From NCBI RefSeq assembly GCF_004343705.1, contig NZ_SKFH01000007.1, forward strand, positions 62,001 through 126,000: 64,000 nucleotides of DNA. Reading direction: 5' to 3'. The DNA is from Flaviaesturariibacter aridisoli (lineage in GTDB: Bacteria; Bacteroidota; Bacteroidia; Chitinophagales; Chitinophagaceae). Both the position numbers and the translations under genes were made by a program. Shown piece by piece: positions 1 through 64,000 of the stretch. The notes under the pieces are model-generated. The model did not search any database. It had not been told where the DNA came from and saw only the letters and a list, made by a program, of their open reading frames with translations. The stretch's first letter is position 1, and each line of letters opens with the position of its first letter.

Positions 1-202
1 ACGAGCTGGTGTCTTCATTTACCGAACCCACCGCCAGCACTTCCTGGAATTCATCCGCACCGATGTCGGGCGTCAGCGCCATCCGCGTTTCCGCGTCGAA
101 ATCCGTGAGGATGCCGGTCACCGGCGCGCCTTTGTGGGACATGGGTGGTAAGGCGGCCCCATCGAAGTGCAGGAAGTCGGCCTGCATGCCGGTCGGTATT
201 GA
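1..202 (-). pseudogene. 5'-truncated fragment of a DIGADEF-type surface protein, runs off left edge
   Basis: The minus strand is open from base 202 to the window edge. It reads a segment with TDFDAETR, TPDIGADEF and AVGSVNEDTSS. The pattern 'T-DFD-x-TR ... PDIGADEF' is typical of the end of parallel-beta-helix or LamG-type domains in secreted Bacteroidota proteins, which usually continue into further repeats or a T9SS sorting domain. A TGA stop at 203-205 lies five codons before the first possible ATG (185-187), and upstream sequence in this frame does not look like the rest of such a domain. I therefore read it as a gene that has lost its 5' part, or a frameshift near the A7 run at 234-240. 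The sequence beyond base 1 is not visible, so this is a guess about the whole gene. Confidence 0.5.
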
Positions 203-293
203 TCAGCAGGTTGAGGTCATAAAATTTGTTTGAAAAAAAGCGGAGCTCCTGTCGCTGGCGGATAGCAGCGTTTACATTCTGATCCTTCCGGCA

Positions 294-323
294 CAAAAAA
301 AGGCCTCCCGCGAAGGGAGGCCT
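294..323 (-). terminator. Intrinsic terminator of the giant T9SS gene
   Basis: A 9-bp perfect stem (301-309 with 315-323) with a 5-base loop is followed on the minus strand by a run of seven or eight T. It lies 24 bases after the stop codon of the 347-5710 gene and fits a Rho-independent terminator. Confidence 0.85.
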
Positions 324-346
324 GGATTGCTGAACCCAATAAGAAG

Positions 347-3300
347 TTAGAGCCGGATCACCTGCTGCTGGAGCGTAGCACCCGTGCGGGTGTTGACCAG
401 CTGCACGAGGTAGGCACCCGGGCGAACGCCCGACAGGTCGATGGTGGCCGTCGTACCGGTAAACGTCCGGGGACGCGTAGCCGGCTGACCGAAGCCGTCC
501 ACCAGCTGCACGGTGAAGGGACCGCTATCGGCACCCGTGTACTGCACCGTTACCTGGCTGCGGGCCGGGTTGGGGCTCAGGGTCATCGAAGTGGCAACAC
601 GCGCATTCTGGTCGTTGGCACCGGTGCCGCCGGCCTGCGTTACAGGGGGGCAAAAGTTAACAGCGATGCGGAACTTGATCGGCTTGCTGGCCGTGCAGGT
701 GCTCGTGCCGTTGCCTACGGGGGTTACCGATACATAAGCGTATTGCACGCCCGGTCCGGCATTTACCGTGGTGAAGGAAGGCAGGCTCGTACCCGTGCCG
801 GAGGCCGCCAGGCCGATCGCCGGGTTGTCGTTGCTCCAGTTGTAGGTGCTGCCTGTGCCGGTAAAGGCTACCGGCGCCGTCACGATACCATTGCAATACA
901 CCTGGTTGGGGATCGGGTTGACCGTAGCCTGCGGGTTGATCGTAAGCTGCGTGGTAGCCGTGCCCGCGCAGACGCCGCCGGCGAGGGTATAGGTAACCGT
1001 GTAGGTGCCCGCTGTGGAAGCAGCGAGGTTCACCTGGCCCGTAGCGCTGTTGAGCGACAAGCCGGCCGTGGAGCTGTACACGCCACCCGAAGTACCGAGG
1101 TGCGTTACATACGCAGGACCGCTCTGGCAATAGGGCGATCCGGCATAGCGGATCGTGCCTGCCGACGGGGCCACGGCGATCGTGAAGGTTTTAGCGGCAC
1201 CAGCGCAGGAGCGCACATAAGGCGTTACGGTAATGGTGGCCGTTTGCAGCGCTGCACCGTTATTCTGCGCGGTGAACGACGCGATGTTGCCCGTACCGGC
1301 AGCGATAAGGCCGATAGAAGTGTTGTTGTTCGTCCAGCTGTACGTGGTACCGGCCAGGTTGCCCGTGAAGGTCACAGCATCCGTGGCGGCGCCGGCGCAG
1401 AGATTCTGGCTGGCGATGTTGTTCACCGTCGGGAGCGGGTTGACGGCGATGCGGAAGGCCATGATCCTGGCCTTGCATTCCGTGCCGCCTACCGGCAATA
1501 CGCTGATGGTGGCATATGCTACCTCCGTGCCACCGTTGCTGGCGCTGAACGAAGGAATGTTACCCGTGCCCGAAGCGGCAAGGCCGATCGAGGGGTTGGT
1601 GTTGGCCCAGTTGAACGTGATCCCCGCGGGACCGCTGAAGTTGATCGGCGTGGTGCTGCTGCCGGCGCAGTATACCTGGTTGCCGGTAGCGGCGATCAGC
1701 TCCGTCGGACGGATCGACACCTGCGTGGAAGCCGAGGAAGCGCAGGCCGTGCCGCCATTGAAGCTGTAGGTAACGGTGTAGGTGCCGGAAGCGGAAGCTG
1801 CGATGTCGATGGCGCCCGTAGCCGCATCGATGACGAGGCCGGCGGGCGTTGCCGTAAAGGTGCCGCCGTTGGTGCCGCTGAAGAACACGGTGCCGGTACC
1901 CGCAGAAGTACACCAGGGCGAGCCGGGATACGAGATCGAGGCGGAGCCGGACTGGTCGACCGTGATGGCGCCGCTGGCGCCGCTGAATACGGCGGGGTTG
2001 CTGTTCACCACGCGCACTTTATAGGTGCCGGCGGCCTGACCCTGCGGGATCGTAGCCGTAATCGGCGAGCCGTTGGAAGCGCTGCTGATGATGTTGTCTG
2101 TGGCGTTGCCGGGGAAGTTGCCCGAAGCATCGGACAGCTGCACGTAGAACGAGCCGCTGTAGGCGCCCTGCGACGTAAAGGCCACGGTCAGCGGGTTGGC
2201 CGAACCGTTGCAGAAGCTGTTGCCCGAAACAGAGCCCAGCGTGATGCTGCGCGGGTTGATGGTGAAGGTCTGCGTGTTGGATGCATTCACGGCTCCGGCG
2301 GTCGTTACACCCACTGTGGCTGTTCCGGCGGTGGCTACCAGCGAAGCGTTCACGGCAGCCGTGAGCGTCGTGGCATTGACGTACGTGGTGGTCAGCGGAG
2401 TGCCGTTCCAGGTGATGGTAGAAGCACCGCTCTGGAAGTTGGAGCCGTTCACCGTAAGGGTGAAGGAGGCATCACCGGCATAGGCCGACGAAGGGCTCAG
2501 CGACGTGATGGCCGGGTCGGCGAAGTAACCGGCAAGACGGATGTCGTCGAGGCGGATATCGCCGTTACCGTCCTTGCTGAAGCGGATGCGGAGGTTGCCT
2601 GTGCTCGGAATCGTACCGGAAGCAACGATCGGCGTCCAGGTGCTGGTAGAGGCCGGATAGCTGAAGGTCAGCGGGGTCCAGTTGGTTCCATCAGTGCTCA
2701 CATCAATCGTGAATACCGCGCTCACGTTGCTGCGGAAAACGCCAAAGCTCAGAACGAGGTTGTTGTAGGCCGTCGTGTTGATATTGGAGATGATCAGGTC
2801 GCGCTGGAAGGCGCCGGCCGTGCCCATGAAAAGGCCCGACGAACCGGATACCTTAGCGTAGCCAACCGACGATTGCGAAGTACGGGCGTCGGTTTTGTTC
2901 GTGGTAGTGGAGCTGAACACCAGTCCGACACCGTTCGTGTAACCGTTGTACGAACCGACAGCAGTGCCGCCGGATGTAGGTGCGGTCGTTCCCAGGGTTT
3001 CATTGAAAACAACAGCCTGTGCGGGGCTCAGCGTGCTGAACAGCACGGCGTTGCTTTCCACGTTGCCGCAGGGCGTATTACCCGTAACCTGCAAGCGGTA
3101 TTGGTTGCCGGCCATCGTTTCGCTGACGCTGCTGATGGCAAGGTAGCTCGTGCTGGCGTAGGTAGTGCTGTAAGGAGCGCCGTTGGCAATGTTGTTCCAG
3201 CTGGCGCCGCCGTCGGTGGACAGCTGCCATACGCGGCCGCTTGCAGCAGCCCCGGTGGAGGTGGCCATGAACGTAGCGCCTCCGGAGACATAAGCCGCAA

Positions 3301-5710
3301 CAGAAACAGGCTGCACGGTGATGGCCGGGGACGCGATGATGTTAGCGCCCGTTACGGACACCGGGGTGGAGGCTACCGACCAGCAACCGGTGCTGCTGTT
3401 GAAGGCACGTACATAATAGGTGCCTGCCACGGTAGCGGTAAAGTCGGACGTTGCGGGCGAAGCCGTGGAGATAGCGCCATTGGTGGTTCCCTGCCAGTAG
3501 TAGGCCAGCGGGGCGCCCGGGTCGGCGATGGCGTTGAGGGTGGCGGAGCCGCAGGCGTTGGTCACGGTGGGCATCGGTGCCGCAGGCGTGGTGTTCACGG
3601 TCATCGTCACCTGGGCGCTCACGCCGTTGGCGGTGACGCAGGCGATCGACGAGGTCATGGTTACTTTAATAATGTCACCGTCAGCGGGTGTGGCGTTGGT
3701 ATACGTGTCGCTGTTGGTACCCACGGGGCTGCCGTTCTTCGTCCAGGCGTAGGCAGGCGTGCCGCCGTTGACCGGGGTTGCGGTATAGGTAACAGAGCTC
3801 CCGGCGCAAACGGTGGTGCCGGGGTTGGCGCTGATGCTTACCGAAGGCGTTACTGCCGAAACGATGGCCACATCGGAGCCGTTGTCGGTACCGTAGAATT
3901 CGGGGTTGTCGTTGAGCACGCGGAAGCGGTAGCCCGTACCGGCGGTGTAGGCCGCGGGGATCGTTACCGGGATCGGCGAGGCCGTGCCCGTACCGATGAT
4001 GTTGCCGGTGGTATTGTTGGGGAACACGCCGTTCGCATCGGAGATCTGCACCTTGAAGGTACCCGTGAAGGTGCCGCCCGAAGTGAAGCTGACGTCGAAG
4101 GTGTTGCCCGCCGCATTGCAATAGGAAGCGGCGAAGGAAGCCCCGCTGATGGCAATGCTGTTGCCGTTCACCGTGGTGCCGGAGGCGGAGCTGCTGTTGG
4201 TCGTAGTGGTGCCGCTCGTATTACGGGCAATGGCTACAAAGGTGTACTGCGTGCCGCCCGACAGGCCCGTAACGGTTTTGGTACCCCAGGTGGACATCGG
4301 GGCCCAGGCGGCCGAAGCGCCGAGCGAGCCGTTGCTTTGTACATAGAGGCCGCTGCCCGTTTCGAGGATCGCGTATTCCGTACCGGCTGGGTTGACGTCG
4401 GCCTGGAGGGTTACGTCGAGGGTAGTGATAGTGGCGTTACCAACCGTCGGTGCTACCGGGGTCGCGGCGGGCGACACGAAGGTGGCATCGGAGCCGGATG
4501 CAGAGCCGCCGCTGTTGGAAGCGCTGACGTTGAAGTGGTAGGTCGTATTCGGGTTGAGGCCGCTGATCGTTGCCGTAACCGGCGTATTAACGCTCCCGGT
4601 AATGGGGCTTTGATCGGCCGTCGCGCTGCTGCCGTAACTGTTGGTCGTACCGTAGTTAAAGGTCACGGTTGTAGAAGCAGAAGCTCCGTTCGCGGTGCCA
4701 TTCAGCAATACGTTGCTGCTGCCGTTGGTCAGCGATGCGTTTCCGGTAGTGGCGGAAGGCTGCGTGGAAACGGTGAGGGCCTGCGTATTGGAAGCGGAGG
4801 CCGCGCCGGTAGTCGTAACCCCGATGTTTACTGTACCACCGGCAGTAATGGCCGCTGCCGGGATCGTAGCGGTCAGTTGACTATTGCTGCTAAAAGTAGT
4901 GGCGGCAGAAGTGCCATTGTAAGTGACAACCGAAGAAGCAGTCCCCGAAGGAAGGTTAGTGCTGTTAGCACTTCCTTTGATAAAATTGGCACCGTCTACA
5001 GTAATGGTAAACGCATTCCCTCCTGCAACCGCAGTAGTTGGCGTTATACCTGTGGTAGTAGGCGTAGCAGGCAAACCAGTCAGTTTGACATCATCTATCC
5101 GATTTTGAATCGTGGCACTGTTCTGGCGAAACCGGATGCTTAAAGTAGGTGACGAAGGGATACCTGTGCTAATCGTGCGCAATACCCAAGATGTTGTTCC
5201 AGCACCGGTCGCAAGGGGGGTATAAGAATGTGGCGAATAGTTCGTGCCGTCCGTGCTGGTTTCAACAATTAGGTCACCGGCGTTCGTAGTAAGATGTTTG
5301 CTGATGCCAAAGGAAAGTGTGAGGTTGGTAAAGGCACTGGTATTGATGCCGGATATAACAAAGTCACGACCGACGGTGTTCGTGATAAAAACGTGGTTGC
5401 CTCCGCTCACCCCAGTGTAACCGGATGAATTACTTCCGTTATTCCGGATATCTGCCGTTCCGGTGTACGTGAGGCCACCATTATTTTGCCAGCCTGTAAA
5501 GGTGTTAATCACCGTTGTGCCTCCAACAGCGGTAGCGCCGATGTTTTCGCTGAATACGGTTTGCGTTGTCTGCGCACCGGCTACCCCGGCGCCCAGCGCC
5601 GCCGCAACGGCGAGGAACAAGCGACTCAAACTTCGTTTCCGCGATTTACGGGAAATGGGTAAAGAGGCAACCGGCAAATGGCCGGTGTCGGACAGATAAG
5701 ACTGCGTCAT
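347..5710 (-). CDS. Giant modular cell-surface/secreted protein with T9SS type A sorting domain
   Basis: A 1787-residue exported protein. Residues 1-46 form a long signal peptide (basic stretch RKSRKR, hydrophobic core, AGA-Q cleavage). Two related beta-sandwich modules (about 50-210 and 900-1060, each with VF-x-E-x-G, STDGTN and RIRF...DD motifs) are each followed by an IPT/TIG-like domain (SPSSAYAG / TPTTAVAG). Fibronectin-III-like and Ig-like modules lie between. The C-terminal third repeats a PKD-like unit with PLP, QVYC or QNLC, and 'W-N/D-N-x-IGL-A-x-GTG'. The last 80 residues (LSPNPA, VQLVDGFGQ, GAYLVQLV) are a T9SS type A sorting domain, so the protein is expected to be exported by the type IX system and attached or released at the cell surface. 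Ligand or substrate cannot be told; no catalytic domain was recognised. It is monocistronic, between terminators. Confidence 0.93.
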   Translation of the reverse strand: MTQSYLSDTGHLPVASLPISRKSRKRSLSRLFLAVAAALGAGVAGAQTTQTVFSENIGATAVGGTTVINTFTGWQNNGGLTYTGTADIRNNGSNSSGYTGVSGGNHVFITNTVGRDFVISGINTSAFTNLTLSFGISKHLTTNAGDLIVETSTDGTNYSPHSYTPLATGAGTTSWVLRTISTGIPSSPTLSIRFRQNSATIQNRIDDVKLTGLPATPTTTGITPTTAVAGGNAFTITVDGANFIKGSANSTNLPSGTASSVVTYNGTSAATTFSSNSQLTATIPAAAITAGGTVNIGVTTTGAASASNTQALTVSTQPSATTGNASLTNGSSNVLLNGTANGASASTTVTFNYGTTNSYGSSATADQSPITGSVNTPVTATISGLNPNTTYHFNVSASNSGGSASGSDATFVSPAATPVAPTVGNATITTLDVTLQADVNPAGTEYAILETGSGLYVQSNGSLGASAAWAPMSTWGTKTVTGLSGGTQYTFVAIARNTSGTTTTNSSSASGTTVNGNSIAISGASFAASYCNAAGNTFDVSFTSGGTFTGTFKVQISDANGVFPNNTTGNIIGTGTASPIPVTIPAAYTAGTGYRFRVLNDNPEFYGTDNGSDVAIVSAVTPSVSISANPGTTVCAGSSVTYTATPVNGGTPAYAWTKNGSPVGTNSDTYTNATPADGDIIKVTMTSSIACVTANGVSAQVTMTVNTTPAAPMPTVTNACGSATLNAIADPGAPLAYYWQGTTNGAISTASPATSDFTATVAGTYYVRAFNSSTGCWSVASTPVSVTGANIIASPAITVQPVSVAAYVSGGATFMATSTGAAASGRVWQLSTDGGASWNNIANGAPYSTTYASTSYLAISSVSETMAGNQYRLQVTGNTPCGNVESNAVLFSTLSPAQAVVFNETLGTTAPTSGGTAVGSYNGYTNGVGLVFSSTTTNKTDARTSQSSVGYAKVSGSSGLFMGTAGAFQRDLIISNINTTAYNNLVLSFGVFRSNVSAVFTIDVSTDGTNWTPLTFSYPASTSTWTPIVASGTIPSTGNLRIRFSKDGNGDIRLDDIRLAGYFADPAITSLSPSSAYAGDASFTLTVNGSNFQSGASTITWNGTPLTTTYVNATTLTAAVNASLVATAGTATVGVTTAGAVNASNTQTFTINPRSITLGSVSGNSFCNGSANPLTVAFTSQGAYSGSFYVQLSDASGNFPGNATDNIISSASNGSPITATIPQGQAAGTYKVRVVNSNPAVFSGASGAITVDQSGSASISYPGSPWCTSAGTGTVFFSGTNGGTFTATPAGLVIDAATGAIDIAASASGTYTVTYSFNGGTACASSASTQVSIRPTELIAATGNQVYCAGSSTTPINFSGPAGITFNWANTNPSIGLAASGTGNIPSFSASNGGTEVAYATISVLPVGGTECKARIMAFRIAVNPLPTVNNIASQNLCAGAATDAVTFTGNLAGTTYSWTNNNTSIGLIAAGTGNIASFTAQNNGAALQTATITVTPYVRSCAGAAKTFTIAVAPSAGTIRYAGSPYCQSGPAYVTHLGTSGGVYSSTAGLSLNSATGQVNLAASTAGTYTVTYTLAGGVCAGTATTQLTINPQATVNPIPNQVYCNGIVTAPVAFTGTGSTYNWSNDNPAIGLAASGTGTSLPSFTTVNAGPGVQYAYVSVTPVGNGTSTCTASKPIKFRIAVNFCPPVTQAGGTGANDQNARVATSMTLSPNPARSQVTVQYTGADSGPFTVQLVDGFGQPATRPRTFTGTTATIDLSGVRPGAYLVQLVNTRTGATLQQQVIRL

Positions 5711-5821
5711 ATCAGTGTTTGGTTTTTGTTCGTTTTATAATGGACGGCAGGTGAGGGTACGCGCGTCCTTGCGTTGGTTCAGCCGGAGATTGGATGGCGC
5801 AGTTCAGAGGTTAGAAAGGGG

Positions 5822-5829
5822 CAAAACTA
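5822..5829 (-). promoter_or_regulatory. -7 box (TAGTTTTG) of the giant T9SS gene
   Basis: The minus strand reads TAGTTTTG, a full match to the Bacteroidota TAnnTTTG element. CTTG at 5841-5844 is a weak -33 candidate (short spacing). It would leave a leader of about 105 bases before the ATG at 5710. Confidence 0.45.
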
Positions 5830-5932
5830 GGAGCCCCGGGCAAGCGAAAATCGTTGGAAAGATTACCAAATTAAGAATTCCGGCCGGTCTGCCAAGCATT
5901 TGGGAATAAATTTCGCCGGGTGGTGGAAAACT

Positions 5933-5959
5933 AAAGGGGGACGGCGCAAGCCCTCCCCC
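5933..5959 (-). terminator. Probable terminator of the small membrane-protein gene
   Basis: On the minus strand GGGGGA pairs with TCCCCC across a 12-base loop and is followed by TTTAGTTTT. It lies just downstream of the stop at 5968. The stem is only 6 bp, so confidence is moderate. Confidence 0.5.
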
Positions 5960-5967
5960 ATAAATAC

Positions 5968-6366
5968 TTACCTGTTTTCCCCGGTTTGAATCTGGCCGGG
6001 TGCCAGCAGCACCGTCAGCAGCAGGATCATCGTCAGCACCGGCAACGCATAGAGTGCGGCCAGCTTCTCGGGGCATTCGCCATAGGCGCAGGCGCCGATC
6101 AGCAGCAGGTTGCGAAAGGCCCAGGCCACGTTGAAGGCCTGGAAGAAAAGATTCAGGCGGCGGGTCCATACGGGCCGCAGGAAAACGAGTCCCAGGAACA
6201 GGGCGGAGAAGATCACGTGCATCAGTCCCGGCTTGCCGTAGTTGGTGCTGCCCGGGTCCATCCCGTACACCAGGATGTCGCGCGAGGCAATGTGCACCCA
6301 GGGCTGAAAGCAACAAATCACCAGGGCCACGGCGGCGGCGGCTCCCACATACTTCAGGTAACGCAT
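5968..6366 (-). CDS. Small four-helix membrane protein, unknown function
   Basis: A 132-residue hydrophobic protein starting MRYLKYVGA. About four membrane segments can be seen: residues 5-21, 45-60, 70-90 and 103-122. An upstream in-frame extension exists but is rich in R, C and T, crosses a word repeat (PQTPN-like in one frame) and looks non-coding. The ATG at 6366 is preceded four bases away by a TACCTTCG box, which supports this start and a leaderless mRNA. No family was recognised. The lone context clue is a possible terminator on its 3' side, so it appears to be a single-gene unit. Confidence 0.7.
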   Translation of the reverse strand: MRYLKYVGAAAAVALVICCFQPWVHIASRDILVYGMDPGSTNYGKPGLMHVIFSALFLGLVFLRPVWTRRLNLFFQAFNVAWAFRNLLLIGACAYGECPEKLAALYALPVLTMILLLTVLLAPGQIQTGENR

Positions 6367-6370
6367 GCCG

Positions 6371-6378
6371 CGAAGGTA
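6371..6378 (-). promoter_or_regulatory. -7 box variant (TACCTTCG) 4 nt before ATG
   Basis: The minus strand reads TACCTTCG, one mismatch from TAnnTTTG, ending four bases before the ATG at 6366. The same 4-base spacing is seen at miaA, the heptosyltransferase, dapD and the Crp gene. Confidence 0.5.
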
Positions 6379-6387
6379 AAAGACAGT

Positions 6388-6843
6388 TTGGAGTTTGCGG
6401 GTTTGGAGTTTGGGGTTGCGCGAAGTGACGCCACCTGCGACCATCAGTCGCCTCTGAACGCCCGTCAAATCGCACCGAGTGACCGTTAGCGTGCGCCGAA
6501 CACCTGTCTGCATCCTACGAAAGATCAAAAGACAGCTCCGGAAAACAATCAGGCACCGGGTGCTGTCGATCAGCATGCAGCTATTGGCGATGAGGACGCC
6601 CCGCACTCCATTAGCCACGTCCTCCTTCCAATCAGCCACCCCTGTTTCCGCTAAGAACGTTCCGGGCCAAAGTCCGCTTTAGACTCTCTTTCTCACGTTC
6701 TCTCGTTCTCCCGTTCTCTCGTTCTCTCGTTCTCTCGTTCTCGCCCGGGAAATGCCTCCCGCCTTTAACCTTAATTAATCTAAGCTCCTGTTAAGCCTCC
6801 TCCACTCCCCTGCCAACGGATCCAAATTTGCACGTCCGCGGGT
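6388..6843. other. Gene-free stretch with word-like repeats
   Basis: No convincing gene lies here. It holds a 'tttggagtttg' word repeat at 6388-6416, a middle part without recognisable structure (6417-6680), the 8-bp tandem repeat at 6697-6744, and an AT-rich segment 6768-6782. A CAAATTTG sequence at 6823-6830, one mismatch from TAnnTTTG, lies 13 bases before the metallopeptidase ATG and may be its -7 box. Confidence 0.6.
6697..6744 (+). repeat. Six tandem copies of an 8-bp unit (gttctctc)
   Basis: Four exact copies of gttctctc and two copies with one or two changes (gttctccc, gttctcgc) follow each other without gaps. The 8-bp unit is not a multiple of three and no ORF uses it. It sits 100 bases before the metallopeptidase gene. 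Confidence 0.9.
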
Positions 6844-7812
6844 ATGAAGAACCACCGTCTTTCCCGTCCGTTCCTGGCCGTTCTGGCGGCCCTGCTCCTG
6901 ACCGTTACGGCGGGCGCACAGACCATCGTGATCCGCATCGGCCAGCACCCGGGCAGCACATCCTCGTCGCTGCGCAACTGGCGCCCGGCCGCGGCGCCGG
7001 CAGCCTCCACATCGGCGGCTTCGCAAACACCTTATTACCTGCAGGAGATCATGAATACGATCGGCCTGCGGCCCAACTTCACCGTGCAGGCCGCCCGCAT
7101 CGACAACGCCGCCGCCGTTACCTACAACGGGCAGCGCTATATCCTTTACAACCCGGCCTTCATCGATAACCTGGTGCAGCGCACCGGCAATAAATGGGCC
7201 GCCGTAAGCGTCCTGGCCCACGAAATCGGCCACCACCTCGACGGCCACACCGTCACCAGCACCGGCTCGCAGCCGCAGCTGGAACTTGAAGCCGACGAAT
7301 TTTCGGGATACGTACTCCGTAAAATGGGCGCCTCCCTCGCCGACGCGCAGGCGGCCATGAAGACCATCGCCACGGAGCGCGGCAGCGCCACCCACCCCGG
7401 CCGCAGCGACCGCCTTGCCTCCATCGCCGCCGGTTGGAACCGCGCCAACGGCACGACCGCCGCCCGCGTCGCCAGCGCACAGCCCCGCAGCAACCCCGAT
7501 CCCTATTACCCGCAGCGCAGCGCCCCGCAACCGATCGTGCGCCGCGGCGCCTCCCCCATCGCCGAACGCAATATCCTCGGCGACCTTTCCTTTCACGCGG
7601 ATCCCGATACCCGGTATTTTGTCACCACCGACTACAACGTGGTAAAGGTGCAGGACAACCGCCTTTACGTGCTGGGCAAGATGGCCCGCAGCAACAACCG
7701 CAGCTACCCGTACATCATCTACGACAACCAGACGAAGATGCTGGTGCACGCCAGCGGCGCCGTCGTCACCGAACGCGGCCGCACGGTGGGCCGGCTGACG
7801 GCACATGCCTAA
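6844..7812 (+). CDS. Secreted HExxH metallopeptidase, M48-like
   Basis: A 322-residue protein with a signal peptide (hydrophobic stretch then TAGA-Q near residue 26). LAHEIGHHLDGH places the zinc ligands at H126 and H130 with catalytic E127. ELEADEFSGYVL about 20 residues further supplies the downstream glutamate expected in M48-type gluzincins. A following segment (HPGRSDRLASI) matches the 'HP...R' region seen after the active site in M48 proteins. The C-terminal 110 residues are rich in P, R and S and then beta-rich, with no recognised domain. With only a signal peptide visible, the likely location is periplasmic or extracellular. Substrate is unknown. Single gene, closed by a strong hairpin. 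Confidence 0.85.
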   Translation: MKNHRLSRPFLAVLAALLLTVTAGAQTIVIRIGQHPGSTSSSLRNWRPAAAPAASTSAASQTPYYLQEIMNTIGLRPNFTVQAARIDNAAAVTYNGQRYILYNPAFIDNLVQRTGNKWAAVSVLAHEIGHHLDGHTVTSTGSQPQLELEADEFSGYVLRKMGASLADAQAAMKTIATERGSATHPGRSDRLASIAAGWNRANGTTAARVASAQPRSNPDPYYPQRSAPQPIVRRGASPIAERNILGDLSFHADPDTRYFVTTDYNVVKVQDNRLYVLGKMARSNNRSYPYIIYDNQTKMLVHASGAVVTERGRTVGRLTAHA

Positions 7813-7820
7813 GTTTTTAC

Positions 7821-7853
7821 GCACAAAGGCCCGCCTGCGGCGGGCCTTTGTGC
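7821..7853. terminator. Bidirectional terminator between metallopeptidase and tex
   Basis: A 15-bp perfect GC-rich stem (7821-7835 with 7839-7853) with a 3-base loop lies between two convergent genes. The AAAGG...CCTTT ends can give a short T tract in either direction. Confidence 0.8.
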
Positions 7854-7866
7854 AAACACGTACGCG

Positions 7867-10128
7867 TTACTTCCTGAACTTCATTTGCAGCGAAGCGAGC
7901 TTGTCGGCAAACGAGCCTTCCTGCTCCTTTGGCTTCGCGGGCTGCGGGCTGCGCTGCGGGGCAGCGCCGCCGGCTTTGCGGGCAGGCGCGGCGCCTTCGG
8001 TCTTCGGTCCCTGCGATTTCATCGTCAGGGCGATGCGCTTGCGGGGCACATCCACTTCGGTAACGGTTACGAGCACTTTCTGATTCAGCTTCACTACAGC
8101 GTTCGGGTCGGTCACATAGCGGTCCGAAAGCTGCGACACGTGCACGAGTCCGTCCTGCTTCACGCCGATGTCCACGAAAGCGCCGAAGGCGGTGATGTTG
8201 GTCACGATGCCCGGCACCTGCATCCCCGGCTTCACGTCTTCGATGCTCTTGATCGACTCCTCGAAGCGGAATTCCTCCACCACGCCGCGGGGATCGCGTC
8301 CGGGCTTTTCGAGTTCTTTCAGGATGTCGTCGATGGTGTAGGTGCCAGCGGTTTCGCTTACGTATTTTTTCCGGTCGATGCCCTTGCGGAGGTCGGCTTT
8401 CTTAATGAGGTCTTCGAGCGTCGCCTGCAGGTCGGTGGCCATCTGGGCCACGAGGCCGTAGCGCTCGGGGTGTACCGACGAATTGTCGAGCGGGTTCTCC
8501 GCACCGGGGATCCGCAGGAAGCCGGCGCACTGCTCAAATGATTTCGGACCCATAAGGGGCACCTTCTTCAGCTCGTCGCGGCTCTTGAAGGCACCATACT
8601 GGTTGCGGTAGAGCACGATATTGCCGGCCAGGGTTGTAGAAATGCCAGACACGTATTGCAACAGGTGCTTCGACGCCGTATTGACGTCCACCCCCACGAA
8701 GTTCACGGCGCTTTCCACCACGCGGTCGAGGGCGCTCTTCAGCTTCATGGGGTTCACATCGTGCTGGTACTGGCCCACGCCAATGGATTTCGGGTCGATC
8801 TTCACCAGCTCGCTCAGCGGGTCGAGGAGCCGGCGGCCGATGGAGACGGCGCCGCGCACGGTCACGTCCTGGTCGGGGAATTCCTCGCGGGCCACTTCGG
8901 AGGCGGAGTAGATCGAGGCGCCGCTTTCATTGACCTGGAAAATACTCACCGGCTTGCCGAAGTCGATGCCGCGTACGAGCGCTTCGGTTTCACGGCCGGC
9001 GGTACCGTTGCCGATGCCGATCGCTTCAATGCCGTATTTATCCACTAAGTATTTGAGTTCGTGTACTGCCTTGTCGGATTGGTGCAGGTAGATCACCGTG
9101 TGATGCTGCAGCGCGCCCTGGGCGTCGAGACACACGGTCTTGCAGCCGGTGCGGTAGCCGGGGTCGAGGGCCAGCACGCGCTTGGAGCCGAGCGGCGAGG
9201 CCAGCAGCAGCTGGCGCAGGTTTTCGGCGAAGACGGTGATGGCCTCTTCATCGGCCTTGCTCTTGCTGAGCAGGCGGAATTCATTTTCGATGGAAGGCTT
9301 CAGCAGGCGGTTGTAGCCTTCTTCCACGGCACGCTTCACTTCGGCGGCCGCGGGGTTCGATGCCTTTACAAATTGCTTTTCCAGTATTTCTACGGCAACG
9401 GTTTTTTCAACCGTAAGATCCATAAGCAGGTATCCTTCCTTTTCGCCGCGGCGGATGGCCAGCAGGCGGTGCGAGGGGCACTTCGCCAGGGGCTCGTTGA
9501 ACTCGAAGTAGTCGCGGTATTTCTGCGCCTCGGGCTCTTCGCGCTTCGACTCGAGCACTTTGGCGGTAAGGCCGGCTTCCTTCTCAAAAAGGCGGCGGAT
9601 GGAAGTGCGCGCTTCGGCGTCTTCGCTCACGCGCTCGGCGATGATGTCGCGGGCGCCCTGCAGGGCCTCCTTGATGTCTTTTACCTGTTCATTGAGGAAG
9701 GTTTGCGCCAGCGCGTCCACGTCGAAGGATTCCTGTGCCAGCAGGCGCTCGGCCAGTGGCTCGAGGCCTTTTTCGATGGCCATCACGGCGCGTGTTTTGC
9801 GCTTCGGCTTATAGGGTAGGTACAGGTCTTCCAGCTCATTGGAGCTGTAGCACTCGTCGATCTTCTTTTGCAGCTCCGGCGTCAGCTTGCCGAGGTCGCC
9901 GATGGTCTTCAACACGGTTTCCTTGCGCTTCGCCAGCTCGTTGAAGTAGGCGATCTCTTCCACCACGTTGCCGATCACGACCTCGTCGAGGCCACCGGTG
10001 GCCTCTTTGCGGTAGCGGGACATAAAGGGAATGGTGGCGCCTTCGGCGAGCATCGAATCGATGGCGGTCACCTGCTTTTCGGCCAGACTGAGCTTACCGG
10101 CAAGGTGACGAACGTATTTTGCTTCCAT
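7867..10128 (-). CDS. tex: Tex family transcription accessory/RNA-binding protein
   Basis: A 753-residue protein that fits the Tex family over its whole length. The N-terminal helical region includes MSRYRKEATGGLDE. The YqgF-like RNase H fold contains LALDPGYRTGCK. Helix-hairpin-helix segments follow (VNTASKHLLQYVSG, LRIPGAENPLD). The C-terminal S1 RNA-binding domain, about residues 640-715, begins GMQVPGIVTNITAFGAFVDIG. The last 40 residues are a basic, low-complexity tail (APARKAGGAAPQR). Tex proteins bind nucleic acid and act in transcription or ribosome-related processes; the exact role here is not shown. The start ATG at 10128 lies 28 bases after a TACCTTCG box. Confidence 0.96.
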   Translation of the reverse strand: MEAKYVRHLAGKLSLAEKQVTAIDSMLAEGATIPFMSRYRKEATGGLDEVVIGNVVEEIAYFNELAKRKETVLKTIGDLGKLTPELQKKIDECYSSNELEDLYLPYKPKRKTRAVMAIEKGLEPLAERLLAQESFDVDALAQTFLNEQVKDIKEALQGARDIIAERVSEDAEARTSIRRLFEKEAGLTAKVLESKREEPEAQKYRDYFEFNEPLAKCPSHRLLAIRRGEKEGYLLMDLTVEKTVAVEILEKQFVKASNPAAAEVKRAVEEGYNRLLKPSIENEFRLLSKSKADEEAITVFAENLRQLLLASPLGSKRVLALDPGYRTGCKTVCLDAQGALQHHTVIYLHQSDKAVHELKYLVDKYGIEAIGIGNGTAGRETEALVRGIDFGKPVSIFQVNESGASIYSASEVAREEFPDQDVTVRGAVSIGRRLLDPLSELVKIDPKSIGVGQYQHDVNPMKLKSALDRVVESAVNFVGVDVNTASKHLLQYVSGISTTLAGNIVLYRNQYGAFKSRDELKKVPLMGPKSFEQCAGFLRIPGAENPLDNSSVHPERYGLVAQMATDLQATLEDLIKKADLRKGIDRKKYVSETAGTYTIDDILKELEKPGRDPRGVVEEFRFEESIKSIEDVKPGMQVPGIVTNITAFGAFVDIGVKQDGLVHVSQLSDRYVTDPNAVVKLNQKVLVTVTEVDVPRKRIALTMKSQGPKTEGAAPARKAGGAAPQRSPQPAKPKEQEGSFADKLASLQMKFRK

Positions 10129-10156
10129 GGTGGGTTGCGGTGTTTTTTAGGGAGGG

Positions 10157-10180
10157 CGAAGGTAACATCGCCCGGGCGAT
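10157..10180 (-). promoter_or_regulatory. tex promoter with 14-bp palindrome in the spacer
   Basis: The minus strand reads a -7 box variant TACCTTCG (10157-10164). Three bases upstream is the perfect palindrome ATCGCCCGGGCGAT (10167-10180), which would sit between the -7 and -33 elements, a position suited to a repressor operator. Confidence 0.45.
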
Positions 10181-10189
10181 ATTCCATCC

Positions 10190-11473
10190 CTATTTCACCA
10201 GCGGCCGGGCCTTTCCAAAGCGCTCCAGGAAAGACTCCAGGTCGCCCGAAGACGTGCCGCGCCGGGGCGCCGGTCCTTCGGGTCCCGTTTTTTCCCGGAT
10301 ACCACGCAAGTGGCCGCGTTCGTCCAGTTCAAACGAGCCGGTATACTTCCGGCGCTGGCCCTGCCGGTCGTTGAGGTAGAATTCCGCATACAGGAAGCTT
10401 GTACCGCTCCCGGGCACTTTGCCCCGCGCATCGTGCTCGAAACTTTCCCCAAAGCGTCCGAACAGGATCGGTTCAAAACTGTCCGGGTAGAAGGTAAGCG
10501 ATCGAAGCCACTGCAGCAGCGCCGCCTGCGTACGTTCCTGCGCCGGGTCTTTCCGCTCGCTGCCGTTTTGCAGGTAAGCGCGCGTCAGGGCCCAGTCGCC
10601 ATACGAATCGTAAATGAATTCCAGGCGGGCAGGAACCAGGGACTGCAGGGCCGGGTTATTGATCAGACGACGCTCTTCCTCCAGCACGGTGTCGCGGTAG
10701 ATCCACTCCATCCGGGGCACGCCGCGCCCTTCGTAGCGGATGTACCTGCCGTCACTGCCCCGCAGCTCCTGCAGCACTTTGCGGCCCTGCGCATCGTAAA
10801 CGTACCGCTCGATGGCGACGCCAAACTGGTTGTTGCGCGGCCGATGGCCGGCATCCAGGTATTGTACCGACACGAGCTGAGTGTCGCGGTCATAGGTGCG
10901 CAGCTCGCTTGCCTGGAAGCGGTCCGACCGCAGCGGCTTACCCCCATTCAGGTAGATCGTCTCCCGTTGACCCGGCCCTCGCTCCAGTACCTGCACTGCC
11001 GGTGCGGCCGTACAGTTCGGGTTTTGCTCGTACACCTGGAGCCGCCCGATAAGGTCGCTGCTGTCGAAATACTGCAGGTGGTAGTTCATCGGCGACGACG
11101 GATCATTAAGGTGCTGCGCTCCATAGTCAGGGTCGAGGCCGAGGTAGAACTGCCGCGCGTCGATGCGGCGAAACCAGGCAGTCAGCAACGGCTGGCCGTG
11201 GCCCGCTTCCTGCTTCATCGCGATCGCTATACGCGCGGGCCGCTTCGACGAGTCGATGCGGTACGACAGCAGCCGTTCGGCCAGCCCATTCGACTCCCGA
11301 CCCATGTCGAGCTTTAGCTTGTTGCCGGGAAGGATCGTGATCCGCAGGCATTCGCGCTCTACCGGGAAAACGGTAACGTAGGTGCCGGGGCGCAGCTGCG
11401 CGCGGAGTGCGGGCGAAGCGATCAGAAAAAGCAGCAGGATGCAGTTTGCCGGGCGAAACATGGGAAGGAGCAT
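10190..11473 (-). CDS. Secreted protein of unknown function, co-transcribed with the T9SS plug gene
   Basis: A 427-residue protein with an N-terminal signal peptide (hydrophobic CILLLFLIASPALRAQ). No family was recognised. The body is beta-rich, with motifs such as YDAQGRKVLQELRG, YDSYGDWALTRAYLQ and FELDERGHLRGI that recall antitoxin-like or RHS/YD-type beta repeats (YD-x-x-G), but no clear array is formed. It starts 6 bases after the plug protein gene ends, so the two are very probably one operon. A part in type IX secretion is only an inference from position. Likely periplasmic or at the outer membrane. Confidence 0.8.
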   Translation of the reverse strand: MLLPMFRPANCILLLFLIASPALRAQLRPGTYVTVFPVERECLRITILPGNKLKLDMGRESNGLAERLLSYRIDSSKRPARIAIAMKQEAGHGQPLLTAWFRRIDARQFYLGLDPDYGAQHLNDPSSPMNYHLQYFDSSDLIGRLQVYEQNPNCTAAPAVQVLERGPGQRETIYLNGGKPLRSDRFQASELRTYDRDTQLVSVQYLDAGHRPRNNQFGVAIERYVYDAQGRKVLQELRGSDGRYIRYEGRGVPRMEWIYRDTVLEEERRLINNPALQSLVPARLEFIYDSYGDWALTRAYLQNGSERKDPAQERTQAALLQWLRSLTFYPDSFEPILFGRFGESFEHDARGKVPGSGTSFLYAEFYLNDRQGQRRKYTGSFELDERGHLRGIREKTGPEGPAPRRGTSSGDLESFLERFGKARPLVK

Positions 11474-11479
11474 TTGCGG

Positions 11480-12838
11480 TTAACGGTTGCTGCCGAACAC
11501 CGACGTCACGGTGGCGGCGCTCACGATCGCATCGTAGCGGGCGCCGAAGGCGCGGTAGTACACCAGCACGGTATACTGGTTGTCGGTGACCCAGTTATTG
11601 CCTTCGGTGCCGCTGAAATCGGCGGGGCCAGCCTGGCCTTTCGGCACGGTCACATAGAGGTAATTGTAGTAGCCTTGCTTCAGCAGCAGCTCACTCTCGT
11701 ATACGCCGCGCTCCTCGTTGAAGGTCATGGGGCCGGGCGCGTCCTGCAGCCAGCCGGTAAGCTCGCCGAAGATATATACGTCGCGGTCCTTGTAGGGCGT
11801 ACCGCCGGGCGGGCGGAAGGAGAAGTGCACGTTGCCATACTCCGACTGCCAGAAGGGGTTCAGGTTGTCGATCGCTTCCACGCTGTAGGCGCCGTTGTTG
11901 TCGCGATACTGCACGCGGATGTTGCCGTTGCGCGGCGCGTCGGTCTTTACATACACCTGCGTCGTATCGCGCTGGCTGTTGATCTTCTCCACGCGTTCGC
12001 TCATGAGGCGCAGGCTGCGCAGGTCGAGCCAGCGCCATTCCATGCCGGCGGGCATGGCGGTAATCGACTCGTCGCTGTATTCATAATAATTGCCGCGGTA
12101 GATCGTGGGCTGGTTGATGGTCTTGGAGGTGACCCAGTTGTTGTTTTGCAGGATCACCACGGTGAAATCCTGGGGCCCCATCAGGTTCAGCTTGTTGTTA
12201 TCGGGCGTGATGCCGATGTGGAGCTTATGGTGGGTGTTGTACACGGCGGCGTTGTAGGGCTGGAGCAGCTGCACGGCCAGCTTCGCCTTGTTTTCGTATA
12301 CGACGAAGCGCTTGGTAAAGGCGATCTGGGAAGTGTCTCCGTTGATGAACACACGCAGCAGGTAGTTGCCCGAAAGCATCGGCTGGCAGTTGCGGTCGGG
12401 CAGCACTGCCTGGTAGTGGGTGTAGCGCGAGGAGGTGATGGAGGAAATACGGTAATTGGAAATGCGGTTGTTGGCAAAGCCGCGGATGTATTCGAAGGTG
12501 TGGAGGACCGACGGCGTCCAGTCGGCGTCGCACAGCTGGTAGGAATAGTAGTAGTTCTTCACGTCGGCCTCCATATCGTCGAAGTGGAGCTCCAGCGACT
12601 CGATCGAGCCGAGTGCGATCATGGGGAAGGAGGTCTGGTCGCCGGGGCGATAGAGCTTGGCCGAGTGAATGTCGCCGACCGGGGAAGTAGGTGAGTCGGA
12701 CGGGCGAAGTCGGAAGTGGGGGGCGGCAGACCTGGAATCGGAAATCTGAGACCCGGGATCTCCTTTCGGCTCCGGGCGGGCAAAAAGGTTTCCCATACAT
12801 GAAAAAAGTACGATCGTGAGCGCAAGTATTCGGTTCAT
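11480..12838 (-). CDS. Type IX secretion system plug protein (DUF5103 family)
   Basis: A 452-residue exported protein. After a signal peptide (ALTIVLFSCMGNLFA) comes an unusual linker of about 30 residues (GSQISDS...), then the family body: LELHFDDMEADVKNYYYSYQ, CDADWTPS, YIRGFANNRI, and near the C-terminus VYIFGELTGWLQD and YYNYLYV. These match the DUF5103 / T9SS plug family, whose Flavobacterium member closes the SprA translocon channel on its periplasmic side (established for that system). I start at ATG 12838; the frame stays open further upstream but overlaps the divergent permease gene and has non-coding composition. The linker is encoded by a copy of an intergenic word repeat found again at 17.4-17.6 kb. 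Confidence 0.9.
   Translation of the reverse strand: MNRILALTIVLFSCMGNLFARPEPKGDPGSQISDSRSAAPHFRLRPSDSPTSPVGDIHSAKLYRPGDQTSFPMIALGSIESLELHFDDMEADVKNYYYSYQLCDADWTPSVLHTFEYIRGFANNRISNYRISSITSSRYTHYQAVLPDRNCQPMLSGNYLLRVFINGDTSQIAFTKRFVVYENKAKLAVQLLQPYNAAVYNTHHKLHIGITPDNNKLNLMGPQDFTVVILQNNNWVTSKTINQPTIYRGNYYEYSDESITAMPAGMEWRWLDLRSLRLMSERVEKINSQRDTTQVYVKTDAPRNGNIRVQYRDNNGAYSVEAIDNLNPFWQSEYGNVHFSFRPPGGTPYKDRDVYIFGELTGWLQDAPGPMTFNEERGVYESELLLKQGYYNYLYVTVPKGQAGPADFSGTEGNNWVTDNQYTVLVYYRAFGARYDAIVSAATVTSVFGSNR
12735..12765 (-). repeat. Word repeat (TCTCAGATTTC family) inside the plug gene
   Basis: The minus strand reads GGTCTCAGATTTCCGAT, nearly identical to sequence at 17545-17572 (GGATCTCAGATTTCGGAT) and to the cluster at 17396-17450. 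Here it is in frame and gives the residues GSQISD between signal peptide and first domain. Confidence 0.7.
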
Positions 12839-12868
12839 ATGGAAAAGCTTCGTTAACGCGCGGCCGTT

Positions 12869-12876
12869 TATCTTTG
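12869..12876 (+). promoter_or_regulatory. -7 box (TATCTTTG) of the FtsX-like permease gene
   Basis: A full TAnnTTTG match, with TTCG at 12849-12852 as a weak -33 element. It predicts a leader of about 60 bases before the GTG start at 12941. Confidence 0.6.
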
Positions 12877-12940
12877 GCGCGGTCGCCCCCGGTAGACGCG
12901 GTTTCGCGCCGGAGGGTTCCCGAAGAAACGAAAAAACACT

Positions 12941-14179
12941 GTGAATATTTCCACTTTCATCGCCCGCCGCATCGCTTTCAACCAGGAACGGAGCTTTTCC
13001 CGCTTCATCATCCGCCTGAGCACCGTGGCTACCGTTATCAGCGTGACGGTGATGATCGTCACCCTCTCCTTCGTCAACGGTTTCCAGGGCGTGGTGAGCG
13101 AGAAAGTGTTTTCGTTCTGGGGCCATATCCGCATCGGCTACCGCCAGCCGGGCAAGACGGCCATCGCCGAGGAGGCGCCGATGCCGCAGAACGACTCGGT
13201 GGTACGCACCGTAAGGGCCATGAAGGGGGTGCAGAGCATTCACCCTTTCGCTACCAAGTACGCCATCCTCAAAACGCCCACCGACATGGAGGGCACCCTG
13301 CTGAAGGGGCTCGACTCCTCCTACGACTTCGGGCACCTGCAGCCCTACCTCGAAAAAGGCGGTCGCTGGGTGCGCTTCAACGATTCCACGTACAGCCGCG
13401 ACATCGTGGTGTCGCGCTACACCGCCAACCAGCTCGGCCTGAAGCTGGCAGACCGCGTGCTCATCTACTTCGTGCGCCCAGACGGCTCGCTGCGCCCCGA
13501 CCGGCTGACCATCGTAGGCATTTACAAGACAGGCATCGAGGAATACGACAAGACCTTCGCCATCGGCGACATCCGCCTCATCCGCCGCCTCAACGGCTGG
13601 CAGGATAACGAAGTGGGCGGTTACGAAGTGTTCCTGGATAATTATCAGAAAATGGACGACGTCAGCGCGCGGATCTTCGAGCAGGCCTCGTTCCCGGAGC
13701 TCTGGGAAACGCGCACCATCCGCGAGATCTACCCCAACATCTTCGATTGGCTGGGCATCGTGGGCTCCAACGGCAGCATCCTGCTGCTCATCGTGGCGGT
13801 GATCGTCATCATCAACTTCATCACCTGCCTCATCATCCTGGTGCTGGAACGGATCCGGATGATCGGAATCCTGAAGGCCGTCGGTGCCACCGACTGGACC
13901 ATCCAGAAGATCTTCCTCATTCATTCCGCCTTCATCACCGTCATCGGCATCGGCATCGGCACCGGCCTCAGCCTCCTGCTCATCGGGCTGCAGCAGAAGT
14001 TCGGGTTTGTGAAACTGAAGGAAGCCGAATATTACATGGACACTGCCGCCGTGCAGCTCGATTGGGGCCAGGTGGGCCTGGTGCTGGGCTGCACGCTGCT
14101 CCTCTCCGTCCTGGTGCTGCTCATCCCCTCGCTGCTGGTGCGCAAGGTGCGGCCGATACAGGCAATAAGATTTTCGTGA
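12941..14179 (+). CDS. FtsX-like ABC permease, LolC/LolE type lipoprotein-releasing
   Basis: A 412-residue inner-membrane protein with the FtsX/MacB-PCD layout. One membrane helix lies at about residues 24-46 (STVATVISVTVMIVTLSFVNGF). A large periplasmic domain follows (about 47-275) and then three C-terminal helices (ILLLIVAVIVIINFITC; IHSAFITVIGIGIG; VLGCTLLLSVLVLLI). The N-terminal RRIAFNQERSFSRFIIRLSTVA is typical of LolE-type proteins. These permeases pair with a LolD ATPase to move lipoproteins out of the inner membrane; no ATPase gene is adjacent. The start codon is GTG at 12941. It is divergent from the plug gene, with a 102-base shared upstream region. Confidence 0.9.
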   Translation: MNISTFIARRIAFNQERSFSRFIIRLSTVATVISVTVMIVTLSFVNGFQGVVSEKVFSFWGHIRIGYRQPGKTAIAEEAPMPQNDSVVRTVRAMKGVQSIHPFATKYAILKTPTDMEGTLLKGLDSSYDFGHLQPYLEKGGRWVRFNDSTYSRDIVVSRYTANQLGLKLADRVLIYFVRPDGSLRPDRLTIVGIYKTGIEEYDKTFAIGDIRLIRRLNGWQDNEVGGYEVFLDNYQKMDDVSARIFEQASFPELWETRTIREIYPNIFDWLGIVGSNGSILLLIVAVIVIINFITCLIILVLERIRMIGILKAVGATDWTIQKIFLIHSAFITVIGIGIGTGLSLLLIGLQQKFGFVKLKEAEYYMDTAAVQLDWGQVGLVLGCTLLLSVLVLLIPSLLVRKVRPIQAIRFS

Positions 14180-14203
14180 TGCGTCAGGCGTGAGCGACGC
14201 GAA

Positions 14204-14238
14204 GCGTCATTGCGAGCGCAGCGAAGCAAACTCCTGCG
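14204..14238. repeat. Dispersed 'cattgcgagcg-agcgaagcaa' repeat
   Basis: The sequence cattgcgagcgcagcgaagcaa, between two convergent genes, belongs to the well-known dispersed intergenic repeat that yields spurious peptides with RHCERSEA in many bacterial genomes. Only one copy is seen in this window. It sits in the shared 3' region of the permease and methyltransferase genes. Confidence 0.7.
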
Positions 14239-14254
14239 TTACGCAGCGTGACTG

Positions 14255-14998
14255 CTATTTTGCACGCTTTGCGATTAAATGGCTCACGATGATCCCCGTG
14301 GCCACGGCCGCATTGAGGCTTTCGGCACCGCCGATCCTTGGAATGGTGATCTTTTGGGTGGCCAGCTGGAGTAACTCGGGGTGCAGGCCTTTCGACTCAT
14401 TGCCGATCAGCAGGATGCCGCTTTTCGGCGCCTCGAATTCATACAAAGAAACGCCGTCGAGCGCGGCGGCCAGCACGGGTGCCTCCTGCTCCTGCAGCCA
14501 GTCGCCCGCTTCATCATACCAAACGTTTACCCGCGCCAGCGAAGCCATCGTGCTCTGCACCACCTTGGGGTTGAAGCGTTCGGCACAACCGGCGCTGCAC
14601 ACCACGTTTTTAATACCGAACCAGTCGGCGATGCGCAGGATCGTGCCCAGGTTGCCGGGGTCCTGGATGGTATCGAGGTAAAGGATCCAGCCTTCGGCAA
14701 TCCCCGGACGCTCCCCCTCCCATTGCCGTGCAACCAGCAGCACCGCGTTGGGCGTCTGGAGCTGGGAGATGCGTTCGAGCTCGGCCCCGGTCACCTCGTG
14801 CAGTTGGTGCGGCTCCACGAGCGCGCGGTGCCCTTCGATCCATTGCGGAAGCGCATACACGCCTTCCACCTGCTGTGGAACCGCTTCGAGCAGTTCGCCC
14901 ACCACCTTCGGACCTTCGGCGAGGAAGAGGCCCGTCTCGGCGCGGCCTTTTTTGAGGCCTAATCTTTGAATATCTTTGAGCACTCCTTTACTCAGCAT
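14255..14998 (-). CDS. TrmH/SpoU family RNA 2'-O-methyltransferase
   Basis: A 247-residue protein. The N-terminal part (LFLAEGPKVVGELL) is the SpoU substrate-binding domain. The SPOUT catalytic domain carries all three motifs: motif 1 LDTIQDPGNLGTILR with the conserved N and R, motif 2 LLIGNESKGL, and motif 3 IPRIGGAESLNAAVA. It is expected to methylate ribose 2'-OH in rRNA or tRNA with S-adenosylmethionine; the target base cannot be told. It is divergent from tamL with only 21 bases between the starts. Confidence 0.93.
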   Translation of the reverse strand: MLSKGVLKDIQRLGLKKGRAETGLFLAEGPKVVGELLEAVPQQVEGVYALPQWIEGHRALVEPHQLHEVTGAELERISQLQTPNAVLLVARQWEGERPGIAEGWILYLDTIQDPGNLGTILRIADWFGIKNVVCSAGCAERFNPKVVQSTMASLARVNVWYDEAGDWLQEQEAPVLAAALDGVSLYEFEAPKSGILLIGNESKGLHPELLQLATQKITIPRIGGAESLNAAVATGIIVSHLIAKRAK

Positions 14999-15019
14999 TG
15001 AACGGACTAAATTAAATGG

Positions 15020-17395
15020 ATGAAGTCAGCAGCACAGCGCGCACCACGCCTCAAAAATAGCCTCTTGTACGCTGCCCTGCTCCTTCTTTTATCGGCCTGC
15101 GCCGGTGTGAAGAACTACCCGACGAGCAGGCCCTTTGTATACGAGGCCAATGTGCACGTGCAGGATGCGGAGCTAAAGCGCGAAGTGCGCAACGACCTCG
15201 AATCGCGCCTCCGCCAGCAGCTGCACGACAGCATCAACGTCCGCCGCGTGTCGCGCTTTTTCTTTTTCTCGCAACTCAAAAACCCGCCGGTCTACGACAG
15301 CGCCAACGCCGCCAAGTCGATCGCCTACCTCGATGCCCTCATGCATTCGGCGGGCTTTTACCGCGACAGCGCCTGGTATACTGCCGACACCGTGGTGAAG
15401 GGCGACCAACAGCGGGCCATCCTCGACTACTACGTGGTGCCCGGCCGGCAGACCCTCATCGATTCCATCTCCATCGCCCTCAACGACACGGTGATGAACA
15501 ACCCGCGCCAGGCCGAAGCGCTCGATACGCTGCAGCAGCTCACGCTCCGCAACCAGGCCGCTTCGCCCATTCAAAAAGGCGCGCCCTTTGCCAAGCCGCT
15601 CCTCTCCGCCGAGCTCGACCGCCTCGTGGGCATCTACCGCAACAACGGCTACCTCCGCTTCTCCCGCGACGAGCTGATGATCGTGTTCGACACCGTGGGC
15701 CTCGCCCTGCTGCGCCCCAGCTTCGACCCACTGGAGCAGGCCCGCCTGCTGGAAGCCTTGCAGCGCCGCCGCGAAAACCCCGTGGCCGACATCGAATACC
15801 GCCTTCGTCCCGTGCACGACAGCACCCGCCTGCTGCGCTACCATATCGGCAACATCAGCATCTACCCCGACCTTACCGTGGAGAACTCGAAGCTGCCCGC
15901 GCCCGAGCCCGTGCTGGACACGAGCGGGGTGTACGTACGCAGCTATGGCAACCTGTTCAAACACCGCGTGCTGGTGGAAAATATCTACTTCCGCCGCGGC
16001 CAGCTCTACGACCAGCGCGTGATCGACCGCACCGCCAACCGCTTCAACAGCCTCTCGGCCTGGCGCATCGCCTCGGTGGATCCGGTGCCCCGCGCCGGCA
16101 CCGATTCGGTGGACATGGTCATCCGCCTCACACCGGCCGAGAAATACGGCTTCGACATCGGGCTGGAAGGCAGCCAGAACCTGGGCGGCCTGTTCGTGGG
16201 CTCCAACCTGGTGGGGGTGAACGCCAACCTGCGCAACAACAACTTCGCCCGCCGCGCCATCCAGGCCACGTACAGCGTAGGCGTGGCCATGGAGGTGAAT
16301 TCAACGGTCACCCAAACCGTGCAACTTTCGGGAGCCGCCTCCTTCGTGTTTCCGAGGCTCGTGTGGCCGCGTAAGTGGGACGGCATCAACCCGCTGAAGC
16401 TGCTGATCCGCAACCCCTACCGCAGTACGCAACGCAGCCTGCTGGCCTACAGCGGTCGCTACATTCACCGCGTAGACTACCTCGATCTCGTGGGCATCAA
16501 CGCCTCCTGGGGCTACGAAGGATCGCGCAACAACAAGATCGCCTCCATCCGGATTCCCAACATTGAATACGCTTCCATCCGCCGCTTTCGCATCCTCGAC
16601 TCGCTCATCGAGAAGAACCGATCCTACCAATACCTGTTCAACGACGGCCTCATCATCTCGGGAATCGGCAACCTGACGCTGACCGGCGCCAATACCCGCA
16701 CCACGCGGGTGGGCCGCATCGGCTTTGAAGCCGCCGGCCTGCTGGCCAGCCTGCTGCGCACCCCGTTCCTGGACGATAACCTGAAGCGCTTCCTGAAAGT
16801 GGACCTGACCGGCCAGATCAACCGCAAATTCGATCCGGAAGGCCGGCGGGTGCTGGCGGCGCGCGTGTTGCTGGGCCTCGGTTTCAGCCTGCCCTACGAC
16901 CGTACGGACAGCGCCCGTTTTTACCTGCCGTTCTACCGCGCTTACTTCGCGGGCGGCGCCAACAGCATGCGCGGCTGGACGCTCCGCAAGCTCGGACCCG
17001 GCTCCACGGTGCAGTCGTTTGCCCGCGATGTTTCGCCCGAACGCTTCGGCGACATGCAGCTGGAGGCCAACGTCGAATACCGCTTCCGCCTCGCCAACGT
17101 CCGCGGCATCTTCGTCAATAGTGCGCTGTTCGTGGACGCCGGCAACATCTGGTACCTGAAGCCCAACCCCGCCTTTCCCGACGGCACCTTCCGCATCGAC
17201 CGCCTCGGCCAGGACATTGCCATGGACGTGGGCACCGGCCTGCGCATCGACTTTTCCTTTCTTAAGTTCCGCGTCGACTACGCCTTCAAGATGAAGGACC
17301 CGAGCCCCGAAGACCCGGCCGCCCGAAACAAGCTGTTTTACGGCTTCAACCCGCTCAAGGGAACCGTGCAACTGGGGGTGGATTATCCTTTTTAA
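15020..17395 (+). CDS. tamL: TamL-type BamA/TamA family outer-membrane lipoprotein
   Basis: A 791-residue outer-membrane protein with a lipobox (LLSAC, acylated Cys about residue 27). POTRA-like repeats take up the first 370 residues (VYVRSYGNLFKHRVLVENIYFRRGQLY is the last). The C-terminal half is the 16-strand surface-antigen barrel with FAGGANSMRGW and GPGS, and ends in LGVDYPF with a terminal aromatic. A lipidated TamA-like protein is the Bacteroidota TamL, which works with TamB in inserting outer-membrane material. No tamB gene lies next to it in this window. Start ATG at 15020; an ATG at 15016 is out of frame. Confidence 0.92.
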   Translation: MKSAAQRAPRLKNSLLYAALLLLLSACAGVKNYPTSRPFVYEANVHVQDAELKREVRNDLESRLRQQLHDSINVRRVSRFFFFSQLKNPPVYDSANAAKSIAYLDALMHSAGFYRDSAWYTADTVVKGDQQRAILDYYVVPGRQTLIDSISIALNDTVMNNPRQAEALDTLQQLTLRNQAASPIQKGAPFAKPLLSAELDRLVGIYRNNGYLRFSRDELMIVFDTVGLALLRPSFDPLEQARLLEALQRRRENPVADIEYRLRPVHDSTRLLRYHIGNISIYPDLTVENSKLPAPEPVLDTSGVYVRSYGNLFKHRVLVENIYFRRGQLYDQRVIDRTANRFNSLSAWRIASVDPVPRAGTDSVDMVIRLTPAEKYGFDIGLEGSQNLGGLFVGSNLVGVNANLRNNNFARRAIQATYSVGVAMEVNSTVTQTVQLSGAASFVFPRLVWPRKWDGINPLKLLIRNPYRSTQRSLLAYSGRYIHRVDYLDLVGINASWGYEGSRNNKIASIRIPNIEYASIRRFRILDSLIEKNRSYQYLFNDGLIISGIGNLTLTGANTRTTRVGRIGFEAAGLLASLLRTPFLDDNLKRFLKVDLTGQINRKFDPEGRRVLAARVLLGLGFSLPYDRTDSARFYLPFYRAYFAGGANSMRGWTLRKLGPGSTVQSFARDVSPERFGDMQLEANVEYRFRLANVRGIFVNSALFVDAGNIWYLKPNPAFPDGTFRIDRLGQDIAMDVGTGLRIDFSFLKFRVDYAFKMKDPSPEDPAARNKLFYGFNPLKGTVQLGVDYPF

Positions 17396-17575
17396 TCTCA
17401 GATCTCAGATCTCTGATCTCGGATTTCAGATATCAGATCTCGGATTCAGTACGTTTGCTGTCAGGTGCGTAAGCAGTGGCCGTAGTGGTTGCCGCCTACT
17501 TGATTGTCCGGAAATAATTTCCGGGAGATGGGCTAAAAAATCAGACATCCGAAATCTGAGATCCGAGATCCTTGC
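17396..17575. repeat. Cluster of degenerate 'atctcagatctcggattt' words, plus inverted copy
   Basis: Seven short near-palindromic words built on GATCTCAGAT, GATCTCGGAT and GATTTCAGAT run from 17396 to 17450. An inverted copy lies at 17545-17572 and enters the 3' end of truB. The segment between (17451-17540) has no feature I recognise. The two arms could pair as a long imperfect hairpin between the convergent tamL and truB genes. Confidence 0.75.
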
Positions 17576-18245
17576 GGATGATCGCTTCCCACTCCCCTAC
17601 AGTCCTGGCGTCGCTGTTAAGAAAGGGGCCTATGCGGGTGCGGCAGAGCGCGCTGAGGTAGCCGCCGACGCCGAGGGCGGCGCCAAAATCGTGGGCCAGC
17701 GAGCGGATGTAGGTGCCGGTGGTGCACACGACGCGGAAGTCGACTTCGGTGCCCTGGATGCGGGTAAGCTCAAATTCCCTGATGGTAACGGTGCGGGGCT
17801 CGAGCACCACTTCCTTGCCGGCGCGGGCGAGCTCGTAAAGACGCTTGCCGTCTTTTTTGATGGCCGAATGCGCCGGCGGCAGTTGCTGGATGGTGCCAAT
17901 GAAAGGTGCCGTGGCTGCGCGGATCTGTTCTTCCGTCAGGTGATCAATGGAAACGAGGTCCTGCGGCTCGCTTTCGAGGTCGTAGGTAGGTGTGCGGGCG
18001 CCGAGTGTGATGGTGCCGGTATATTCCTTTTCCTGCGCCATGTACTCGTTGATCTTCTTGGTGAACTTCCCGGTGCAGATGATGAGGAGCCCCGTCGCCA
18101 GCGGGTCGAGCGTGCCGGCATGCCCCACTTTCTTGATGCGCATCGTGTTGCGCAACTTGCGCACGGCGTCAAAGGAGGTCCACTGGTATTCCTTGTTCAC
18201 GAGCAGCACCTGGCCCTCTTCGTATTTATTGGGGGTCTTTTCCAT
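17541..18245 (-). CDS. truB: tRNA pseudouridine(55) synthase TruB
   Basis: A 234-residue enzyme that converts U55 of the tRNA T-loop to pseudouridine. VGHAGTLDPLATGLL holds the catalytic aspartate D47. PPAHSAIKKDGKRLYELAR and CTTGTYIRSLAHDFG are the other family motifs. The C-terminal PUA-like region is missing, which is common in Bacteroidota TruB. The last residues (DLGSQISDV) come from an inverted copy of the intergenic word repeat. A perfect TACCTTTG box ends 7 bases before the ATG, so the mRNA may have almost no leader. Confidence 0.96.
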   Translation of the reverse strand: MEKTPNKYEEGQVLLVNKEYQWTSFDAVRKLRNTMRIKKVGHAGTLDPLATGLLIICTGKFTKKINEYMAQEKEYTGTITLGARTPTYDLESEPQDLVSIDHLTEEQIRAATAPFIGTIQQLPPAHSAIKKDGKRLYELARAGKEVVLEPRTVTIREFELTRIQGTEVDFRVVCTTGTYIRSLAHDFGAALGVGGYLSALCRTRIGPFLNSDARTVGEWEAIIRKDLGSQISDV

Positions 18246-18252
18246 CAGGGCG

Positions 18253-18260
18253 CAAAGGTA
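18253..18260 (-). promoter_or_regulatory. -7 box (TACCTTTG) of truB
   Basis: A full TAnnTTTG match on the minus strand, 7 bases before the truB ATG. CAAA at 18284-18287 could be the -33 TTTG, with a somewhat long 23-base spacer. Confidence 0.65.
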
Positions 18261-18270
18261 CGGTCCATCC

Positions 18271-18357
18271 CCTAACCCCTTTCCAAACGGAAGGGGCCTA
18301 GAGGCACCTATGTAAAATCAAAGGAATCTTTACTCCTCCTTCTCTTTGGGAAGGAGG
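18271..18357. repeat. Two hairpin words between DUF58 gene and truB
   Basis: CCCCTTTCC/GGAAGGGG (18277-18295) and CCTCCTTC/GAAGGAGG (18335-18342 with 18350-18357) are inverted repeats in the gap between truB and the DUF58 gene. The second is just downstream of nothing on the minus strand that needs ending, so these look like intergenic repeat words more than terminators. Confidence 0.5.
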
Positions 18358-18370
18358 TCGGGAAGATGGG

Positions 18371-19716
18371 TCAGATCCCCTGCCGGTTCTTTACTTCCAG
18401 GTACTTATTGATCGCCTGCACCGTCAGGTTCTCCGGCGTCGTGAGCAAGGCGATGATCCCGTGCTTGCGCAGCTCCCGCACGATAAGTCGCTTTTCCTGC
18501 GCGAACTTTTCGCCGATGGTTTTGATGTAGATCTCCTCGAGGTTTTTGGCCTTGCCTTCGCGCAGCGCCTTCAGCTCGGTGTTTTCGAAAAACACGACCA
18601 CCAGCAGGTGGTAATGCGCCATCCGCTGCAGCGAGGGCAGCTCGCGCTCGAGGCTTTCGAAGGATTCGAAGTTGGTGAACAGCACCAGCAGCGAGCGCTG
18701 CGTGATGCGGTTGCGCACCACGGCGAACAGCTTTTCGAAATCCACGTCCAGGAAGGTGGTCTCCTCTCGGTACAGCGTCTCGAGGATCTGGTTGAATTGT
18801 CCCGGCTTTTTGTCGGCCGCCAGGAAAGAATCGGTCTTTTGCGCGAAGGTGATGAGGCCGGCCTTGTCCTGTCGCATCAGCGCCACGTTACTCAGCACGA
18901 GGGCGGCGTTGATGGCGTAGTCGAGCAGCGTCATGCCTTCGAAGGGCATCTTCATCGTTCGGCCTTTGTTGATGATGCAGTATACCTGCTGGCTGCGCTC
19001 GTCGGTGAAGTTGTTCACCATCAGGTCGCCGCGGCGGGCCGTGGCCTTCCAGTTGACGGTGCGGTAGTCGTCGCCGCGCACGTACTCCTTGATCTGCTCG
19101 AATTCGAGGCTGTGGCCCAGTGCCCGCTGTCGCTTGATGCCCGCTTCCTGCAGTCGGTTGGCGGCGGCCAGCAGCTGGAAGCGGCGCACCTGGATGAAGC
19201 TGGGGTACACTTTCACGAGGTCTTCGTTCCCGAACCGGTAGCGGCGCCAGGCAAAGCCCAGCGGCCCGCGCGCAAGCACGTTGACCACCCCGAAGCGGTA
19301 TTCACCCCGTTGCTGCGGACGCAGCGTGTAGGTGATGGTGGCCCGCTGATCGGGCTCGATGCGCGCGCGACGAAGCCAGTTGCGCTCCTGGAACTGGAAG
19401 GGCAGCTCGTCGATGATCTCGGTCTGCACCGGGAAGGAATAATAATTAGACACCTGCACCTGCACCTTGTTGTCGTCGCCGTTGCTAAAGCGTTCGGGCA
19501 CTGAGCGGCTACCCTGCAACCCTTTGCGGCTATACAGCAGCAGCACGTCGGCAAGCATCGCCAGCACGAGCCCCAGCAGCAGGAGCTGCGTGATGGGAAA
19601 CAGCACGGGCCAGAAGTAGCTGGCGAAGAACAGGCCGCAAAGCACGAAGCCCGCGACGTACACCCGCCGGTCGGGGAAGAAGGAGCTTCGGTTCAGCAGG
19701 GTCTTTATGAATTGCA

Positions 19717-19717
<1 letters not shown>
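18371..19717 (-). CDS. DUF58 domain protein (von Willebrand A-like), last gene of MoxR operon
   Basis: A 448-residue protein with two membrane segments at the N-terminus (about 20-60, VAGFVLCGLFFASYFWPVLF). A beta-rich domain follows (YYSFPVQTEIIDELP...). The DUF58 core is REYVRGDDYRTVNWKATARRGDLMV in shorter form: YVRGDDYRTVNWKA. A vWA-like segment (YCIINKGRTM, LLDYAINAALVLS) comes after it. DUF58 proteins are the usual partners of MoxR ATPases, but the complex has no settled function. Its ATG overlaps the moxR stop by one base, so translation is coupled. Confidence 0.92.
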
Positions 19718-20695
<978 letters not shown>

Positions 20696-20703
<8 letters not shown>

Positions 20704-21904
20704 ATTGGTAATAGTTTTCGAGTTGCTGGTGTAGGTCGGCGAGTTGGCTTTCGCTGGCTCTTCCGAGGGCGCGGATGTCGCCGATGAGGGCAAGCAGGCG
20801 TTCCAGCCCAGCCCGCGGGTACCCCGATCGGGCTTCCAGGCGGCGGATGAATTCCTCGTCGAGCGCGATAGTGGGAATCTTGTATTGCTGCCGCACGTGG
20901 TCCAGGAAGTATTGGATCATCTTCACGGCAAGGTCGTAGTGATCGCGCTGGTCGTAATACAGGCGCCCGACGGTCTGTACGAAGTCGAGCGATTCGTTGC
21001 GCGGCCGCTCGTGGGGCGGGATCCAGCGCTGGCGGCGGCGCATCTCCGAAAGAGCATACAGCATTAGGAGCAGCAGCATCAGGCCCAGTGCCCAGGAGAA
21101 GGCCTTGTAGCGCAGCAGCACCCGCAGCCAGTTGGGCGAATTGTTGCCGTCATCGTCGTCGCCGTTAGCGTCTTTAGATAGGTAATATTCACTCCAGGCC
21201 ACGCGGCGGAGGTCGGAAGGCAGCACCGAAAGGGCGCCCGCCAGGTAGGCTTCGTTGCCGGGTTGCAGCAGGAAATAGTTGCTGAAGGCCAGCGGCGAAG
21301 AGTGTACGAAGATGGATCCGCCACCGATGCGGAATTGCAGGAAGTTGGGACGGCCGCCATCGCGGGTGCCCAGCAGCACGGTGCTGTCGGGGGCGTTGCG
21401 GATCAACAGTCCGCTCAGGTCCACACCCGGGTAATGGTAGCTGCGGCCGGCAAAGCGGGGCGCTTCGAGGGCCACGCTCATCGTGTCGCTGCGGTCGGTA
21501 TCGGCGCGGCGGGCTTCGATGGACAAGGCATCGCAGAGTGCGCGGGAAAAGTCGACGCCCACGAGGTACACGTAGTTGCCGCGGGCGGCGAAGCGCAGGA
21601 GCTCGGTCACTTCGCCGTTGTCGGCGTCGATATAATAACCCATGAGGACGAGCGCCTGGCGGCCATCGGCGGTGGACAGCGAATCCCAGTGGCCCGGCGC
21701 GGCGGGCTCATTGTACACGTTGGCTTTCGGAAACAGCTTCGGCAACAGGTCCCGGGCGAGGAACGTGCCGTAGGGAATGCGGTCCTCACGGCGTAGCGAC
21801 AGGCGCCCATCAAAACGACGCTCGGCCGGGCTGCGGCGTGCCAGGTAAAAGACGCCCAGCAGCAGCAGAAGCAACACGAGGATCAAAGGTATGTACCGCT
21901 TCAT
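20696..21904 (-). CDS. DUF4350 domain membrane-anchored protein
   Basis: A 402-residue protein with an N-terminal membrane anchor (YIPLILVLLLLLLGVFYLA). An extracytoplasmic DUF4350 domain follows (PYGTFLARDLLPKLFP, LVLMGYYIDADNGEVTELL, GNYVYLVGVDF). A second membrane helix lies at about 275-295 (FSWALGLMLLLLMLYAL) and the cytoplasmic tail contains YYDQRDHYDLAVKMIQYFLDHV. This layout is typical of the gene lying between DUF4129 and MoxR in Bacteroidota. Function is unknown. It overlaps the upstream gene by 4 bases (ATGA). Confidence 0.88.
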
Positions 21905-22725
21905 GCAAAACGGGTTTTGAGGTGATCCACGTCCTGCTGCATCCGGTCAAAGGTCGCCTGCGTTACGGGCAGCATGCCATACCAGGCATATTCGAAGGTG
22001 CGGGTAATGCGGAAGAAGTCGGTATAGTAGCGTCCGCCCCACAGTTGACTTACATAGTGGCCGTTGGTGGCGCCCTGGCGGTATTGGATGATGTTGCGGT
22101 CGGCGAGCTCGCGGAGCACCTGCAGGTAGCGGAGGCGGATGGCCAGGCGGTGGTCGCCGGCTGCCAGTGCGCGCGATACGCCGCTTTCAAAATCGCGGCT
22201 GAAGAAGTCCTCGGCGCTTTCGGGTTCGCCCTCGGCACCCACCGCCAACGTCCTTTTGCCGAATGGATTGATGCCCATCGCCTGCAGGAGCAGGAAGAGC
22301 AGGGCTGCGATCCCGATGCCGATCAGCACCCAAAACAGCCCCGTCGGCACTGAGAAACCGCTGCCGCTGCTGCTGGTGCTGCTGCTGTCCATTTCCTGCT
22401 CCTCGCGGCCGCTGCGGCGCCGGCTTCGGTAGCGCCAATACCAGAAATCGTCCTCGCGGCGGGCTTCGTTGAGGCGGGAAACCGGCAGGGGGCGTACGGC
22501 CACGGGGCTGCTGTCGGAAGCCAGGGGCTGGCTGATCGGCGGCGGCTGGTCGAGCGAATAGCGGGGCTCCTCCACCTCGGTGGCGTCGATGCTGCTGCTG
22601 TCGTAGCTGACGACGGGCGCCCCGCTGTCGACGACCGCGGAATCGATGGCCCCCTCCTGCGCATGCAAAGCGGCGGAAGAAAGGGTCAGCACGATCAGTA
22701 ATAAGACCGGAAAGCGGCTACGCAT
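21901..22725 (-). CDS. DUF4129 domain protein
   Basis: A 274-residue protein with a signal peptide or anchor (PVLLLIVLTLSSAALHAQ). A proline- and acid-rich region follows, then one membrane helix at about residues 128-148 (GLFWVLIGIGIAALLFLLL). The C-terminal cytoplasmic domain has LAAGDHRLAIRLRYLQVL and YAWYGMLPVTQATFDRM, which match DUF4129, a domain often found in transglutaminase and MoxR clusters. It overlaps the SpoIIM-like gene by 8 bases and the DUF4350 gene by 4. Confidence 0.86.
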   Translation of the reverse strand: MRSRFPVLLLIVLTLSSAALHAQEGAIDSAVVDSGAPVVSYDSSSIDATEVEEPRYSLDQPPPISQPLASDSSPVAVRPLPVSRLNEARREDDFWYWRYRSRRRSGREEQEMDSSSTSSSGSGFSVPTGLFWVLIGIGIAALLFLLLQAMGINPFGKRTLAVGAEGEPESAEDFFSRDFESGVSRALAAGDHRLAIRLRYLQVLRELADRNIIQYRQGATNGHYVSQLWGGRYYTDFFRITRTFEYAWYGMLPVTQATFDRMQQDVDHLKTRFA

Positions 22726-23728
22726 GTACCCCCTTCTTTTTTTGCGCCCGGTACAGCTTCCAGGGATAGAGCACGAAATACCAGACGATAAAGGAGCCGG
22801 TGCTACCGAGAATCAGCAGCAGGTACGGAAGCGGCATCTTGTAATGACGGGTGATGTATCCTTCGATAAACGCCGCCACCATGAATACGGGGATCAGCGT
22901 TACGATGATCTTGACGCCGTCTTTGACGCCCTCCTGGAAGGCCGTCATGCGGCGTTGCGTGCCGGGAAACAGGAACGACGTGCCCATAATGAGGCCCGCG
23001 CCGCAGGAAAGAATGAGGCCGGTCAGCTCCAGCAGCCCGTGCAGCAGCACCGTCACCACGGCGTTGACGCCGAGGCCATGGGAATAGAACATATGCTCGA
23101 AAGCACCGATCCGGATGGCCTCGCGGCCGAGGGCCAGCAGGCTCGGGATGCCCAGCACGATGCCTTCACCGAAATAAGTGAGGCATACGCGGATGTTGTT
23201 CAGCATGATGTAGATCCACATCAGGAACGGACCGATCTGCGCATATACGTCGAAGGGATTGCCCTTTTCGATGTTGCGTTCGGTCATGTCCACATAGCCG
23301 TTGCCGAGCACCTCGCGCACGAAACCCTTGTCGTGCAGGGCCGAGAAAAAGCCGACCGAGAAAAAAACGACGAAGAGGCCGAACACGAAGAGCAGCATCC
23401 GGTAGTGGCGCGCGATGGTCAGCGGCACATCGTAGCGAAAAAAGCGGGCGAGCCGGTTGGAAGGATCCTTGCGGTTCTGGTAGATATTGAGGTAGATGCG
23501 CGACGCAAGGGCGTTGAGATAAACGGTCACCTTGCTGGTGGGGTAAAAGGTCTTGGCGTAGGCCAGGTCGTTCACCAGGCGGGTGAAGTTGCCGGCGGTT
23601 TCATCGGCAGTGGCCGCGCGCTCCTGCTCTATCTGTTCCCAGCGGTCCTTGTTCTTTTTAATGAATAATCCTTCGCGCAACGGTGGGCTCTGTTTAGGCT
23701 CCGTAAAATACAGAAATTTCCCTTCCAT
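22718..23728 (-). CDS. Stage II sporulation protein M-like (DUF95) membrane protein
   Basis: A 336-residue membrane protein and first gene of the operon. The N-terminal 100 residues are soluble (REGLFIKKNKDRWEQIEQ, a conserved start in this family). Membrane segments follow from about residue 108 (MLLFVFGLFVVFFSVGFF), with the family motifs NNIRVCLTYFGEGIVLGI and HGLLELTGLILSCGAGLIMG. In Bacteroidota this SpoIIM/DUF95 protein sits with RDD, DUF4129 and MoxR genes, and sporulation is not involved. The RDD gene starts 22 bases away on the other strand. Confidence 0.92.
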   Translation of the reverse strand: MEGKFLYFTEPKQSPPLREGLFIKKNKDRWEQIEQERAATADETAGNFTRLVNDLAYAKTFYPTSKVTVYLNALASRIYLNIYQNRKDPSNRLARFFRYDVPLTIARHYRMLLFVFGLFVVFFSVGFFSALHDKGFVREVLGNGYVDMTERNIEKGNPFDVYAQIGPFLMWIYIMLNNIRVCLTYFGEGIVLGIPSLLALGREAIRIGAFEHMFYSHGLGVNAVVTVLLHGLLELTGLILSCGAGLIMGTSFLFPGTQRRMTAFQEGVKDGVKIIVTLIPVFMVAAFIEGYITRHYKMPLPYLLLILGSTGSFIVWYFVLYPWKLYRAQKKKGVHA

Positions 23729-23750
23729 CTACGTAACTTGTTCCCGCACT

Positions 23751-24542
23751 ATGTCGACGATTCACATCCCTACGAGCTTCAACATCAGCATCACCTTTCC
23801 CGCCGCGCCTTTTCACCGGCGGCTCCTGGCCTGGATCATCGACTTTGCCATCCTTGCCACCTATGCCTGGGGTCTGAAGCAAATTTTCGACGCGGCCGGC
23901 GAGGTTGACGAGGAAGCGAGCCAGGCCCTGCGGATGTTCTTCCAGGCCGTGCCCATCTTTTTGTACCACCCGGTGTGCGAGCTGCTGATGAACGGGCAAA
24001 GCCCGGGCAAACGCCTCATGCAGCTGCGCGTCATCAGCGACAAGGGGGGCCGCCCCAGCGTGAGCCAAGTGGTCATCCGCTGGCTGATCCGCACGTCGGA
24101 CGTGATGATCATCATGTGCGTGCTCTTCCTCCCCTATGCCGCGCTAAACCCCGAAGCCGCCAAGCAGATCGCCGTGGCCTTCGGCCTTTTTGTACTCGAC
24201 GTAGTGCTGGTGAACGTTACCGGGCGGCACCAGCGCCTCGGCGACATCCTGGCGCACACGATCCTCATCCGCAGCGCCCAGAAGGCGGGCATCGAGGAGA
24301 CGATCTTCCTGAATGTAAAAGACAATTACAGCCCGCAGTACCCGCAGGTGCTGCACCTCTCCGACCGCGATATCAACGCCATCAAGAACATCCTCGACTC
24401 GGCGCGCAAGCACCACGATTACGGCCTCGCCGAGCGGGCTTCGGAAAAGATCAAACGGCACCTCAACATCCAGAACAGTATGTCGCCGTTCGAGTTCCTG
24501 GAGATCCTGCTGAAGGACTACAATTACTTAACGACACATTGA
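23751..24542 (+). CDS. RDD family membrane protein
   Basis: A 263-residue protein starting MSTIHIPTSFN at the ATG at 23751; the open frame upstream overlaps the divergent SpoIIM gene. The RDD signature is FHRRLLAWIIDFAI. Three membrane segments are at about 30-50, 68-80 and 115-160. LMNGQSPGKRLMQLRVI and TGRHQRLGDILAHTILI are typical RDD features. The C-terminal 90 residues are soluble and helical (HLSDRDINAIKNILDSAR). Divergent pairing with the SpoIIM-MoxR operon suggests a shared membrane process, so far without a known role. Confidence 0.93.
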   Translation: MSTIHIPTSFNISITFPAAPFHRRLLAWIIDFAILATYAWGLKQIFDAAGEVDEEASQALRMFFQAVPIFLYHPVCELLMNGQSPGKRLMQLRVISDKGGRPSVSQVVIRWLIRTSDVMIIMCVLFLPYAALNPEAAKQIAVAFGLFVLDVVLVNVTGRHQRLGDILAHTILIRSAQKAGIEETIFLNVKDNYSPQYPQVLHLSDRDINAIKNILDSARKHHDYGLAERASEKIKRHLNIQNSMSPFEFLEILLKDYNYLTTH

Positions 24543-24629
24543 GGGCCGAGACGCAGGGGAGAAAGAACCCCGCCACGGCGGCTGTGCCGTTGCGTCGTCG
24601 CGCGGGAGCGGCCGCATGCGGGCTGCGCT

Positions 24630-25010
24630 TTACGGGGCGAGGTGCAACGCGGGTACATTCCGCAGAATTCCGAACAACAGCACAACCGCACAGACACTGA
24701 GCGCGATCCGGGTCTGGCTGCTTAGTGAAAGCCGTTTGGGGCTGAGAAAGCGCCAGGCGCAGTACATGAGCGCTACCGGCAGCAGTGCCACGAAAAGGGC
24801 ATTGTAGCGGAAGGCTTTGTTCAGGTGCCCATGGAGCAGGGCGGAAAAGGAACGCTGACCGCCGCAGGCCGGGCAATACAGGCCGGTAAGGGCCCGGAAC
24901 CAGCAACCCGGGTAGGCATAGCGGTCGGCGGGGAACCGGTAGTAAATCACCGAGGCGGCCACCAAGGCCGCCCCGATCATCAGATACCATACATTGCGGC
25001 GCTGCCGCAT
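24630..25010 (-). CDS. DUF2752 membrane protein
   Basis: A 126-residue membrane protein. LTGLYCPACGGQRSF is the DUF2752 signature, with the CPACGG cysteines probably on one face of the membrane. Helices are at about residues 8-24, 70-88 and 100-118. Its ATG lies directly after the stop of the CCC-motif gene, and this pair is often found together in Bacteroidota. Function is unknown. Confidence 0.9.
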   Translation of the reverse strand: MRQRRNVWYLMIGAALVAASVIYYRFPADRYAYPGCWFRALTGLYCPACGGQRSFSALLHGHLNKAFRYNALFVALLPVALMYCAWRFLSPKRLSLSSQTRIALSVCAVVLLFGILRNVPALHLAP

Positions 25011-25011
25011 A

Positions 25012-25371
25012 TCAATGCCATTTGCTGAAGCTCGACACAGAACCTACGAAGGCCAGCATCAGAAGCACATACAGCCACATGAGGCCGCTGAGACAGGTGC
25101 CGATGATGGACATGATCCAGCCCGCATTGAGCTGGCTGTACCCGTCGTAGAAAGAAGGGTTTTCCTTGTACATCGCCCGGCCTTTGCCCGACAGCACGAG
25201 CCCGATGATGCCGAGTACCAGGCCTACGTATACGCAGGACAGCACGATCGAGAGGATGCCCAGCACGAGCACAGCGGTTGCATTGGGAAGCAATTGCCGG
25301 CTCTCCGGGAAAAGGGGTTGCTGCGGCTGTTCGGGACGGTATTCGTTTTGAAAATCAGGCGTATTTTCCAT
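25012..25371 (-). CDS. CCC-motif/DUF4190-like small membrane protein
   Basis: A 119-residue protein. Residues 1-30 are soluble and proline/glutamine-rich. Two membrane hairpins follow (ATAVLVLGILSIVLSCVYVG with LGIIGLVLSGKG, and GWIMSIIGTCLSGLMWLYVLL). This is the layout of the Bacteroidota 'CCC motif' membrane proteins that precede DUF2752 genes. A perfect TATATTTG box lies 23 bases upstream of the ATG. Function unknown. Confidence 0.87.
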   Translation of the reverse strand: MENTPDFQNEYRPEQPQQPLFPESRQLLPNATAVLVLGILSIVLSCVYVGLVLGIIGLVLSGKGRAMYKENPSFYDGYSQLNAGWIMSIIGTCLSGLMWLYVLLMLAFVGSVSSFSKWH

Positions 25372-25394
25372 GAATGCAGTTGTTTTCGGTAGTC

Positions 25395-25402
25395 AAATAT
25401 AA
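25395..25402 (-). promoter_or_regulatory. -7 box (TATATTTG) of the CCC-motif/DUF2752 operon
   Basis: A full TAnnTTTG match on the minus strand, 23 bases before the ATG at 25371. A GTTTTC at about 25412-25417 is a weak -33 candidate. Confidence 0.6.
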
Positions 25403-25428
25403 AGGGTCCGGTGAAAACGGCTGGTGGA

Positions 25429-26907
25429 TTAATAAGCCCGCGCAAAGAGCACACGCTGCGTGGACGGCTTACCCGTGAGCACACATACACCTTCCTCCTG
25501 CTCGTTGTCGAGCGGGATGCAGCGGATGGTAGCCTTCGTTTTTTCCTTGATGGCCGTTTCCGTCTCCGCGGTACCATCCCAATGGGCGGATACGAAGCCG
25601 GTTTTCGTGTCGAGGGTACGCTCAAATTCTTCCCAGCTGTCCACCTTCGTAATGTGCCCGTCGCGGAAGGCTTTGGCGCGGTTGAACATGTTGGCCTGGA
25701 TCTCCACCAGCAGGTTTTGAATATGCTGCGTCAGTCCTTCCAGGGGCAGGGTGCTTTTTTCCTTCGTGTCGCGGCGGGCCACTTCCACCACGCCGTTGGC
25801 GAGGTCGCGGGCGCCGAGGGTAATGCGCACGGGCACGCCCTTCAGCTCGTATTCCGCAAACTTCCAGCCGGCGCGCTGGTTGTCGCTGTCGTCGTATTTC
25901 ACGCGGATGCCGGCGGCCTTCAATTCGGCGATGAGCTTATCGGCATGCGGCGCCATTTCGGTCTTGCCTTCGGGTCCTTTATAAATGGGTACGATCACCA
26001 CCTGCAGCGGTGCGATGCGCGGCGGGAGCACAAGGCCCTGGTCGTCGGAGTGCGCCATGACGAGGCCGCCGATAAGGCGGGTGCTCACGCCCCAGGAGGT
26101 GGCCCACACGTATTCCTGCTTGTTTTCCCTGGTGAGGTATTTCACTTCGAACGCCTTGGCGAAGTTCTGGCCGAGAAAGTGCGAGGTGCCGGCCTGCAGG
26201 GCCTTGCCGTCCTGCATCAGCGCTTCGATGCAATAGGTATCTACCGCGCCGGCAAAACGCTCGGCGGGTGTCTTCACCCCCTTGATGACGGGCACGGCCA
26301 TGTATTCCTCGGCAAATTGGGCGTAGACGTCGAGCATTTGCTTTGTTTCCACAACAGCTTCTTCGGCGGTGGCGTGCGCCGTGTGTCCTTCCTGCCAGAG
26401 GAATTCGGCCGTACGCAGAAAGAGGCGCGTGCGCATCTCCCAGCGCACCACGTTGGCCCACTGGTTCACGAGGATGGGCAGGTCGCGGTAGCTCTGGATC
26501 CAGTCTTTGTAGGTATTCCAGATGATGGCTTCGGAGGTAGGGCGCACCACGAGCTCTTCCTCGAGTTTCGCTTCGGGGTCCACCATCAGCTTGCCGGGTT
26601 TCGAAGGATCGTTCTTGAGGCGGTAGTGCGTCACCACGGCGCACTCCTTGGCGAAACCTTCGGCGTTCTTTTCCTCGGCCTCAAAAAGACTTTTGGGCAC
26701 AAACAGGGGGAAGTAGGCGTTCTGGTGGCCGGTATCCTTGAACATGCGGTCCAGCACGTCGCGCATGTTTTCCCAGAGGGCGTATCCGTAGGGCTTGATC
26801 ACCATGCAACCGCGCACGGCCGAATAATCGGCCAGTCCGCCGCGGATGATGAGGTCATTGTACCATTGCGAGTAATCGGTTTCCCGGGACGTAATTGCGT
26901 TGCTCAT
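25429..26907 (-). CDS. proS: Prolyl-tRNA synthetase, short (type 3) form
   Basis: A 492-residue class II aminoacyl-tRNA synthetase that charges tRNA-Pro. Class II motif 1 includes [16 protein letters not shown]. Motif 2 is [24 protein letters not shown] in part (residues near 155-180), with [11 protein letters not shown] before it. The anticodon-binding domain starts at about residue 295 (QVVIVPIYK). The length and C-terminus are those of the archaeal/eukaryotic-like ProS without the editing insertion, as usual in Bacteroidota. The C-terminus ends RVLFARAY, matching the terminal Tyr of this form. Confidence 0.97.
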
Positions 26908-27067
26908 GTCTTATCGCGATATTTGCTAATGTTTTGTGAAGGGGTGTCCGGCTGCGCAACTGTTACGGGTCTGTGAATCAACTTTACAGCAGGGTCCATT
27001 CCCGGATTTTCGGGAGGCCCAAAAGTAACAAATCCGGGCGCAATCCTCAACCTTTAAAGAAGTGCAT

Positions 27068-27718
27068 ATGAAACCTGCTTTACCCATCCTGGTCCTTTGC
27101 GCGGCGGCCGTTGGCTGTACCACGCCGTACAAGTCGGGACAAACACCCGACGATGTGTACTTCTCGCCGGCAAAGCCGGAAGTGGACTACGTGCAGGTGG
27201 AACAACGCGCCGAGGCGCCGCGCTCCGAAACCCGCGAAGACCGCTACCTGCGCCTGCGCGTCCGCAACCGCGACCGCTGGTCGCAGTTCGACGATTACTA
27301 CAGCGATCCCTACGCCTATCACTACTCCACGAGCAATTGCTACTGCGAAAGCAACCCGCGCCTGTCGTGGAGCTATTATTATTCGCCCTATTCGCCGTAT
27401 TACCACGGTTACGCTTACGTGCCGTTGCGGCCCTCGGTGCCCAACCGCCCGCGCAACTTCAACTTCGAGTCGTATCGTCCGCCGGCGCCCGGTGCCCCGG
27501 TCTATTCGTCGGGCAAGCCCGGTGATTACGGCGTTCCTTCAAACGCCACCGGCAGCGGCTCTTCTTCAGGCAATACCCGCGGCAGCGGCCTGCGCAACGT
27601 CTTCAGCGGATCGACGCGGAACACCGGCACGCAGCCGGCAGGCAGCACCCCTTCGTCGTCGTCCGCTTCACCCAGCTCCACGCCCGCACCCCGCAACGCA
27701 CCGGTGCGCCGCTTCTGA
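27068..27718 (+). CDS. Lipoprotein, tyrosine/proline-rich, unknown function
   Basis: A 216-residue lipoprotein with a lipobox (AAVGC, acylated Cys17). The segment GQTPDDVYFSP recurs in hypothetical lipoproteins of Bacteroidota. A charged region (about 50-80) and a tyrosine-rich stretch (YYYSPYSPYYHGYAYV) follow, and the last 70 residues are low complexity (S, T, G, P). No enzymatic domain. I use ATG 27068 in place of the GTG two codons earlier. It lies 32 bases before the barrel gene on the same strand and may be co-transcribed with it. Confidence 0.82.
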   Translation: MKPALPILVLCAAAVGCTTPYKSGQTPDDVYFSPAKPEVDYVQVEQRAEAPRSETREDRYLRLRVRNRDRWSQFDDYYSDPYAYHYSTSNCYCESNPRLSWSYYYSPYSPYYHGYAYVPLRPSVPNRPRNFNFESYRPPAPGAPVYSSGKPGDYGVPSNATGSGSSSGNTRGSGLRNVFSGSTRNTGTQPAGSTPSSSSASPSSTPAPRNAPVRRF

Positions 27719-27750
27719 CCTGATATTCGAACACCCGTAAGCTACGCTTT

Positions 27751-29283
27751 ATGAAAAAAGGGTCCCTGCTCCTTTGCCCCCTCCTGTCCGCCGCGGCGCT
27801 GCACGCTCAGTCGCCATCCGACGCCCTGCAGTTTTCCTGGTACGCCCCCGGCGGCACCGCCCGCCAGCAGGCGATCGGCGGCGCTATGGGCTCGCTCGGC
27901 GGCGATTATTCCGCCACCTTTGTCAACCCTGCCGGCCTCGGCTTTTACCGCACCAGCGACGTCCTCCTCTCGGGCGCCTACCACTGGAGCGACACCCGCG
28001 CCACGTATAACGACCGCACGGAAAAAAGCAAGGACAGCCGCTTTAACGTCAACGCCCTCGGGCTGGTGCTGGGCGGCAGCCACCAGGGCCGCGGCATGGC
28101 CCTCAGCCTCGGCTTCAGCACGCAGGCCGACTTCCGGAGCGAGCTCGTTTACCGCGGCCGCAACCAGGTATCCTCCTACGCGCAGCGCTTCGCGGAAGAA
28201 CTCGCCCGCAACGGCGTGCGCGACTCCACAGCGGCTTACCTCTATCCCTTCGGCAGCAGCCTCGCCCTCAACACCTACTGGCTCGACCCGGTTAAGAATG
28301 GGTCCGGACAGGTAACGGGCTTCACCTCCACCGCGCCCGTGGCAACCGGCCTGCTGCAGGAGCAACTGGTCAGCAACCGCGGGGGCATTTACGAGCTGGC
28401 CATCGGCGGCGGCGGGCAAGTGAGCAAACGCTGGTTCTTCGGCGGCACCGTCGGCATCCCGATCCTCAATTACAGCCGTCATTCGACCTTTACCGAAGCC
28501 GATGCCACCAACGATACGTCGAACCGGTTCGATTATGCTTCCTTTGAAGAGAATCTGAGCACGAAAGGCACGGGCCTCAACCTGCGTCTCGGCGCCATTT
28601 ACAAGCCTGCCGAATTCTGGCGCCTCGGCCTGTCGGTGCAAACGCCCACGCTCTATTCGCTGACCGATGTTTTCGACTACGTGGCTACTGTGAATACAGA
28701 AAGCTACCAGGGTGAATTATTCGACGCCTCCAAAGACTACAACGACGGCAACGCCAACCAGTTCAAATACCGGCTTATCACGCCGTGGAAAGTTACCGGC
28801 AGTCTCTCCTGGGTGCTGCGCGAGATCGAAGACGTCACGAAGCAGCGCGGCTTCCTTACCGCCGATGTTGAGTACGTGCACTACCGGGGCATGCGTTACC
28901 TCCGCGATGCCGACGAAGAAACCAACGACAACGGCAACGACGCCTATTTCAATGCTGTGAACAACACGATCAAGGATATTTACAAAGGTGCCTTCAACGT
29001 ACGCGTTGGTGGCGAGCTGAAGTTCAGTCCCATCATGGTGCGTGCGGGTGCCGCTTATTACGGCAACCCGTATAAGGAAGTAAACGGCGGCAGCGGCAAC
29101 AAACTCAACCTGAGCGGCGGTCTTGGCTACCGCAACAAGGGCTACTTCTTCGATCTCACCTACGTGCACAGCCTGCAGCGGGATATCCACGCGCCCTACC
29201 GGCTTTCCTCTGCCGACTATTACGTGGCGGAAACCCGGCGCACGCAGGGCAATGTAACGCTGACGTTCGGGATGAAGTTTTGA
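27751..29283 (+). CDS. OmpP1/FadL-like outer-membrane beta-barrel protein
   Basis: A 510-residue protein with a signal peptide (LLSAAALHAQ). The N-terminal motif GTARQQAIGGAMGSLGGDYSA with NPAGLGFYR is the Bacteroidota OmpP1/FadL/TodX-like (and PorV-like) start. Alternating polar/hydrophobic strands continue to the C-terminus, which ends TFGMKF with a terminal aromatic for barrel insertion. The cargo is unknown; FadL relatives pass hydrophobic compounds, whereas PorV relatives act in T9SS. No T9SS gene is adjacent, so I keep the general call. Confidence 0.85.
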   Translation: MKKGSLLLCPLLSAAALHAQSPSDALQFSWYAPGGTARQQAIGGAMGSLGGDYSATFVNPAGLGFYRTSDVLLSGAYHWSDTRATYNDRTEKSKDSRFNVNALGLVLGGSHQGRGMALSLGFSTQADFRSELVYRGRNQVSSYAQRFAEELARNGVRDSTAAYLYPFGSSLALNTYWLDPVKNGSGQVTGFTSTAPVATGLLQEQLVSNRGGIYELAIGGGGQVSKRWFFGGTVGIPILNYSRHSTFTEADATNDTSNRFDYASFEENLSTKGTGLNLRLGAIYKPAEFWRLGLSVQTPTLYSLTDVFDYVATVNTESYQGELFDASKDYNDGNANQFKYRLITPWKVTGSLSWVLREIEDVTKQRGFLTADVEYVHYRGMRYLRDADEETNDNGNDAYFNAVNNTIKDIYKGAFNVRVGGELKFSPIMVRAGAAYYGNPYKEVNGGSGNKLNLSGGLGYRNKGYFFDLTYVHSLQRDIHAPYRLSSADYYVAETRRTQGNVTLTFGMKF

Positions 29284-29311
29284 GAAAATGAAAATAAAGT
29301 GTTACGCTAAG

Positions 29312-29336
29312 GAGACGCATCATGTGCGTCTCTTTT
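29312..29336 (+). terminator. Terminator after the OmpP1-like gene
   Basis: GAGACGCA pairs with TGCGTCTC across a 5-base loop and is followed by TTTT, 28 bases after the stop at 29283. Confidence 0.8.
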
Positions 29337-29451
29337 CATTGAAACCCACGCCTGGTGAAATCAAAACGACACCGTTGCAAGCAGTGCCGTTACCCTATCT
29401 CTTCGCGAACCGCTTCTACTCTTATTTTCTAAGGCGGCTCCAAACCTCCTT

Positions 29452-30336
29452 CTACTTAAACTTACTTATGAGTTCCGCTCCCGGCAGCCACTCAAACTCT
29501 TCATCCTTCCGGAACCAGGTGAGCTGGCGTTTGGCGTATTGGCGCGTATTCGTCTGGATGTCGGTGACGGCCTGCTGCAGGGAGATCTTGCCATCGAAAT
29601 GCTCGAACAACTCGCGGTAGCCCACGGTTTGCAGCGCGTTCATCTGGCGCAGCGGGTAAAGGCCGCGGGCTTCGGCCTCGAGGCCGGCGTCCATCATCTC
29701 GAGCACCCGCCGGTTGATCCGGTCGTAGAGCTCTTCGCGGGGCACATCCAGCACAAACTTTTGTACGATGAAGGGCCGCTCGGCCTTGCGGCGGCTATGG
29801 AAGTCGAGGATGGAGCGGCCGGTGCTCCGCACCACTTCGAGGGCGCGCAACAAGCGGTGCGGGTTCTGGTTCTCCCCCTCGCTGTAAAATTTCGGATCGG
29901 CGGCGGCCACCTCGCCCTGGAGCCAGGCCAGCCCCTTGCGCTCGTAGTCGGCCTGCAGCCGCTTGCGGAGCTCCTGAGGAATGTCGGGAACGGCGTCCAT
30001 GCCTTCCAGCAGGGCTTTGATATACAGCCCGGTGCCACCCACCACCACGAGCGTATCTTTCTTCTTGAACACGCGCTGCGCTACATCGAGCGCGTATTTT
30101 TCATACGAAGCCGCGTTTAGGTTGTCGTAGATCGAATGCGACATGATGAAGTTGTGGCGCACCGCGGCCAGTTCCTCGCGCGAGGGGCGCGCTACACCGA
30201 TGTTCAGTTCGCGGTAGCACTGCCGGCTGTCGGCTGACAGGATCTCTGTGTCCAGGGCCTGAGCCACCTCGATGGCCGCGGCCGTTTTACCCGCGGCCGT
30301 TGCGCCCGCGATCACGATCAGCTGTTTGTCCGGCAT
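29452..30336 (-). CDS. miaA: tRNA dimethylallyltransferase MiaA
   Basis: A 294-residue enzyme that adds the dimethylallyl group to A37 of tRNAs reading UNN codons. The P-loop is GATAAGKT at residues 11-18. LSADSRQCYRELNIG holds the DSRQ motif that binds A37. VVGGTGLYIKALLEG and TVGYRELFEHFDG (family QAIGYRE region), then DIQTNTRQYAKRQLTWFR, complete the signature. A perfect TAGCTTTG box ends 4 bases before the ATG, which predicts a leaderless mRNA. Confidence 0.97.
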   Translation of the reverse strand: MPDKQLIVIAGATAAGKTAAAIEVAQALDTEILSADSRQCYRELNIGVARPSREELAAVRHNFIMSHSIYDNLNAASYEKYALDVAQRVFKKKDTLVVVGGTGLYIKALLEGMDAVPDIPQELRKRLQADYERKGLAWLQGEVAAADPKFYSEGENQNPHRLLRALEVVRSTGRSILDFHSRRKAERPFIVQKFVLDVPREELYDRINRRVLEMMDAGLEAEARGLYPLRQMNALQTVGYRELFEHFDGKISLQQAVTDIQTNTRQYAKRQLTWFRKDEEFEWLPGAELISKFK

Positions 30337-30340
30337 GCGG

Positions 30341-30348
30341 CAAAGCTA
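30341..30348 (-). promoter_or_regulatory. -7 box (TAGCTTTG) 4 nt before miaA ATG
   Basis: A full TAnnTTTG match on the minus strand, separated from the ATG at 30336 by GCCG-type four bases only. The transcription start should fall on or next to the ATG. Confidence 0.7.
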
Positions 30349-30412
30349 TGGGAACCGCAGAACAGAAGAACAAGGAACACGGAATGATGAAGTGAGGGAA
30401 GAAGGTTGAATG

Positions 30413-30441
30413 AAAAAGGGAAGCGCTTCTGGCCTCCCTTT
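30413..30441 (-). terminator. Terminator of the pRiA4b-like gene
   Basis: On the minus strand AAAGGGA pairs with TCCCTTT, followed by TTT. It lies about 40 bases after the stop at 30482. Confidence 0.55.
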
Positions 30442-30481
30442 GATAGTCAAAATTCCTTGTGCGATATGCTACTTCCTTGTG

Positions 30482-31051
30482 CTAGAATTCTTCCTCGCCC
30501 CCGGCATGATCATCGGCGCCGCCGGCGTCATCCGAAGTGGTGCCTTCGTCGCCTTCGGTACCGAAGCCTTCGGCGTCCTTACTAAGGTCGTATTTTTCTT
30601 CCACGTCGGCGAAGCGCTCGCCCAGCAGGCTTTTGGCTCCGTACTGGCTAGGGGCGATGCCTTCCGTACGCACCGTGGCGGGGTAGCTGACCTTGGGGTT
30701 TTCTTCTTTCGAAACACCGATGAGCGATACGAGAAACGTCCAGTTCTTGTTGAAGTCGTAGACGTACACAAAGCGCTGGTTGGGATCTTTGATCTCCGAG
30801 CCGATGGTCACGTCCTTCATCAGCAGGGGTGCCATCCGGTAAGGGCGGTCGTAGTGCTCAAGGGAAATTTCGCGGCCGCGCTGCCAGTTGTCATTGCTTC
30901 GGTAGAAGGTGGCTCCGTGCTTGTTGTCAAACTCGAACGACTTCAGGATAGCATCGTGCAGCTGGAAGAACGAATGGGTATGGCGGATGGCGATGTCGCG
31001 GTAAACGCTGTCATCTTCCTCATATTGTACTCTGAACTTAAGTATGGCCAT
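30482..31051 (-). CDS. pRiA4b ORF-3-like (IS1096 TnpR-like) domain protein
   Basis: A 189-residue soluble protein. FRVQYEEDDSVYRDIAIRHTHSFFQLHDAILKSF and YVYDFNKNWTFLVSL (shortened here: YDFNKNWTF) are features of the plasmid pRiA4b ORF-3 family: 'L-H-x-AIL-x-F ... YDFGDxW'. The C-terminal 35 residues are acidic and glycine-rich (DDAGGADDHAGGEEEF). Despite the family's IS1096 name, no transposase or inverted repeats are near, and such proteins are common chromosomal genes in Bacteroidota. Function unknown. A TATTTTTG box lies 24 bases upstream. Confidence 0.85.
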   Translation of the reverse strand: MAILKFRVQYEEDDSVYRDIAIRHTHSFFQLHDAILKSFEFDNKHGATFYRSNDNWQRGREISLEHYDRPYRMAPLLMKDVTIGSEIKDPNQRFVYVYDFNKNWTFLVSLIGVSKEENPKVSYPATVRTEGIAPSQYGAKSLLGERFADVEEKYDLSKDAEGFGTEGDEGTTSDDAGGADDHAGGEEEF

Positions 31052-31075
31052 GCAGGGGAATCACTAGGTGAAGAT

Positions 31076-31083
31076 CAAAAATA
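31076..31083 (-). promoter_or_regulatory. -7 box (TATTTTTG) of the pRiA4b-like gene
   Basis: A full TAnnTTTG match on the minus strand, 24 bases before the ATG at 31051. Confidence 0.55.
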
Positions 31084-31170
31084 AGGAAATGGCGTTTATT
31101 GGTTAATCGGTCTATTGGTTAATTGGTCCGGGGACCTACCAACCTTGAAAACTACAGCATCCCAAGCACC

Positions 31171-32601
31171 TCAAGAACCCGGGCTTTTCGGTTGAAGGCC
31201 CAGTTCGGCCGCCTTTTTCAGCATATACCCGTAGGCGGCCTCGAATTCATTGGAGATCTCTCCATCCAGGATGGCGTTGCGGATGGCGTCCTTGATGTCG
31301 CCAACGGCGCGCGAGGGTGAAATCCCGAAGGTTTCCATGATGAGCTCGCCGCTGATCGGCGGCTGCCAGTTGCGCACGCGGTCCTTCTCCTCCACTTCCA
31401 CGCAGCGTTGCTTCACCAGCTCGAAGTTGTCGAGGAAGCGCTGCACTTTCACCTTGTTCTTGGAGGTGATGTCGCTTTCGCAAAGCATCATCAGGTCGTC
31501 GAAGTCGTCGCCGGCATCGAAGAGCAGGCGGCGGATGGCCGAGTCCGTGATGTCTTCCTTCGACAGCGAGATGGGCCGCAGGTGCAGCTCCACGAGCTTG
31601 CGCACGTATCTCATCGGGTCGCCGAGCGGCAGCTTAAGCTTGGTGAAGATCTTCGGCACCATGCGTCCGCCGACTACTTCGTGGCCGTGAAAGGTCCAGC
31701 CATGGCCTTCCTCGAAACGCTTCGTGGCCGGCTTTGCGATGTCGTGGAGGATGGCGGCCCAGCGCAGCCAGAGGCTGTCGGAGCGCTGCGCCACGTTGTC
31801 GAGCACCTGCAGGGTATGGTAAAAGTTGTCCTTGTGCCCGAGGCCGTCCACGAATTCGGCGCCGGCGAGCTCCACCATCTGCGGGAAGATGATGTCGAGC
31901 AGCTTCGAATCGTAGAGCAGCTTAAACCCGATAGAGGGTTTCGGGCAGGCAACGATCTTGTTGAGCTCGTCGGTGATGCGTTCCTGCGAGATGATAGCGA
32001 TGCGTTCGCGCATTTCACGGATAGCGCGAAAGGTAGGCGGGTGAATGCGGAAGTTGAGCTGCGCCGCAAAGCGGATGGCGCGGAGCATCCGCAGCGGGTC
32101 GTCGCTGAAGGTGAGCGCCGGCTCGCCGGGAGTGCGGAGGAGCTGTTGCTTCAGGTCGTCGATGCCGTTGAAGGGATCCACCAGGCGACCGAAATCGGCT
32201 TCGTTGAGCGATACGGCCAGCGCATTGATGGTGAAATCGCGGCGGAGCTGGTCGTCCTCGATTGTTCCTGGCACCACCACGGGGTTGCGCGAGGCGCGGT
32301 TGTAGCTTTCCTTGCGGGCGCCCACGAATTCCATGTCGAAGCCGTCGGGCGTGCGGAAGTGCGCCGTTCCGAAGTTGCGGAAGAGGCTGACGTGCGGCCG
32401 CGGGCGAAAAGCATGGGCGGCCTTCTGGGCCAGTGCCAGCGCATCGCCCACGCACACGAAGTCGGCGTCCTTGGTCGGCCGGCCGAGCAGCTTGTCGCGC
32501 ACAAAGCCGCCCACCAGGTAGCAGGGAAGCCCCAGCGTCCGGGCGGCGTCGGCCACCGGTTGTATCTTTTCCAGCTCAAGCGAAGTGCAGGGAATCTCCA
32601 T
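31171..32601 (-). CDS. cca: CCA tRNA nucleotidyltransferase with HD domain
   Basis: A 476-residue enzyme that adds or repairs the 3' CCA of tRNAs. The head domain is class II poly(A)-polymerase-like: [13 protein letters not shown], then KDADFVCVG with the two catalytic aspartates, then [11 protein letters not shown]. The RNA- and nucleotide-binding neck includes [16 protein letters not shown]. An HD domain follows ([13 protein letters not shown], with FHGHEVVGG). The open frame extends upstream of ATG 32601 but overlaps the divergent gene and has non-coding composition. The tRNA gene in this window lacks an encoded CCA, in line with a need for this enzyme. Confidence 0.95.
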
Positions 32602-32612
32602 AGACAATCGTG

Positions 32613-32620
32613 CAAATGTA
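32613..32620 (-). promoter_or_regulatory. -7 box (TACATTTG) of cca
   Basis: A full TAnnTTTG match on the minus strand, 11 bases before the cca ATG. The divergent gene has CATTTTTG (32641-32648), one mismatch, 15 bases before its own ATG. Confidence 0.6.
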
Positions 32621-32663
32621 GCGGTTGTGGCCTTTTTCCGCATTTTTGCGCCAAACCAACGCC

Positions 32664-34544
32664 ATGCGCTTTGCCCCATTCCTGCTGCTCGCCTGCCTGT
32701 TTGCAATAACATCGCTGCAGGCGCAGCAAAGGCCACCCGCCTATGCGGAGGTCGTGCGCTCTTTTTTCCGCGCGCATTCATTTACCGAAGAAGGGGCGGT
32801 GCTGCTGCACTTCGCCAAGCGGCCCGAAGGGTGGACCGTACAAATACAGGAGGGTATGAACTTCGAGGTGCGCAGTGAGGTGCTCTATTGGCCTACCGAT
32901 TCAACGGCGGGCCGGCAGCTGGCGGGCTTTGAGCCGGCAGGCTCAGCGGAGGAGCAGGAGCGCTCAGTGGAGCGCTTTCTCAACGGCGGGCTGGCGCAGG
33001 AGGAGTATTGCTACGATCGCTTCCCGGTGTATGGCTACGATGGCTGGGAGCGGGATCTGATCGGCACCTATGGGGCGCAGCCGGTGTTGCGCGACACGCT
33101 GCTTGACGCCCTGGCGCGCGCCTATTCGTCGTACGGCGACCTGTTTCTCAACCGCTTTTCGGTACCGGCGTCGCGGGCGCGACAATTCCCGCTGCAGGCG
33201 CGGCTGGCGCCCCTCGAAAAGCCGGGCCTGGCGCGTATCGACAGCGCCCTGGCCTACTACCGGCTGGCCATCGCCACCTTTCGCCGCCTCTGCGCCGCCA
33301 ACCCGGCTTACATCACCCGCGTGGGCAATGCGCCGGTGAAACAGTTCAACGAGGAACTGCACGTCTGGTCGATGATGGATATGAACGGGTATCCCGAAAG
33401 AGGCCGCCCCTTCCTCGACTCGATACATTTCGACGAAAACCTGCGCCGCACCGCACACAACTACCTCGACGCCTGTCCGCCCAACGCGGTGCTGTTCACC
33501 TACGGTGACAATGATACATACCCGCTCTGGTATGTGCAGCAAAAAGAGGGTTACCGCACAGACGTGACCGTGGTCAACACAAGCCTGGCGGGCGTACCGA
33601 TCTACGTGCAAAGCCTCGCGGGCAGCCTGCGCTTCGACCTTCCGAAATCGCTGTATGGGAAATCCGATTTCCTGTATGTGCCCGTAGCGGAGCCACAGGG
33701 CGCCCCGAAGGCGCCGATGACGTTGAAGGAGCTGATCCGCGTCGTGTCGGCGCAGGCCGCCCTGCCGCTGGCGGGTCCGGAAGACCCAACGCCCTACCGG
33801 ATCCCGGGGAACCGTTTGGTGCAACGGGTGGATGCAGCGGCATTCCGCACAATTCACCCCGATAAAAGTGCTGCTTTCGCCCCGGCGATGAACTGGACGA
33901 CCGGCAGCTACCTGACCCTCGACCAGCTGCTGGTATTTGACGTGATCCAAAGCAACCTCGCGAAGCGGCCCATCCTGTTTACGAGCAAAGACCCGCTGCA
34001 CGCCGGCTACCTGGTGCCTGAGGGAACCGCCTTCCGCCTGACGCCCATGACCGCGCTCCAGCAAAAGAAAGCGGCCCCGGCCAATGCATTGCGTAATGAA
34101 AATTTCCTGCTTACAAAGTTCGAGGCAATGGAATTCGACCGGGCCGGAGCGGCACTGCCATCGGCCATCGGCACCGGCTGGCTCATCGATCTCTACACAC
34201 CGCTCATCGCCTACCATGCTACACAAAACCCGGTCAAAGCGCGGAAGTTGTACGCTACGTTGAAAGAGCGACAGCCGCTGGATCGCTTTTACAGCAGCAG
34301 CCTGTTCGATCTTGGCTTTACTGTGTGGACGCTGAGTGACCGAAAAGAAGGCCTGGCCCTTCTGACTACGGCGTTGAACAAGCTACGCCCGGAGCACCTG
34401 GCCGAAACACCGGGCCTTGACCCCTACCCCGCCGCTCAATGGGATGCGCTCCGCCAATGGGTGCTCGACGAGCTCCGCAAACGCAAGGCTACCGAGTCGG
34501 AGCTGAACGCGCTGGTCGACGCGACCGGCCCGCTATTTCCGTAA
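32664..34544 (+). CDS. Secreted protein resembling the soluble C-terminal part of DUF2723 proteins
   Basis: A 626-residue protein with a signal peptide ([15 protein letters not shown]). The central segment [21 protein letters not shown] with [18 protein letters not shown] closely follows the soluble tail of Bacteroidota DUF2723 (protein O-mannosyltransferase-like) membrane enzymes, where 'TNGDNDTFPLWY ... RPDVRVVN' recurs. The many membrane helices of those enzymes are absent, so this looks like a free, exported form. The N-terminal 250 residues are unrecognised. TPR-like helices are likely at the end ([17 protein letters not shown]). Its stop overlaps the convergent Sua5-type gene by 12 bases. 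Start ATG 32664. Confidence 0.75.
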
Positions 34545-35114
34545 AAATACCGGAGCGCCTTCCTCCCAGCGGATGATCTGCGAAGGCTGGGCCGCTGTGA
34601 CATCATCCTGGCGCCAGCGAACGATGTGATCGACGCCCTGGCGTATTGCTTCAGACACTTCCGAAAAATGCGCCGCGGCCGGCTCGCCGCTGACGTTGGC
34701 CGACGTGGAAACGAGGGGCGCGCGGAGCCGCTTTACGAGGGCCCTGCAAAAGGGATCGCGGGTGATGCGGATGGCGATGGAGCCGTCGGCAGCCACGAGG
34801 TTGTCGGGCAGCCCCAGCGCGCCGTCGAAGATGACCGTGGTGGGCCGCTCCTGTTGCTGCATGAACGTAAAGACCTCAAGGTCGGGTGCGGCTACATATT
34901 GCAGGATGTCGCGCTCACTGGCCACCAGCACAATGAGGCTTTTGGAGTCGGGGCGCTTTTTAATGGTATAAATACGGTCGATTGCGGCGGCATCGAGGGC
35001 GCTGCAGCCGAGTCCCCAGACCGTGTCGGTGGGATACAGCAGCGTGCCCCCGCAACGCAGGCAGTCGAGCGCCGCGCCCAGCTCGGATTCAAAAAAGGCG
35101 GGATCGGTATTCAT
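34533..35114 (-). CDS. L-threonylcarbamoyladenylate synthase-type protein (Sua5/YciO/YrdC)
   Basis: A 193-residue YrdC-domain protein. TLLYPTDTVWGLGCSA is the nucleotide-binding start, IKKRPDSKSLIVLV the KRP...K motif, and APLVSTSANVSGEPAA the STSAN motif. Full-length Sua5 has an extra C-terminal domain that is missing here, as in TsaC. It likely makes threonylcarbamoyl-AMP for the t6A37 modification of tRNA, though a YciO-type paralogue cannot be excluded. ATG 35114 overlaps the heptosyltransferase stop (ATGA), so both are in one operon; the earlier in-frame ATG at 35171 is inside that gene. Confidence 0.9.
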   Translation of the reverse strand: MNTDPAFFESELGAALDCLRCGGTLLYPTDTVWGLGCSALDAAAIDRIYTIKKRPDSKSLIVLVASERDILQYVAAPDLEVFTFMQQQERPTTVIFDGALGLPDNLVAADGSIAIRITRDPFCRALVKRLRAPLVSTSANVSGEPAAAHFSEVSEAIRQGVDHIVRWRQDDVTAAQPSQIIRWEEGAPVFLRK

Positions 35115-36085
35115 GACAGAAGTTGCTGCATTTCGTGAACGATCAGGGTCGTGTCGAGGCGGTCGAGGCACTGGGGCGTTTCATAATAAACACAGCGGTT
35201 TTTCAGGCAGGGCTCGCAGCTGAGCTGGTTGAGGCGAAGCACGCGGCTGCCTTCGCGGTTATAGGGCGCTGTGTTGTTCTCGTTGCCGGCACCAAAGAGC
35301 GCGAGCGTGGGCGTGCCCAGCGCATTGGCCAGGTGGGCCGGGCCGGAGTCGGTGCTGAGTACGGCGCGCGCCGAGGCGAGCAGCTCCACCAGACCGGGGA
35401 GGTCGGTACTGCCGGCGGCATTACGTACGCCGCTGGCGTCGGGCAGGCTCTCGAGCACTTCCGCCACAAAGGCAGCTTCCTTGGGGGCGCCCACCAATAC
35501 GATCGGTCCGCTGGTGCCGCGGCGCAGCGCCGACAACAGTTCAATGGCCTTCGCCAGCGTCAATCGCCGCGACTGCGCCTCCGAATTGATGTTGACCACC
35601 AGGTGCTGGCCGCGCGCAAACCCGTGCTGCAGGCGCACGCCAAGCCCGTGGGGCTGCCAGCTGGCATAGCGTTCCAGCAGGGTCAGGTATTCGTGTACGC
35701 GGTGGCCGCCGTGGGGCCGCGAGTAGGTATGCGTGAGCAGAACGCCGCGTCCTTCCTTGCGGAAGCCGATGCGGTGGCGCGCGCCGGTGGCATAGCCCAT
35801 CACCGCCGCCGACAGTGAGTCGGGGAGAGAAAAGAAAAGGTCGAAGCGGTCGGTGTCGCGGATGCCGCGGCCGAAGCGCCAGAGGCCCCGCAGTCCCTTA
35901 TCGCGCACTTTGTCGAAGACAAAGCGGTGCTCCAGCGGCGGAAAATAAGGCAGCAGCTCGTGAATGCCTTTCTTGGCGATGACCGAGATCTGCGCATCCG
36001 GAAAAGCCTGGCGCAACCCTTCTATAAAAGCCACCGCCATCACCATATCTCCCAGCCAATTCGGGAGGCGCACCAGAATCTTCAT
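35111..36085 (-). CDS. Glycosyltransferase family 9 (ADP-heptose:LPS heptosyltransferase-like)
   Basis: A 324-residue GT-B enzyme. The start MKILVRLPNWLGDMVMA is the nucleotide-sugar transferase N-terminal loop of the heptosyltransferase I/II family. The C-terminal domain has PIVLVGAPKE, LLASARAVLSTDSGPAHLANALGTPTLALFG (with the conserved D-S-G-P-x-H) and a cysteine-containing tail (CEPCLKNRCVYYETPQCL) common in the WaaF-like members. It should add a sugar to the lipopolysaccharide core in the cytoplasm. TAGATTTG ends 4 bases before the ATG. Confidence 0.92.
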   Translation of the reverse strand: MKILVRLPNWLGDMVMAVAFIEGLRQAFPDAQISVIAKKGIHELLPYFPPLEHRFVFDKVRDKGLRGLWRFGRGIRDTDRFDLFFSLPDSLSAAVMGYATGARHRIGFRKEGRGVLLTHTYSRPHGGHRVHEYLTLLERYASWQPHGLGVRLQHGFARGQHLVVNINSEAQSRRLTLAKAIELLSALRRGTSGPIVLVGAPKEAAFVAEVLESLPDASGVRNAAGSTDLPGLVELLASARAVLSTDSGPAHLANALGTPTLALFGAGNENNTAPYNREGSRVLRLNQLSCEPCLKNRCVYYETPQCLDRLDTTLIVHEMQQLLS

Positions 36086-36089
36086 AAGG

Positions 36090-36097
36090 CAAATCTA
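36090..36097 (-). promoter_or_regulatory. -7 box (TAGATTTG) 4 nt before the heptosyltransferase ATG
   Basis: A full TAnnTTTG match on the minus strand, four bases from the ATG at 36085. Confidence 0.7.
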
Positions 36098-36246
36098 ATG
36101 GGGTAATGGGGTATTCTAGTTTGGGGTTTGGAGTTTGTAGTTTGTGGTTGGCTGACGCAAGGGTATCTTGTTGGATTACCCTCTACCCCCCAACTCCCCA
36201 ACCTCCCATCACCCGATTAGATTACCCGATTACCCCATCCTCTCAT
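36098..36246. repeat. Intergenic word repeats with 10-bp inverted ends
   Basis: Between the divergent heptosyltransferase and dapD promoters lie 'tttggggtttggagtttgtagtttg' words (36120-36143), C-rich words (accccc, actcccc, acctccc) and 'cccgattagattacccgatta'. ATGGGGTAAT near 36099-36108 is inverted as ATTACCCCAT near 36229-36238, so the stretch can fold back on itself. Confidence 0.6.
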
Positions 36247-36254
36247 TAGCTTTG
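36247..36254 (+). promoter_or_regulatory. -7 box (TAGCTTTG) 4 nt before dapD ATG
   Basis: A full TAnnTTTG match, followed by CGCC and the ATG at 36259. Confidence 0.7.
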
Positions 36255-36258
36255 CGCC

Positions 36259-37074
36259 ATGAACCAGTACCAACAAGCCATTGCCAGCGCCTGGGCCGAC
36301 CGTGCCCTGCTGGCGAACGACGATACGAAAGACGCCATCCGGGCGGTGATCGAAGAAGTGGACAAGGGCCGCCTGCGCGTGGCCGAGCCCGGTGCCGACG
36401 GATGGAAGGTGAACGAATGGGTGAAGCAGGCCATCCTGCTCTATTTCGGCATTCAGCCGATGCAGACCTGGGACCTGGAGCCTTTCGAATTTTACGACAA
36501 AATGCTCCTCAAGAAAAACTACCAGGAGCTGGGCGTGCGCGCCGTGCCGCACGCCGTGGCCCGCTATGGCGCCTTCATCGCCCGTAACGTGGTGCTGATG
36601 CCCTCTTACGTAAATATCGGCGCCTACGTAGACGAAGGCACGATGGTAGATACCTGGGCCACGGTCGGCTCCTGCGCGCAAATCGGCAAAGGCGTACACC
36701 TGAGCGGCGGTGTGGGCATCGGCGGTGTGCTGGAGCCCCTGCAGGCCGCGCCGGTGATCGTTGAAGACGGTTGCTTTATCGGCTCCCGCTGTATCGTGGT
36801 GGAAGGCGTTCGGGTTGAGAAGGAGGCCGTGCTCGGCGCCAACGTGGTGCTGACGCAATCCACCAAGATCATCGACGTCAGCGGTCCCGAGCCGATCGAA
36901 ACGCGCGGCGTGGTTCCTGCCCGCAGCGTAGTGATCCCGGGCACGTACACGAAGAAGTTCCCAGCCGGCGAATTCGGCGTCGGCTGCGCCCTCATCATCG
37001 GCAAGCGCAAGGAAAGCACCGACCTCAAGACGAGCCTCAACGACGCGCTGCGTGACTTCAACGTGGCGGTATGA
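36259..37074 (+). CDS. dapD: 2,3,4,5-Tetrahydropyridine-2,6-dicarboxylate N-succinyltransferase
   Basis: A 271-residue enzyme of the succinylase branch of lysine and meso-diaminopimelate synthesis. The N-terminal helical domain is followed by a left-handed beta-helix made of hexapeptide repeats (about residues 105-215: VLMPSYVNIGAYVDEGTMVDTWATVGSCAQIGK, in part). GGVGIGGVLEPLQAAPVIVEDG and FIGSRCIVVEGV are hallmark DapD segments. The length matches the family. The ATG is four bases from a TAGCTTTG box. Confidence 0.97.
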   Translation: MNQYQQAIASAWADRALLANDDTKDAIRAVIEEVDKGRLRVAEPGADGWKVNEWVKQAILLYFGIQPMQTWDLEPFEFYDKMLLKKNYQELGVRAVPHAVARYGAFIARNVVLMPSYVNIGAYVDEGTMVDTWATVGSCAQIGKGVHLSGGVGIGGVLEPLQAAPVIVEDGCFIGSRCIVVEGVRVEKEAVLGANVVLTQSTKIIDVSGPEPIETRGVVPARSVVIPGTYTKKFPAGEFGVGCALIIGKRKESTDLKTSLNDALRDFNVAV

Positions 37075-37103
37075 TCGTGAGCCTTCAGCCGTGAACCGTG
37101 CGT

Positions 37104-37131
37104 CGTGAGCCCGCCATGCTGACGGCTCACG
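37104..37131. terminator. Hairpin downstream of dapD
   Basis: CGTGAGCC (37104-37111) pairs with GGCTCACG (37124-37131) inside a set of related words (gtgagcc, gtgaacc, gtgagcc). No T tract follows at once on the + strand, so it may be a repeat word or an imperfect terminator. Confidence 0.4.
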
Positions 37132-37152
37132 CTTCACGAACTAAAAAAACTT

Positions 37153-37184
37153 TTTGCTGGAAAGAAATCGCCCGCTTATATTTG
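37153..37184 (+). promoter_or_regulatory. Promoter of tRNA-Leu: TTTG-N20-TATATTTG
   Basis: TTTG at 37153-37156 and TATATTTG at 37177-37184 are both full matches, separated by 20 bases. This is the best -33/-7 promoter in the window. It lies about 65 bases before the tRNA. Confidence 0.8.
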
Positions 37185-37248
37185 CACCCCGCAACGGAAC
37201 AAAGTAACTACCAATACTTTAGGAACTTGCGGAGCTCTTTAGCATGTT

Positions 37249-37330
37249 GCCCAGGTGGCGAAATTGGTAGACGCACCGTCTTCAGGTGGCGGCGCCGCGA
37301 GGTGTGCTGGTTCGACTCCAGTCCTGGGCA
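37249..37330 (+). tRNA. tRNA-Leu (anticodon CAG)
   Basis: An 82-nt class II tRNA. The acceptor stem GCCCAGG pairs with CCTGGGC and the discriminator base is A. The D arm has TGGCGAAATTGGTAGAC, the anticodon stem CCGTC/GGCGG holds the loop TTCAGGT with CAG in the middle, a long variable arm follows, and the T arm is GCTGG-TTCGACT-CCAGT. The 3' CCA is not encoded (CTTT follows). It reads the leucine codon CUG. Confidence 0.95.
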
Positions 37331-37340
37331 CTTTTCTTAG

Positions 37341-37396
37341 AATGGCTTTTGATTGAAAATCGTTTTCTAAACGGTTGAAGATCAAAAGCCATTTTT
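37341..37396 (+). terminator. Long-stem terminator after tRNA-Leu
   Basis: A 13-bp perfect arm AATGGCTTTTGAT (37341-37353) pairs with ATCAAAAGCCATT (37381-37393), followed by TTT. The 27-base loop can form its own small stem. It lies 10 bases after the tRNA. Confidence 0.8.
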
Positions 37397-37499
37397 CATT
37401 GAAGTAGGTCTGAAACAGAACACGGAATTGGTCGTTCGAACCGAAAAGCAATGCCGCAGCGGCTTACCCAGTTCAGGTATCGAATCTACCCTTATAGCC

Positions 37500-37507
37500 T
37501 ATCTTTG
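37500..37507 (+). promoter_or_regulatory. -7 box (TATCTTTG) of the small lysine-rich ORF unit
   Basis: A full TAnnTTTG match, with no clear TTTG at -33. It lies 115 bases before the ATG of the 31-codon ORF and opens a transcription unit that would end at the terminator 37816-37846. Confidence 0.5.
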
Positions 37508-37621
37508 TTTACATATCTCCTGGCTATACGGTTGCCGACCTGGTAAGAACACCACGGGAAGACCGGAAGGAACCACGCTGCAGCCATGAGTAATTAATTC
37601 ACAAACCTCAAATGTAATCGT

Positions 37622-37717
37622 ATGTCGAAAAAGACAGCTGAACCCAGGAAGAATAAGCCTACACAAAAGAAAAGCTCTGCGCAGAAGAAAGCGCATTCTA
37701 AGAAAAAAACACGCTAG
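37622..37717 (+). CDS. Very small lysine-rich basic protein (31 aa), hypothetical
   Basis: An ATG-started frame of 31 codons ending in TAG: MSKKTAEPRKNKPTQK and then SSAQKKAHSKKKTR. About 40 percent of residues are Lys or Arg and there are no hydrophobic stretches. Such composition resembles nucleic-acid-binding tails of histone-like proteins or small ribosomal proteins, but no family was recognised. It is preceded by a TATCTTTG box and followed by a strong terminator 99 bases after the stop. The pattern is too biased to be sure that it is translated; an RNA-only role is possible. Confidence 0.5.
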   Translation: MSKKTAEPRKNKPTQKKSSAQKKAHSKKKTR

Positions 37718-37783
37718 AGTCAAACGTAAAGTAAGCACGCAGGCGGCTGTCATTCACCTTTTCTATTCGCAATGATAAGAAGG

Positions 37784-37798
37784 TCGAACTCCGGCTGG
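37784..37798 (+). repeat. 15-bp sequence TCGAACTCCGGCTGG, copy 1
   Basis: Identical to 41741-41755. Both copies are on the + strand, in non-coding sequence, shortly before an intrinsic terminator. The first bases resemble the T-loop of a tRNA (TTCGAA), but no tRNA can be folded around it. Confidence 0.8.
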
Positions 37799-37815
37799 CA
37801 CTGTCCGCTAGTACC

Positions 37816-37846
37816 AAAAAGGCAATCCGAAAGGGTTGCCTTTTTT
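37816..37846 (+). terminator. Strong intrinsic terminator of the small-ORF unit
   Basis: GGCAATCC-GAAA-GGGTTGCC (37821-37840) with a GAAA tetraloop is flanked by five A and followed by six T. With A-T pairs included the stem reaches 13 bp. Confidence 0.92.
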
Positions 37847-37902
37847 CTTTTACCTCCTTCACCTGCGGCGCATCCGGTTCGCGCACGTACCGAAAGCCAA
37901 TC

Positions 37903-38619
37903 CTAGTGCGATAAAACAACCTGCACCGTCGATTGATAGGAACGGCCCACCGGAAGGCGGTACTCCTCCACTTGAACTATCGTGGAGGAAAAAGCCCGCA
38001 CCCGTTGGCTAGCCACGATAAACGACCGGTGAATGCGCAGGAAGAAAGCTTGTGGCAACCGCTCTTCGATACTTTTAATAGGCTGGTACACCTTCACGGC
38101 ACCGGAGTTGAGGTAAAAGAGCAGGTAATTGCGCTTTGCCTCGATATACAGCACCTCGTCGAGGTAAATCTTCTGCAGCATCCGCTCAACGCGTACCATC
38201 AGAAAGGGCCGCTCGCTGGCGGGCGGTGCTACAGGACGACACGCTGAATAGCCGGCCTGCAAACGCCGGTAACGGTCGAGACCCTGCAGGAAGCGTTCAT
38301 AGGAAAAGGGCTTGAGCAGGTAATCGACGGCATCCAGCGCAAAGCCCTCGGCAGCAAAAGCAGCATCGGCAGTTGTAAAGATCACCGGTACATCGGCAAC
38401 GAGCGCGCGCTTCCACTCCACACCGCTCCGGCCCGGCAGATTGATATCAAGAAACACCAGGTCAATCCGTTCCTGGCGCAGGAGTGCTTCGGCCGAATCG
38501 GTGTCGCGGCAGCGGGCGACAAACTCCAGCCTATCCGTCTGCGTAATGTAGCGACGGAGGAGTAAGGCCGCATCCGCCTCATCCTCCACAACCAGGCAAC
38601 GGACCGGCTCAGGCAGCAT
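37903..38619 (-). CDS. LytTR family response regulator
   Basis: A 238-residue regulator. The receiver domain (1-120) has the acidic pair in VVEDEADAA, the phosphoacceptor in VFLDINLPG (D about 55), the Thr region VIFTTADAAFA and the Lys in LLKPFSYE. A LytTR DNA-binding domain follows (140-238): YLDEVLYIEAKRNYLLFYL and FLRIHRSFIVASQRV. The start overlaps the end of the kinase gene by 11 bases, so the two form a pair. LytTR regulators often control surface or transport genes; the divergent neighbour here is a GH13 enzyme. Confidence 0.94.
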   Translation of the reverse strand: MLPEPVRCLVVEDEADAALLLRRYITQTDRLEFVARCRDTDSAEALLRQERIDLVFLDINLPGRSGVEWKRALVADVPVIFTTADAAFAAEGFALDAVDYLLKPFSYERFLQGLDRYRRLQAGYSACRPVAPPASERPFLMVRVERMLQKIYLDEVLYIEAKRNYLLFYLNSGAVKVYQPIKSIEERLPQAFFLRIHRSFIVASQRVRAFSSTIVQVEEYRLPVGRSYQSTVQVVLSH

Positions 38620-39652
38620 GCAGGCAGATTTTTAAAAGTACAAAAAAGCGGTCCGGCTCCGGTACGATCTCCAGCACATGCCGCGAAGGATACAGCAGGT
38701 CGAGGCGCCGCTGCACATTGCGCAGGCCAAAGCCACCCGCACCGTTTTCAGCAGGCGTATCTCTTTCGGGCCGGCTGTTTTCCATGCGGAGTGTCATCCA
38801 CTGCTCTTCCACGCTGATGTAAAGAGTGATCCAGCCATCCGCCCCGGGCTCGGCGCGCAGCGCATGTTTAAAGCCGTTCTCTATAAAGGGGAGCAACAGT
38901 AAGGGCTCGATGAGGACATCGTCCACCGGGCCGCTGAAATCGACGCTCAGCGACAGGCGGCTGCCGAAGCGCGCCTGCTGCAGCGCGATATAGCTTTGCA
39001 GGTAGTGCACCTCCCGGGAGAGTCGTACCGGCCGGTCGCCGGCTTCGTATACATGGTAGCGCATCATCTCTGAAAGACGCAGCACCAGGCCCGGCGCACG
39101 CTCCGACCCTTCCAGCACCTGGGCATAAAGACTATTCAGCACATTAAACAGGAAGTGCGGATGAAACTGGTGACGCAACACCGCCAGCTCCGCCTGCAAT
39201 TTCTCGGCGCGCGCAGTCTGCGCGGCACTACGCTCCACCGCTACGATTTGCAGCAGCCGGGCACAGGCCGGCAGCGTTACTACAAACTGCAGCTTGACCA
39301 CGTTGTACAGGAAGGGCGGGACACTCAACAGCGCCTCGGGCTTCCAATGCGTGAGCAGGTAGGGCAGGATCAGGTAATTGTCGATAAGCCGCTGGAACAA
39401 GGCAGCCACCAGGATCAGAAGCACGTAAGCCGGCACGAATACGCGCCATCGGCCCCAGACCCTGCCCATTAATACCTCCACTACGAGGAACACAAAAAGC
39501 AGCTTCGGCGGAAGGCTCAGGAGCTCATTGATCAAGGCCGTGGAAAAATCACGTGCGGGCAATCCCTGCACCAGGCTGAACAGCAATACGTAGCCCAGCA
39601 GGTAGGCCAGGTAAGTCGTTCGTTTGCGGGGAAGATGAAAGGTGGACTTCAT
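38609..39652 (-). CDS. LytS/YehU-type sensor histidine kinase (His_kinase + HATPase)
   Basis: A 347-residue kinase. Four membrane helices are in the first 130 residues (YLAYLLGYVLLFSLVQG; LLFVFLVVEVLMG; FVPAYVLLILVAALFQ; FLYNVVKLQFVVTL). The phospho-accepting motif is LRHQFHPHFLFNVLNSLYAQ (PHFLFN). The ATPase motifs are LLLPFIENGFKHAL (N box) and GGFGLRNVQRRL (G box). ATG 39652 is used; the frame upstream is opposite the amylase gene and reads low-complexity sequence. It should phosphorylate the adjoining LytTR regulator. Confidence 0.93.
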   Translation of the reverse strand: MKSTFHLPRKRTTYLAYLLGYVLLFSLVQGLPARDFSTALINELLSLPPKLLFVFLVVEVLMGRVWGRWRVFVPAYVLLILVAALFQRLIDNYLILPYLLTHWKPEALLSVPPFLYNVVKLQFVVTLPACARLLQIVAVERSAAQTARAEKLQAELAVLRHQFHPHFLFNVLNSLYAQVLEGSERAPGLVLRLSEMMRYHVYEAGDRPVRLSREVHYLQSYIALQQARFGSRLSLSVDFSGPVDDVLIEPLLLLPFIENGFKHALRAEPGADGWITLYISVEEQWMTLRMENSRPERDTPAENGAGGFGLRNVQRRLDLLYPSRHVLEIVPEPDRFFVLLKICLHAA

Positions 39653-39817
39653 TAGTGCAGCGTTCGGAGGCAGCGGCAGCAAGATAGGCGCTTCCCCGCA
39701 CTTCCCGTTGCCCGCAGCCCCTATGGCGCCTGCCGTTTGCAGCTCTAAACCCGCTGTTTGCACCGGTTCACCGGCACGCGTTATCCGCTTTGCTATTTTG
39801 ACCCGAAACATTGTTGT

Positions 39818-41671
39818 ATGAACAAAAGAACCTGTTGCCTGCTGCTGCTTTTTGCCTGGGCGGGGCGCCTGTCCGCGCAAAGCCCGGACGTCTATCCTGC
39901 GCACTGGTGGAGCGGCATGAACATGAACCGGATCCAATTGCTGCTGCACGACAAAGGACACGACCTTTCCCAGCTTAGCCCGGTCATCGCCTACCCGGGT
40001 ATCCGCGTGTCCAGGACCTATCGTTTCACCAATCCCTCCTACCTCGCCATCGATATCGTGATCGCCCCGGGCGCCCGGCCCGGAACGGTGCCGATCGTGC
40101 TGAAAGGCAGGAACCGGGCCTCCGTATCCATCCCCTGGCAATTAAAGGAGCGGCGCGCAGGCCGCGGCAAGCAATTCGCACAGGGACTTACCCAGGCCGA
40201 CTTTATTTATCTCGCCATCGCCGATCGCTTCGCTAACGGAGACCCTTCGAACGATCGTATACCCGGCATGCGCGAGCAGACGCTGAACCGCGATTCGATG
40301 TATCACCGCCACGGCGGCGATTTGCAGGGCATCACGCAACACCTCGACTACCTCGAAAGTCTCGGTGTCACGGCGCTTTGGCTATTGCCGGTGCTGGAAA
40401 ACGACCGGCCCGCGCGCAGTGAGCACGGCTATGCGATCACCAACCATTTCAAGGTGGATCCGCGTCTCGGCGGCGCACAGGCCTACCGCGAATTGTCGGA
40501 CGCATTGCACCGCCGGGGCATGAAGCTGGTGATGGATGCGGTATACAATCACACCGGGCTGCAGCACCACCTGGAGCTCGATCCGCCCGACAGCAGCTGG
40601 ATGCACCGCTGGCCGCGTTACACACAAACGACCTACCGGGAGCAGACGCTTTTTGACCCGTATGCGGCGCCATCGGATACCAGGCGCATGAGCGAAGGCT
40701 GGTTCGACGACGGCATGCCCGACATCAACCACCACAACCCGCATATGGCGGCCTACCTCATTCAAAGCATGATCTGGCAGATCGAGGAGTTCGGTGTTGA
40801 CGGCGTGCGTATCGATACCTATACCTACAGCGACCTCGACTTTGCCAACCGCTGCAATGCCGCGATCCTGGCTGAATATCCACGCATACACCTGTTCGGC
40901 GAAACGCGCGTATTCGGCACGGCCAACCAGGCCTATTTCAACCGGAATATTTTCAATACGCGCTTTAAAAGCAACCTGCCCGGCTCGGTCGATTTCCAGT
41001 TGTTGTACTATGGGATCAAACCGGCCCTGACCGAGCCTACCGGCTGGATGGAAGGCGTCAACCGGCTGTACAACACTCTGGCCAACGACTTCCTCAACCG
41101 CGACGCAACCCGCAACGTACTGCTGCTGGACAACCATGACGAGTCGCGCTTTCTCTCGGTGGTGGGGGAAGACTGGGAAAAGCTGAAGATCGGCTATATG
41201 TGGCTCCTCACCTGCCGCGGCATCCCCCAGGCATACTACGGGTCGGAGCTTGGCATGAAGGGATTTGCCAGCCCCGACGGCCTTGTGCGCGCCGACATGC
41301 CGGGTGGCTGGCCCGGAGACGCGGCAAATGCTTTCACCGGCGCAGGCCTGGATGCCCGGCAGCAGGAAGTGCAGAACCTTGTGAAGCGGCTCGGCACCTA
41401 CCGGAAAAAAGCATCGGCACTGAAATCCGGGAAGCTGATGCAATACGTTCCGGCGGGTGACGTCTACACGTATTTCCGCTACGATGAAAAGCAAACGGTG
41501 ATGTGCATCCTCAACACGGGCAGCTCGGCAAAAGAGGTACCTTTTTCCCGGTTCCCCGAGCGGACCAGTGGATTCAAGCAAGCTGTGGATGTGCTGTCCG
41601 GAAGCAAGTATCCTACCATTGGTTCTGTCACGGTACCGCCGATGCGCATGCTGGTGCTCGAGCTGCAGTAA
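39818..41671 (+). CDS. GH13 cyclomaltodextrinase/neopullulanase-like alpha-glucosidase
   Basis: A 617-residue exported enzyme with a signal peptide (LLLLFAWAGRLSAQ). The N-terminal Ig-like domain (PAHWWSGMNMNRIQLLLHD) is that of Bacteroidota cyclomaltodextrinases. The GH13 barrel has region I VMDAVYNHTG, region II DGVRIDTYTY (nucleophile Asp), region III HLFGETRVFG (acid/base Glu) and region IV LLDNHDESRF (transition-state Asp). A C-terminal beta domain follows from about residue 535. It likely cleaves alpha-1,4 bonds of maltodextrins or cyclodextrins in the periplasm. No SusC/SusD genes are next to it. A TATTTTGA sequence (39793-39800) is a possible -7 box. Confidence 0.94.
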   Translation: MNKRTCCLLLLFAWAGRLSAQSPDVYPAHWWSGMNMNRIQLLLHDKGHDLSQLSPVIAYPGIRVSRTYRFTNPSYLAIDIVIAPGARPGTVPIVLKGRNRASVSIPWQLKERRAGRGKQFAQGLTQADFIYLAIADRFANGDPSNDRIPGMREQTLNRDSMYHRHGGDLQGITQHLDYLESLGVTALWLLPVLENDRPARSEHGYAITNHFKVDPRLGGAQAYRELSDALHRRGMKLVMDAVYNHTGLQHHLELDPPDSSWMHRWPRYTQTTYREQTLFDPYAAPSDTRRMSEGWFDDGMPDINHHNPHMAAYLIQSMIWQIEEFGVDGVRIDTYTYSDLDFANRCNAAILAEYPRIHLFGETRVFGTANQAYFNRNIFNTRFKSNLPGSVDFQLLYYGIKPALTEPTGWMEGVNRLYNTLANDFLNRDATRNVLLLDNHDESRFLSVVGEDWEKLKIGYMWLLTCRGIPQAYYGSELGMKGFASPDGLVRADMPGGWPGDAANAFTGAGLDARQQEVQNLVKRLGTYRKKASALKSGKLMQYVPAGDVYTYFRYDEKQTVMCILNTGSSAKEVPFSRFPERTSGFKQAVDVLSGSKYPTIGSVTVPPMRMLVLELQ

Positions 41672-41740
41672 ATGTCCGTGGAAATACTTTGCTGAGCCTT
41701 CAATCGTTGGTCACACGGTTGATCCCGGCGAGCTAAATTT

Positions 41741-41755
41741 TCGAACTCCGGCTGG
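41741..41755 (+). repeat. 15-bp sequence TCGAACTCCGGCTGG, copy 2
   Basis: Identical to 37784-37798 and again 10-20 bases ahead of an intrinsic terminator. It lies in the 3' untranslated region of the GH13 gene. Confidence 0.8.
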
Positions 41756-41765
41756 TCCTGGTCAC

Positions 41766-41811
41766 AAAGAAGCAAGGAGGCCCTCCTTTCGGATGGCCTC
41801 CTTGCTTCTTT
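41766..41811. terminator. Bidirectional terminator between GH13 gene and PAS kinase
   Basis: A 17-bp perfect stem (41766-41782 with 41795-41811) with a 12-base loop, starting AAAGAAGC and ending GCTTCTTT, between two convergent genes. Confidence 0.9.
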
Positions 41812-41832
41812 ACTTAATGATTTATCCGTAAC

Positions 41833-44800
41833 CTATTCCATTGGCAGCAGGACGTAGAACGTCGCTCCGTCACCGGGCTGCGACGATGCCCAGATGAATC
41901 CGTTGTGATTTTCAACGACCCTGCGAACGATCGACAGTCCGACGCCCGTGCCTATGTAATCGGCAGACCCATGGAGGCGTGTAAATACGTTAAAGATCCG
42001 CTCCGCATCGGATTGATTGAACCCGATGCCGTTGTCTTTGACGGCGACCAGGTAAAAATCACGGCCGGCTTCCTCTTCGGTCAGCGGTAAGCCGGCCTCG
42101 TGCCCCTTGATCCGGCTCCAGGCCAGGGTAACGACCGGGGCTGTGCCCGGCCCGGTATACTTCAGCGCATTGCTGAACAGGTTTTGGAAGGCCTGTTGCA
42201 GCTGGCGATGGTGCCCCCTGATCGTGAATAACTCCGGAATATGGATCGTGGCTCCTTTCTGTTCTATTTCGAGGTCCAGGTCCGTCAGCACCTGGCGCAT
42301 CAGCTCATTCATATCAACCGTCTCCTCCGCCGCGGCCCTTTGCCCAACCTGCGAGTAGCACAACAGGTCGTCGATGAGGGTCTTCATCCGGATGGAAGCC
42401 GATTCCATACGGTCGAAATATTTCTGTTCACTCTCCCGGATCTGGTCGCCCAAACTGTCTTTCAACCGTTGTAAAAAGAAATGAATCTTGCGCACCGGCT
42501 CCTTCAGGTCATGCGAAGCCGCGTAGGCAAACTGTTCCAGGTCCTTGTTGGTTCGCTTGAGGTCTTCCAGGGAACGCTCCAGCTTCAGCTGCGCCTGCTT
42601 GATCGGTGTAACGTCGGAGAAAACATGGATCAGGTGGTCGTGATCGAGCCGGGAAACCGTCAGCTCCAGCCACTTTCCGGTGGACTCCATCAGATAATGC
42701 GTCAGGAACGGTTCACCCGTGTCGAGCGTCCGCACACATTGCTGGAAATAGGGCGAGCCGATGATATGCGGCTCAATCTCGGTGGCCGTTTTGGACAGGT
42801 AAATTTCTTTCGGGAGGCCAATGAACTTGATCGCTGCATCGTTGGCCATAATGGTGCGGGCATCGATTACCTCACCCGTTTCATCGCGGCACACGCGGCT
42901 CACGGAAATGCCGTTGGACGAGTTCTTCAAAATGCTGTCCAGAAGGTTGCGTTGCTCTTCGATCTGGAGGGCTGCCTGCTTTTTCTCCGTAATATCTTCC
43001 GTAGAAACCACCACCGTGTCCGCGTCCAGCGGCACGATCACGTACCGGTACCAGCTGTTGATGCTTTGGGCAACAAAATGGGTTTCGCCCTGCGTGGGCT
43101 CGCCGGTCCGGAGCAAGGTACAAAACAGATCGAAAAAGCCGTTGGTCCTGTTTTCCGGGATCAGGGTGAGCATAGACGCACCAATGATCTCCTCTGCGCT
43201 TTTTTGAACCAGTTGCGCGGTGTTGCTGTTGGCGAACAGATACTCGAAGTCTATGACCGCACCTTCACCGTCGCGGACGGCCTTCAGCGCATAGATGCCG
43301 TCGAGGGAAGCTTCGAGGATATTAGCGATGAATTCTTTTTGCTTTCCCAGGTCCGCCGTGCGTTCCGCAACGCGTCGTTGCAGAACCGCCTCGTTTTCTT
43401 CGAGCTTTTTCTGGGTGGCTATTTGTTCCGTTACTTCCGTGGCTACCGCAATGATGCCCGAAATGGTACCATCGCCTTCCCGGTATGCCTCGTAAAGTAA
43501 ATTGATATAGACAGTTTCAATGGTATTGTTCCGGGGCAGCTTTACGGGTATGCCGAAGGCTGTAAAGCGCTCCCCGGTTGCAAGCACCCCGTTGAGCAGT
43601 TCTTCGTAGCCCTGGTTGCGCACCTCGGGAAGTCCTTCGAAGATGGACCTCCCAATGAGCTCTTCTTTGCCTCTCCCCCACAGTTCATACATGTGGTCGT
43701 TGGCGATCTCGATAACGTGGCCGGTGCCGCGCAGGATGGCCATTGCCGCGGGCGATTGCAGGATCGTATTCCGGAGGTTCTGCTCGCTCTTTCGCAGCGC
43801 TTCCGCGGCTTGCTTGCGGTCGTGAATGTCTATACCGGTACCGATATTTCCCAGCAGGGTTCTGTCGCTGCTGTAGCGGGGCCCACCCGTAAACAGGAAG
43901 TAGCGGTAGGCGCCATCGAAGCGCCGCATGCGCGCTTCCGCCGAATAGGATTGCTGCGCCAGGGTTGCCTGGCGGTACGTATCGAGCAGCGGCCCGAAAT
44001 CGTCCGGGTGCACTACGTTTTCCCAGGCGCGGCCCAGGGCCTGCTCCAGGCTTTGGCCGGTATACTGAAGCCAGTAGCTGTTGCAAAACGTCACCGCGGC
44101 ACTTGTATCCGCCATGAACACCATCATGGGCGCCTGGTCGGCAAGCACGCGGAAGCGGTCTTCACTGTCCTCCGCTTTTCGTTGCGCCAGCACTTTTTCC
44201 GTTACTTCATTGGAGATCGTAAAAACACCGCTGACCACGGGGCTGCCGGCATCAAAATAGGGCTTGTAGTAAAGATCGAAATACCGCATCACCTCTTCCC
44301 CGTCTTTCACCGACGCGATGGGCACGGCGGTTGCCTGGTACCGCTTACCGGTTTGAAAAACCCGCTCGATCTCCTCATACACTGCCTGGCCTTTCAGCTC
44401 TGGAATGGCTTCCAGTAAGGGTTTACCAATGATCGTACCCGACTTGTTCCAGAATTGTAAAGCCTCTTCGTTTACCAGTTCAATGATATGGTCCCGGCCA
44501 CGAAGAATGCCGATCACAACGGGCGCCTGTAAAAAAATATCGTGGGCCTGCTCGATACCCTGCATCCGTTGTTTGCGTTTGCCGGCCATCACCTGTTCGG
44601 TAATGTCTACCGCGGTATGGAGGATGTAGGCCACTTCGCCATCGGGGCCCAAAACGGGTTTGTTGCCGGATTCCCAGAATTTTTCGCTGAAACGCCCGTT
44701 TGGATCCCGGAGGTTATAACGCTCAAGCGGCAGGAATTGCGGCTCGTGTGTGTCGATGACCGCCAGCAGCGAGGCCAACACCCTGTTTTCGCCCGTACCG

Positions 44801-45018
44801 GACGGTTCAGCACGTGCCGGGAACGCCTCGAAAAGCCCCTTCCCTAGCAGGTATTCACGGGAGTAACCCGATTGTTCGGCATACGCCGGCGTTGCCGCAA
44901 CAATGGTGAAGTGCGGCGCATCATTTTTCAGCAAAAGGCTGCAGCCAGCCATCGCTTCAAATAAAGAGTTGTAGGAAACATCCCCACCAACAACGGTGCT
45001 TAAGGGGTAATCGGTCAT
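41833..45018 (-). CDS. Soluble histidine kinase with six PAS domains
   Basis: A 1061-residue kinase without membrane helices. Six PAS units can be counted, at about residues 10-135, 150-275, 285-400, 415-530, 560-680 and 690-810 (for example FRVLADQAPMMVFMADT and ILQSPAAMAILRG), two of them near-duplicates (units 2 and 4 share AI/GILRG and LPE or IPEL). A coiled coil (LKRTNKDLEQFAYAASHDLKEP) leads into HisKA with the H of SHDLKEP. The HATPase has FQNLFSNALKYTGP, VKDNGIGFN and GTGVGLSIVRRVVE. ATG 45018 is chosen because a TACCTTCA box ends next to the other ATG at 45030. No response regulator is adjacent, so the partner is unknown. Confidence 0.92.
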   Translation of the reverse strand: MTDYPLSTVVGGDVSYNSLFEAMAGCSLLLKNDAPHFTIVAATPAYAEQSGYSREYLLGKGLFEAFPARAEPSGTGENRVLASLLAVIDTHEPQFLPLERYNLRDPNGRFSEKFWESGNKPVLGPDGEVAYILHTAVDITEQVMAGKRKQRMQGIEQAHDIFLQAPVVIGILRGRDHIIELVNEEALQFWNKSGTIIGKPLLEAIPELKGQAVYEEIERVFQTGKRYQATAVPIASVKDGEEVMRYFDLYYKPYFDAGSPVVSGVFTISNEVTEKVLAQRKAEDSEDRFRVLADQAPMMVFMADTSAAVTFCNSYWLQYTGQSLEQALGRAWENVVHPDDFGPLLDTYRQATLAQQSYSAEARMRRFDGAYRYFLFTGGPRYSSDRTLLGNIGTGIDIHDRKQAAEALRKSEQNLRNTILQSPAAMAILRGTGHVIEIANDHMYELWGRGKEELIGRSIFEGLPEVRNQGYEELLNGVLATGERFTAFGIPVKLPRNNTIETVYINLLYEAYREGDGTISGIIAVATEVTEQIATQKKLEENEAVLQRRVAERTADLGKQKEFIANILEASLDGIYALKAVRDGEGAVIDFEYLFANSNTAQLVQKSAEEIIGASMLTLIPENRTNGFFDLFCTLLRTGEPTQGETHFVAQSINSWYRYVIVPLDADTVVVSTEDITEKKQAALQIEEQRNLLDSILKNSSNGISVSRVCRDETGEVIDARTIMANDAAIKFIGLPKEIYLSKTATEIEPHIIGSPYFQQCVRTLDTGEPFLTHYLMESTGKWLELTVSRLDHDHLIHVFSDVTPIKQAQLKLERSLEDLKRTNKDLEQFAYAASHDLKEPVRKIHFFLQRLKDSLGDQIRESEQKYFDRMESASIRMKTLIDDLLCYSQVGQRAAAEETVDMNELMRQVLTDLDLEIEQKGATIHIPELFTIRGHHRQLQQAFQNLFSNALKYTGPGTAPVVTLAWSRIKGHEAGLPLTEEEAGRDFYLVAVKDNGIGFNQSDAERIFNVFTRLHGSADYIGTGVGLSIVRRVVENHNGFIWASSQPGDGATFYVLLPME

Positions 45019-45258
45019 AAGGGTAGGCATTGAAGGTAGGCAGAATCCGCATGGAAACCCACTTCACCTGCTCATTTGGACCGCGAGGTGCAAAGGTTTG
45101 CCGGCTGATAGGGAACGTATATCTGCATAGCCGCAACTATTAGAAAGCGGTTAGAACGGGACGCCTGAAGCCCGGGACGGGCCGATTGCCCCGTGCGTGA
45201 CCGGCGTCGCGGCTGCATCGCCGCCCGGTCGCTACCTTCACACAAACCCGCGCATCAT

Positions 45259-45618
45259 ATGACAACCTTACCATTAACCACGGAAGACTTCAAGGAAAAG
45301 ATCTTTAACTACGACACGGGGCAGGAATGGGAATTCAAGGGCGATGTGCCCGTGATCATCGACTTCTATGCCGACTGGTGCGGCCCCTGCAAACAGGTGG
45401 CGCCTGTACTGGAAGAACTCGCGAGGCAGTATGCCGACCAGCTCGTCATTTACAAGGTGGACACCGAAAAGGAGCAGGAGTTGTCCGCCGTCTTCGGCAT
45501 CCAGAGCATTCCGACCTTCCTGTTTATTCCCGTTGAAGGCACGCCGATGCTGCAGCCCGGTGCGCTTCCGAAAAAAGTCTTCCAGGAAGTGATCGAAGAA
45601 CAACTCCTGCAGAAGTAA
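45259..45618 (+). CDS. trxA: Thioredoxin
   Basis: A 119-residue thioredoxin. FYADWCGPCKQVAPVLEEL carries the WCGPC redox active site and SIPTFLFIP the cis-proline loop. The N-terminus is slightly extended (TLPLTTEDFKEKIFNY) and it lacks a signal peptide, so it acts in the cytoplasm. Upstream a TACCTTCA sequence (45233-45240) is a possible -7 box. It is next to the sulfur and persulfide genes on the opposite strand, which fits a thiol-redox role, but it is not in their operon. Confidence 0.95.
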   Translation: MTTLPLTTEDFKEKIFNYDTGQEWEFKGDVPVIIDFYADWCGPCKQVAPVLEELARQYADQLVIYKVDTEKEQELSAVFGIQSIPTFLFIPVEGTPMLQPGALPKKVFQEVIEEQLLQK

Positions 45619-45644
45619 TCGTGATAACAGCAACCAACAGAATT

Positions 45645-45670
45645 GCGCTTCCCCGGAAGTGCTTTTTTTT
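45645..45670 (+). terminator. Terminator after trxA
   Basis: GCGCTTC pairs with GAAGTGC (one G-T pair) over a CCCG loop, followed by eight T, 27 bases after the trxA stop. Confidence 0.88.
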
Positions 45671-45736
45671 AATACCTACCTGCCGCAGGCTTGCGACGTA
45701 CAAATGACGCGAAACGCGGGCGCCTCGAACCAGGGG

Positions 45737-46258
45737 TCAATGCGGCAGGCGCTCGCGGAAGTAGCCATACACCCAGGTGCCGGCAATGGCGCTCAGCAGC
45801 ACCACAACCACCACGGTAAAGCCCGACGCGATCTGTGCGAAGAGCGGCCCGGGACAAGCGCCCGTCATGGCCCAGCCCAGCCCGAAAAGGAGGCCGCCCC
45901 ACACTTGTCCCTTGTTGAATTTCTTGGGGTGAAACTCGATGGGCTCGCCGTAAATGGTCTTTACGCGAAACCGCTTGATGAGCCACACGGAAGCGATGCC
46001 GACAACCACCGCCGAGCCGATGACGCCGTACATGTGAAAGCTTTGCAGGCGGAACATTTCCTGGATGCGGAACCACGATATAATCTCGGCTTTGACGAAC
46101 ACAATGCCAAACAGGAGCCCTACCAGCAGGTATTTGAAATTATACCACCAGGGGTGCACTTGCTGCGATTCGTTGATGCACATCGTATCAAGGCTGCGCA
46201 CTTCGAAGTCGGTATCGACCGCGTGCGGAACGGGCTTGGGGCTGGAGATTTTTTCCAT
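45737..46258 (-). CDS. YeeE/YedE (DUF6691) half-transporter, sulfur compounds
   Basis: A 173-residue membrane protein with four helices (FKYLLVGLLFGIVFVKAEIIS; MYGVIGSAVVVGIASVWLI; WGGLLFGLGWAMTGACPGP; TVVVVVLLSAIAGTWVYGYF). GWAMTGACPGP is the second-half signature of YeeE/YedE thiosulfate transporters, with a cysteine placed in the pore in the structure known for YeeE. The first half is encoded by the preceding gene, 18 bases away, so the two should form one transporter. Confidence 0.9.
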   Translation of the reverse strand: MEKISSPKPVPHAVDTDFEVRSLDTMCINESQQVHPWWYNFKYLLVGLLFGIVFVKAEIISWFRIQEMFRLQSFHMYGVIGSAVVVGIASVWLIKRFRVKTIYGEPIEFHPKKFNKGQVWGGLLFGLGWAMTGACPGPLFAQIASGFTVVVVVLLSAIAGTWVYGYFRERLPH

Positions 46259-46276
46259 GGGTTGAATAGCTTTGGT

Positions 46277-46840
46277 TTACAGGGAAAGGATAAAGGGCAG
46301 GATCCAGTTGGCCATGATAAAGCCGCCTGCCATGAACGAGATCGTGGCAATGAGCGAGGGCAGCTGCAGGTTGCTCAGGCCCATGATCGAGTGCCCCGAG
46401 GTGCAGCCACCAGCGTAGCGCGTGCCAAAGCCGACCAGAAAGCCGCCGCCAACGAGCAGGACCAGCCCGCGCAACGTAAAAAGGCTGCTGAAGCTGAAGA
46501 TCTCCGGCGGTAACAGTTTGCTATGGTCGGTAATGCCGTACCCGGCAAGCTCCTTTGTGAGCGCCGGGTGCACGGCAACGGGATCGGGGTTGGCCAGCAG
46601 CCAAACGGCGAGGAAGGCGCCCACGAAAATGCCCCCTACGAAAAAGAAGTTCCAGATCTCTTTTTTCCATTCGTATTGAAAGAACGGGATGCGCGCCGGG
46701 AAGCAGGCCGCGCAGGCGTGGCGCAGGTTGGCCGAGATGCCGAAGTGCTTGTTGCCGATCAGCAGCAGCGTGGGTACGATCAGGCCGATGAGCGGCCCGG
46801 CCACGTACCAGGGCCAGGGATGACGGATCCATTCAGGCAT
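46277..46840 (-). CDS. YeeE/YedE half-transporter, first half
   Basis: A 187-residue membrane protein. [16 protein letters not shown] is the first-half signature (GGCTSGH) of YeeE/YedE proteins. [17 protein letters not shown] adds further cysteines. Helices are at about 10-28, 65-82, 110-130 and 150-180. The family imports thiosulfate or related sulfur compounds. ATG 46840 is used; a GTG two codons upstream is also possible. It is followed by its partner half gene and preceded by the MBL/rhodanese fusion. Confidence 0.9.
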
Positions 46841-46875
46841 AGTCACTGGTTTTACAAAATGAAGGGAAATACAAG

Positions 46876-48231
46876 TTACAACGGAAAATTGCGGATCTCC
46901 TCACCCAGGTCGAACACTTTCGCCCGGCCGTCGACCACGGACGACAGCAGTGAAGCCGCGGCGGCGCTTCGGTAGCCACCGGCGCAATGCACCACGATGG
47001 GCTTTCCGAAAGGTATGTCGTGGGCCCGCTCGCGAAGATCGGCCAGGGGAATGGCGATACTGTGGCCAAAAGGTCGCGCCGCCTTTGTTTCAGACGGGTT
47101 CCGCACGTCCACGACAGTATAAGCGTCCGGCGCGTAGCGGAAAGCATCCAGGTCAAAGGGTTCTTCCCGCTCCGGACCGCCCTCCAGCACAAATGCTTCC
47201 GCGATCTGCGCTTCGTACCCGATAGCGGCCGCGCGGCGAAGCAGGCGTTGCAATTGCGCGTCGTCAGCCGCCGCGAGGTAAAACGGCTCGCCCGGCACAA
47301 TGATGGACCCCAGCCAGGTCTCGAACTTATTGCCTTCCATCAGGTTTACCGAATGCGGCAGGTGGCCCGCCTTGAATACGATTTCTTTCCGTCCGTCGAC
47401 GACCCAGGTGCCCGGTTGCAGCCGCGCCGCATTCGCTGCGCTCACCGGCGTGCCGATGGGAACGTTGCGGATAGCGGCCGCCAGCGCGGGCGCACCTTTA
47501 CGGTTCAATTCCACGTCGAAGGGAAAGTACTTCGGAACAAAAGGCTGGTCGGCCAGCAGCTCTTTGACGAACTCTTCTTCCCCGAGGTCCTGCAGCGACC
47601 AGTTTGTTTGCCGCTCGGCGCCCATGCTGCTCACGGACGCATTACTGAGCGCTTTTCCGCAAAGGGTGCCGGCGCCGTGCGCGGGGTACAGCAGCACGTC
47701 GTCGGGCAGCGGCAGCAACTTGTCGCGCAGCGAGTGATAGAGCTGCCGCGCCAGGTCTTCCCGCGTTGCCTGGAGGGCGCCCGCGCCTTCCCGGAGGTCG
47801 GGGCGGCCGCAGTCGCCGATAAAGAGCGTATCGCCGGTGAACACAGCCTGGGGCTTGCCGTCGCGCTCCAGAACAATGGAGACGCTGTCGGGCGAGTGGC
47901 CGGGCGTATGTAGCGCCCGGAGCCGCACTTTACCGACGTGTAATTCGCTGCCGTCATACAGCGGCTCGTGCGGGTATTGAACCCCGGCAAGTGCGCTCAC
48001 GTACAGGATCGCGCCGGTTTCCTGGTGCAGCTCCAGGTGGCTGCTTACAAAATCCGCATGCGGGTGTGTTTCGATGACGCCTACGATCCACGCGCCTTCT
48101 GCTGCCGCATATTCCAGGTACGGAGTTGCATCCCGCGCCGGGTCGATGAGGACGATCTTTTTTTCACAATCGCTGAGCACCGCGTAGCTGAAATGCGCGA
48201 GGCTTTTGTCTTCCCATTGTTTGATTTGCAT
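46876..48231 (-). CDS. Metallo-beta-lactamase fold protein fused to two rhodanese domains (persulfide dioxygenase-like)
   Basis: A 451-residue protein. The N-terminal MBL domain has ETHPHADFVSSHLEL (HxHxDH-like, THPHADF), HTPGHSPDS and FTGDTLFIGDCGRPDL, as in ETHE1-type persulfide dioxygenases. The first rhodanese domain (about 255-350) has lost its cysteine. The second (about 365-451) keeps it in VVHCAGGYRSAAAASLL. The expected role is oxidation of glutathione or protein persulfides to sulfite, which the neighbouring exporter could remove. It starts 6 bases after the rhodanese gene. Confidence 0.92.
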   Translation of the reverse strand: MQIKQWEDKSLAHFSYAVLSDCEKKIVLIDPARDATPYLEYAAAEGAWIVGVIETHPHADFVSSHLELHQETGAILYVSALAGVQYPHEPLYDGSELHVGKVRLRALHTPGHSPDSVSIVLERDGKPQAVFTGDTLFIGDCGRPDLREGAGALQATREDLARQLYHSLRDKLLPLPDDVLLYPAHGAGTLCGKALSNASVSSMGAERQTNWSLQDLGEEEFVKELLADQPFVPKYFPFDVELNRKGAPALAAAIRNVPIGTPVSAANAARLQPGTWVVDGRKEIVFKAGHLPHSVNLMEGNKFETWLGSIIVPGEPFYLAAADDAQLQRLLRRAAAIGYEAQIAEAFVLEGGPEREEPFDLDAFRYAPDAYTVVDVRNPSETKAARPFGHSIAIPLADLRERAHDIPFGKPIVVHCAGGYRSAAAASLLSSVVDGRAKVFDLGEEIRNFPL

Positions 48232-48237
48232 GTCGTT

Positions 48238-48516
48238 TTATTTGCGTGTGTTGCTCAGGGCGCGTTTCATTTCCTCAAGTCCGCCGCCGTTGTAGACGTC
48301 AGCGAACCCTTGTTGCTTCAACATCGATACCGCCATGCCGCTACGATTGCCGACCCTGCAATAAAATACGACCGGCTTTCCCCAGCTTCGGATATCGGCA
48401 AAACGGACTGCGAGCTGGTCCAGCGGAATGTTTACGGCATTGGGGATGTGTTGTTGCCGGTATTCATCGGGTGTTCGTACGTCCACGATAACGGCATCTT
48501 CAAGATTAAGATTCAT
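48238..48516 (-). CDS. Single-domain rhodanese (sulfurtransferase)
   Basis: A 92-residue protein starting MNLNLEDAVIVDVRTPDEY. The active-site loop is FYCRVGNRSG with the persulfide-carrying Cys. An upstream in-frame ATG at 48597 lies on the regulatory palindrome and its extension (TQVTVTAKGSLEFYRD) is not rhodanese-like, so ATG 48516 is used. It is first of an apparent operon of four genes (rhodanese, MBL/rhodanese, two YeeE halves). Confidence 0.9.
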   Translation of the reverse strand: MNLNLEDAVIVDVRTPDEYRQQHIPNAVNIPLDQLAVRFADIRSWGKPVVFYCRVGNRSGMAVSMLKQQGFADVYNGGGLEEMKRALSNTRK

Positions 48517-48584
48517 AACGTTTGAATTAAAGATTGTTGTTGTGTTGTCCCTGTAAAATTCAAGAGATCCTTTCGCCGTAACCG

Positions 48585-48596
48585 TGACCTGGGTCA
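48585..48596. promoter_or_regulatory. Crp/Fnr-type operator TGACCTGGGTCA upstream of the rhodanese operon
   Basis: A 12-bp near-perfect palindrome (TGACC-N2-GGTCA), also readable as GTGA-N6-TCAC, the Crp-family core. It lies about 70 bases before the rhodanese ATG and just after the TauE gene stop. Confidence 0.7.
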
Positions 48597-48611
48597 CAGG
48601 CAGCAGACTTT

Positions 48612-49409
48612 TTAGGGAAGCAGGATTTCACGGACCAGGATATAAGCGCCCATCAGCAGCACGAACCAGCCAAAGCCCCTTTTGAGCCGCTCGCCCGCGA
48701 TCTTTTTACCGAGGGCACCGCCCAGGAAAATCCCGGCCACCGCAATTGTAGTGATCCGCAGCAGGAAGCCCCAATCGATCGCCACGTGGCCCAGGTCTCC
48801 TGCAAAGCCGATGAGTGCATTCAGGGCGATGATAAGTAACGAAGTGCCGACGGCCATCTTCATGGGAAGCCTGAGAAGCAGAACGAGCGCCGGGATCAGC
48901 AGAAAGCCGCCGCCCGCACCCAGCAGCCCGGTGACCAGGCCGATGCCAACGCCGTATCCGAGCAACTTCCGGACGGTAAAGCAATCGCTGCATTCCGATT
49001 CACCGGCAGCGTTTTTCCGGCCCCGGATCATGCTTACCGAAGCCAGGAGCATCAGCAGGGCGAACAGCAGCATAGTGAGCAGCGAAGACGTAAGCGTGAG
49101 CTTCCCGATCTGCGCCAGCTTTCCGGGAATGGACGGCACGAGGAAGCGCCGGGTAGCGAACACGGTAATCAGCGAGGAGGAACCAAAAAGAGCGACCGCC
49201 TTCAGGTGTACCCATCCTTTCCGGAAGTTGTCGAGGGCGCCGACAAAGCTGGTAGCACCTACCAGGAAAAGTGAATACGAAGTTGCCAACAATGGGTTGA
49301 GGCCAAAGAGGTACACCAGTACCGGTACGGTCAGGATCGACCCGCCACCACCGATCAGCCCGAGCGAAACCCCGATCAGCAGGGATGCGAAATAGCCCAA
49401 TAATGCCAT
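48612..49409 (-). CDS. TauE/SafE family sulfite/anion exporter
   Basis: A 265-residue membrane protein with about eight helices. The repeat signatures GLIGGGGSILTVPVLVY (first half) and GLVTGLLGAGGGFLLIPALVL (second half) define the family. ECSDCF lies in the loop between halves. Within a persulfide-handling module it probably exports sulfite or another sulfur oxyanion. It follows the Crp/Fnr regulator gene, with an operator between them. Confidence 0.93.
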   Translation of the reverse strand: MALLGYFASLLIGVSLGLIGGGGSILTVPVLVYLFGLNPLLATSYSLFLVGATSFVGALDNFRKGWVHLKAVALFGSSSLITVFATRRFLVPSIPGKLAQIGKLTLTSSLLTMLLFALLMLLASVSMIRGRKNAAGESECSDCFTVRKLLGYGVGIGLVTGLLGAGGGFLLIPALVLLLRLPMKMAVGTSLLIIALNALIGFAGDLGHVAIDWGFLLRITTIAVAGIFLGGALGKKIAGERLKRGFGWFVLLMGAYILVREILLP

Positions 49410-49426
49410 GCTTTCTGTTTGAAAAA

Positions 49427-49469
49427 CGAAGGTGGCGTGCGGACAAGCTGCAAAACGTGACCCCGGTCA
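49427..49469 (-). promoter_or_regulatory. TauE promoter with Crp/Fnr-type operator TGACCCCGGTCA (49458-49469)
   Basis: The operator overlaps the stop codon of the Crp gene. A TTTG (minus strand of 49451-49454) and CACCTTCG (49427-49434) downstream could be -33 and -7 elements. The operator centre would then be near -43, the usual place for an activator of the Crp class II type. Confidence 0.6.
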
Positions 49470-50114
49470 CGGGAGTACGTCTCCAAGATCCACGATCTCG
49501 ACACCCGATTTGAGGAGGCGCACGGCACCCCTGTCGGAAAGCTTTTTCATGAGGCGGGAAACTACCTCGCGGGAAGAGTTGAGATCCTGCGCGATCTCGG
49601 TGAACGACACCGGCACTTCGTTGATCCCGAATTTCTCCTGGTAGCGACGCAGGTAAAAAACGAGGCGCTCGTCCATGTTGTGAAAAGCGACCTGGTCAAT
49701 GGTCTGCAGCAATTCGTCGAAGCGTTCGCGGTAGGATGAAACCGAAAACTGCGCCCAGCTTTTGTACCGGCCCATCCAGGCGTCTACCTGCTGCAGCGGA
49801 ATGGCCAGCACGGTTGCGTTCGTGACCGCCTTTACCATAAGACCGCTTTGCTCCTTGCCCAGCTCGCACACGAGCGAAACGGCGCAGGCTTCTCCGGAGT
49901 CGAGGTAATACATGAAGAATTCGGCCCCATCTTCGTCTTCGCGGTACACTTTCACGAGTCCTTCCAGCACCAGCAGCGTCGTCCGGATATTCTGGCCCGT
50001 GCGCATGAGCACCGCTCCTTCCGGCAGCTCGCGGATATCGCCGGCCCGGATCATTTCGGCAAGCAGTTCCGGTTCCAGGGAGGGGAAATATTGGCCCAAC
50101 TCGTTTTCAGTCAT
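49467..50114 (-). CDS. Crp/Fnr family transcriptional regulator
   Basis: A 215-residue regulator. The cyclic-nucleotide-binding-like beta-roll (about 10-125) has VLMRTGQNIRTTLLVLEGLVKV. It lacks the usual cAMP-binding R-x-A cluster and has two cysteines, C77 and C83, in EACAVSLVC. The winged-helix domain has FTEIAQDLNSSREVVSRLMKKL, with the recognition helix SSREVVSRLMKKL. ATG 50114 is used because the longer frame reads through the promoter. A TACCTTTG box ends 4 bases away. It likely binds the TGACC-N2-GGTCA sites nearby (inference). Confidence 0.94.
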   Translation of the reverse strand: MTENELGQYFPSLEPELLAEMIRAGDIRELPEGAVLMRTGQNIRTTLLVLEGLVKVYREDEDGAEFFMYYLDSGEACAVSLVCELGKEQSGLMVKAVTNATVLAIPLQQVDAWMGRYKSWAQFSVSSYRERFDELLQTIDQVAFHNMDERLVFYLRRYQEKFGINEVPVSFTEIAQDLNSSREVVSRLMKKLSDRGAVRLLKSGVEIVDLGDVLP

Positions 50115-50118
50115 GCGG

Positions 50119-50126
50119 CAAAGGTA
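50119..50126 (-). promoter_or_regulatory. -7 box (TACCTTTG) 4 nt before the Crp/Fnr gene ATG
   Basis: A full TAnnTTTG match on the minus strand, four bases from the ATG at 50114. Confidence 0.7.
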
Positions 50127-50217
50127 GGCAGAGGTATAGTCGGCGTCATGGGAGCAGCCTCGCGAGCCCGGTGTAAATAAATTCAACAAAGTTCCATCCC
50201 GGAGACATGGGAAACGG

Positions 50218-50928
50218 TTACACCTTCACCCCGAAAAGGTAACCGACCAGCGCAGACAGGAGCATTGCGATGGTGCCCCACACAACGATGCGGAGAATGG
50301 CTTTGGGCACACTGCTTCCGCCGGTTTTCGCCGATACCGTACCCAGTATGATCAAGGCTACGATCGTGAACCCATACAGAAAGTACTCCATGTAGGCCAC
50401 GGGTGCAAACAAAGTAACCAGGAGCGGCAACACCCCGCCCGCCGTAAAAGCGGCGCCCGATGCGAAGGCCGCCTGAATCGGGTTTGCCTGGCTGATCTCG
50501 TTGACCCCGAGCTCATCCCGCACGTGCGCGGCTAGCACGTCGTGCTCGGTCAGCTCTTTCGCAACCTGCAGGGCCGTTTCTTTTTTCAATCCCCGTTTCT
50601 GGTAGATTTCGGCCAGGATCCGGAGCTCCGCTTCGGGACTCTCCCGGAGTTCCTGTGCTTCCCGTTCGATGTCCGACTTTTCGATATCGGTTTGCGAACT
50701 CACCGACACATATTCACCAGCCGCCATGGACAGGGCTCCTGCCACCAGGCCGGCGACTGTTGCGAGCAGGATCGGGCTCCTGGAATCACTCGCCGTAGCC
50801 ACGCCGATTGCAAGGCTGGAGATGGAAATGATGCCGTCATTGGCACCCAGGACCGCTGCCCGCAGCCAATTACTCCGGTGTATGTAATGGCTGTCCAGAT
50901 AGTTATCGATCGTCAGTTTTTCACTCAT
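50218..50928 (-). CDS. VIT1/CCC1 family iron/manganese transporter
   Basis: A 236-residue membrane protein. The N-terminal HYIHRSNWLRAAVLGANDGIISISSLAIG is the first helix region of VIT1/CCC1 proteins, with the metal-binding region in GALSMAAGEYVSVSSQTD. A charged cytoplasmic helical segment follows (EREAQELRESPEAELRILAEIY, in part). Three C-terminal helices finish the protein. The family moves Fe2+ or Mn2+ across membranes, probably out of the cytoplasm in bacteria. Confidence 0.93.
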   Translation of the reverse strand: MSEKLTIDNYLDSHYIHRSNWLRAAVLGANDGIISISSLAIGVATASDSRSPILLATVAGLVAGALSMAAGEYVSVSSQTDIEKSDIEREAQELRESPEAELRILAEIYQKRGLKKETALQVAKELTEHDVLAAHVRDELGVNEISQANPIQAAFASGAAFTAGGVLPLLVTLFAPVAYMEYFLYGFTIVALIILGTVSAKTGGSSVPKAILRIVVWGTIAMLLSALVGYLFGVKV

Positions 50929-51078
50929 GATACCTTGTCGCTGAAGCCGGGCGACCCGGGTTTAATCTGTTTCCGGTTATGAAGTTAGGAACGTTCCCGT
51001 TGCGGGACGGCCAGGGCCTGGCAGCCCACGTGTTGAAAAGAACGCTCTTTCCATTCGGGTACATTTCCGATCGATGCC

Positions 51079-51462
51079 TCATCCTTTCGCCAGCTTGTAA
51101 AACAGGTACGGCGCCAGCGCCACCCACAGCGGAACGAGCAGCCACAGCCGTCCACGGAGCAGGTGGTAATCGGCCAGCAATTGCGGCCAGCTGCGGCCCT
51201 GGTAGCGGCCGAAGCCAAACTCGAAGGCGAGCGTTAGTACCAACCAGAGCACGCCGACCCAGGCGGCTTGCACTCCGGATGCCGGCGGGAACCGGTTGAG
51301 CACGAAACCGATATACAGGGTGAAGAACAGGAGGAGCGTCAGCGTGGACAACTGCTGCGCACGCAGCTCACCGAAGGCCCGTTTATAGCCCAGGTCGCGG
51401 AGGGCGCCGTTGAAGATCGCGATCAGCAACATCGGAAACCAAAGCATCAGGTAACGGAGCAT
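51079..51462 (-). CDS. Small hydrophobic membrane protein, unknown function
   Basis: A 127-residue protein starting MLRYLMLWFPMLLIAIFNGALRD. Four membrane segments are at about 3-17, 38-54, 66-86 and 103-122. GYKRAFGELRAQQLSTL recalls small uncharacterised membrane proteins of Bacteroidota and Proteobacteria with the same start. ATG 51462 is used; the longer frame lacks coding features. It lies 150 bases from the VIT gene. Function unknown. Confidence 0.75.
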   Translation of the reverse strand: MLRYLMLWFPMLLIAIFNGALRDLGYKRAFGELRAQQLSTLTLLLFFTLYIGFVLNRFPPASGVQAAWVGVLWLVLTLAFEFGFGRYQGRSWPQLLADYHLLRGRLWLLVPLWVALAPYLFYKLAKG

Positions 51463-51632
51463 GGCAGTTCCTTTTATTTGATGAAAGTCGCACCCGGTAA
51501 AGCTAGTACGGCAACCGCTCGAACAGGGATGACCGTTGTCAGGGCACACGAAGAGAAGCATCAGCCCGGCCGTGCTGGTACGGCCGCGGGAGGGGCGCGG
51601 TACTCCGGTAACTTAGCGCCACATCGGCTCCC

Positions 51633-54197
51633 ATGAACTGGCACCTGCTCCGCACAGAAAAAGCATTGGAAGAAACCGGGTCTGCGACCCGCGGGTTGAC
51701 GCGCGCGGAAGCAGCTGCGCGGCTGCTGTCGGGTGGCCCCAACGTGCTGCTGACCGCTAAAAAGCGCAGCGCCTGGAAGCTGTTCCTGAGCCAGTTCTAC
51801 GACTTTATGACGCTGGTGCTGGTAGCTGCGGCCATCATTGCCGGCATCGCCGGCGACCGTGCCGACACGCTGATCATCCTCTCCATTGTCGTGCTCAACG
51901 CCCTGCTGGGCTTCGCGCAGCAATACCGCGCCGAAAAAGCCATGGAAGCCCTCAAGCACCTCGGCGATCCCCTGTGCACCGTGTGGCGCGAAGGGCTGGC
52001 GGAAACCATCCCCGTAGCCAACCTGGTGACCGGCGACGTCGTGCTGCTCGACGCGGGCAACGTAGTGCCTGCCGACCTTCGCCTGCTGGAAGTGCAGTCC
52101 CTGGCGGTAATGGAAGCCGCGCTGACCGGCGAATCGGTGCCGGTGCAGAAAACCGTGCGCGTGCCGGAAGAAGATACCCACAGCCTCGGTGACCGCCACA
52201 ACATGGCCTACCGGGGCACGCAGGTCACCAGCGGCCGCGGCCGCGGTCTCGTGATCGCTACCGGTATGAATACCGAGATCGGCCAGATCGCGCGGCTGCT
52301 GCAGGCCCCCGAAGCCGACACGCCGCTGCAGGTGCGGATGCGCGACTTCGGCAAAAAACTGAGTTACGGCGTGCTGGCCATCTGCGCCATCCTGTTCGTC
52401 GCCGGGCTGCTGCGCGGCGAGAGCGCCGCGGGCATGCTGCTGCTGGCCATTTCGCTGGCCGTGGCGGCCATCCCTGAAGCGTTGCCGGCGCTCATCACCA
52501 TCGCCCTGTCGCGCGGCGCCTCGGTGCTCGCCCGGCATCAGGCGCTTATTCGCAAACTGACGGCCGTAGAAACGCTGGGATCCGTCACCTATATCTGCAC
52601 CGACAAGACCGGGACACTCACGCTTAACCGGATGACCGTAACGGTCACCGAGCCCGCCGGCGCCACGCAACTTGACGGCCTTCCGCTGCTGCACGCCGCC
52701 ATGGCCCTGAATCATTCCGTACAATTCGGCCAGGAAGAGCTTAGCGGCGATCCCACCGAGACGGCCCTGGTTCGGTATGTGCTGGAAAACGCCGGTAGCG
52801 ACGCCGTGCGGCAACTGGCGGAAAGCCACCCGGTGCTGCAGGAGCGGCCGTTCGACTCCGAGCGCAAGCTGATGACGACGGTACACCGCAGCGGCGAACA
52901 CTACCTGGTGCTGGTAAAGGGCGCCGTCGAATCGGTGGCGGAGCGCCTGGCCGCTGAAGGCGCCGGTGGCTGGGCGGAGCGTGCTGCCGCCTGGGGGGCC
53001 GACGGAAAGCGCGTGCTGGCTTATGCCTACAAATTCATCGACTGCCTGCCCGCCAACCCCGAAGATTGGGAAAGCGGACTTCAGCCCGCCGGCCTCGTAG
53101 CGCTCCACGACCCGCCGCGCCCCGGCATCGACCGCTCCATCCGCGCCTGCCGCGAAGCCGGCATCCGCCCCGTGATGATCACCGGCGACCACCCGGAGAC
53201 CGCCGCCGCCATCGCCCGGCAGATCGGACTGCTCGACGGGCTAAGCCGCGTGGTGTCGGGCCGCGAAATGGAGCACTGGGATGCCGCCCGCTTTGAAGCG
53301 GAGGCGCCGCTCGTAGCCGTCTACGCCCGCGTTTCGCCGGCCCAGAAGCTACAGATCGTGGAAGCGCTCCAGCGGCGCAACCAATACGTGGCCATGACCG
53401 GCGATGGCGTCAATGATGCCCCTTCGCTGCGAAAGGCGAATATCGGCATCGCCATGGGCATCACCGGCACCGACGTGAGCAAGGAAGCGGCGCACATGAT
53501 CCTGCTCGACGACAACTTCAGCACCATCGTGGGGGCGATCCGCGAAGGACGACGCGTGTACGACAACATCCGCCGCTTCGTCAAATACATCATGACCTGC
53601 AACACCGCCGAGATCTGGACCATCTTCCTCGCGCCGCTGCTGGGTCTGCCCATACCTTTGCTTCCCGTACACCTGCTCTGGATCAACCTCATCACCGACG
53701 GGCTTCCCGGGCTCGCCCTGTCGGCGGAGAGCGCGGAGCGCAACGTGATGACCCGGCCGCCACGGCCGCCCGGCGAAAGCCTTTTTGCACACGGCAGCGG
53801 CTTGCACATCCTGTGGGTGGGCCTCCTCATGGCCGCCCTCGCGCTCGGTACGCAGGCCATCGCCTTGCAGCACGCGCTCCCCCACTGGCAAACGCTGGTG
53901 TTCACGACCCTTTCCTTTGCCCAGCTCGGGCACGTGTGGGCCATCCGCAGCGAGGAAGAATTCATCTTTCGCAAGGGCTTTTTCTCCAACCACCCCCTAA
54001 CCGCCACCCTGGCGCTCACCGTAGGGTTGCAGCTGTGCGCCGTGTACCTGCCGGTGGCTAACAAATTGCTGCACACCCAACCGCTGACGCTGATCGAGCT
54101 GTCGGCGAGCGTGGCCGTGGCCGCCCTGCTTTTTCACGCCGTGGAGCTCGAAAAATGGATGAGACGCCTGCGCAGAACCGCCCGGCACAAACGGTAA
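51633..54197 (+). CDS. P-type (P2, Ca2+-ATPase-like) cation-transporting ATPase
   Basis: An 854-residue pump. The N-terminal cation-ATPase domain (about 1-60) is followed by the actuator domain with LTGESVPVQK, the M4 motif AIPEALPAL, the phosphorylation site CTDKTGTLTLNRM (D324), the nucleotide domain (PFDSERKLMTTV) and the hinge MTGDGVNDAPSL. M5/M6 include INLITDGLPGLALSAE. Order and length match P2-type pumps of the PMR1/Ca2+ group. The PEALP motif (common form PEGLP) leaves the ion uncertain: Ca2+ or Mn2+ are most likely. It opens the stress block and is 70 bases before the first universal stress gene. Confidence 0.93.
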   Translation: MNWHLLRTEKALEETGSATRGLTRAEAAARLLSGGPNVLLTAKKRSAWKLFLSQFYDFMTLVLVAAAIIAGIAGDRADTLIILSIVVLNALLGFAQQYRAEKAMEALKHLGDPLCTVWREGLAETIPVANLVTGDVVLLDAGNVVPADLRLLEVQSLAVMEAALTGESVPVQKTVRVPEEDTHSLGDRHNMAYRGTQVTSGRGRGLVIATGMNTEIGQIARLLQAPEADTPLQVRMRDFGKKLSYGVLAICAILFVAGLLRGESAAGMLLLAISLAVAAIPEALPALITIALSRGASVLARHQALIRKLTAVETLGSVTYICTDKTGTLTLNRMTVTVTEPAGATQLDGLPLLHAAMALNHSVQFGQEELSGDPTETALVRYVLENAGSDAVRQLAESHPVLQERPFDSERKLMTTVHRSGEHYLVLVKGAVESVAERLAAEGAGGWAERAAAWGADGKRVLAYAYKFIDCLPANPEDWESGLQPAGLVALHDPPRPGIDRSIRACREAGIRPVMITGDHPETAAAIARQIGLLDGLSRVVSGREMEHWDAARFEAEAPLVAVYARVSPAQKLQIVEALQRRNQYVAMTGDGVNDAPSLRKANIGIAMGITGTDVSKEAAHMILLDDNFSTIVGAIREGRRVYDNIRRFVKYIMTCNTAEIWTIFLAPLLGLPIPLLPVHLLWINLITDGLPGLALSAESAERNVMTRPPRPPGESLFAHGSGLHILWVGLLMAALALGTQAIALQHALPHWQTLVFTTLSFAQLGHVWAIRSEEEFIFRKGFFSNHPLTATLALTVGLQLCAVYLPVANKLLHTQPLTLIELSASVAVAALLFHAVELEKWMRRLRRTARHKR

Positions 54198-54252
54198 CCA
54201 CAATCACTGTTTTCCTTTGCCCGCCGTCAGTATTGGACCCCGGCGGAGCGGA

Positions 54253-54260
54253 TAGATTTG
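54253..54260 (+). promoter_or_regulatory. -7 box (TAGATTTG) of the universal stress gene block
   Basis: A full TAnnTTTG match, 7 bases before the ATG at 54268. ATTG at 54232-54235 could be the -33 element (17-base spacer). Confidence 0.65.
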
Positions 54261-54267
54261 GACCATT

Positions 54268-55092
54268 ATGGAACAGATCCTGATCCTGCTCAATGCCAAC
54301 CGGCCCTCCGCATCCTGCATCCAGTTTGCCTGCACCGTTGCCGGCATGAACCACGCACGGCTCTGCGGCATATTCGTGGAAACCATGCCGAGCGAAGGGT
54401 ATTATTCGGCTAACGACATCTTCCTCGCGGGGGCGAAGCCGGCACAGGGGTCGGGAGTGGTGACCATGGATCCCGAACAGGCCATCCGGGTATTCACCGA
54501 CACCTGCCAGCGAGAAGGTGTGCAATCGGAATCCGTACTGATCGATGCCGGCCCGCTTCCTTACGCGGTGCGCGAGAGCTACTTCGCCGACCTGCTCATA
54601 TTGAGTCCGGACACGGGCTTCACCGGCGACGAGGAAGAAACACCCTCGTCGTTCACGCGCGACCTGCTGCGCACGGCGGCCTGCCCCGTGCTGCTTGCGC
54701 CGCTGCAATTCGATGCGTTCAATGAAACCATTTGCTGCTACGACGGAAGTCCGTCCGCCGTCTATGCGCTGAAGACCTGCAGCTACCTGTTTCCGGAGCT
54801 GGCGAAAGAGCGGCTCACGATCCTTGAAGTGACGCGCGCTACCGACGCTGTCTACGACGAAAAGCACGGCCGCCTCCTGAAGTGGGCGCGCTGCCATTAC
54901 GATGAAGTGCTGTTCCAGCCGCTTTCGGGCGATACGGAAGAAGAACTCTTTGATTACCTGTTCCGGAAGCGCGGCAAGCTGGTGGTGCTTGGCGCCTATG
55001 GGCGCTCCCTCCTGTCGATGCTGTTCCAGGAAAGCACCGCCGACCGTATCAGCCGTGCGATCGACCTGCCCCTGTTCATCACGCACCTCTAA
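54268..55092 (+). CDS. Universal stress protein, tandem UspA-like domains (1 of 3)
   Basis: A 274-residue protein with two UspA-like halves. The first begins QILILLNANRPSASCIQFACTVA, and the second starts at about residue 150 (ICCYDGSPSAVYALKTCSY). The second ends with VLGAYGRSLLSMLFQESTADRI, which keeps G-x2-G-x9 but has E in place of the last Gly of the ATP-binding motif. The first half has lost the motif. It is the first gene after the box at 54253, and the second stress gene starts 5 bases after its stop. Confidence 0.88.
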   Translation: MEQILILLNANRPSASCIQFACTVAGMNHARLCGIFVETMPSEGYYSANDIFLAGAKPAQGSGVVTMDPEQAIRVFTDTCQREGVQSESVLIDAGPLPYAVRESYFADLLILSPDTGFTGDEEETPSSFTRDLLRTAACPVLLAPLQFDAFNETICCYDGSPSAVYALKTCSYLFPELAKERLTILEVTRATDAVYDEKHGRLLKWARCHYDEVLFQPLSGDTEEELFDYLFRKRGKLVVLGAYGRSLLSMLFQESTADRISRAIDLPLFITHL

Positions 55093-55097
55093 CCGAA

Positions 55098-55937
55098 ATG
55101 AAAAAATTCATCGCCGCTTTCGACAGCCTGCAATTCCCCGAAAGCACCCTGGACTACAGCATCAACCTGGCCCGGGACGCGGGGGCGCACCTTGTGGGGG
55201 TGTTTCTCGAAGACCCCAACATACATAGCTACGGCGTGACGGAGATGACCGATTATTCGGGTAAAAGTTTCGATCGCCACGTGCAGGAACTGAATCGCAT
55301 CGACCACCAGAAGCGACAGGAGGGCGTCGATCGCTTCCGCGCTGCCTGCGGCGCCGCCGGCGTCACCTGCTCGGTGCACCGCGACCGGCACGCCCCGCTG
55401 CGCGAGCTGCTGCACGAATCCATTTATGCCGACCTGCTGCTGACCGCCAACGACGTTACACCCGGCACGGCCGCCACCGCGGCCCCGACGCCCTTCGTGC
55501 GCCACCTGCTGCAGGAAGCCCAGTGCCCCGTCATGCCACTGCCCCCGCACTTCGCACCTATCGACCGGGTGACGCTTTTGTACGATGGCGCACCCGCCTC
55601 CGTGCAGGCCCTGCGTGCCTTCAGCTACCTGCTGCCCCACTTGAAGGAACTCGACACCGAAGTGGTCACCGTGAAAGGCTCCGACGACGACGGGCACCTC
55701 CCCGACGGTCGGCTGATCAAGGAGTTTGTAAAAAGACATTTCCCGCAGGCACGCTACACCGTGCTGAAAGGCCCGGCCGACGAGGAACTCGTAGCACACG
55801 GCAAGCGACAGCCCGGCCCCGGCATCATCGTGCTCGGCGCCTACCGTCGCGATGCCTTGTCGCGGTTGTTCCGTCCCAGTACGGCCGATGTGCTGATGCA
55901 GCACCTGCAGGCGCCACTGTTCATTGCCCACTATTAG
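55098..55937 (+). CDS. Universal stress protein, tandem UspA-like domains (2 of 3)
   Basis: A 279-residue paralogue of its neighbours. The N-terminal half starts KKFIAAFDSLQFPESTLDYSI, and the second half at about residue 155 (VTLLYDGAPASVQALRAFSY). The final segment VLGAYRRDALSRLFRPSTADVL has the second Gly of the ATP motif replaced by Arg. The N-terminal segment HLVGVFLEDPNIHSY is typical of this group. It is separated from PEP synthase by 20 bases and probably in the same transcript. Confidence 0.88.
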   Translation: MKKFIAAFDSLQFPESTLDYSINLARDAGAHLVGVFLEDPNIHSYGVTEMTDYSGKSFDRHVQELNRIDHQKRQEGVDRFRAACGAAGVTCSVHRDRHAPLRELLHESIYADLLLTANDVTPGTAATAAPTPFVRHLLQEAQCPVMPLPPHFAPIDRVTLLYDGAPASVQALRAFSYLLPHLKELDTEVVTVKGSDDDGHLPDGRLIKEFVKRHFPQARYTVLKGPADEELVAHGKRQPGPGIIVLGAYRRDALSRLFRPSTADVLMQHLQAPLFIAHY

Positions 55938-55957
55938 CCACTTCCAAATGAAAAACC

Positions 55958-58393
55958 ATGGCCACATTCATCAGGTATTATTCAGAATTGGGATTGGCGG
56001 ATGCGCCTTCCGTCGGCAGCAAGAATGCTTTCCTGGGCGAGCTGTTTCAAACGGTCACTACGCCCGGCATGCAGGTGCCCGACGGCTTCGCCATTACGGG
56101 CGACGCCTTCCTCGAGTTCCTGCGCGTCAATAACCTCGAGCCGAAACTGCTGCAGATCCTCGACAACCTCGACCGCCTGTCGTTCGGCAACCTCGCCCGC
56201 ACCGGCGAAATTGCCCGCACGCTGCTGTTGCAGGCAAAGCTGCCGGAGACGCTCGCCCACGAAGCAATACTAGCCTACCGCGCTCTTGCCGACGGCGACG
56301 GGCCCGTGGTAGTGCGGAGCAGCGCCCTTTCCGACGACGATCCGGCGGCCAACTTCGCGGGGCTACACGACTCCTTCCGCAACGTCCGCGGCGAAGCCGC
56401 CCTGCTCCAGTCCCTGAAGGCCTGCTTCGCTTCTGTGTTTAACAACCGCGCGATCAAGTACCGCCAGGAAAAAGGATTCCTGCAGGAAAAAATGTCGCTG
56501 GCTATTGGCGTGCAGCGGATGGTCCGGGCCGACCTCGGCGGCTCCGGCGTAGCCGTCACCCTTGATCCGGAAACAGGCTTCCGAAATGTCGTGCACATCA
56601 GTGCCATCTGGGGCCTTGGCGAGAATATGACCCACGGCTCCGCCACTCCCGACGAATACCGGGTGTTCAAACCCAACCTGGCGCGGGGTTACGACGCGCT
56701 GCTCCAGAAAGCACTGGGCGCCAAGGAACACAAGCTTTTCTTCGACAGCGCAGGCACAGCCCGCAACACCCCAACGCCCGAAGCGGACCGCGCGCGCTAC
56801 GTGCTTTCCGACGAAAGGGCCGAAGAACTCGCCCGCTGCTGCGTGGACATCGAAGCGCGCGTGGGCAGGCCGATGGACATCGAGTGGGCCATCGACGGCA
56901 GCGACGACATTTTGTACCTGCTCCAGGCACGGCCTGAAACAGTGCAGTCGGCGCAGAACCCGCACGTCTTTACCGACTACCACCTGGAGCGGAAAGGCCT
57001 GTCGCTGATCTCGGGGCAAGCCATCGGCATGAAAGTGGTGTCGGGCAAAGCCCGCATCCTGCAGTCGCAGCGCGAACCGGAGCTGCAACCCGGCGAGATC
57101 ATCGTGACCGACCTCGTACATCCCGACTGGGAACCGGTGCTCGAACTGGCGGCGGCCATCGTGACCAACAAGGGCGGACGCACAAGTCACGCCTCCATCA
57201 TGGCCCGCGAGCTCGGCATTCCTGCCGTGGTGGGCTGCGGCGACGCCACTGAACGCATTACCGACGGCGAGTGGATCACGGTGTCTTGCTGCGAAGGCAG
57301 CACCGGCAATGTATACCGCGGCGTCATTCCGTATGTTTTGCTGGAACACGATTTTTCGGGTACGCGCCTCACCGCGAAAACGCGCGTCAAGCTCATCGCC
57401 GGCGATCCCGACAGCGCCTTCCGGCTTTCGTTTTACCCCAACGACGGTGTGGGACTCATGCGCCTCGAATTCCTCATCGGGCATTTTATCCGCATCCACC
57501 CGATGGCCCTGGTGCGCTACGAGGAGCTCTCCGATACCGAACTGCGCCGGCTCATCGATGAACGCACAAAGGGTTATACCGACAAGAAGGAATACTTCGT
57601 GGACCAGCTCGCACAGGGAATTGCAGTGATGGCCGCAGCATTCTACCCGAAGGAAGTGATTGTACGCACCAGTGACCTCAAAACGAACGAGTATGCCGGA
57701 CTCATCGGCGGATCGGCCTTTGAACCGCAGGAAGAAAACCCGATGCTGGGCTTTCGCGGCGCCGCGCGGTACTATCACCCGCTGTACGAAGAAGGCTTTG
57801 CCCTTGAATGCGCCGCCATCCGGCGCGTGCGCACGCGGATGGGTTTGACCAACGTCAAGGTGATGGTGCCGTTTTGCCGGACCGTGGAGGAAGCCGCGAA
57901 AGTGGTGTCGGTGCTGGCAGGCAATGGCCTCGACCGCTGCGTGGACGAAAGTCTTCAGCTGTATATGATGGCCGAGATCCCCGCCAACGTGCTGCTGGCC
58001 GGCGAGTTTGCGCGCCACTTCGATGGCTTCTCCATCGGCTCGAATGACCTCACCCAACTCACCCTGGGCATCGACCGCGGCTCCGCCCTGGTGGCCGGCC
58101 AGTTCAGCGAACAGAATGAAGCTACCCGCCTGCTGATCAGCCAGATGATCGCCGCCGGCCACAAGGCCGGCAAGACCGTAGGGCTGTGCGGGCAGGCGCC
58201 CAGCGACGACGCCGATTTCGTACGCTTCCTGGTCGAGCAGGGCATCGACAGCATCTCCTTTAACCCCGACAGCCTGCTCAACGGCATCGGCTACGTTGCG
58301 CACGCCGAAGCGATGCGTGGGGAACACGATGGGCCCGGCGACCCTTCCCGAATGCCCGGCGGCAGGCGCAAGAAAGAGCAACCCGAACCCTAG
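55958..58393 (+). CDS. ppsA: Phosphoenolpyruvate synthase
   Basis: An 811-residue enzyme that turns pyruvate and ATP into PEP, AMP and phosphate. The N-terminal ATP-binding domain has VVVRSSALSDDDPAANFAG and SVFNNRAIKYRQEKG. The mobile phosphohistidine domain carries GGRTSHASIMARELGIPAVVG with H411. The C-terminal PEP-binding barrel has IIVRTSDLKTNEY, GFRGAARY, MVPFCRTV and FSIGSNDLTQLTLG, with the cysteine VGLCGQAPSD near the active site. The length is that of true PpsA. It lies between universal stress proteins and a two-component system, suggesting that carbon flux is reset under energy stress (inference). Confidence 0.95.
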   Translation: MATFIRYYSELGLADAPSVGSKNAFLGELFQTVTTPGMQVPDGFAITGDAFLEFLRVNNLEPKLLQILDNLDRLSFGNLARTGEIARTLLLQAKLPETLAHEAILAYRALADGDGPVVVRSSALSDDDPAANFAGLHDSFRNVRGEAALLQSLKACFASVFNNRAIKYRQEKGFLQEKMSLAIGVQRMVRADLGGSGVAVTLDPETGFRNVVHISAIWGLGENMTHGSATPDEYRVFKPNLARGYDALLQKALGAKEHKLFFDSAGTARNTPTPEADRARYVLSDERAEELARCCVDIEARVGRPMDIEWAIDGSDDILYLLQARPETVQSAQNPHVFTDYHLERKGLSLISGQAIGMKVVSGKARILQSQREPELQPGEIIVTDLVHPDWEPVLELAAAIVTNKGGRTSHASIMARELGIPAVVGCGDATERITDGEWITVSCCEGSTGNVYRGVIPYVLLEHDFSGTRLTAKTRVKLIAGDPDSAFRLSFYPNDGVGLMRLEFLIGHFIRIHPMALVRYEELSDTELRRLIDERTKGYTDKKEYFVDQLAQGIAVMAAAFYPKEVIVRTSDLKTNEYAGLIGGSAFEPQEENPMLGFRGAARYYHPLYEEGFALECAAIRRVRTRMGLTNVKVMVPFCRTVEEAAKVVSVLAGNGLDRCVDESLQLYMMAEIPANVLLAGEFARHFDGFSIGSNDLTQLTLGIDRGSALVAGQFSEQNEATRLLISQMIAAGHKAGKTVGLCGQAPSDDADFVRFLVEQGIDSISFNPDSLLNGIGYVAHAEAMRGEHDGPGDPSRMPGGRRKKEQPEP

Positions 58394-58497
58394 TCCCATT
58401 TGGGGCGCGGCATTTGCGGCGAAAAGAGCGGCGCTCGCACGCAACAGGTCATCCGGTTCGCGTCCGAAGCTCCTGCTAACCTAATCAACCGAACACC

Positions 58498-59244
58498 ATG
58501 TCGCCGCAATCCTTGCCGGATCCGCTCTACCAATTGCCTCCACAGGGAACGCAACGGAACAACTACCTGTCCGAACTTCTCTCCATTGCCGCGCACGAAT
58601 TCCGGACGCCACTGACCACCATACTTTCCAGCGTGGACCTGATTGAAATCTGCGCACAGCCCGATCAGCAGGCGACGCGGGAAAAGCACCTCGCGCGCAT
58701 CCGCAATGTCGTCCTGGAACTCAACGGCTTCATCGACGACCTCCTCTCGCTCGACCGCCTCGAACAGGGCTGCGTGGAGGTGCGGCCGGAATTGTTTAAC
58801 CTGGAAAACTTCCTGCGCGAACTCGTAGCCGAATCCGGCGGTATCGCAAGCAGGAACGGGCAGCAGATCTGTCTTTCCTGCAACGGCGCGCCGGGTATCT
58901 GCCAGGACCCGCAGCTGCTGCGCCTCATCCTGCGCAACCTGCTTTCCAACGCACTGAAGTACTCGCGCGAAGGCGGACAGGTGTGGCTGCGCGCCCATGT
59001 AAGTTCCCGTGGCTGCCGCGTTTCCGTGGCCGACGAAGGCATCGGCATACCGACCGGAAGCCGGAAGTTGCTGTTCGGCAGGTACTTCCGCGCCGAAAAC
59101 GCAGTGCATATCCCGGGCACGGGGCTGGGTCTCAGTATCGTAAAGCGCTACGTGGAGCTGCTGGAGGGCCGGGTATCGTTTCGCAGCGTCGAAAACAGGG
59201 GCAGCGATTTCGTTGTGCAACTGCCGCACCGCCTGCGCGCCTAA
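58498..59244 (+). CDS. Histidine kinase without a sensor domain
   Basis: A 248-residue soluble kinase. The H box is IAAHEFRTPLTT with H33, HisKA covers about 25-95, and the HATPase has LILRNLLSNALKYS (N box), VADEGIGIP and GTGLGLSIVKRYVELLEG. Only 24 residues come before HisKA, so no sensing domain is present. It is followed after 56 bases by the receiver-Crp gene, its most likely partner. Signals must come from a partner protein or direct interaction. Confidence 0.93.
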   Translation: MSPQSLPDPLYQLPPQGTQRNNYLSELLSIAAHEFRTPLTTILSSVDLIEICAQPDQQATREKHLARIRNVVLELNGFIDDLLSLDRLEQGCVEVRPELFNLENFLRELVAESGGIASRNGQQICLSCNGAPGICQDPQLLRLILRNLLSNALKYSREGGQVWLRAHVSSRGCRVSVADEGIGIPTGSRKLLFGRYFRAENAVHIPGTGLGLSIVKRYVELLEGRVSFRSVENRGSDFVVQLPHRLRA

Positions 59245-59283
59245 AAAAGATCGACCGTATTTCTACAGCAAGCCCACCCGGAA

Positions 59284-59289
59284 AGGAGG
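59284..59289 (+). promoter_or_regulatory. Shine-Dalgarno sequence AGGAGG, unusual here
   Basis: AGGAGG lies 11 bases before the ATG at 59301. Perfect Shine-Dalgarno sites are rare in Bacteroidota, so this marks the receiver-Crp gene as possibly translated more strongly than its neighbours. Confidence 0.6.
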
Positions 59290-59300
59290 AGAACCATACA

Positions 59301-60356
59301 ATGAAAAAGATCCTGCTCATCGACGACAACCCGCACATCCGCGAAAACATCGCGGAGCTGCTGGAGCTCTCGCGTTACCGCGTGGTGACGGCCGGTGACG
59401 GACGGTCGGGCATCGAAGCGGCGATCGCGGAGAAGCCTGATCTTATCCTGTGCGACATACTCATGCCGGGCATCGACGGCTACGGCGTGCTGCACCTGTT
59501 GCAACGTCGTCCCGAGCTGCAGCAGATCCCCTTTGTCTTTCTCAGTGCCAAGTCGGACCAGGCCGAGATCCGGCAGGGCATGTCGCTGGGCGCCGACGAC
59601 TATATCACGAAGCCCTTTGATGCTACCGACCTGCTGAAGACCGTGGAAAGCCGCCTGCGCAAATCGGAATTGCTGCGCCACAGCCGGACCGCGGGCCTCG
59701 ACGGCGTTGACGAGCTCATCTCGGTATCGGCCGGCGACGAGGTGCTCCAGGGCTTTGTGCGCGACCGCCACCTGGACCGCTACAAGAAAAAGCAGCGCAT
59801 CTTCACCGAGGGCAACCATCCCGTGCGGCTCTATTACGTGCAAAAAGGAAAAGTGAAGGTGTACAAGACCAATGAAGAAGGTAAAGAGCTGATCCTGAAG
59901 ATCGCCAACGAAGGCGACTTCTTCGGGTACATTTCACTGTTGGAGAACACCGTATACCGCGAAAATGCCACGGCGCTGGAAGACTGCGAGATCGCCGCCA
60001 TCCCGCGGAGCGAGTTCGAGGAATTGATGAATGCCAACCCGCAGGTAACGCGCCGCTTCATCAGCCTGCTTTCGAAAGACGTGCGCGAGAAGGAAGAACA
60101 GCTATTGAAGATCGCATATAACTCCCTGCGCCGCAAAGTGGCCGATGCACTCCTGAGCGCACAGGAGCGCTTCCGCGTGGGAGGCGAACGGCAGCCGATC
60201 CACCTGACCCGTGAAAACCTCGCCGCCATTGCCGGCACCGCCACCGAATCGCTGATCCGGACGCTTACGGACTTCAAGACCGAAGGCCTCATCGACATTC
60301 ACGACGGAAGCATCAGCATACTCGACTACGACAAGCTCGAGCGGCTGGTCAACTGA
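59301..60356 (+). CDS. Response regulator receiver fused to Crp/Fnr-type DNA-binding regulator
   Basis: A 351-residue fusion. The receiver (1-125) has LLIDDN (D8, D9), the phosphoacceptor D52 in LILCDILMPG and the Lys in ITKPFDATDLL. A Crp-like beta-roll follows (about 150-265: QRIFTEGNHPVRLYYVQKGKVKVYKT, in part). The winged helix at the end (LTRENLAAIAGTATESLIRTLTDF) is the recognition element. It lacks clear cAMP-binding residues. It is expected to bind a Crp-type palindrome when phosphorylated by the kinase before it. Confidence 0.94.
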   Translation: MKKILLIDDNPHIRENIAELLELSRYRVVTAGDGRSGIEAAIAEKPDLILCDILMPGIDGYGVLHLLQRRPELQQIPFVFLSAKSDQAEIRQGMSLGADDYITKPFDATDLLKTVESRLRKSELLRHSRTAGLDGVDELISVSAGDEVLQGFVRDRHLDRYKKKQRIFTEGNHPVRLYYVQKGKVKVYKTNEEGKELILKIANEGDFFGYISLLENTVYRENATALEDCEIAAIPRSEFEELMNANPQVTRRFISLLSKDVREKEEQLLKIAYNSLRRKVADALLSAQERFRVGGERQPIHLTRENLAAIAGTATESLIRTLTDFKTEGLIDIHDGSISILDYDKLERLVN

Positions 60357-60391
60357 GCAGGGTGGCGCGACGCTCGTTCAGCCACAAATGC

Positions 60392-60403
60392 TGACCACGG
60401 TCA
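60392..60403. promoter_or_regulatory. Crp/Fnr-type operator TGACCACGGTCA upstream of the third stress gene
   Basis: The third intergenic copy of TGACC-N2-GGTCA, 75 bases before the ATG at 60479 and 36 bases after the receiver-Crp stop. No clear TAnnTTTG box lies between it and the gene. Confidence 0.65.
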
Positions 60404-60478
60404 AGGTAGGTGCCGGCGGGCGTCAGCAGATCGGCCGCGGCGCCGTCGGAACTTGTACCCGGACCAAAAGCGAGCACC

Positions 60479-61300
60479 ATGAAAAAGATACTGGCGGCCC
60501 TCTCGGAAGAAATTTTCCCGGAAAATGTGTTCCAGTTCCTGGCGGAGCTTCACCGGCGCGCGCCCATTCAGCTGACCATCGTCTTCATCGCCCCATCGAT
60601 CATCAGCTCCTGGCCCGTCACCGGCGTGCCGCCCGACCCGGTGTGGTTCCCCGCTGTTGAAGAAGTTGACCCGGTGCTGGCGGCGCAAACGCGGCGGCAG
60701 GTTTCCGAGCGTTGCCTCGCCCTCAACATTTCATTCCGCATGCACGAACGCACGGGCGACGGCGACATCGGGCAGTTGCGCAAGGAGTCCCGCTTCGCCG
60801 ACCTGCTCATCGCCGACCATGCACTCTTCTTCGGCTCCACCCATCCCGGCTTCGAGTGGGACCATTTCGCTCGAACGGTACGCGAGCTGGAATGCCCGGT
60901 GATCGTGCTGCCGGAGGTCCGCCGCTTTCCCAAACAAAACATCATTGCCTACGACGGCAGCGCCTCGTCGGTATATGCGTTGAAGCAATTCTATTCGGTG
61001 CTGCCTGAGCTGGCGGAGAACTCCACCTACCTTGTTTATACGAAAGACGAACCCGGCAACCGCATCCCTGATCTCGATTTCATTGAAGAACTGGCGGCGC
61101 CCCACTTCCGGGACCTCGCCATCACCAAGCTGACGGGCACGCGCCCGCAAACCTTCCCCGAATGGATGAACCAGCATTCGGGCCCGATGCTGGTGTGCGG
61201 CGCCCTCGGCCGAAATGCGTTCTCCCGCCTCTTTCACCGGAGCTTCTCCTACCAGCACCTCGTGGAGCAAAAGGTGCCGGTGTTCATCGCGCATAAATGA
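60479..61300 (+). CDS. Universal stress protein, tandem UspA-like domains (3 of 3)
   Basis: A 273-residue protein with two UspA-like halves. The first has KKILAALSEEIFPENVFQFL, and the second starts at about 155 (NIIAYDGSASSVYALKQFYSV). The end segment LVCGALGRNAFSRLFHRSFSYQHL keeps G-x2-G but not the last Gly-Ser of the ATP site. It is separated from the other two by 4.5 kb and carries its own operator, so its expression may be timed differently. Confidence 0.88.
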   Translation: MKKILAALSEEIFPENVFQFLAELHRRAPIQLTIVFIAPSIISSWPVTGVPPDPVWFPAVEEVDPVLAAQTRRQVSERCLALNISFRMHERTGDGDIGQLRKESRFADLLIADHALFFGSTHPGFEWDHFARTVRELECPVIVLPEVRRFPKQNIIAYDGSASSVYALKQFYSVLPELAENSTYLVYTKDEPGNRIPDLDFIEELAAPHFRDLAITKLTGTRPQTFPEWMNQHSGPMLVCGALGRNAFSRLFHRSFSYQHLVEQKVPVFIAHK

Positions 61301-61304
61301 GGCC

Positions 61305-62081
61305 TCATTGCCCACCTGCGCGCTGCGCCACCAGTGCATTCAGCGTTTGCAGGTTCGCCAGGGCCGCTCCCATCGTGTTATTGAAGTATGCATACACCGC
61401 CCTTCCTTCCTTCAGCCAACCCGCGATCCGGTCCGCTTCCCCGGCCAGGAATTCATCCGGATACGAGCCGCGATAGCCACCCTCCGGACCATGGTAGCGC
61501 AGGTAGACGTTTCGCTCTGACAGCTGCAGGGGCGGAGTAGCCGATGCCGGCATGTCGTGCGTAACCAATACGGCTTGATAATGTTGCAGCAGGCGGTACA
61601 CGGAGCGTTCGTACCAGGAGTTGTCCCGTAGTTCTACGGCCAGGGTCCAGCCCGGGGCTTCTTCGCTGAGACTTTGCAGCACGCCCTCGAGTTCTTCATG
61701 GCGGTCCCGCTTTGCGGAAGGCGGCAGCTGCAGCAACAAGCAGCCCCTTTTGTCTGCTGCTTCGGCCACCACCTCGGCAAAGCGCTCGATGTCTTCGGAA
61801 GCGAATTGAAAACCCTTCGCGTGCGTGACCGTCTTCGGCACCTTGAACGTAAAGCGGAAGCCTTCGGGAACGCTCTCGCTCCACTTGCGCACCGTGGCGC
61901 CTTTGGGCAGCTTGTAAAAGGTAGCATTCACTTCCAGCGAAGAAAACAGCGAGGCATAGTACGTAAGCCGGCTGGCACCCCGGAATTCGGGCGGGTACTC
62001 CGATTGCCGGTGGGGCACCACGATGTTGCTGGTACCGGAGAAATACGGGAGCATGGGGCGCGCTGTCATGACCATGGCCAT
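61305..62081 (-). CDS. DUF72 domain protein
   Basis: A 258-residue TIM-barrel-like protein. YFSGTSNIVVPHR, ASLFSSLEVNATFYKLP and FTFKVPKTVTHAKG match the DUF72 start; ELRDNSWYERSVYRLL and VYLRYHGPEGGY the middle. These proteins look like endonuclease IV-like barrels, but no activity is settled. The start is uncertain: ATGs at 62081, 62075, 62069 and 62054 are all in frame, and the family core begins at about 62045. A CACCTTTG box (minus strand of 62114-62121) is compatible with 62081. Confidence 0.87.
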   Translation of the reverse strand: MAMVMTARPMLPYFSGTSNIVVPHRQSEYPPEFRGASRLTYYASLFSSLEVNATFYKLPKGATVRKWSESVPEGFRFTFKVPKTVTHAKGFQFASEDIERFAEVVAEAADKRGCLLLQLPPSAKRDRHEELEGVLQSLSEEAPGWTLAVELRDNSWYERSVYRLLQHYQAVLVTHDMPASATPPLQLSERNVYLRYHGPEGGYRGSYPDEFLAGEADRIAGWLKEGRAVYAYFNNTMGAALANLQTLNALVAQRAGGQ

Positions 62082-62140
62082 TGCAAAAGCTTTGCCTGAA
62101 GGCAGTCTTGGTCCAAAGGTGCCCATTAACCGGTTCAGGG

Positions 62141-62782
62141 TCAAACCATCCCGTTCTGCTGCGCATACTTGATCAGCGTCAGCGGTGTGCGGGCACCGGT
62201 TTTCCGGCCGATGTTCTTCCGGTGGGTTTCTACCGTGAATTCGGAGATGAAGAGCGTTTTGCTGATCTCGGGTGTGGAGAGGCCCTGCACGATGAGGCGG
62301 ATGATCTCCACTTCGCGTGGCGTCAGGCGGCTTTCGGCGCCGGCCGCCTGCTGCTGGCGAACGCTGCGCTGGTAAGCCACCTCGATGGAACGCTGCAGGT
62401 ACTGCTCGCCCTTCATGACGCGGTCTATGGCCGTCAGCAGCTCTTCCGGCTTCACGTTCTTGAGCAGGTAGCCGCGTGCGCCGGCTTCGAGCAGCGAGCT
62501 GATGTGCTGGGTGCTTTCGTGCATCGACAGCACGATCACACGGATGAGCGGGAACCGCTCACCCAGCGTTTTGGTGAGCCATAGTCCCGATTGTTGGCCC
62601 ATGCTGATGTCGGTCAGCACCAGGTCGGGCTGCAGCCGCGCAATGAGCGGCAGCGCCTCCTCGGCAGACGTTGCCTTGCCCAGCACGGATACCTGCGGGC
62701 GGTCCTCCAGGATAGAGCTGATGCCGTCGAGCAGGAGCTCGTGGTCGTCTACCAATACAATGGTCGTTCGTTCGCGGTTCAT
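62141..62782 (-). CDS. NarL/FixJ family response regulator
   Basis: A 213-residue regulator. The receiver has VLVDDHELLLDG (acidic pair), the phosphoacceptor in LVLTDISMGQQSG (D about 57), the Ser in VIVLSMHEST and the Lys in YLLKNVKPEEL. A LuxR-type helix-turn-helix follows (LTPREVEIIRLIVQGLSTPEISKTL and FTVETHRKNI in part). ATG 62782 overlaps the kinase stop by 4 bases (ATGA), so the two are coupled; the longer frame reads the kinase gene. Confidence 0.95.
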   Translation of the reverse strand: MNRERTTIVLVDDHELLLDGISSILEDRPQVSVLGKATSAEEALPLIARLQPDLVLTDISMGQQSGLWLTKTLGERFPLIRVIVLSMHESTQHISSLLEAGARGYLLKNVKPEELLTAIDRVMKGEQYLQRSIEVAYQRSVRQQQAAGAESRLTPREVEIIRLIVQGLSTPEISKTLFISEFTVETHRKNIGRKTGARTPLTLIKYAQQNGMV

Positions 62783-64000
62783 ACGGAGGCCCCTCCTCCT
62801 TCGGTCGCTGCAGTTCTCCAAACGTGAATGATGGTCGTGGTTCCCTTTCCCGGGGTACTGTCGATTTGCACGTCTCCGTCGAAGAAGGCAATCCGGCTCC
62901 GGATGTTGCGGATGCCGAGGCCGGCCGCCGCCGTGGCGGGGTCGAATCCGCGCCCGTCGTCTTCCACGATCAGCTGCACTTCTTCGGCATCGGCCGACAA
63001 CTGTATTTGTACAGCCCCGGCGCCGGCATGCTTCAGCACGTTGTTGCACAGTTCCTGAAAGGACCGGTACAGGGCCAGCGACAGCATATCACCAGGCAGT
63101 GGCCCCTCGATGTGCGTGAATAGCGTAAACGTGGTTTGCATACTGGCATCGTTCAGCTTCTCCACGGCCTGGGCCAGTGCTTTTTCGAGCCCAAAATGCA
63201 GCAGCAGTTCCGGCGTCACCTGGTGCGACAAGGCGCGTACTTCCGAACCTGCCTGTCCGAGCAGATCGTCCACCTTGTCTAGTGTGGCGCTGCCGTCGCG
63301 GGCTTTATTCAGCTGCATGGCGGCAGCGGCCAGGGTTTGCGTCACGCCATCGTGGAGCTCACCTGCGATGCGGCGGCGTTCAGCCTCTTCGGCCTCCATC
63401 ACGGCCAGCGTGCGCCGCCGGTGTTCGCTTAGTTGTTCGAGTGCGAGGCGCGTGCGGTAGCGGCTTTTCATCAGCTTGGAGGCATACACGCCGGAGGCAG
63501 CCAGCAGCAACAGTCCGCCACCCAGGGCGAGGAGCCAGCGCTGCTGGTTGCTGTTGCGCAGCCGGGCCTCGAGGTTTTCCTTTTTTAGCCGCAGGTTTTC
63601 GGCCGTCTTTTTCTGGGTTTCAAACTGCACCTGCATTTCCGCGAGCGCTTTGCCATAATGCTCTTCGCGCAAGCTGTCGTTTTGCGCCAGCAGCTTCTTC
63701 AGGTAGGTGACGGCCATCGGGTGGTTGCCCACCTTTTCGTAGCTCCCCGAGAGCGATTCATAGGCCGCTTTCAGCTTGAGGCGGTTGCCCAGGGAATTGC
63801 TCAGCGCCTCCGATTTGCGGGCCCAAGCGATGGCCTGCAGCGGCGCGCCGGTGCGGTTATAAAGGTCGGCGAGCTCCAGGTAGTCGGAGGCCAGCATGCC
63901 GGGGTCGGCCACTTTTTCGCGCGTGACAGCGGCGGTGCGCAACATCTCAATGGCTTCCCGGAGACGTCCTTGCTGGTAATAGCTGCGTCCCAGAATGTTC
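62779..64000 (-). CDS. TPR-containing NarX/DegS-type sensor histidine kinase, partial (runs off right edge)
   Basis: At least 406 residues are visible; the 5' part lies beyond base 64000. TPR repeats are at the visible start (ILGRSYYQQGRLREAIEML, then LADLYNRTGAPLQAIAWAR). A membrane helix follows (WLLALGGGLLLLAASGVYA), then HisKA_3 with RIAGELHDGVTQTLAAAA (phospho-His in ELHDG), and an HATPase (LCNNVLKHAGA, VEDDGRGFDP, GLGIRNIRSRI). The extracytoplasmic or cytoplasmic TPR domain before the helix is typical of Bacteroidota kinases of this kind. It is the partner of the following regulator. Confidence 0.93.
   Translation of the reverse strand, partial: NILGRSYYQQGRLREAIEMLRTAAVTREKVADPGMLASDYLELADLYNRTGAPLQAIAWARKSEALSNSLGNRLKLKAAYESLSGSYEKVGNHPMAVTYLKKLLAQNDSLREEHYGKALAEMQVQFETQKKTAENLRLKKENLEARLRNSNQQRWLLALGGGLLLLAASGVYASKLMKSRYRTRLALEQLSEHRRRTLAVMEAEEAERRRIAGELHDGVTQTLAAAAMQLNKARDGSATLDKVDDLLGQAGSEVRALSHQVTPELLLHFGLEKALAQAVEKLNDASMQTTFTLFTHIEGPLPGDMLSLALYRSFQELCNNVLKHAGAGAVQIQLSADAEEVQLIVEDDGRGFDPATAAAGLGIRNIRSRIAFFDGDVQIDSTPGKGTTTIIHVWRTAATEGGGASV

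Follow-up and report, generated by a model that had tools for sequence, protein, structure and literature searches.

The persulfide sensors named in the excerpts of two publications (PMC9774590, PMC7315123) are CstR, SqrR/BigR and FisR, none of which is a Crp/Fnr protein. A Crp-like protein of Acinetobacter baumannii, A1S_1182, shares 50% identity with E. coli Crp and 54% with Vfr and was found to be highly persulfidated in sulfide-treated cells, the effect being unknown according to the excerpt (PMC7315123). For CprK, a thiol sensitivity through Cys11 and Cys200 has been described in vitro, the physiological relevance of which is unclear in the excerpted account (PMC2610375). Many Crp/Fnr subgroups are uncharacterised, as stated in the excerpt of a paper on RedB (PMC9603854). 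A search of the open-access PMC literature yielded no description of a Crp/Fnr protein as a dedicated sensor of persulfide, and no persulfide sensor for Chitinophagaceae, Flavobacterium and relatives was found in the open-access literature.

Here, we present an analysis of a Crp/Fnr-family regulator and its sulfur gene neighborhood in Flaviaesturariibacter aridisoli, a member of the Chitinophagaceae. The window is the whole stretch of 64,000 nucleotides that was analyzed, and all positions refer to it unless another contig is named. Compared with a preliminary description of this DNA, the gene-regulatory unit is better founded, and the specific two-cysteine chemistry proposed at that time is not general.

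The regulator and its ligand cassette

The regulator gene (49467..50114) is located on the minus strand and encodes a protein of 215 amino acids, composed of a cNMP_binding-like domain and a Crp helix-turn-helix. The minus strand is open from 50114 to 49467, and the plus strand contains a stop codon in the same interval. Cys77 (codon 49884..49886, minus strand) and Cys83 (codon 49866..49868, minus strand) are the sole cysteines, and the Crp/Fnr reading frame with two lone cysteines that had been reported earlier is thus real. An alternative TTG start at 50189 would lengthen the protein and add two cysteines; the ATG at 50114 agrees with the orthologues. A Pfam scan gave cNMP_binding (PF00027, 4.3e-10) and HTH_Crp_2 (PF13545, 3.5e-09), both above the cut-off, and by these domains and the fold match to CRP and 3DV8 the protein is a full-length member of the Crp/Fnr superfamily.

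In the AF2 model of the regulator (mean pLDDT 93.1), the two cysteines flank the short helix 78-82 of the phosphate-binding cassette, Cys77 lying just before and Cys83 just after it. The model is weakest in the C83-bearing block 81-90 (mean pLDDT 77). When the protein is aligned with E. coli CRP, C77 corresponds to I70 and C83 to F76, both within the phosphate-binding cassette, which confirms the earlier placement of both cysteines in the effector domain. The residues E72 and R82 of CRP are cAMP-anchoring contacts, and their places are taken by V79 and Q89 in the window regulator, so that the usual cAMP residues are indeed missing as first described. Among the non-redundant homologues, glutamate occurs at position 79 in none of the 143 counted and arginine at position 89 in 6 of the 97 with two cysteines. 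The NCBIfam CRP equivalog scored 44.9 bits against the regulator, with a cut-off of 266. A cAMP-responsive CRP is ruled out by the replaced anchors and by this score below the cut-off. The oxygen sensors of the FNR type carry a [4Fe-4S] cluster bound by an N-terminal cysteine cluster and one further cysteine, and such a cluster is ruled out as well, since Cys77 and Cys83 are too few for it.

Sulfur gene context and conservation of the cysteines

Sulfur genes had been named as the neighbors of the regulator, and the Pfam annotation agrees. The predicted target 1 encodes a TauE/SafE exporter (48612..49409, minus strand; PF01925, 2.1e-36). It is followed by the predicted target 2, a single-domain rhodanese (48238..48516, minus strand) with its likely ATG at 48516, and by a persulfide-dioxygenase-like (PDO-type) fusion of metallo-beta-lactamase (MBL) and rhodanese (46876..48231, minus strand), which is probably part of the same operon as the rhodanese. 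Two further genes on the minus strand were assigned by Pfam to a YeeE/YedE-type sulfur transporter half (Sulf_transp, 46277..46846) and to the DUF6691/YeeE second half (45737..46258). The thioredoxin gene (45259..45618, plus strand), also recognized by Pfam, is a possible target 3.

Several other genes were recorded in the window. A VIT-family gene (VIT1 by Pfam, 50218-50928) lies upstream of the regulator, and in the related locus L089/L140 it is found nearby as well. Cation P-type ATPase-like, universal-stress-like and phosphoenolpyruvate-synthase-like genes stand in a row at 51633-58393, as judged by eye from the ORF list. A second Crp-type helix-turn-helix without a cysteine at position 77 is located at approximately 60135-60347 (G000:C7:122135-122347), and its ORF (L183, L289) starts with a response-regulator receiver domain by eye.

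For the comparison between species, 200 homologous loci with flanks were collected from 80 named contigs and 120 stretches of other genomes. The search was based on similarity to a query with two cysteines and therefore favored two-cysteine rows; the named contigs were also chosen by a helix pattern admitting E or V at position 183, and for the phylum matches 80 stretches were taken from a longer list and chosen across E-values. Seven loci are duplicates (L140, L141, L151, L152, L175, L176, L250) and were dropped for the deduplicated counts, and a filter for 80% identity and coverage left a non-redundant set of 144 rows. Loci with a TauE, rhodanese, PDO-type or YeeE gene within 4 kb were termed sulfur-linked; 10 representatives of the 153 neighbor clusters were scanned with Pfam.

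C77 is present in 199 of the 200 loci (192/193 after removal of duplicates) and C83 in 146, all of which have C77 too. The preliminary description had named conservation of both cysteines beside TauE and rhodanese genes as its test. This holds for C77, found in all 151 sulfur-linked loci, and in part for C83, found in 129 of them. Among the 144 rows with at most 80% identity, 143 have C77, which makes it as conserved as R131 and Y69, and only the fully invariant columns R182, R187 and G52 stand above it. C77 is therefore a conserved cysteine of the sensory domain that is kept in the sulfur-linked homologues, as in persulfide-sensing regulators. As a control, 35 of 39 above-cut-off Crp/Fnr paralogues from outside the family were taken from 15 genomes, the own genome and 14 relatives. 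None of the 35 has a cysteine at position 77 or 83 (all are gapped in column 83), and a single one, L279, carries a cysteine at another place of the segment. Only one of the 35 is sulfur-linked, compared to 129 of the 146 two-cysteine loci (Fisher p ~6e-23, kinship ignored).

Sulfur linkage is thus not complete in the two-cysteine class, 17 of the 146 loci having no such gene within 4 kb, and among the 53 loci that have C77 and lack C83, 22 are sulfur-linked and 31 are not. The deduplicated figures are 123/139 for two cysteines, 22/53 for absence of C83 and 0/1 for neither cysteine; the non-redundant ones are 81/97, 18/46 and 0/1. Since C77 is kept in 31 C83-less and 17 two-cysteine loci that are unlinked, its role may extend beyond sulfur sensing. 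The single locus that has lost both cysteines (replaced by F and Y) belongs to a genome of the same genus (L156, G001:C11:9409-22035; CRP ORF 5998-6714, minus strand). It has no sulfur neighbors, yet carries a perfect GTGAC-N4-GTCAC at the start of its own regulator gene, and is a natural cysteine-free control.

The 31 unlinked C83-less loci also speak for a general thiol-redox sensor, in which C77, with C83 where present, would be oxidized by oxygen, peroxide or disulfide stress and the sulfur genes would be one output among others. An OsmC-like gene stands beside the one-cysteine regulators L220, L240 and L246 (Pfam OsmC in L220), a thioredoxin was found by profile near L220 and L246, and a Dps-like ORF was seen by eye near L240 and L246. 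DUF302-like ORFs, again by eye, are present at L246 and L240, a redox rather than a sulfide-oxidation neighborhood. A precedent within the superfamily is CprK, for which the excerpt describes inactivation in vitro through a disulfide between Cys11 and Cys200 (PMC2610375). We nevertheless judge a general redox sensor to be unlikely, because the two-cysteine class is sulfur-linked in 129 of 146 loci and because the exact operator described below is confined to sulfur genes in the window genome.

The preliminary description had proposed a C77-C83 disulfide or tetrasulfide switch, and as a common mechanism this does not hold: 22 of the 151 sulfur-linked members are without C83. In a regulator tree built without the cysteine columns, the main two-cysteine clade comprises 100 rows, 95 of them with both cysteines (SH-aLRT 97), and the clade of the window regulator 57 rows, 56 of them with both (SH-aLRT 100). 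Most C83-less rows fall into a separate clade of 30 rows (SH-aLRT 94) and into smaller clades, and the presence of C83 changes at least five times on the tree. An independent-pairs test of C83 against sulfur linkage had three usable pairs on supported branches and was not significant. In L231, L262 and L241 the second cysteine is found at position 84 instead of 83; L231 is the only one of the 22 sulfur-linked C83-less loci with this arrangement.

Because the 22 of 53 C83-less loci keep the gene context, an intramolecular C77-C83 bond is not the shared mechanism. A universal two-cysteine switch is ruled out by these members and such a switch would be a feature of the two-cysteine clade at most. 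C77 is the only cysteine of the aligned region in 14 of the 18 non-redundant sulfur-linked rows without C83, and must therefore be able to act alone there. C77 is likely the primary sensor. The role of C83 goes no further than that of a clade-specific partner, most plausibly as an optional resolving cysteine.

Homologues were also found on plasmids, and 6 of 54 matching plasmid records were examined. The C-x5-C arrangement occurs at the same place in plasmid-borne homologues of Paracoccus marcusii (L311), Thioclava (L312) and Azospirillum. In the first two, the regulator gene is followed by genes for DUF2892, an MBL-fold hydrolase and a SulP transporter, with an additional TIGR01244 sulfur transferase in Thioclava. 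In the Azospirillum plasmid neighborhood DUF2892 is present and sulfur genes were not found nearby, though both cysteines are kept. A quick scan of the gene starts of the Alphaproteobacterial homologues gave no operators. A plasmid protein of Pusillibacter (Firmicutes) also has both cysteines, and no sulfide genes were found in its plasmid neighborhood. The plasmid protein of Spirosoma linguale (L314) has its second cysteine at position 84 and adjoins TauE-type, MBL and YeeE genes, and a Pontibacter plasmid carries the full set of Crp/Fnr, TauE, MBL, rhodanese, YeeE and DUF6691 genes according to the NCBI annotation.

Operators, promoter geometry and DNA specificity

Two perfect copies of the palindrome GTGAC-N4-GTCAC are present on the minus strand of the window, operator 1 (GTGACCGGGGTCAC, 49457..49470) before the TauE gene and operator 2 (GTGACCCAGGTCAC, 48584..48597) before the rhodanese operon. 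The listed GTG start of the rhodanese at 48597 falls inside operator 2. A weaker operator 3 with one mismatch (GTGACCGGCGTCGC, 45197..45210, plus strand) precedes the thioredoxin gene. A binding site had been predicted at 49458; the palindrome exists and covers 49457-49470. An operator for autoregulation within two mismatches was not found in 50115-50217.

In the 4.37-Mb genome, exact GTGAC-N4-GTCAC occurs in these two copies, both at this sulfur locus. The reversed pattern, used as a control, also has two genomic places, which makes the number of operators ordinary and their position striking. When palindromes of equal base composition were ranked over 193 deduplicated loci, GTGAC-N4-GTCAC came first (40 loci, the next unrelated one reaching 17), and 36 of 50 of its sites are located at target-gene starts, compared to 14% of the bases in such stretches. 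Operators in which a half reads GTAAC or GTGAT are frequent as well among the homologous loci.

In Bacteroidota, the consensus of the -7 element is TANNTTTG. The TauE promoter has a candidate -7 box CACCTTCG (49427..49434, minus strand) with two mismatches to the consensus, beginning at +29 from the operator center, and the identical eight bases stand at the same place in L089 and L139. A box with two mismatches, GAATTTTA (48554..48561, minus strand), is found at +29 ahead of the rhodanese operon, and a -7-like box TACCTTCA (45233..45240, plus strand) lies downstream of operator 3 before the thioredoxin gene. At all three window sites the octamer at +29 has two mismatches, and no better octamer is present between +22 and +39. 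In the relatives, 185 sites near target starts were tested, out of 271 with GTGAC, GTAAC, GTGAT or GTAAT halves. A -7 box (up to one mismatch allowed) starts at precisely +29 from the operator center at 127 of the 185 and at +30 at a further 17, the other offsets outside the operator having a mean of 1.5 and a maximum of 6. In non-redundant loci (80% identity filter), the box is at +29 in 86 of 126 sites. Class II CRP sites are centered at -41.5. As the -7 box at fixed +29 corresponds to this class II spacing, the regulator is predicted to be a class II activator by its promoter geometry. The preliminary description had not chosen between activator and repressor.

The specificity of the recognition helix points to the same sites. 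With E at residue 183, which is the case for the window regulator, 222 of 266 halves have G as their third base; with V, this base is G in 3 of 50 halves and A in 38 of 50, kinship being ignored in these counts. The equivalent residue of CRP, E181, reads this base pair. Given this covariation of residue 183 and operator, it is very probable that the predicted GTGAC-N4-GTCAC sites are bound by the regulator itself. By sequence, putative operators with -7 boxes precede TauE, PDO, rhodanese and YeeE genes and fit the recognition helix, as would be expected of a persulfide-sensing regulator.

A scan of the genome with the combined operator and box pattern (at most two mismatches) gave 8 places, compared to 2 for the control, and those other than the two window sites cannot be separated from chance. 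A one-mismatch operator with box and TTGA on one side (L266, G000:C1:145297-145340) sits between rhodanese-like ORFs and a metal P-type-ATPase-like ORF, both recognized by eye. This site may belong to a remote target, or it may serve an FNR-like paralogue.

Proposed mechanism and comparison with known systems

We consider it rather probable that the protein is a dedicated local Crp/Fnr activator of sulfide and persulfide detoxification, with a cassette rebuilt around C77 as a sulfane-sulfur-reactive residue. The cysteines, their context, the operator, the promoter geometry and the covariation in specificity have the support of sequence evidence, and the regulator very probably turns on the neighboring genes that clear toxic sulfur. 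The gene content of the locus points to reactive sulfur as the signal, and activation would most likely occur by direct reaction with toxic sulfur compounds; the sensing chemistry that we infer for C77, and with it the direction of the switch, is as follows. Sulfane sulfur would persulfidate C77, and in the two-cysteine clade C83 could then join C77 through a sulfur bridge (di- to tetrasulfide) that spans the cassette helix. The resulting shift of the cassette would bring the DNA-binding domains to their active form, in the way known for cAMP and CRP. The dimer would bind GTGAC-N4-GTCAC centered about 41.5 bases upstream of the transcription start and switch on tauE, the rhodanese-PDO-YeeE operon and probably trx. 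Thioredoxin, itself a possible target, and the persulfide dioxygenase may reset the regulator. By arithmetic, a separation of nearly 10 A is expected between residues i and i+6 of an ideal helix, too far for a plain disulfide without unwinding; applied to this low-confidence region of the model, it would favor a longer C77-C83 sulfur bridge or a conformational switch.

The same cassette might instead bind a sulfur metabolite non-covalently, such as sulfite, thiosulfate or a thiol (for instance GSH or coenzyme A persulfide), with the cysteines being structural. Glutathione is an allosteric ligand of PrfA (PMC12937710, in excerpt) and activates Vfr (PMC7315123, in excerpt). S90, the counterpart of CRP S83, is moreover kept in 93 of 97 two-cysteine rows. 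The CRP anchors E72 and R82 are gone, however, and a structural cysteine is replaceable by A, S or V and need not be near-invariant at 25-50% identity, which makes this kind of sensing improbable. Least probable of all is a heme- or metal-based gas sensor with C77 as axial ligand, modeled on the CO sensor CooA with its ferric-state cysteine ligand near the same cassette position: a near-invariant single cysteine in the ligand cassette and a nearby histidine in some one-cysteine members (position 86, 17/21 CG rows) would suit it, but no effector-domain histidine is conserved across the 144 rows, the top histidine column 171 (122/144) belongs to the helix-turn-helix domain and is occupied by F in the window regulator, every other reaches at most 40/144, and the C83 of the two-cysteine class is left unexplained.

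The sulfane-sulfur-reactive activator can also be placed in a wider frame. Whether the family as a whole represents a covalent sulfane-sulfur receptor on the Crp/Fnr fold, in which the near-universal cysteine N-terminal to the former cAMP cassette helix accepts sulfur, with one- and two-cysteine classes comparable to those of peroxiredoxins, acting as class II activators of persulfide detoxification genes in Bacteroidota and present also in Alphaproteobacteria and perhaps Firmicutes, is in our estimation evenly balanced. The one- and two-cysteine clades and the pairing of residue 183 with the operator are ready natural experiments. A regulator of this kind is to be sought at the sulfur genes of Chitinophagaceae, Flavobacterium and relatives, and the proposal, if true, shows the conversion of a cyclic-nucleotide cassette to cysteine chemistry.

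With E. coli CRP/CAP, the regulator shares the fold (Foldseek 1zrf_A, E 6.5e-16; VIA Z ~22 for CRP chains), the GTGA half-site and a recognition helix of the RExxxR type. Class II spacing is a feature of CRP that the operators of the regulator match. Unlike CRP, it has V79 and Q89 and carries Cys77 and Cys83 in the cassette, and its regulon is predicted to be local instead of global. The best match by sequence among solved structures is 3DV8 (EUBREC_1222 of Eubacterium rectale, 1.6e-28), which is also tied best by VIA (Z 23.1, with 2oz6) at 22% identity to the regulator. Two cysteines of 3DV8 align on C77 and C83, and we know of no function for this protein.

CstR, a member of the CsoR family, and SqrR/BigR are repressors of other families, whereas the window regulator is a predicted Crp-type activator. 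SqrR/BigR (ArsR family) and CstR likewise exert cysteine-based control of sulfide-detoxification genes, among them those for PDO, TauE and YeeE/YedE-type transporters, and FisR is likewise a cysteine-based persulfide-responsive activator, which controls PDO, SQR and TauE in A. baumannii, according to the excerpts of both sources (PMC9774590, PMC7315123). FisR is of the sigma54-dependent enhancer-binding type, unlike the Crp/Fnr regulator described here. The conserved cysteine of A1S_1182 lies opposite the ligand pocket in the excerpted description (PMC7315123), unlike C77 in the cassette, and Cys11 and Cys200 of CprK are different cysteines from C77 and C83. If the proposed reading is true, the regulator is a Crp-type persulfide activator with an operator and a promoter code of its own, whereas the known sensors belong to other families.
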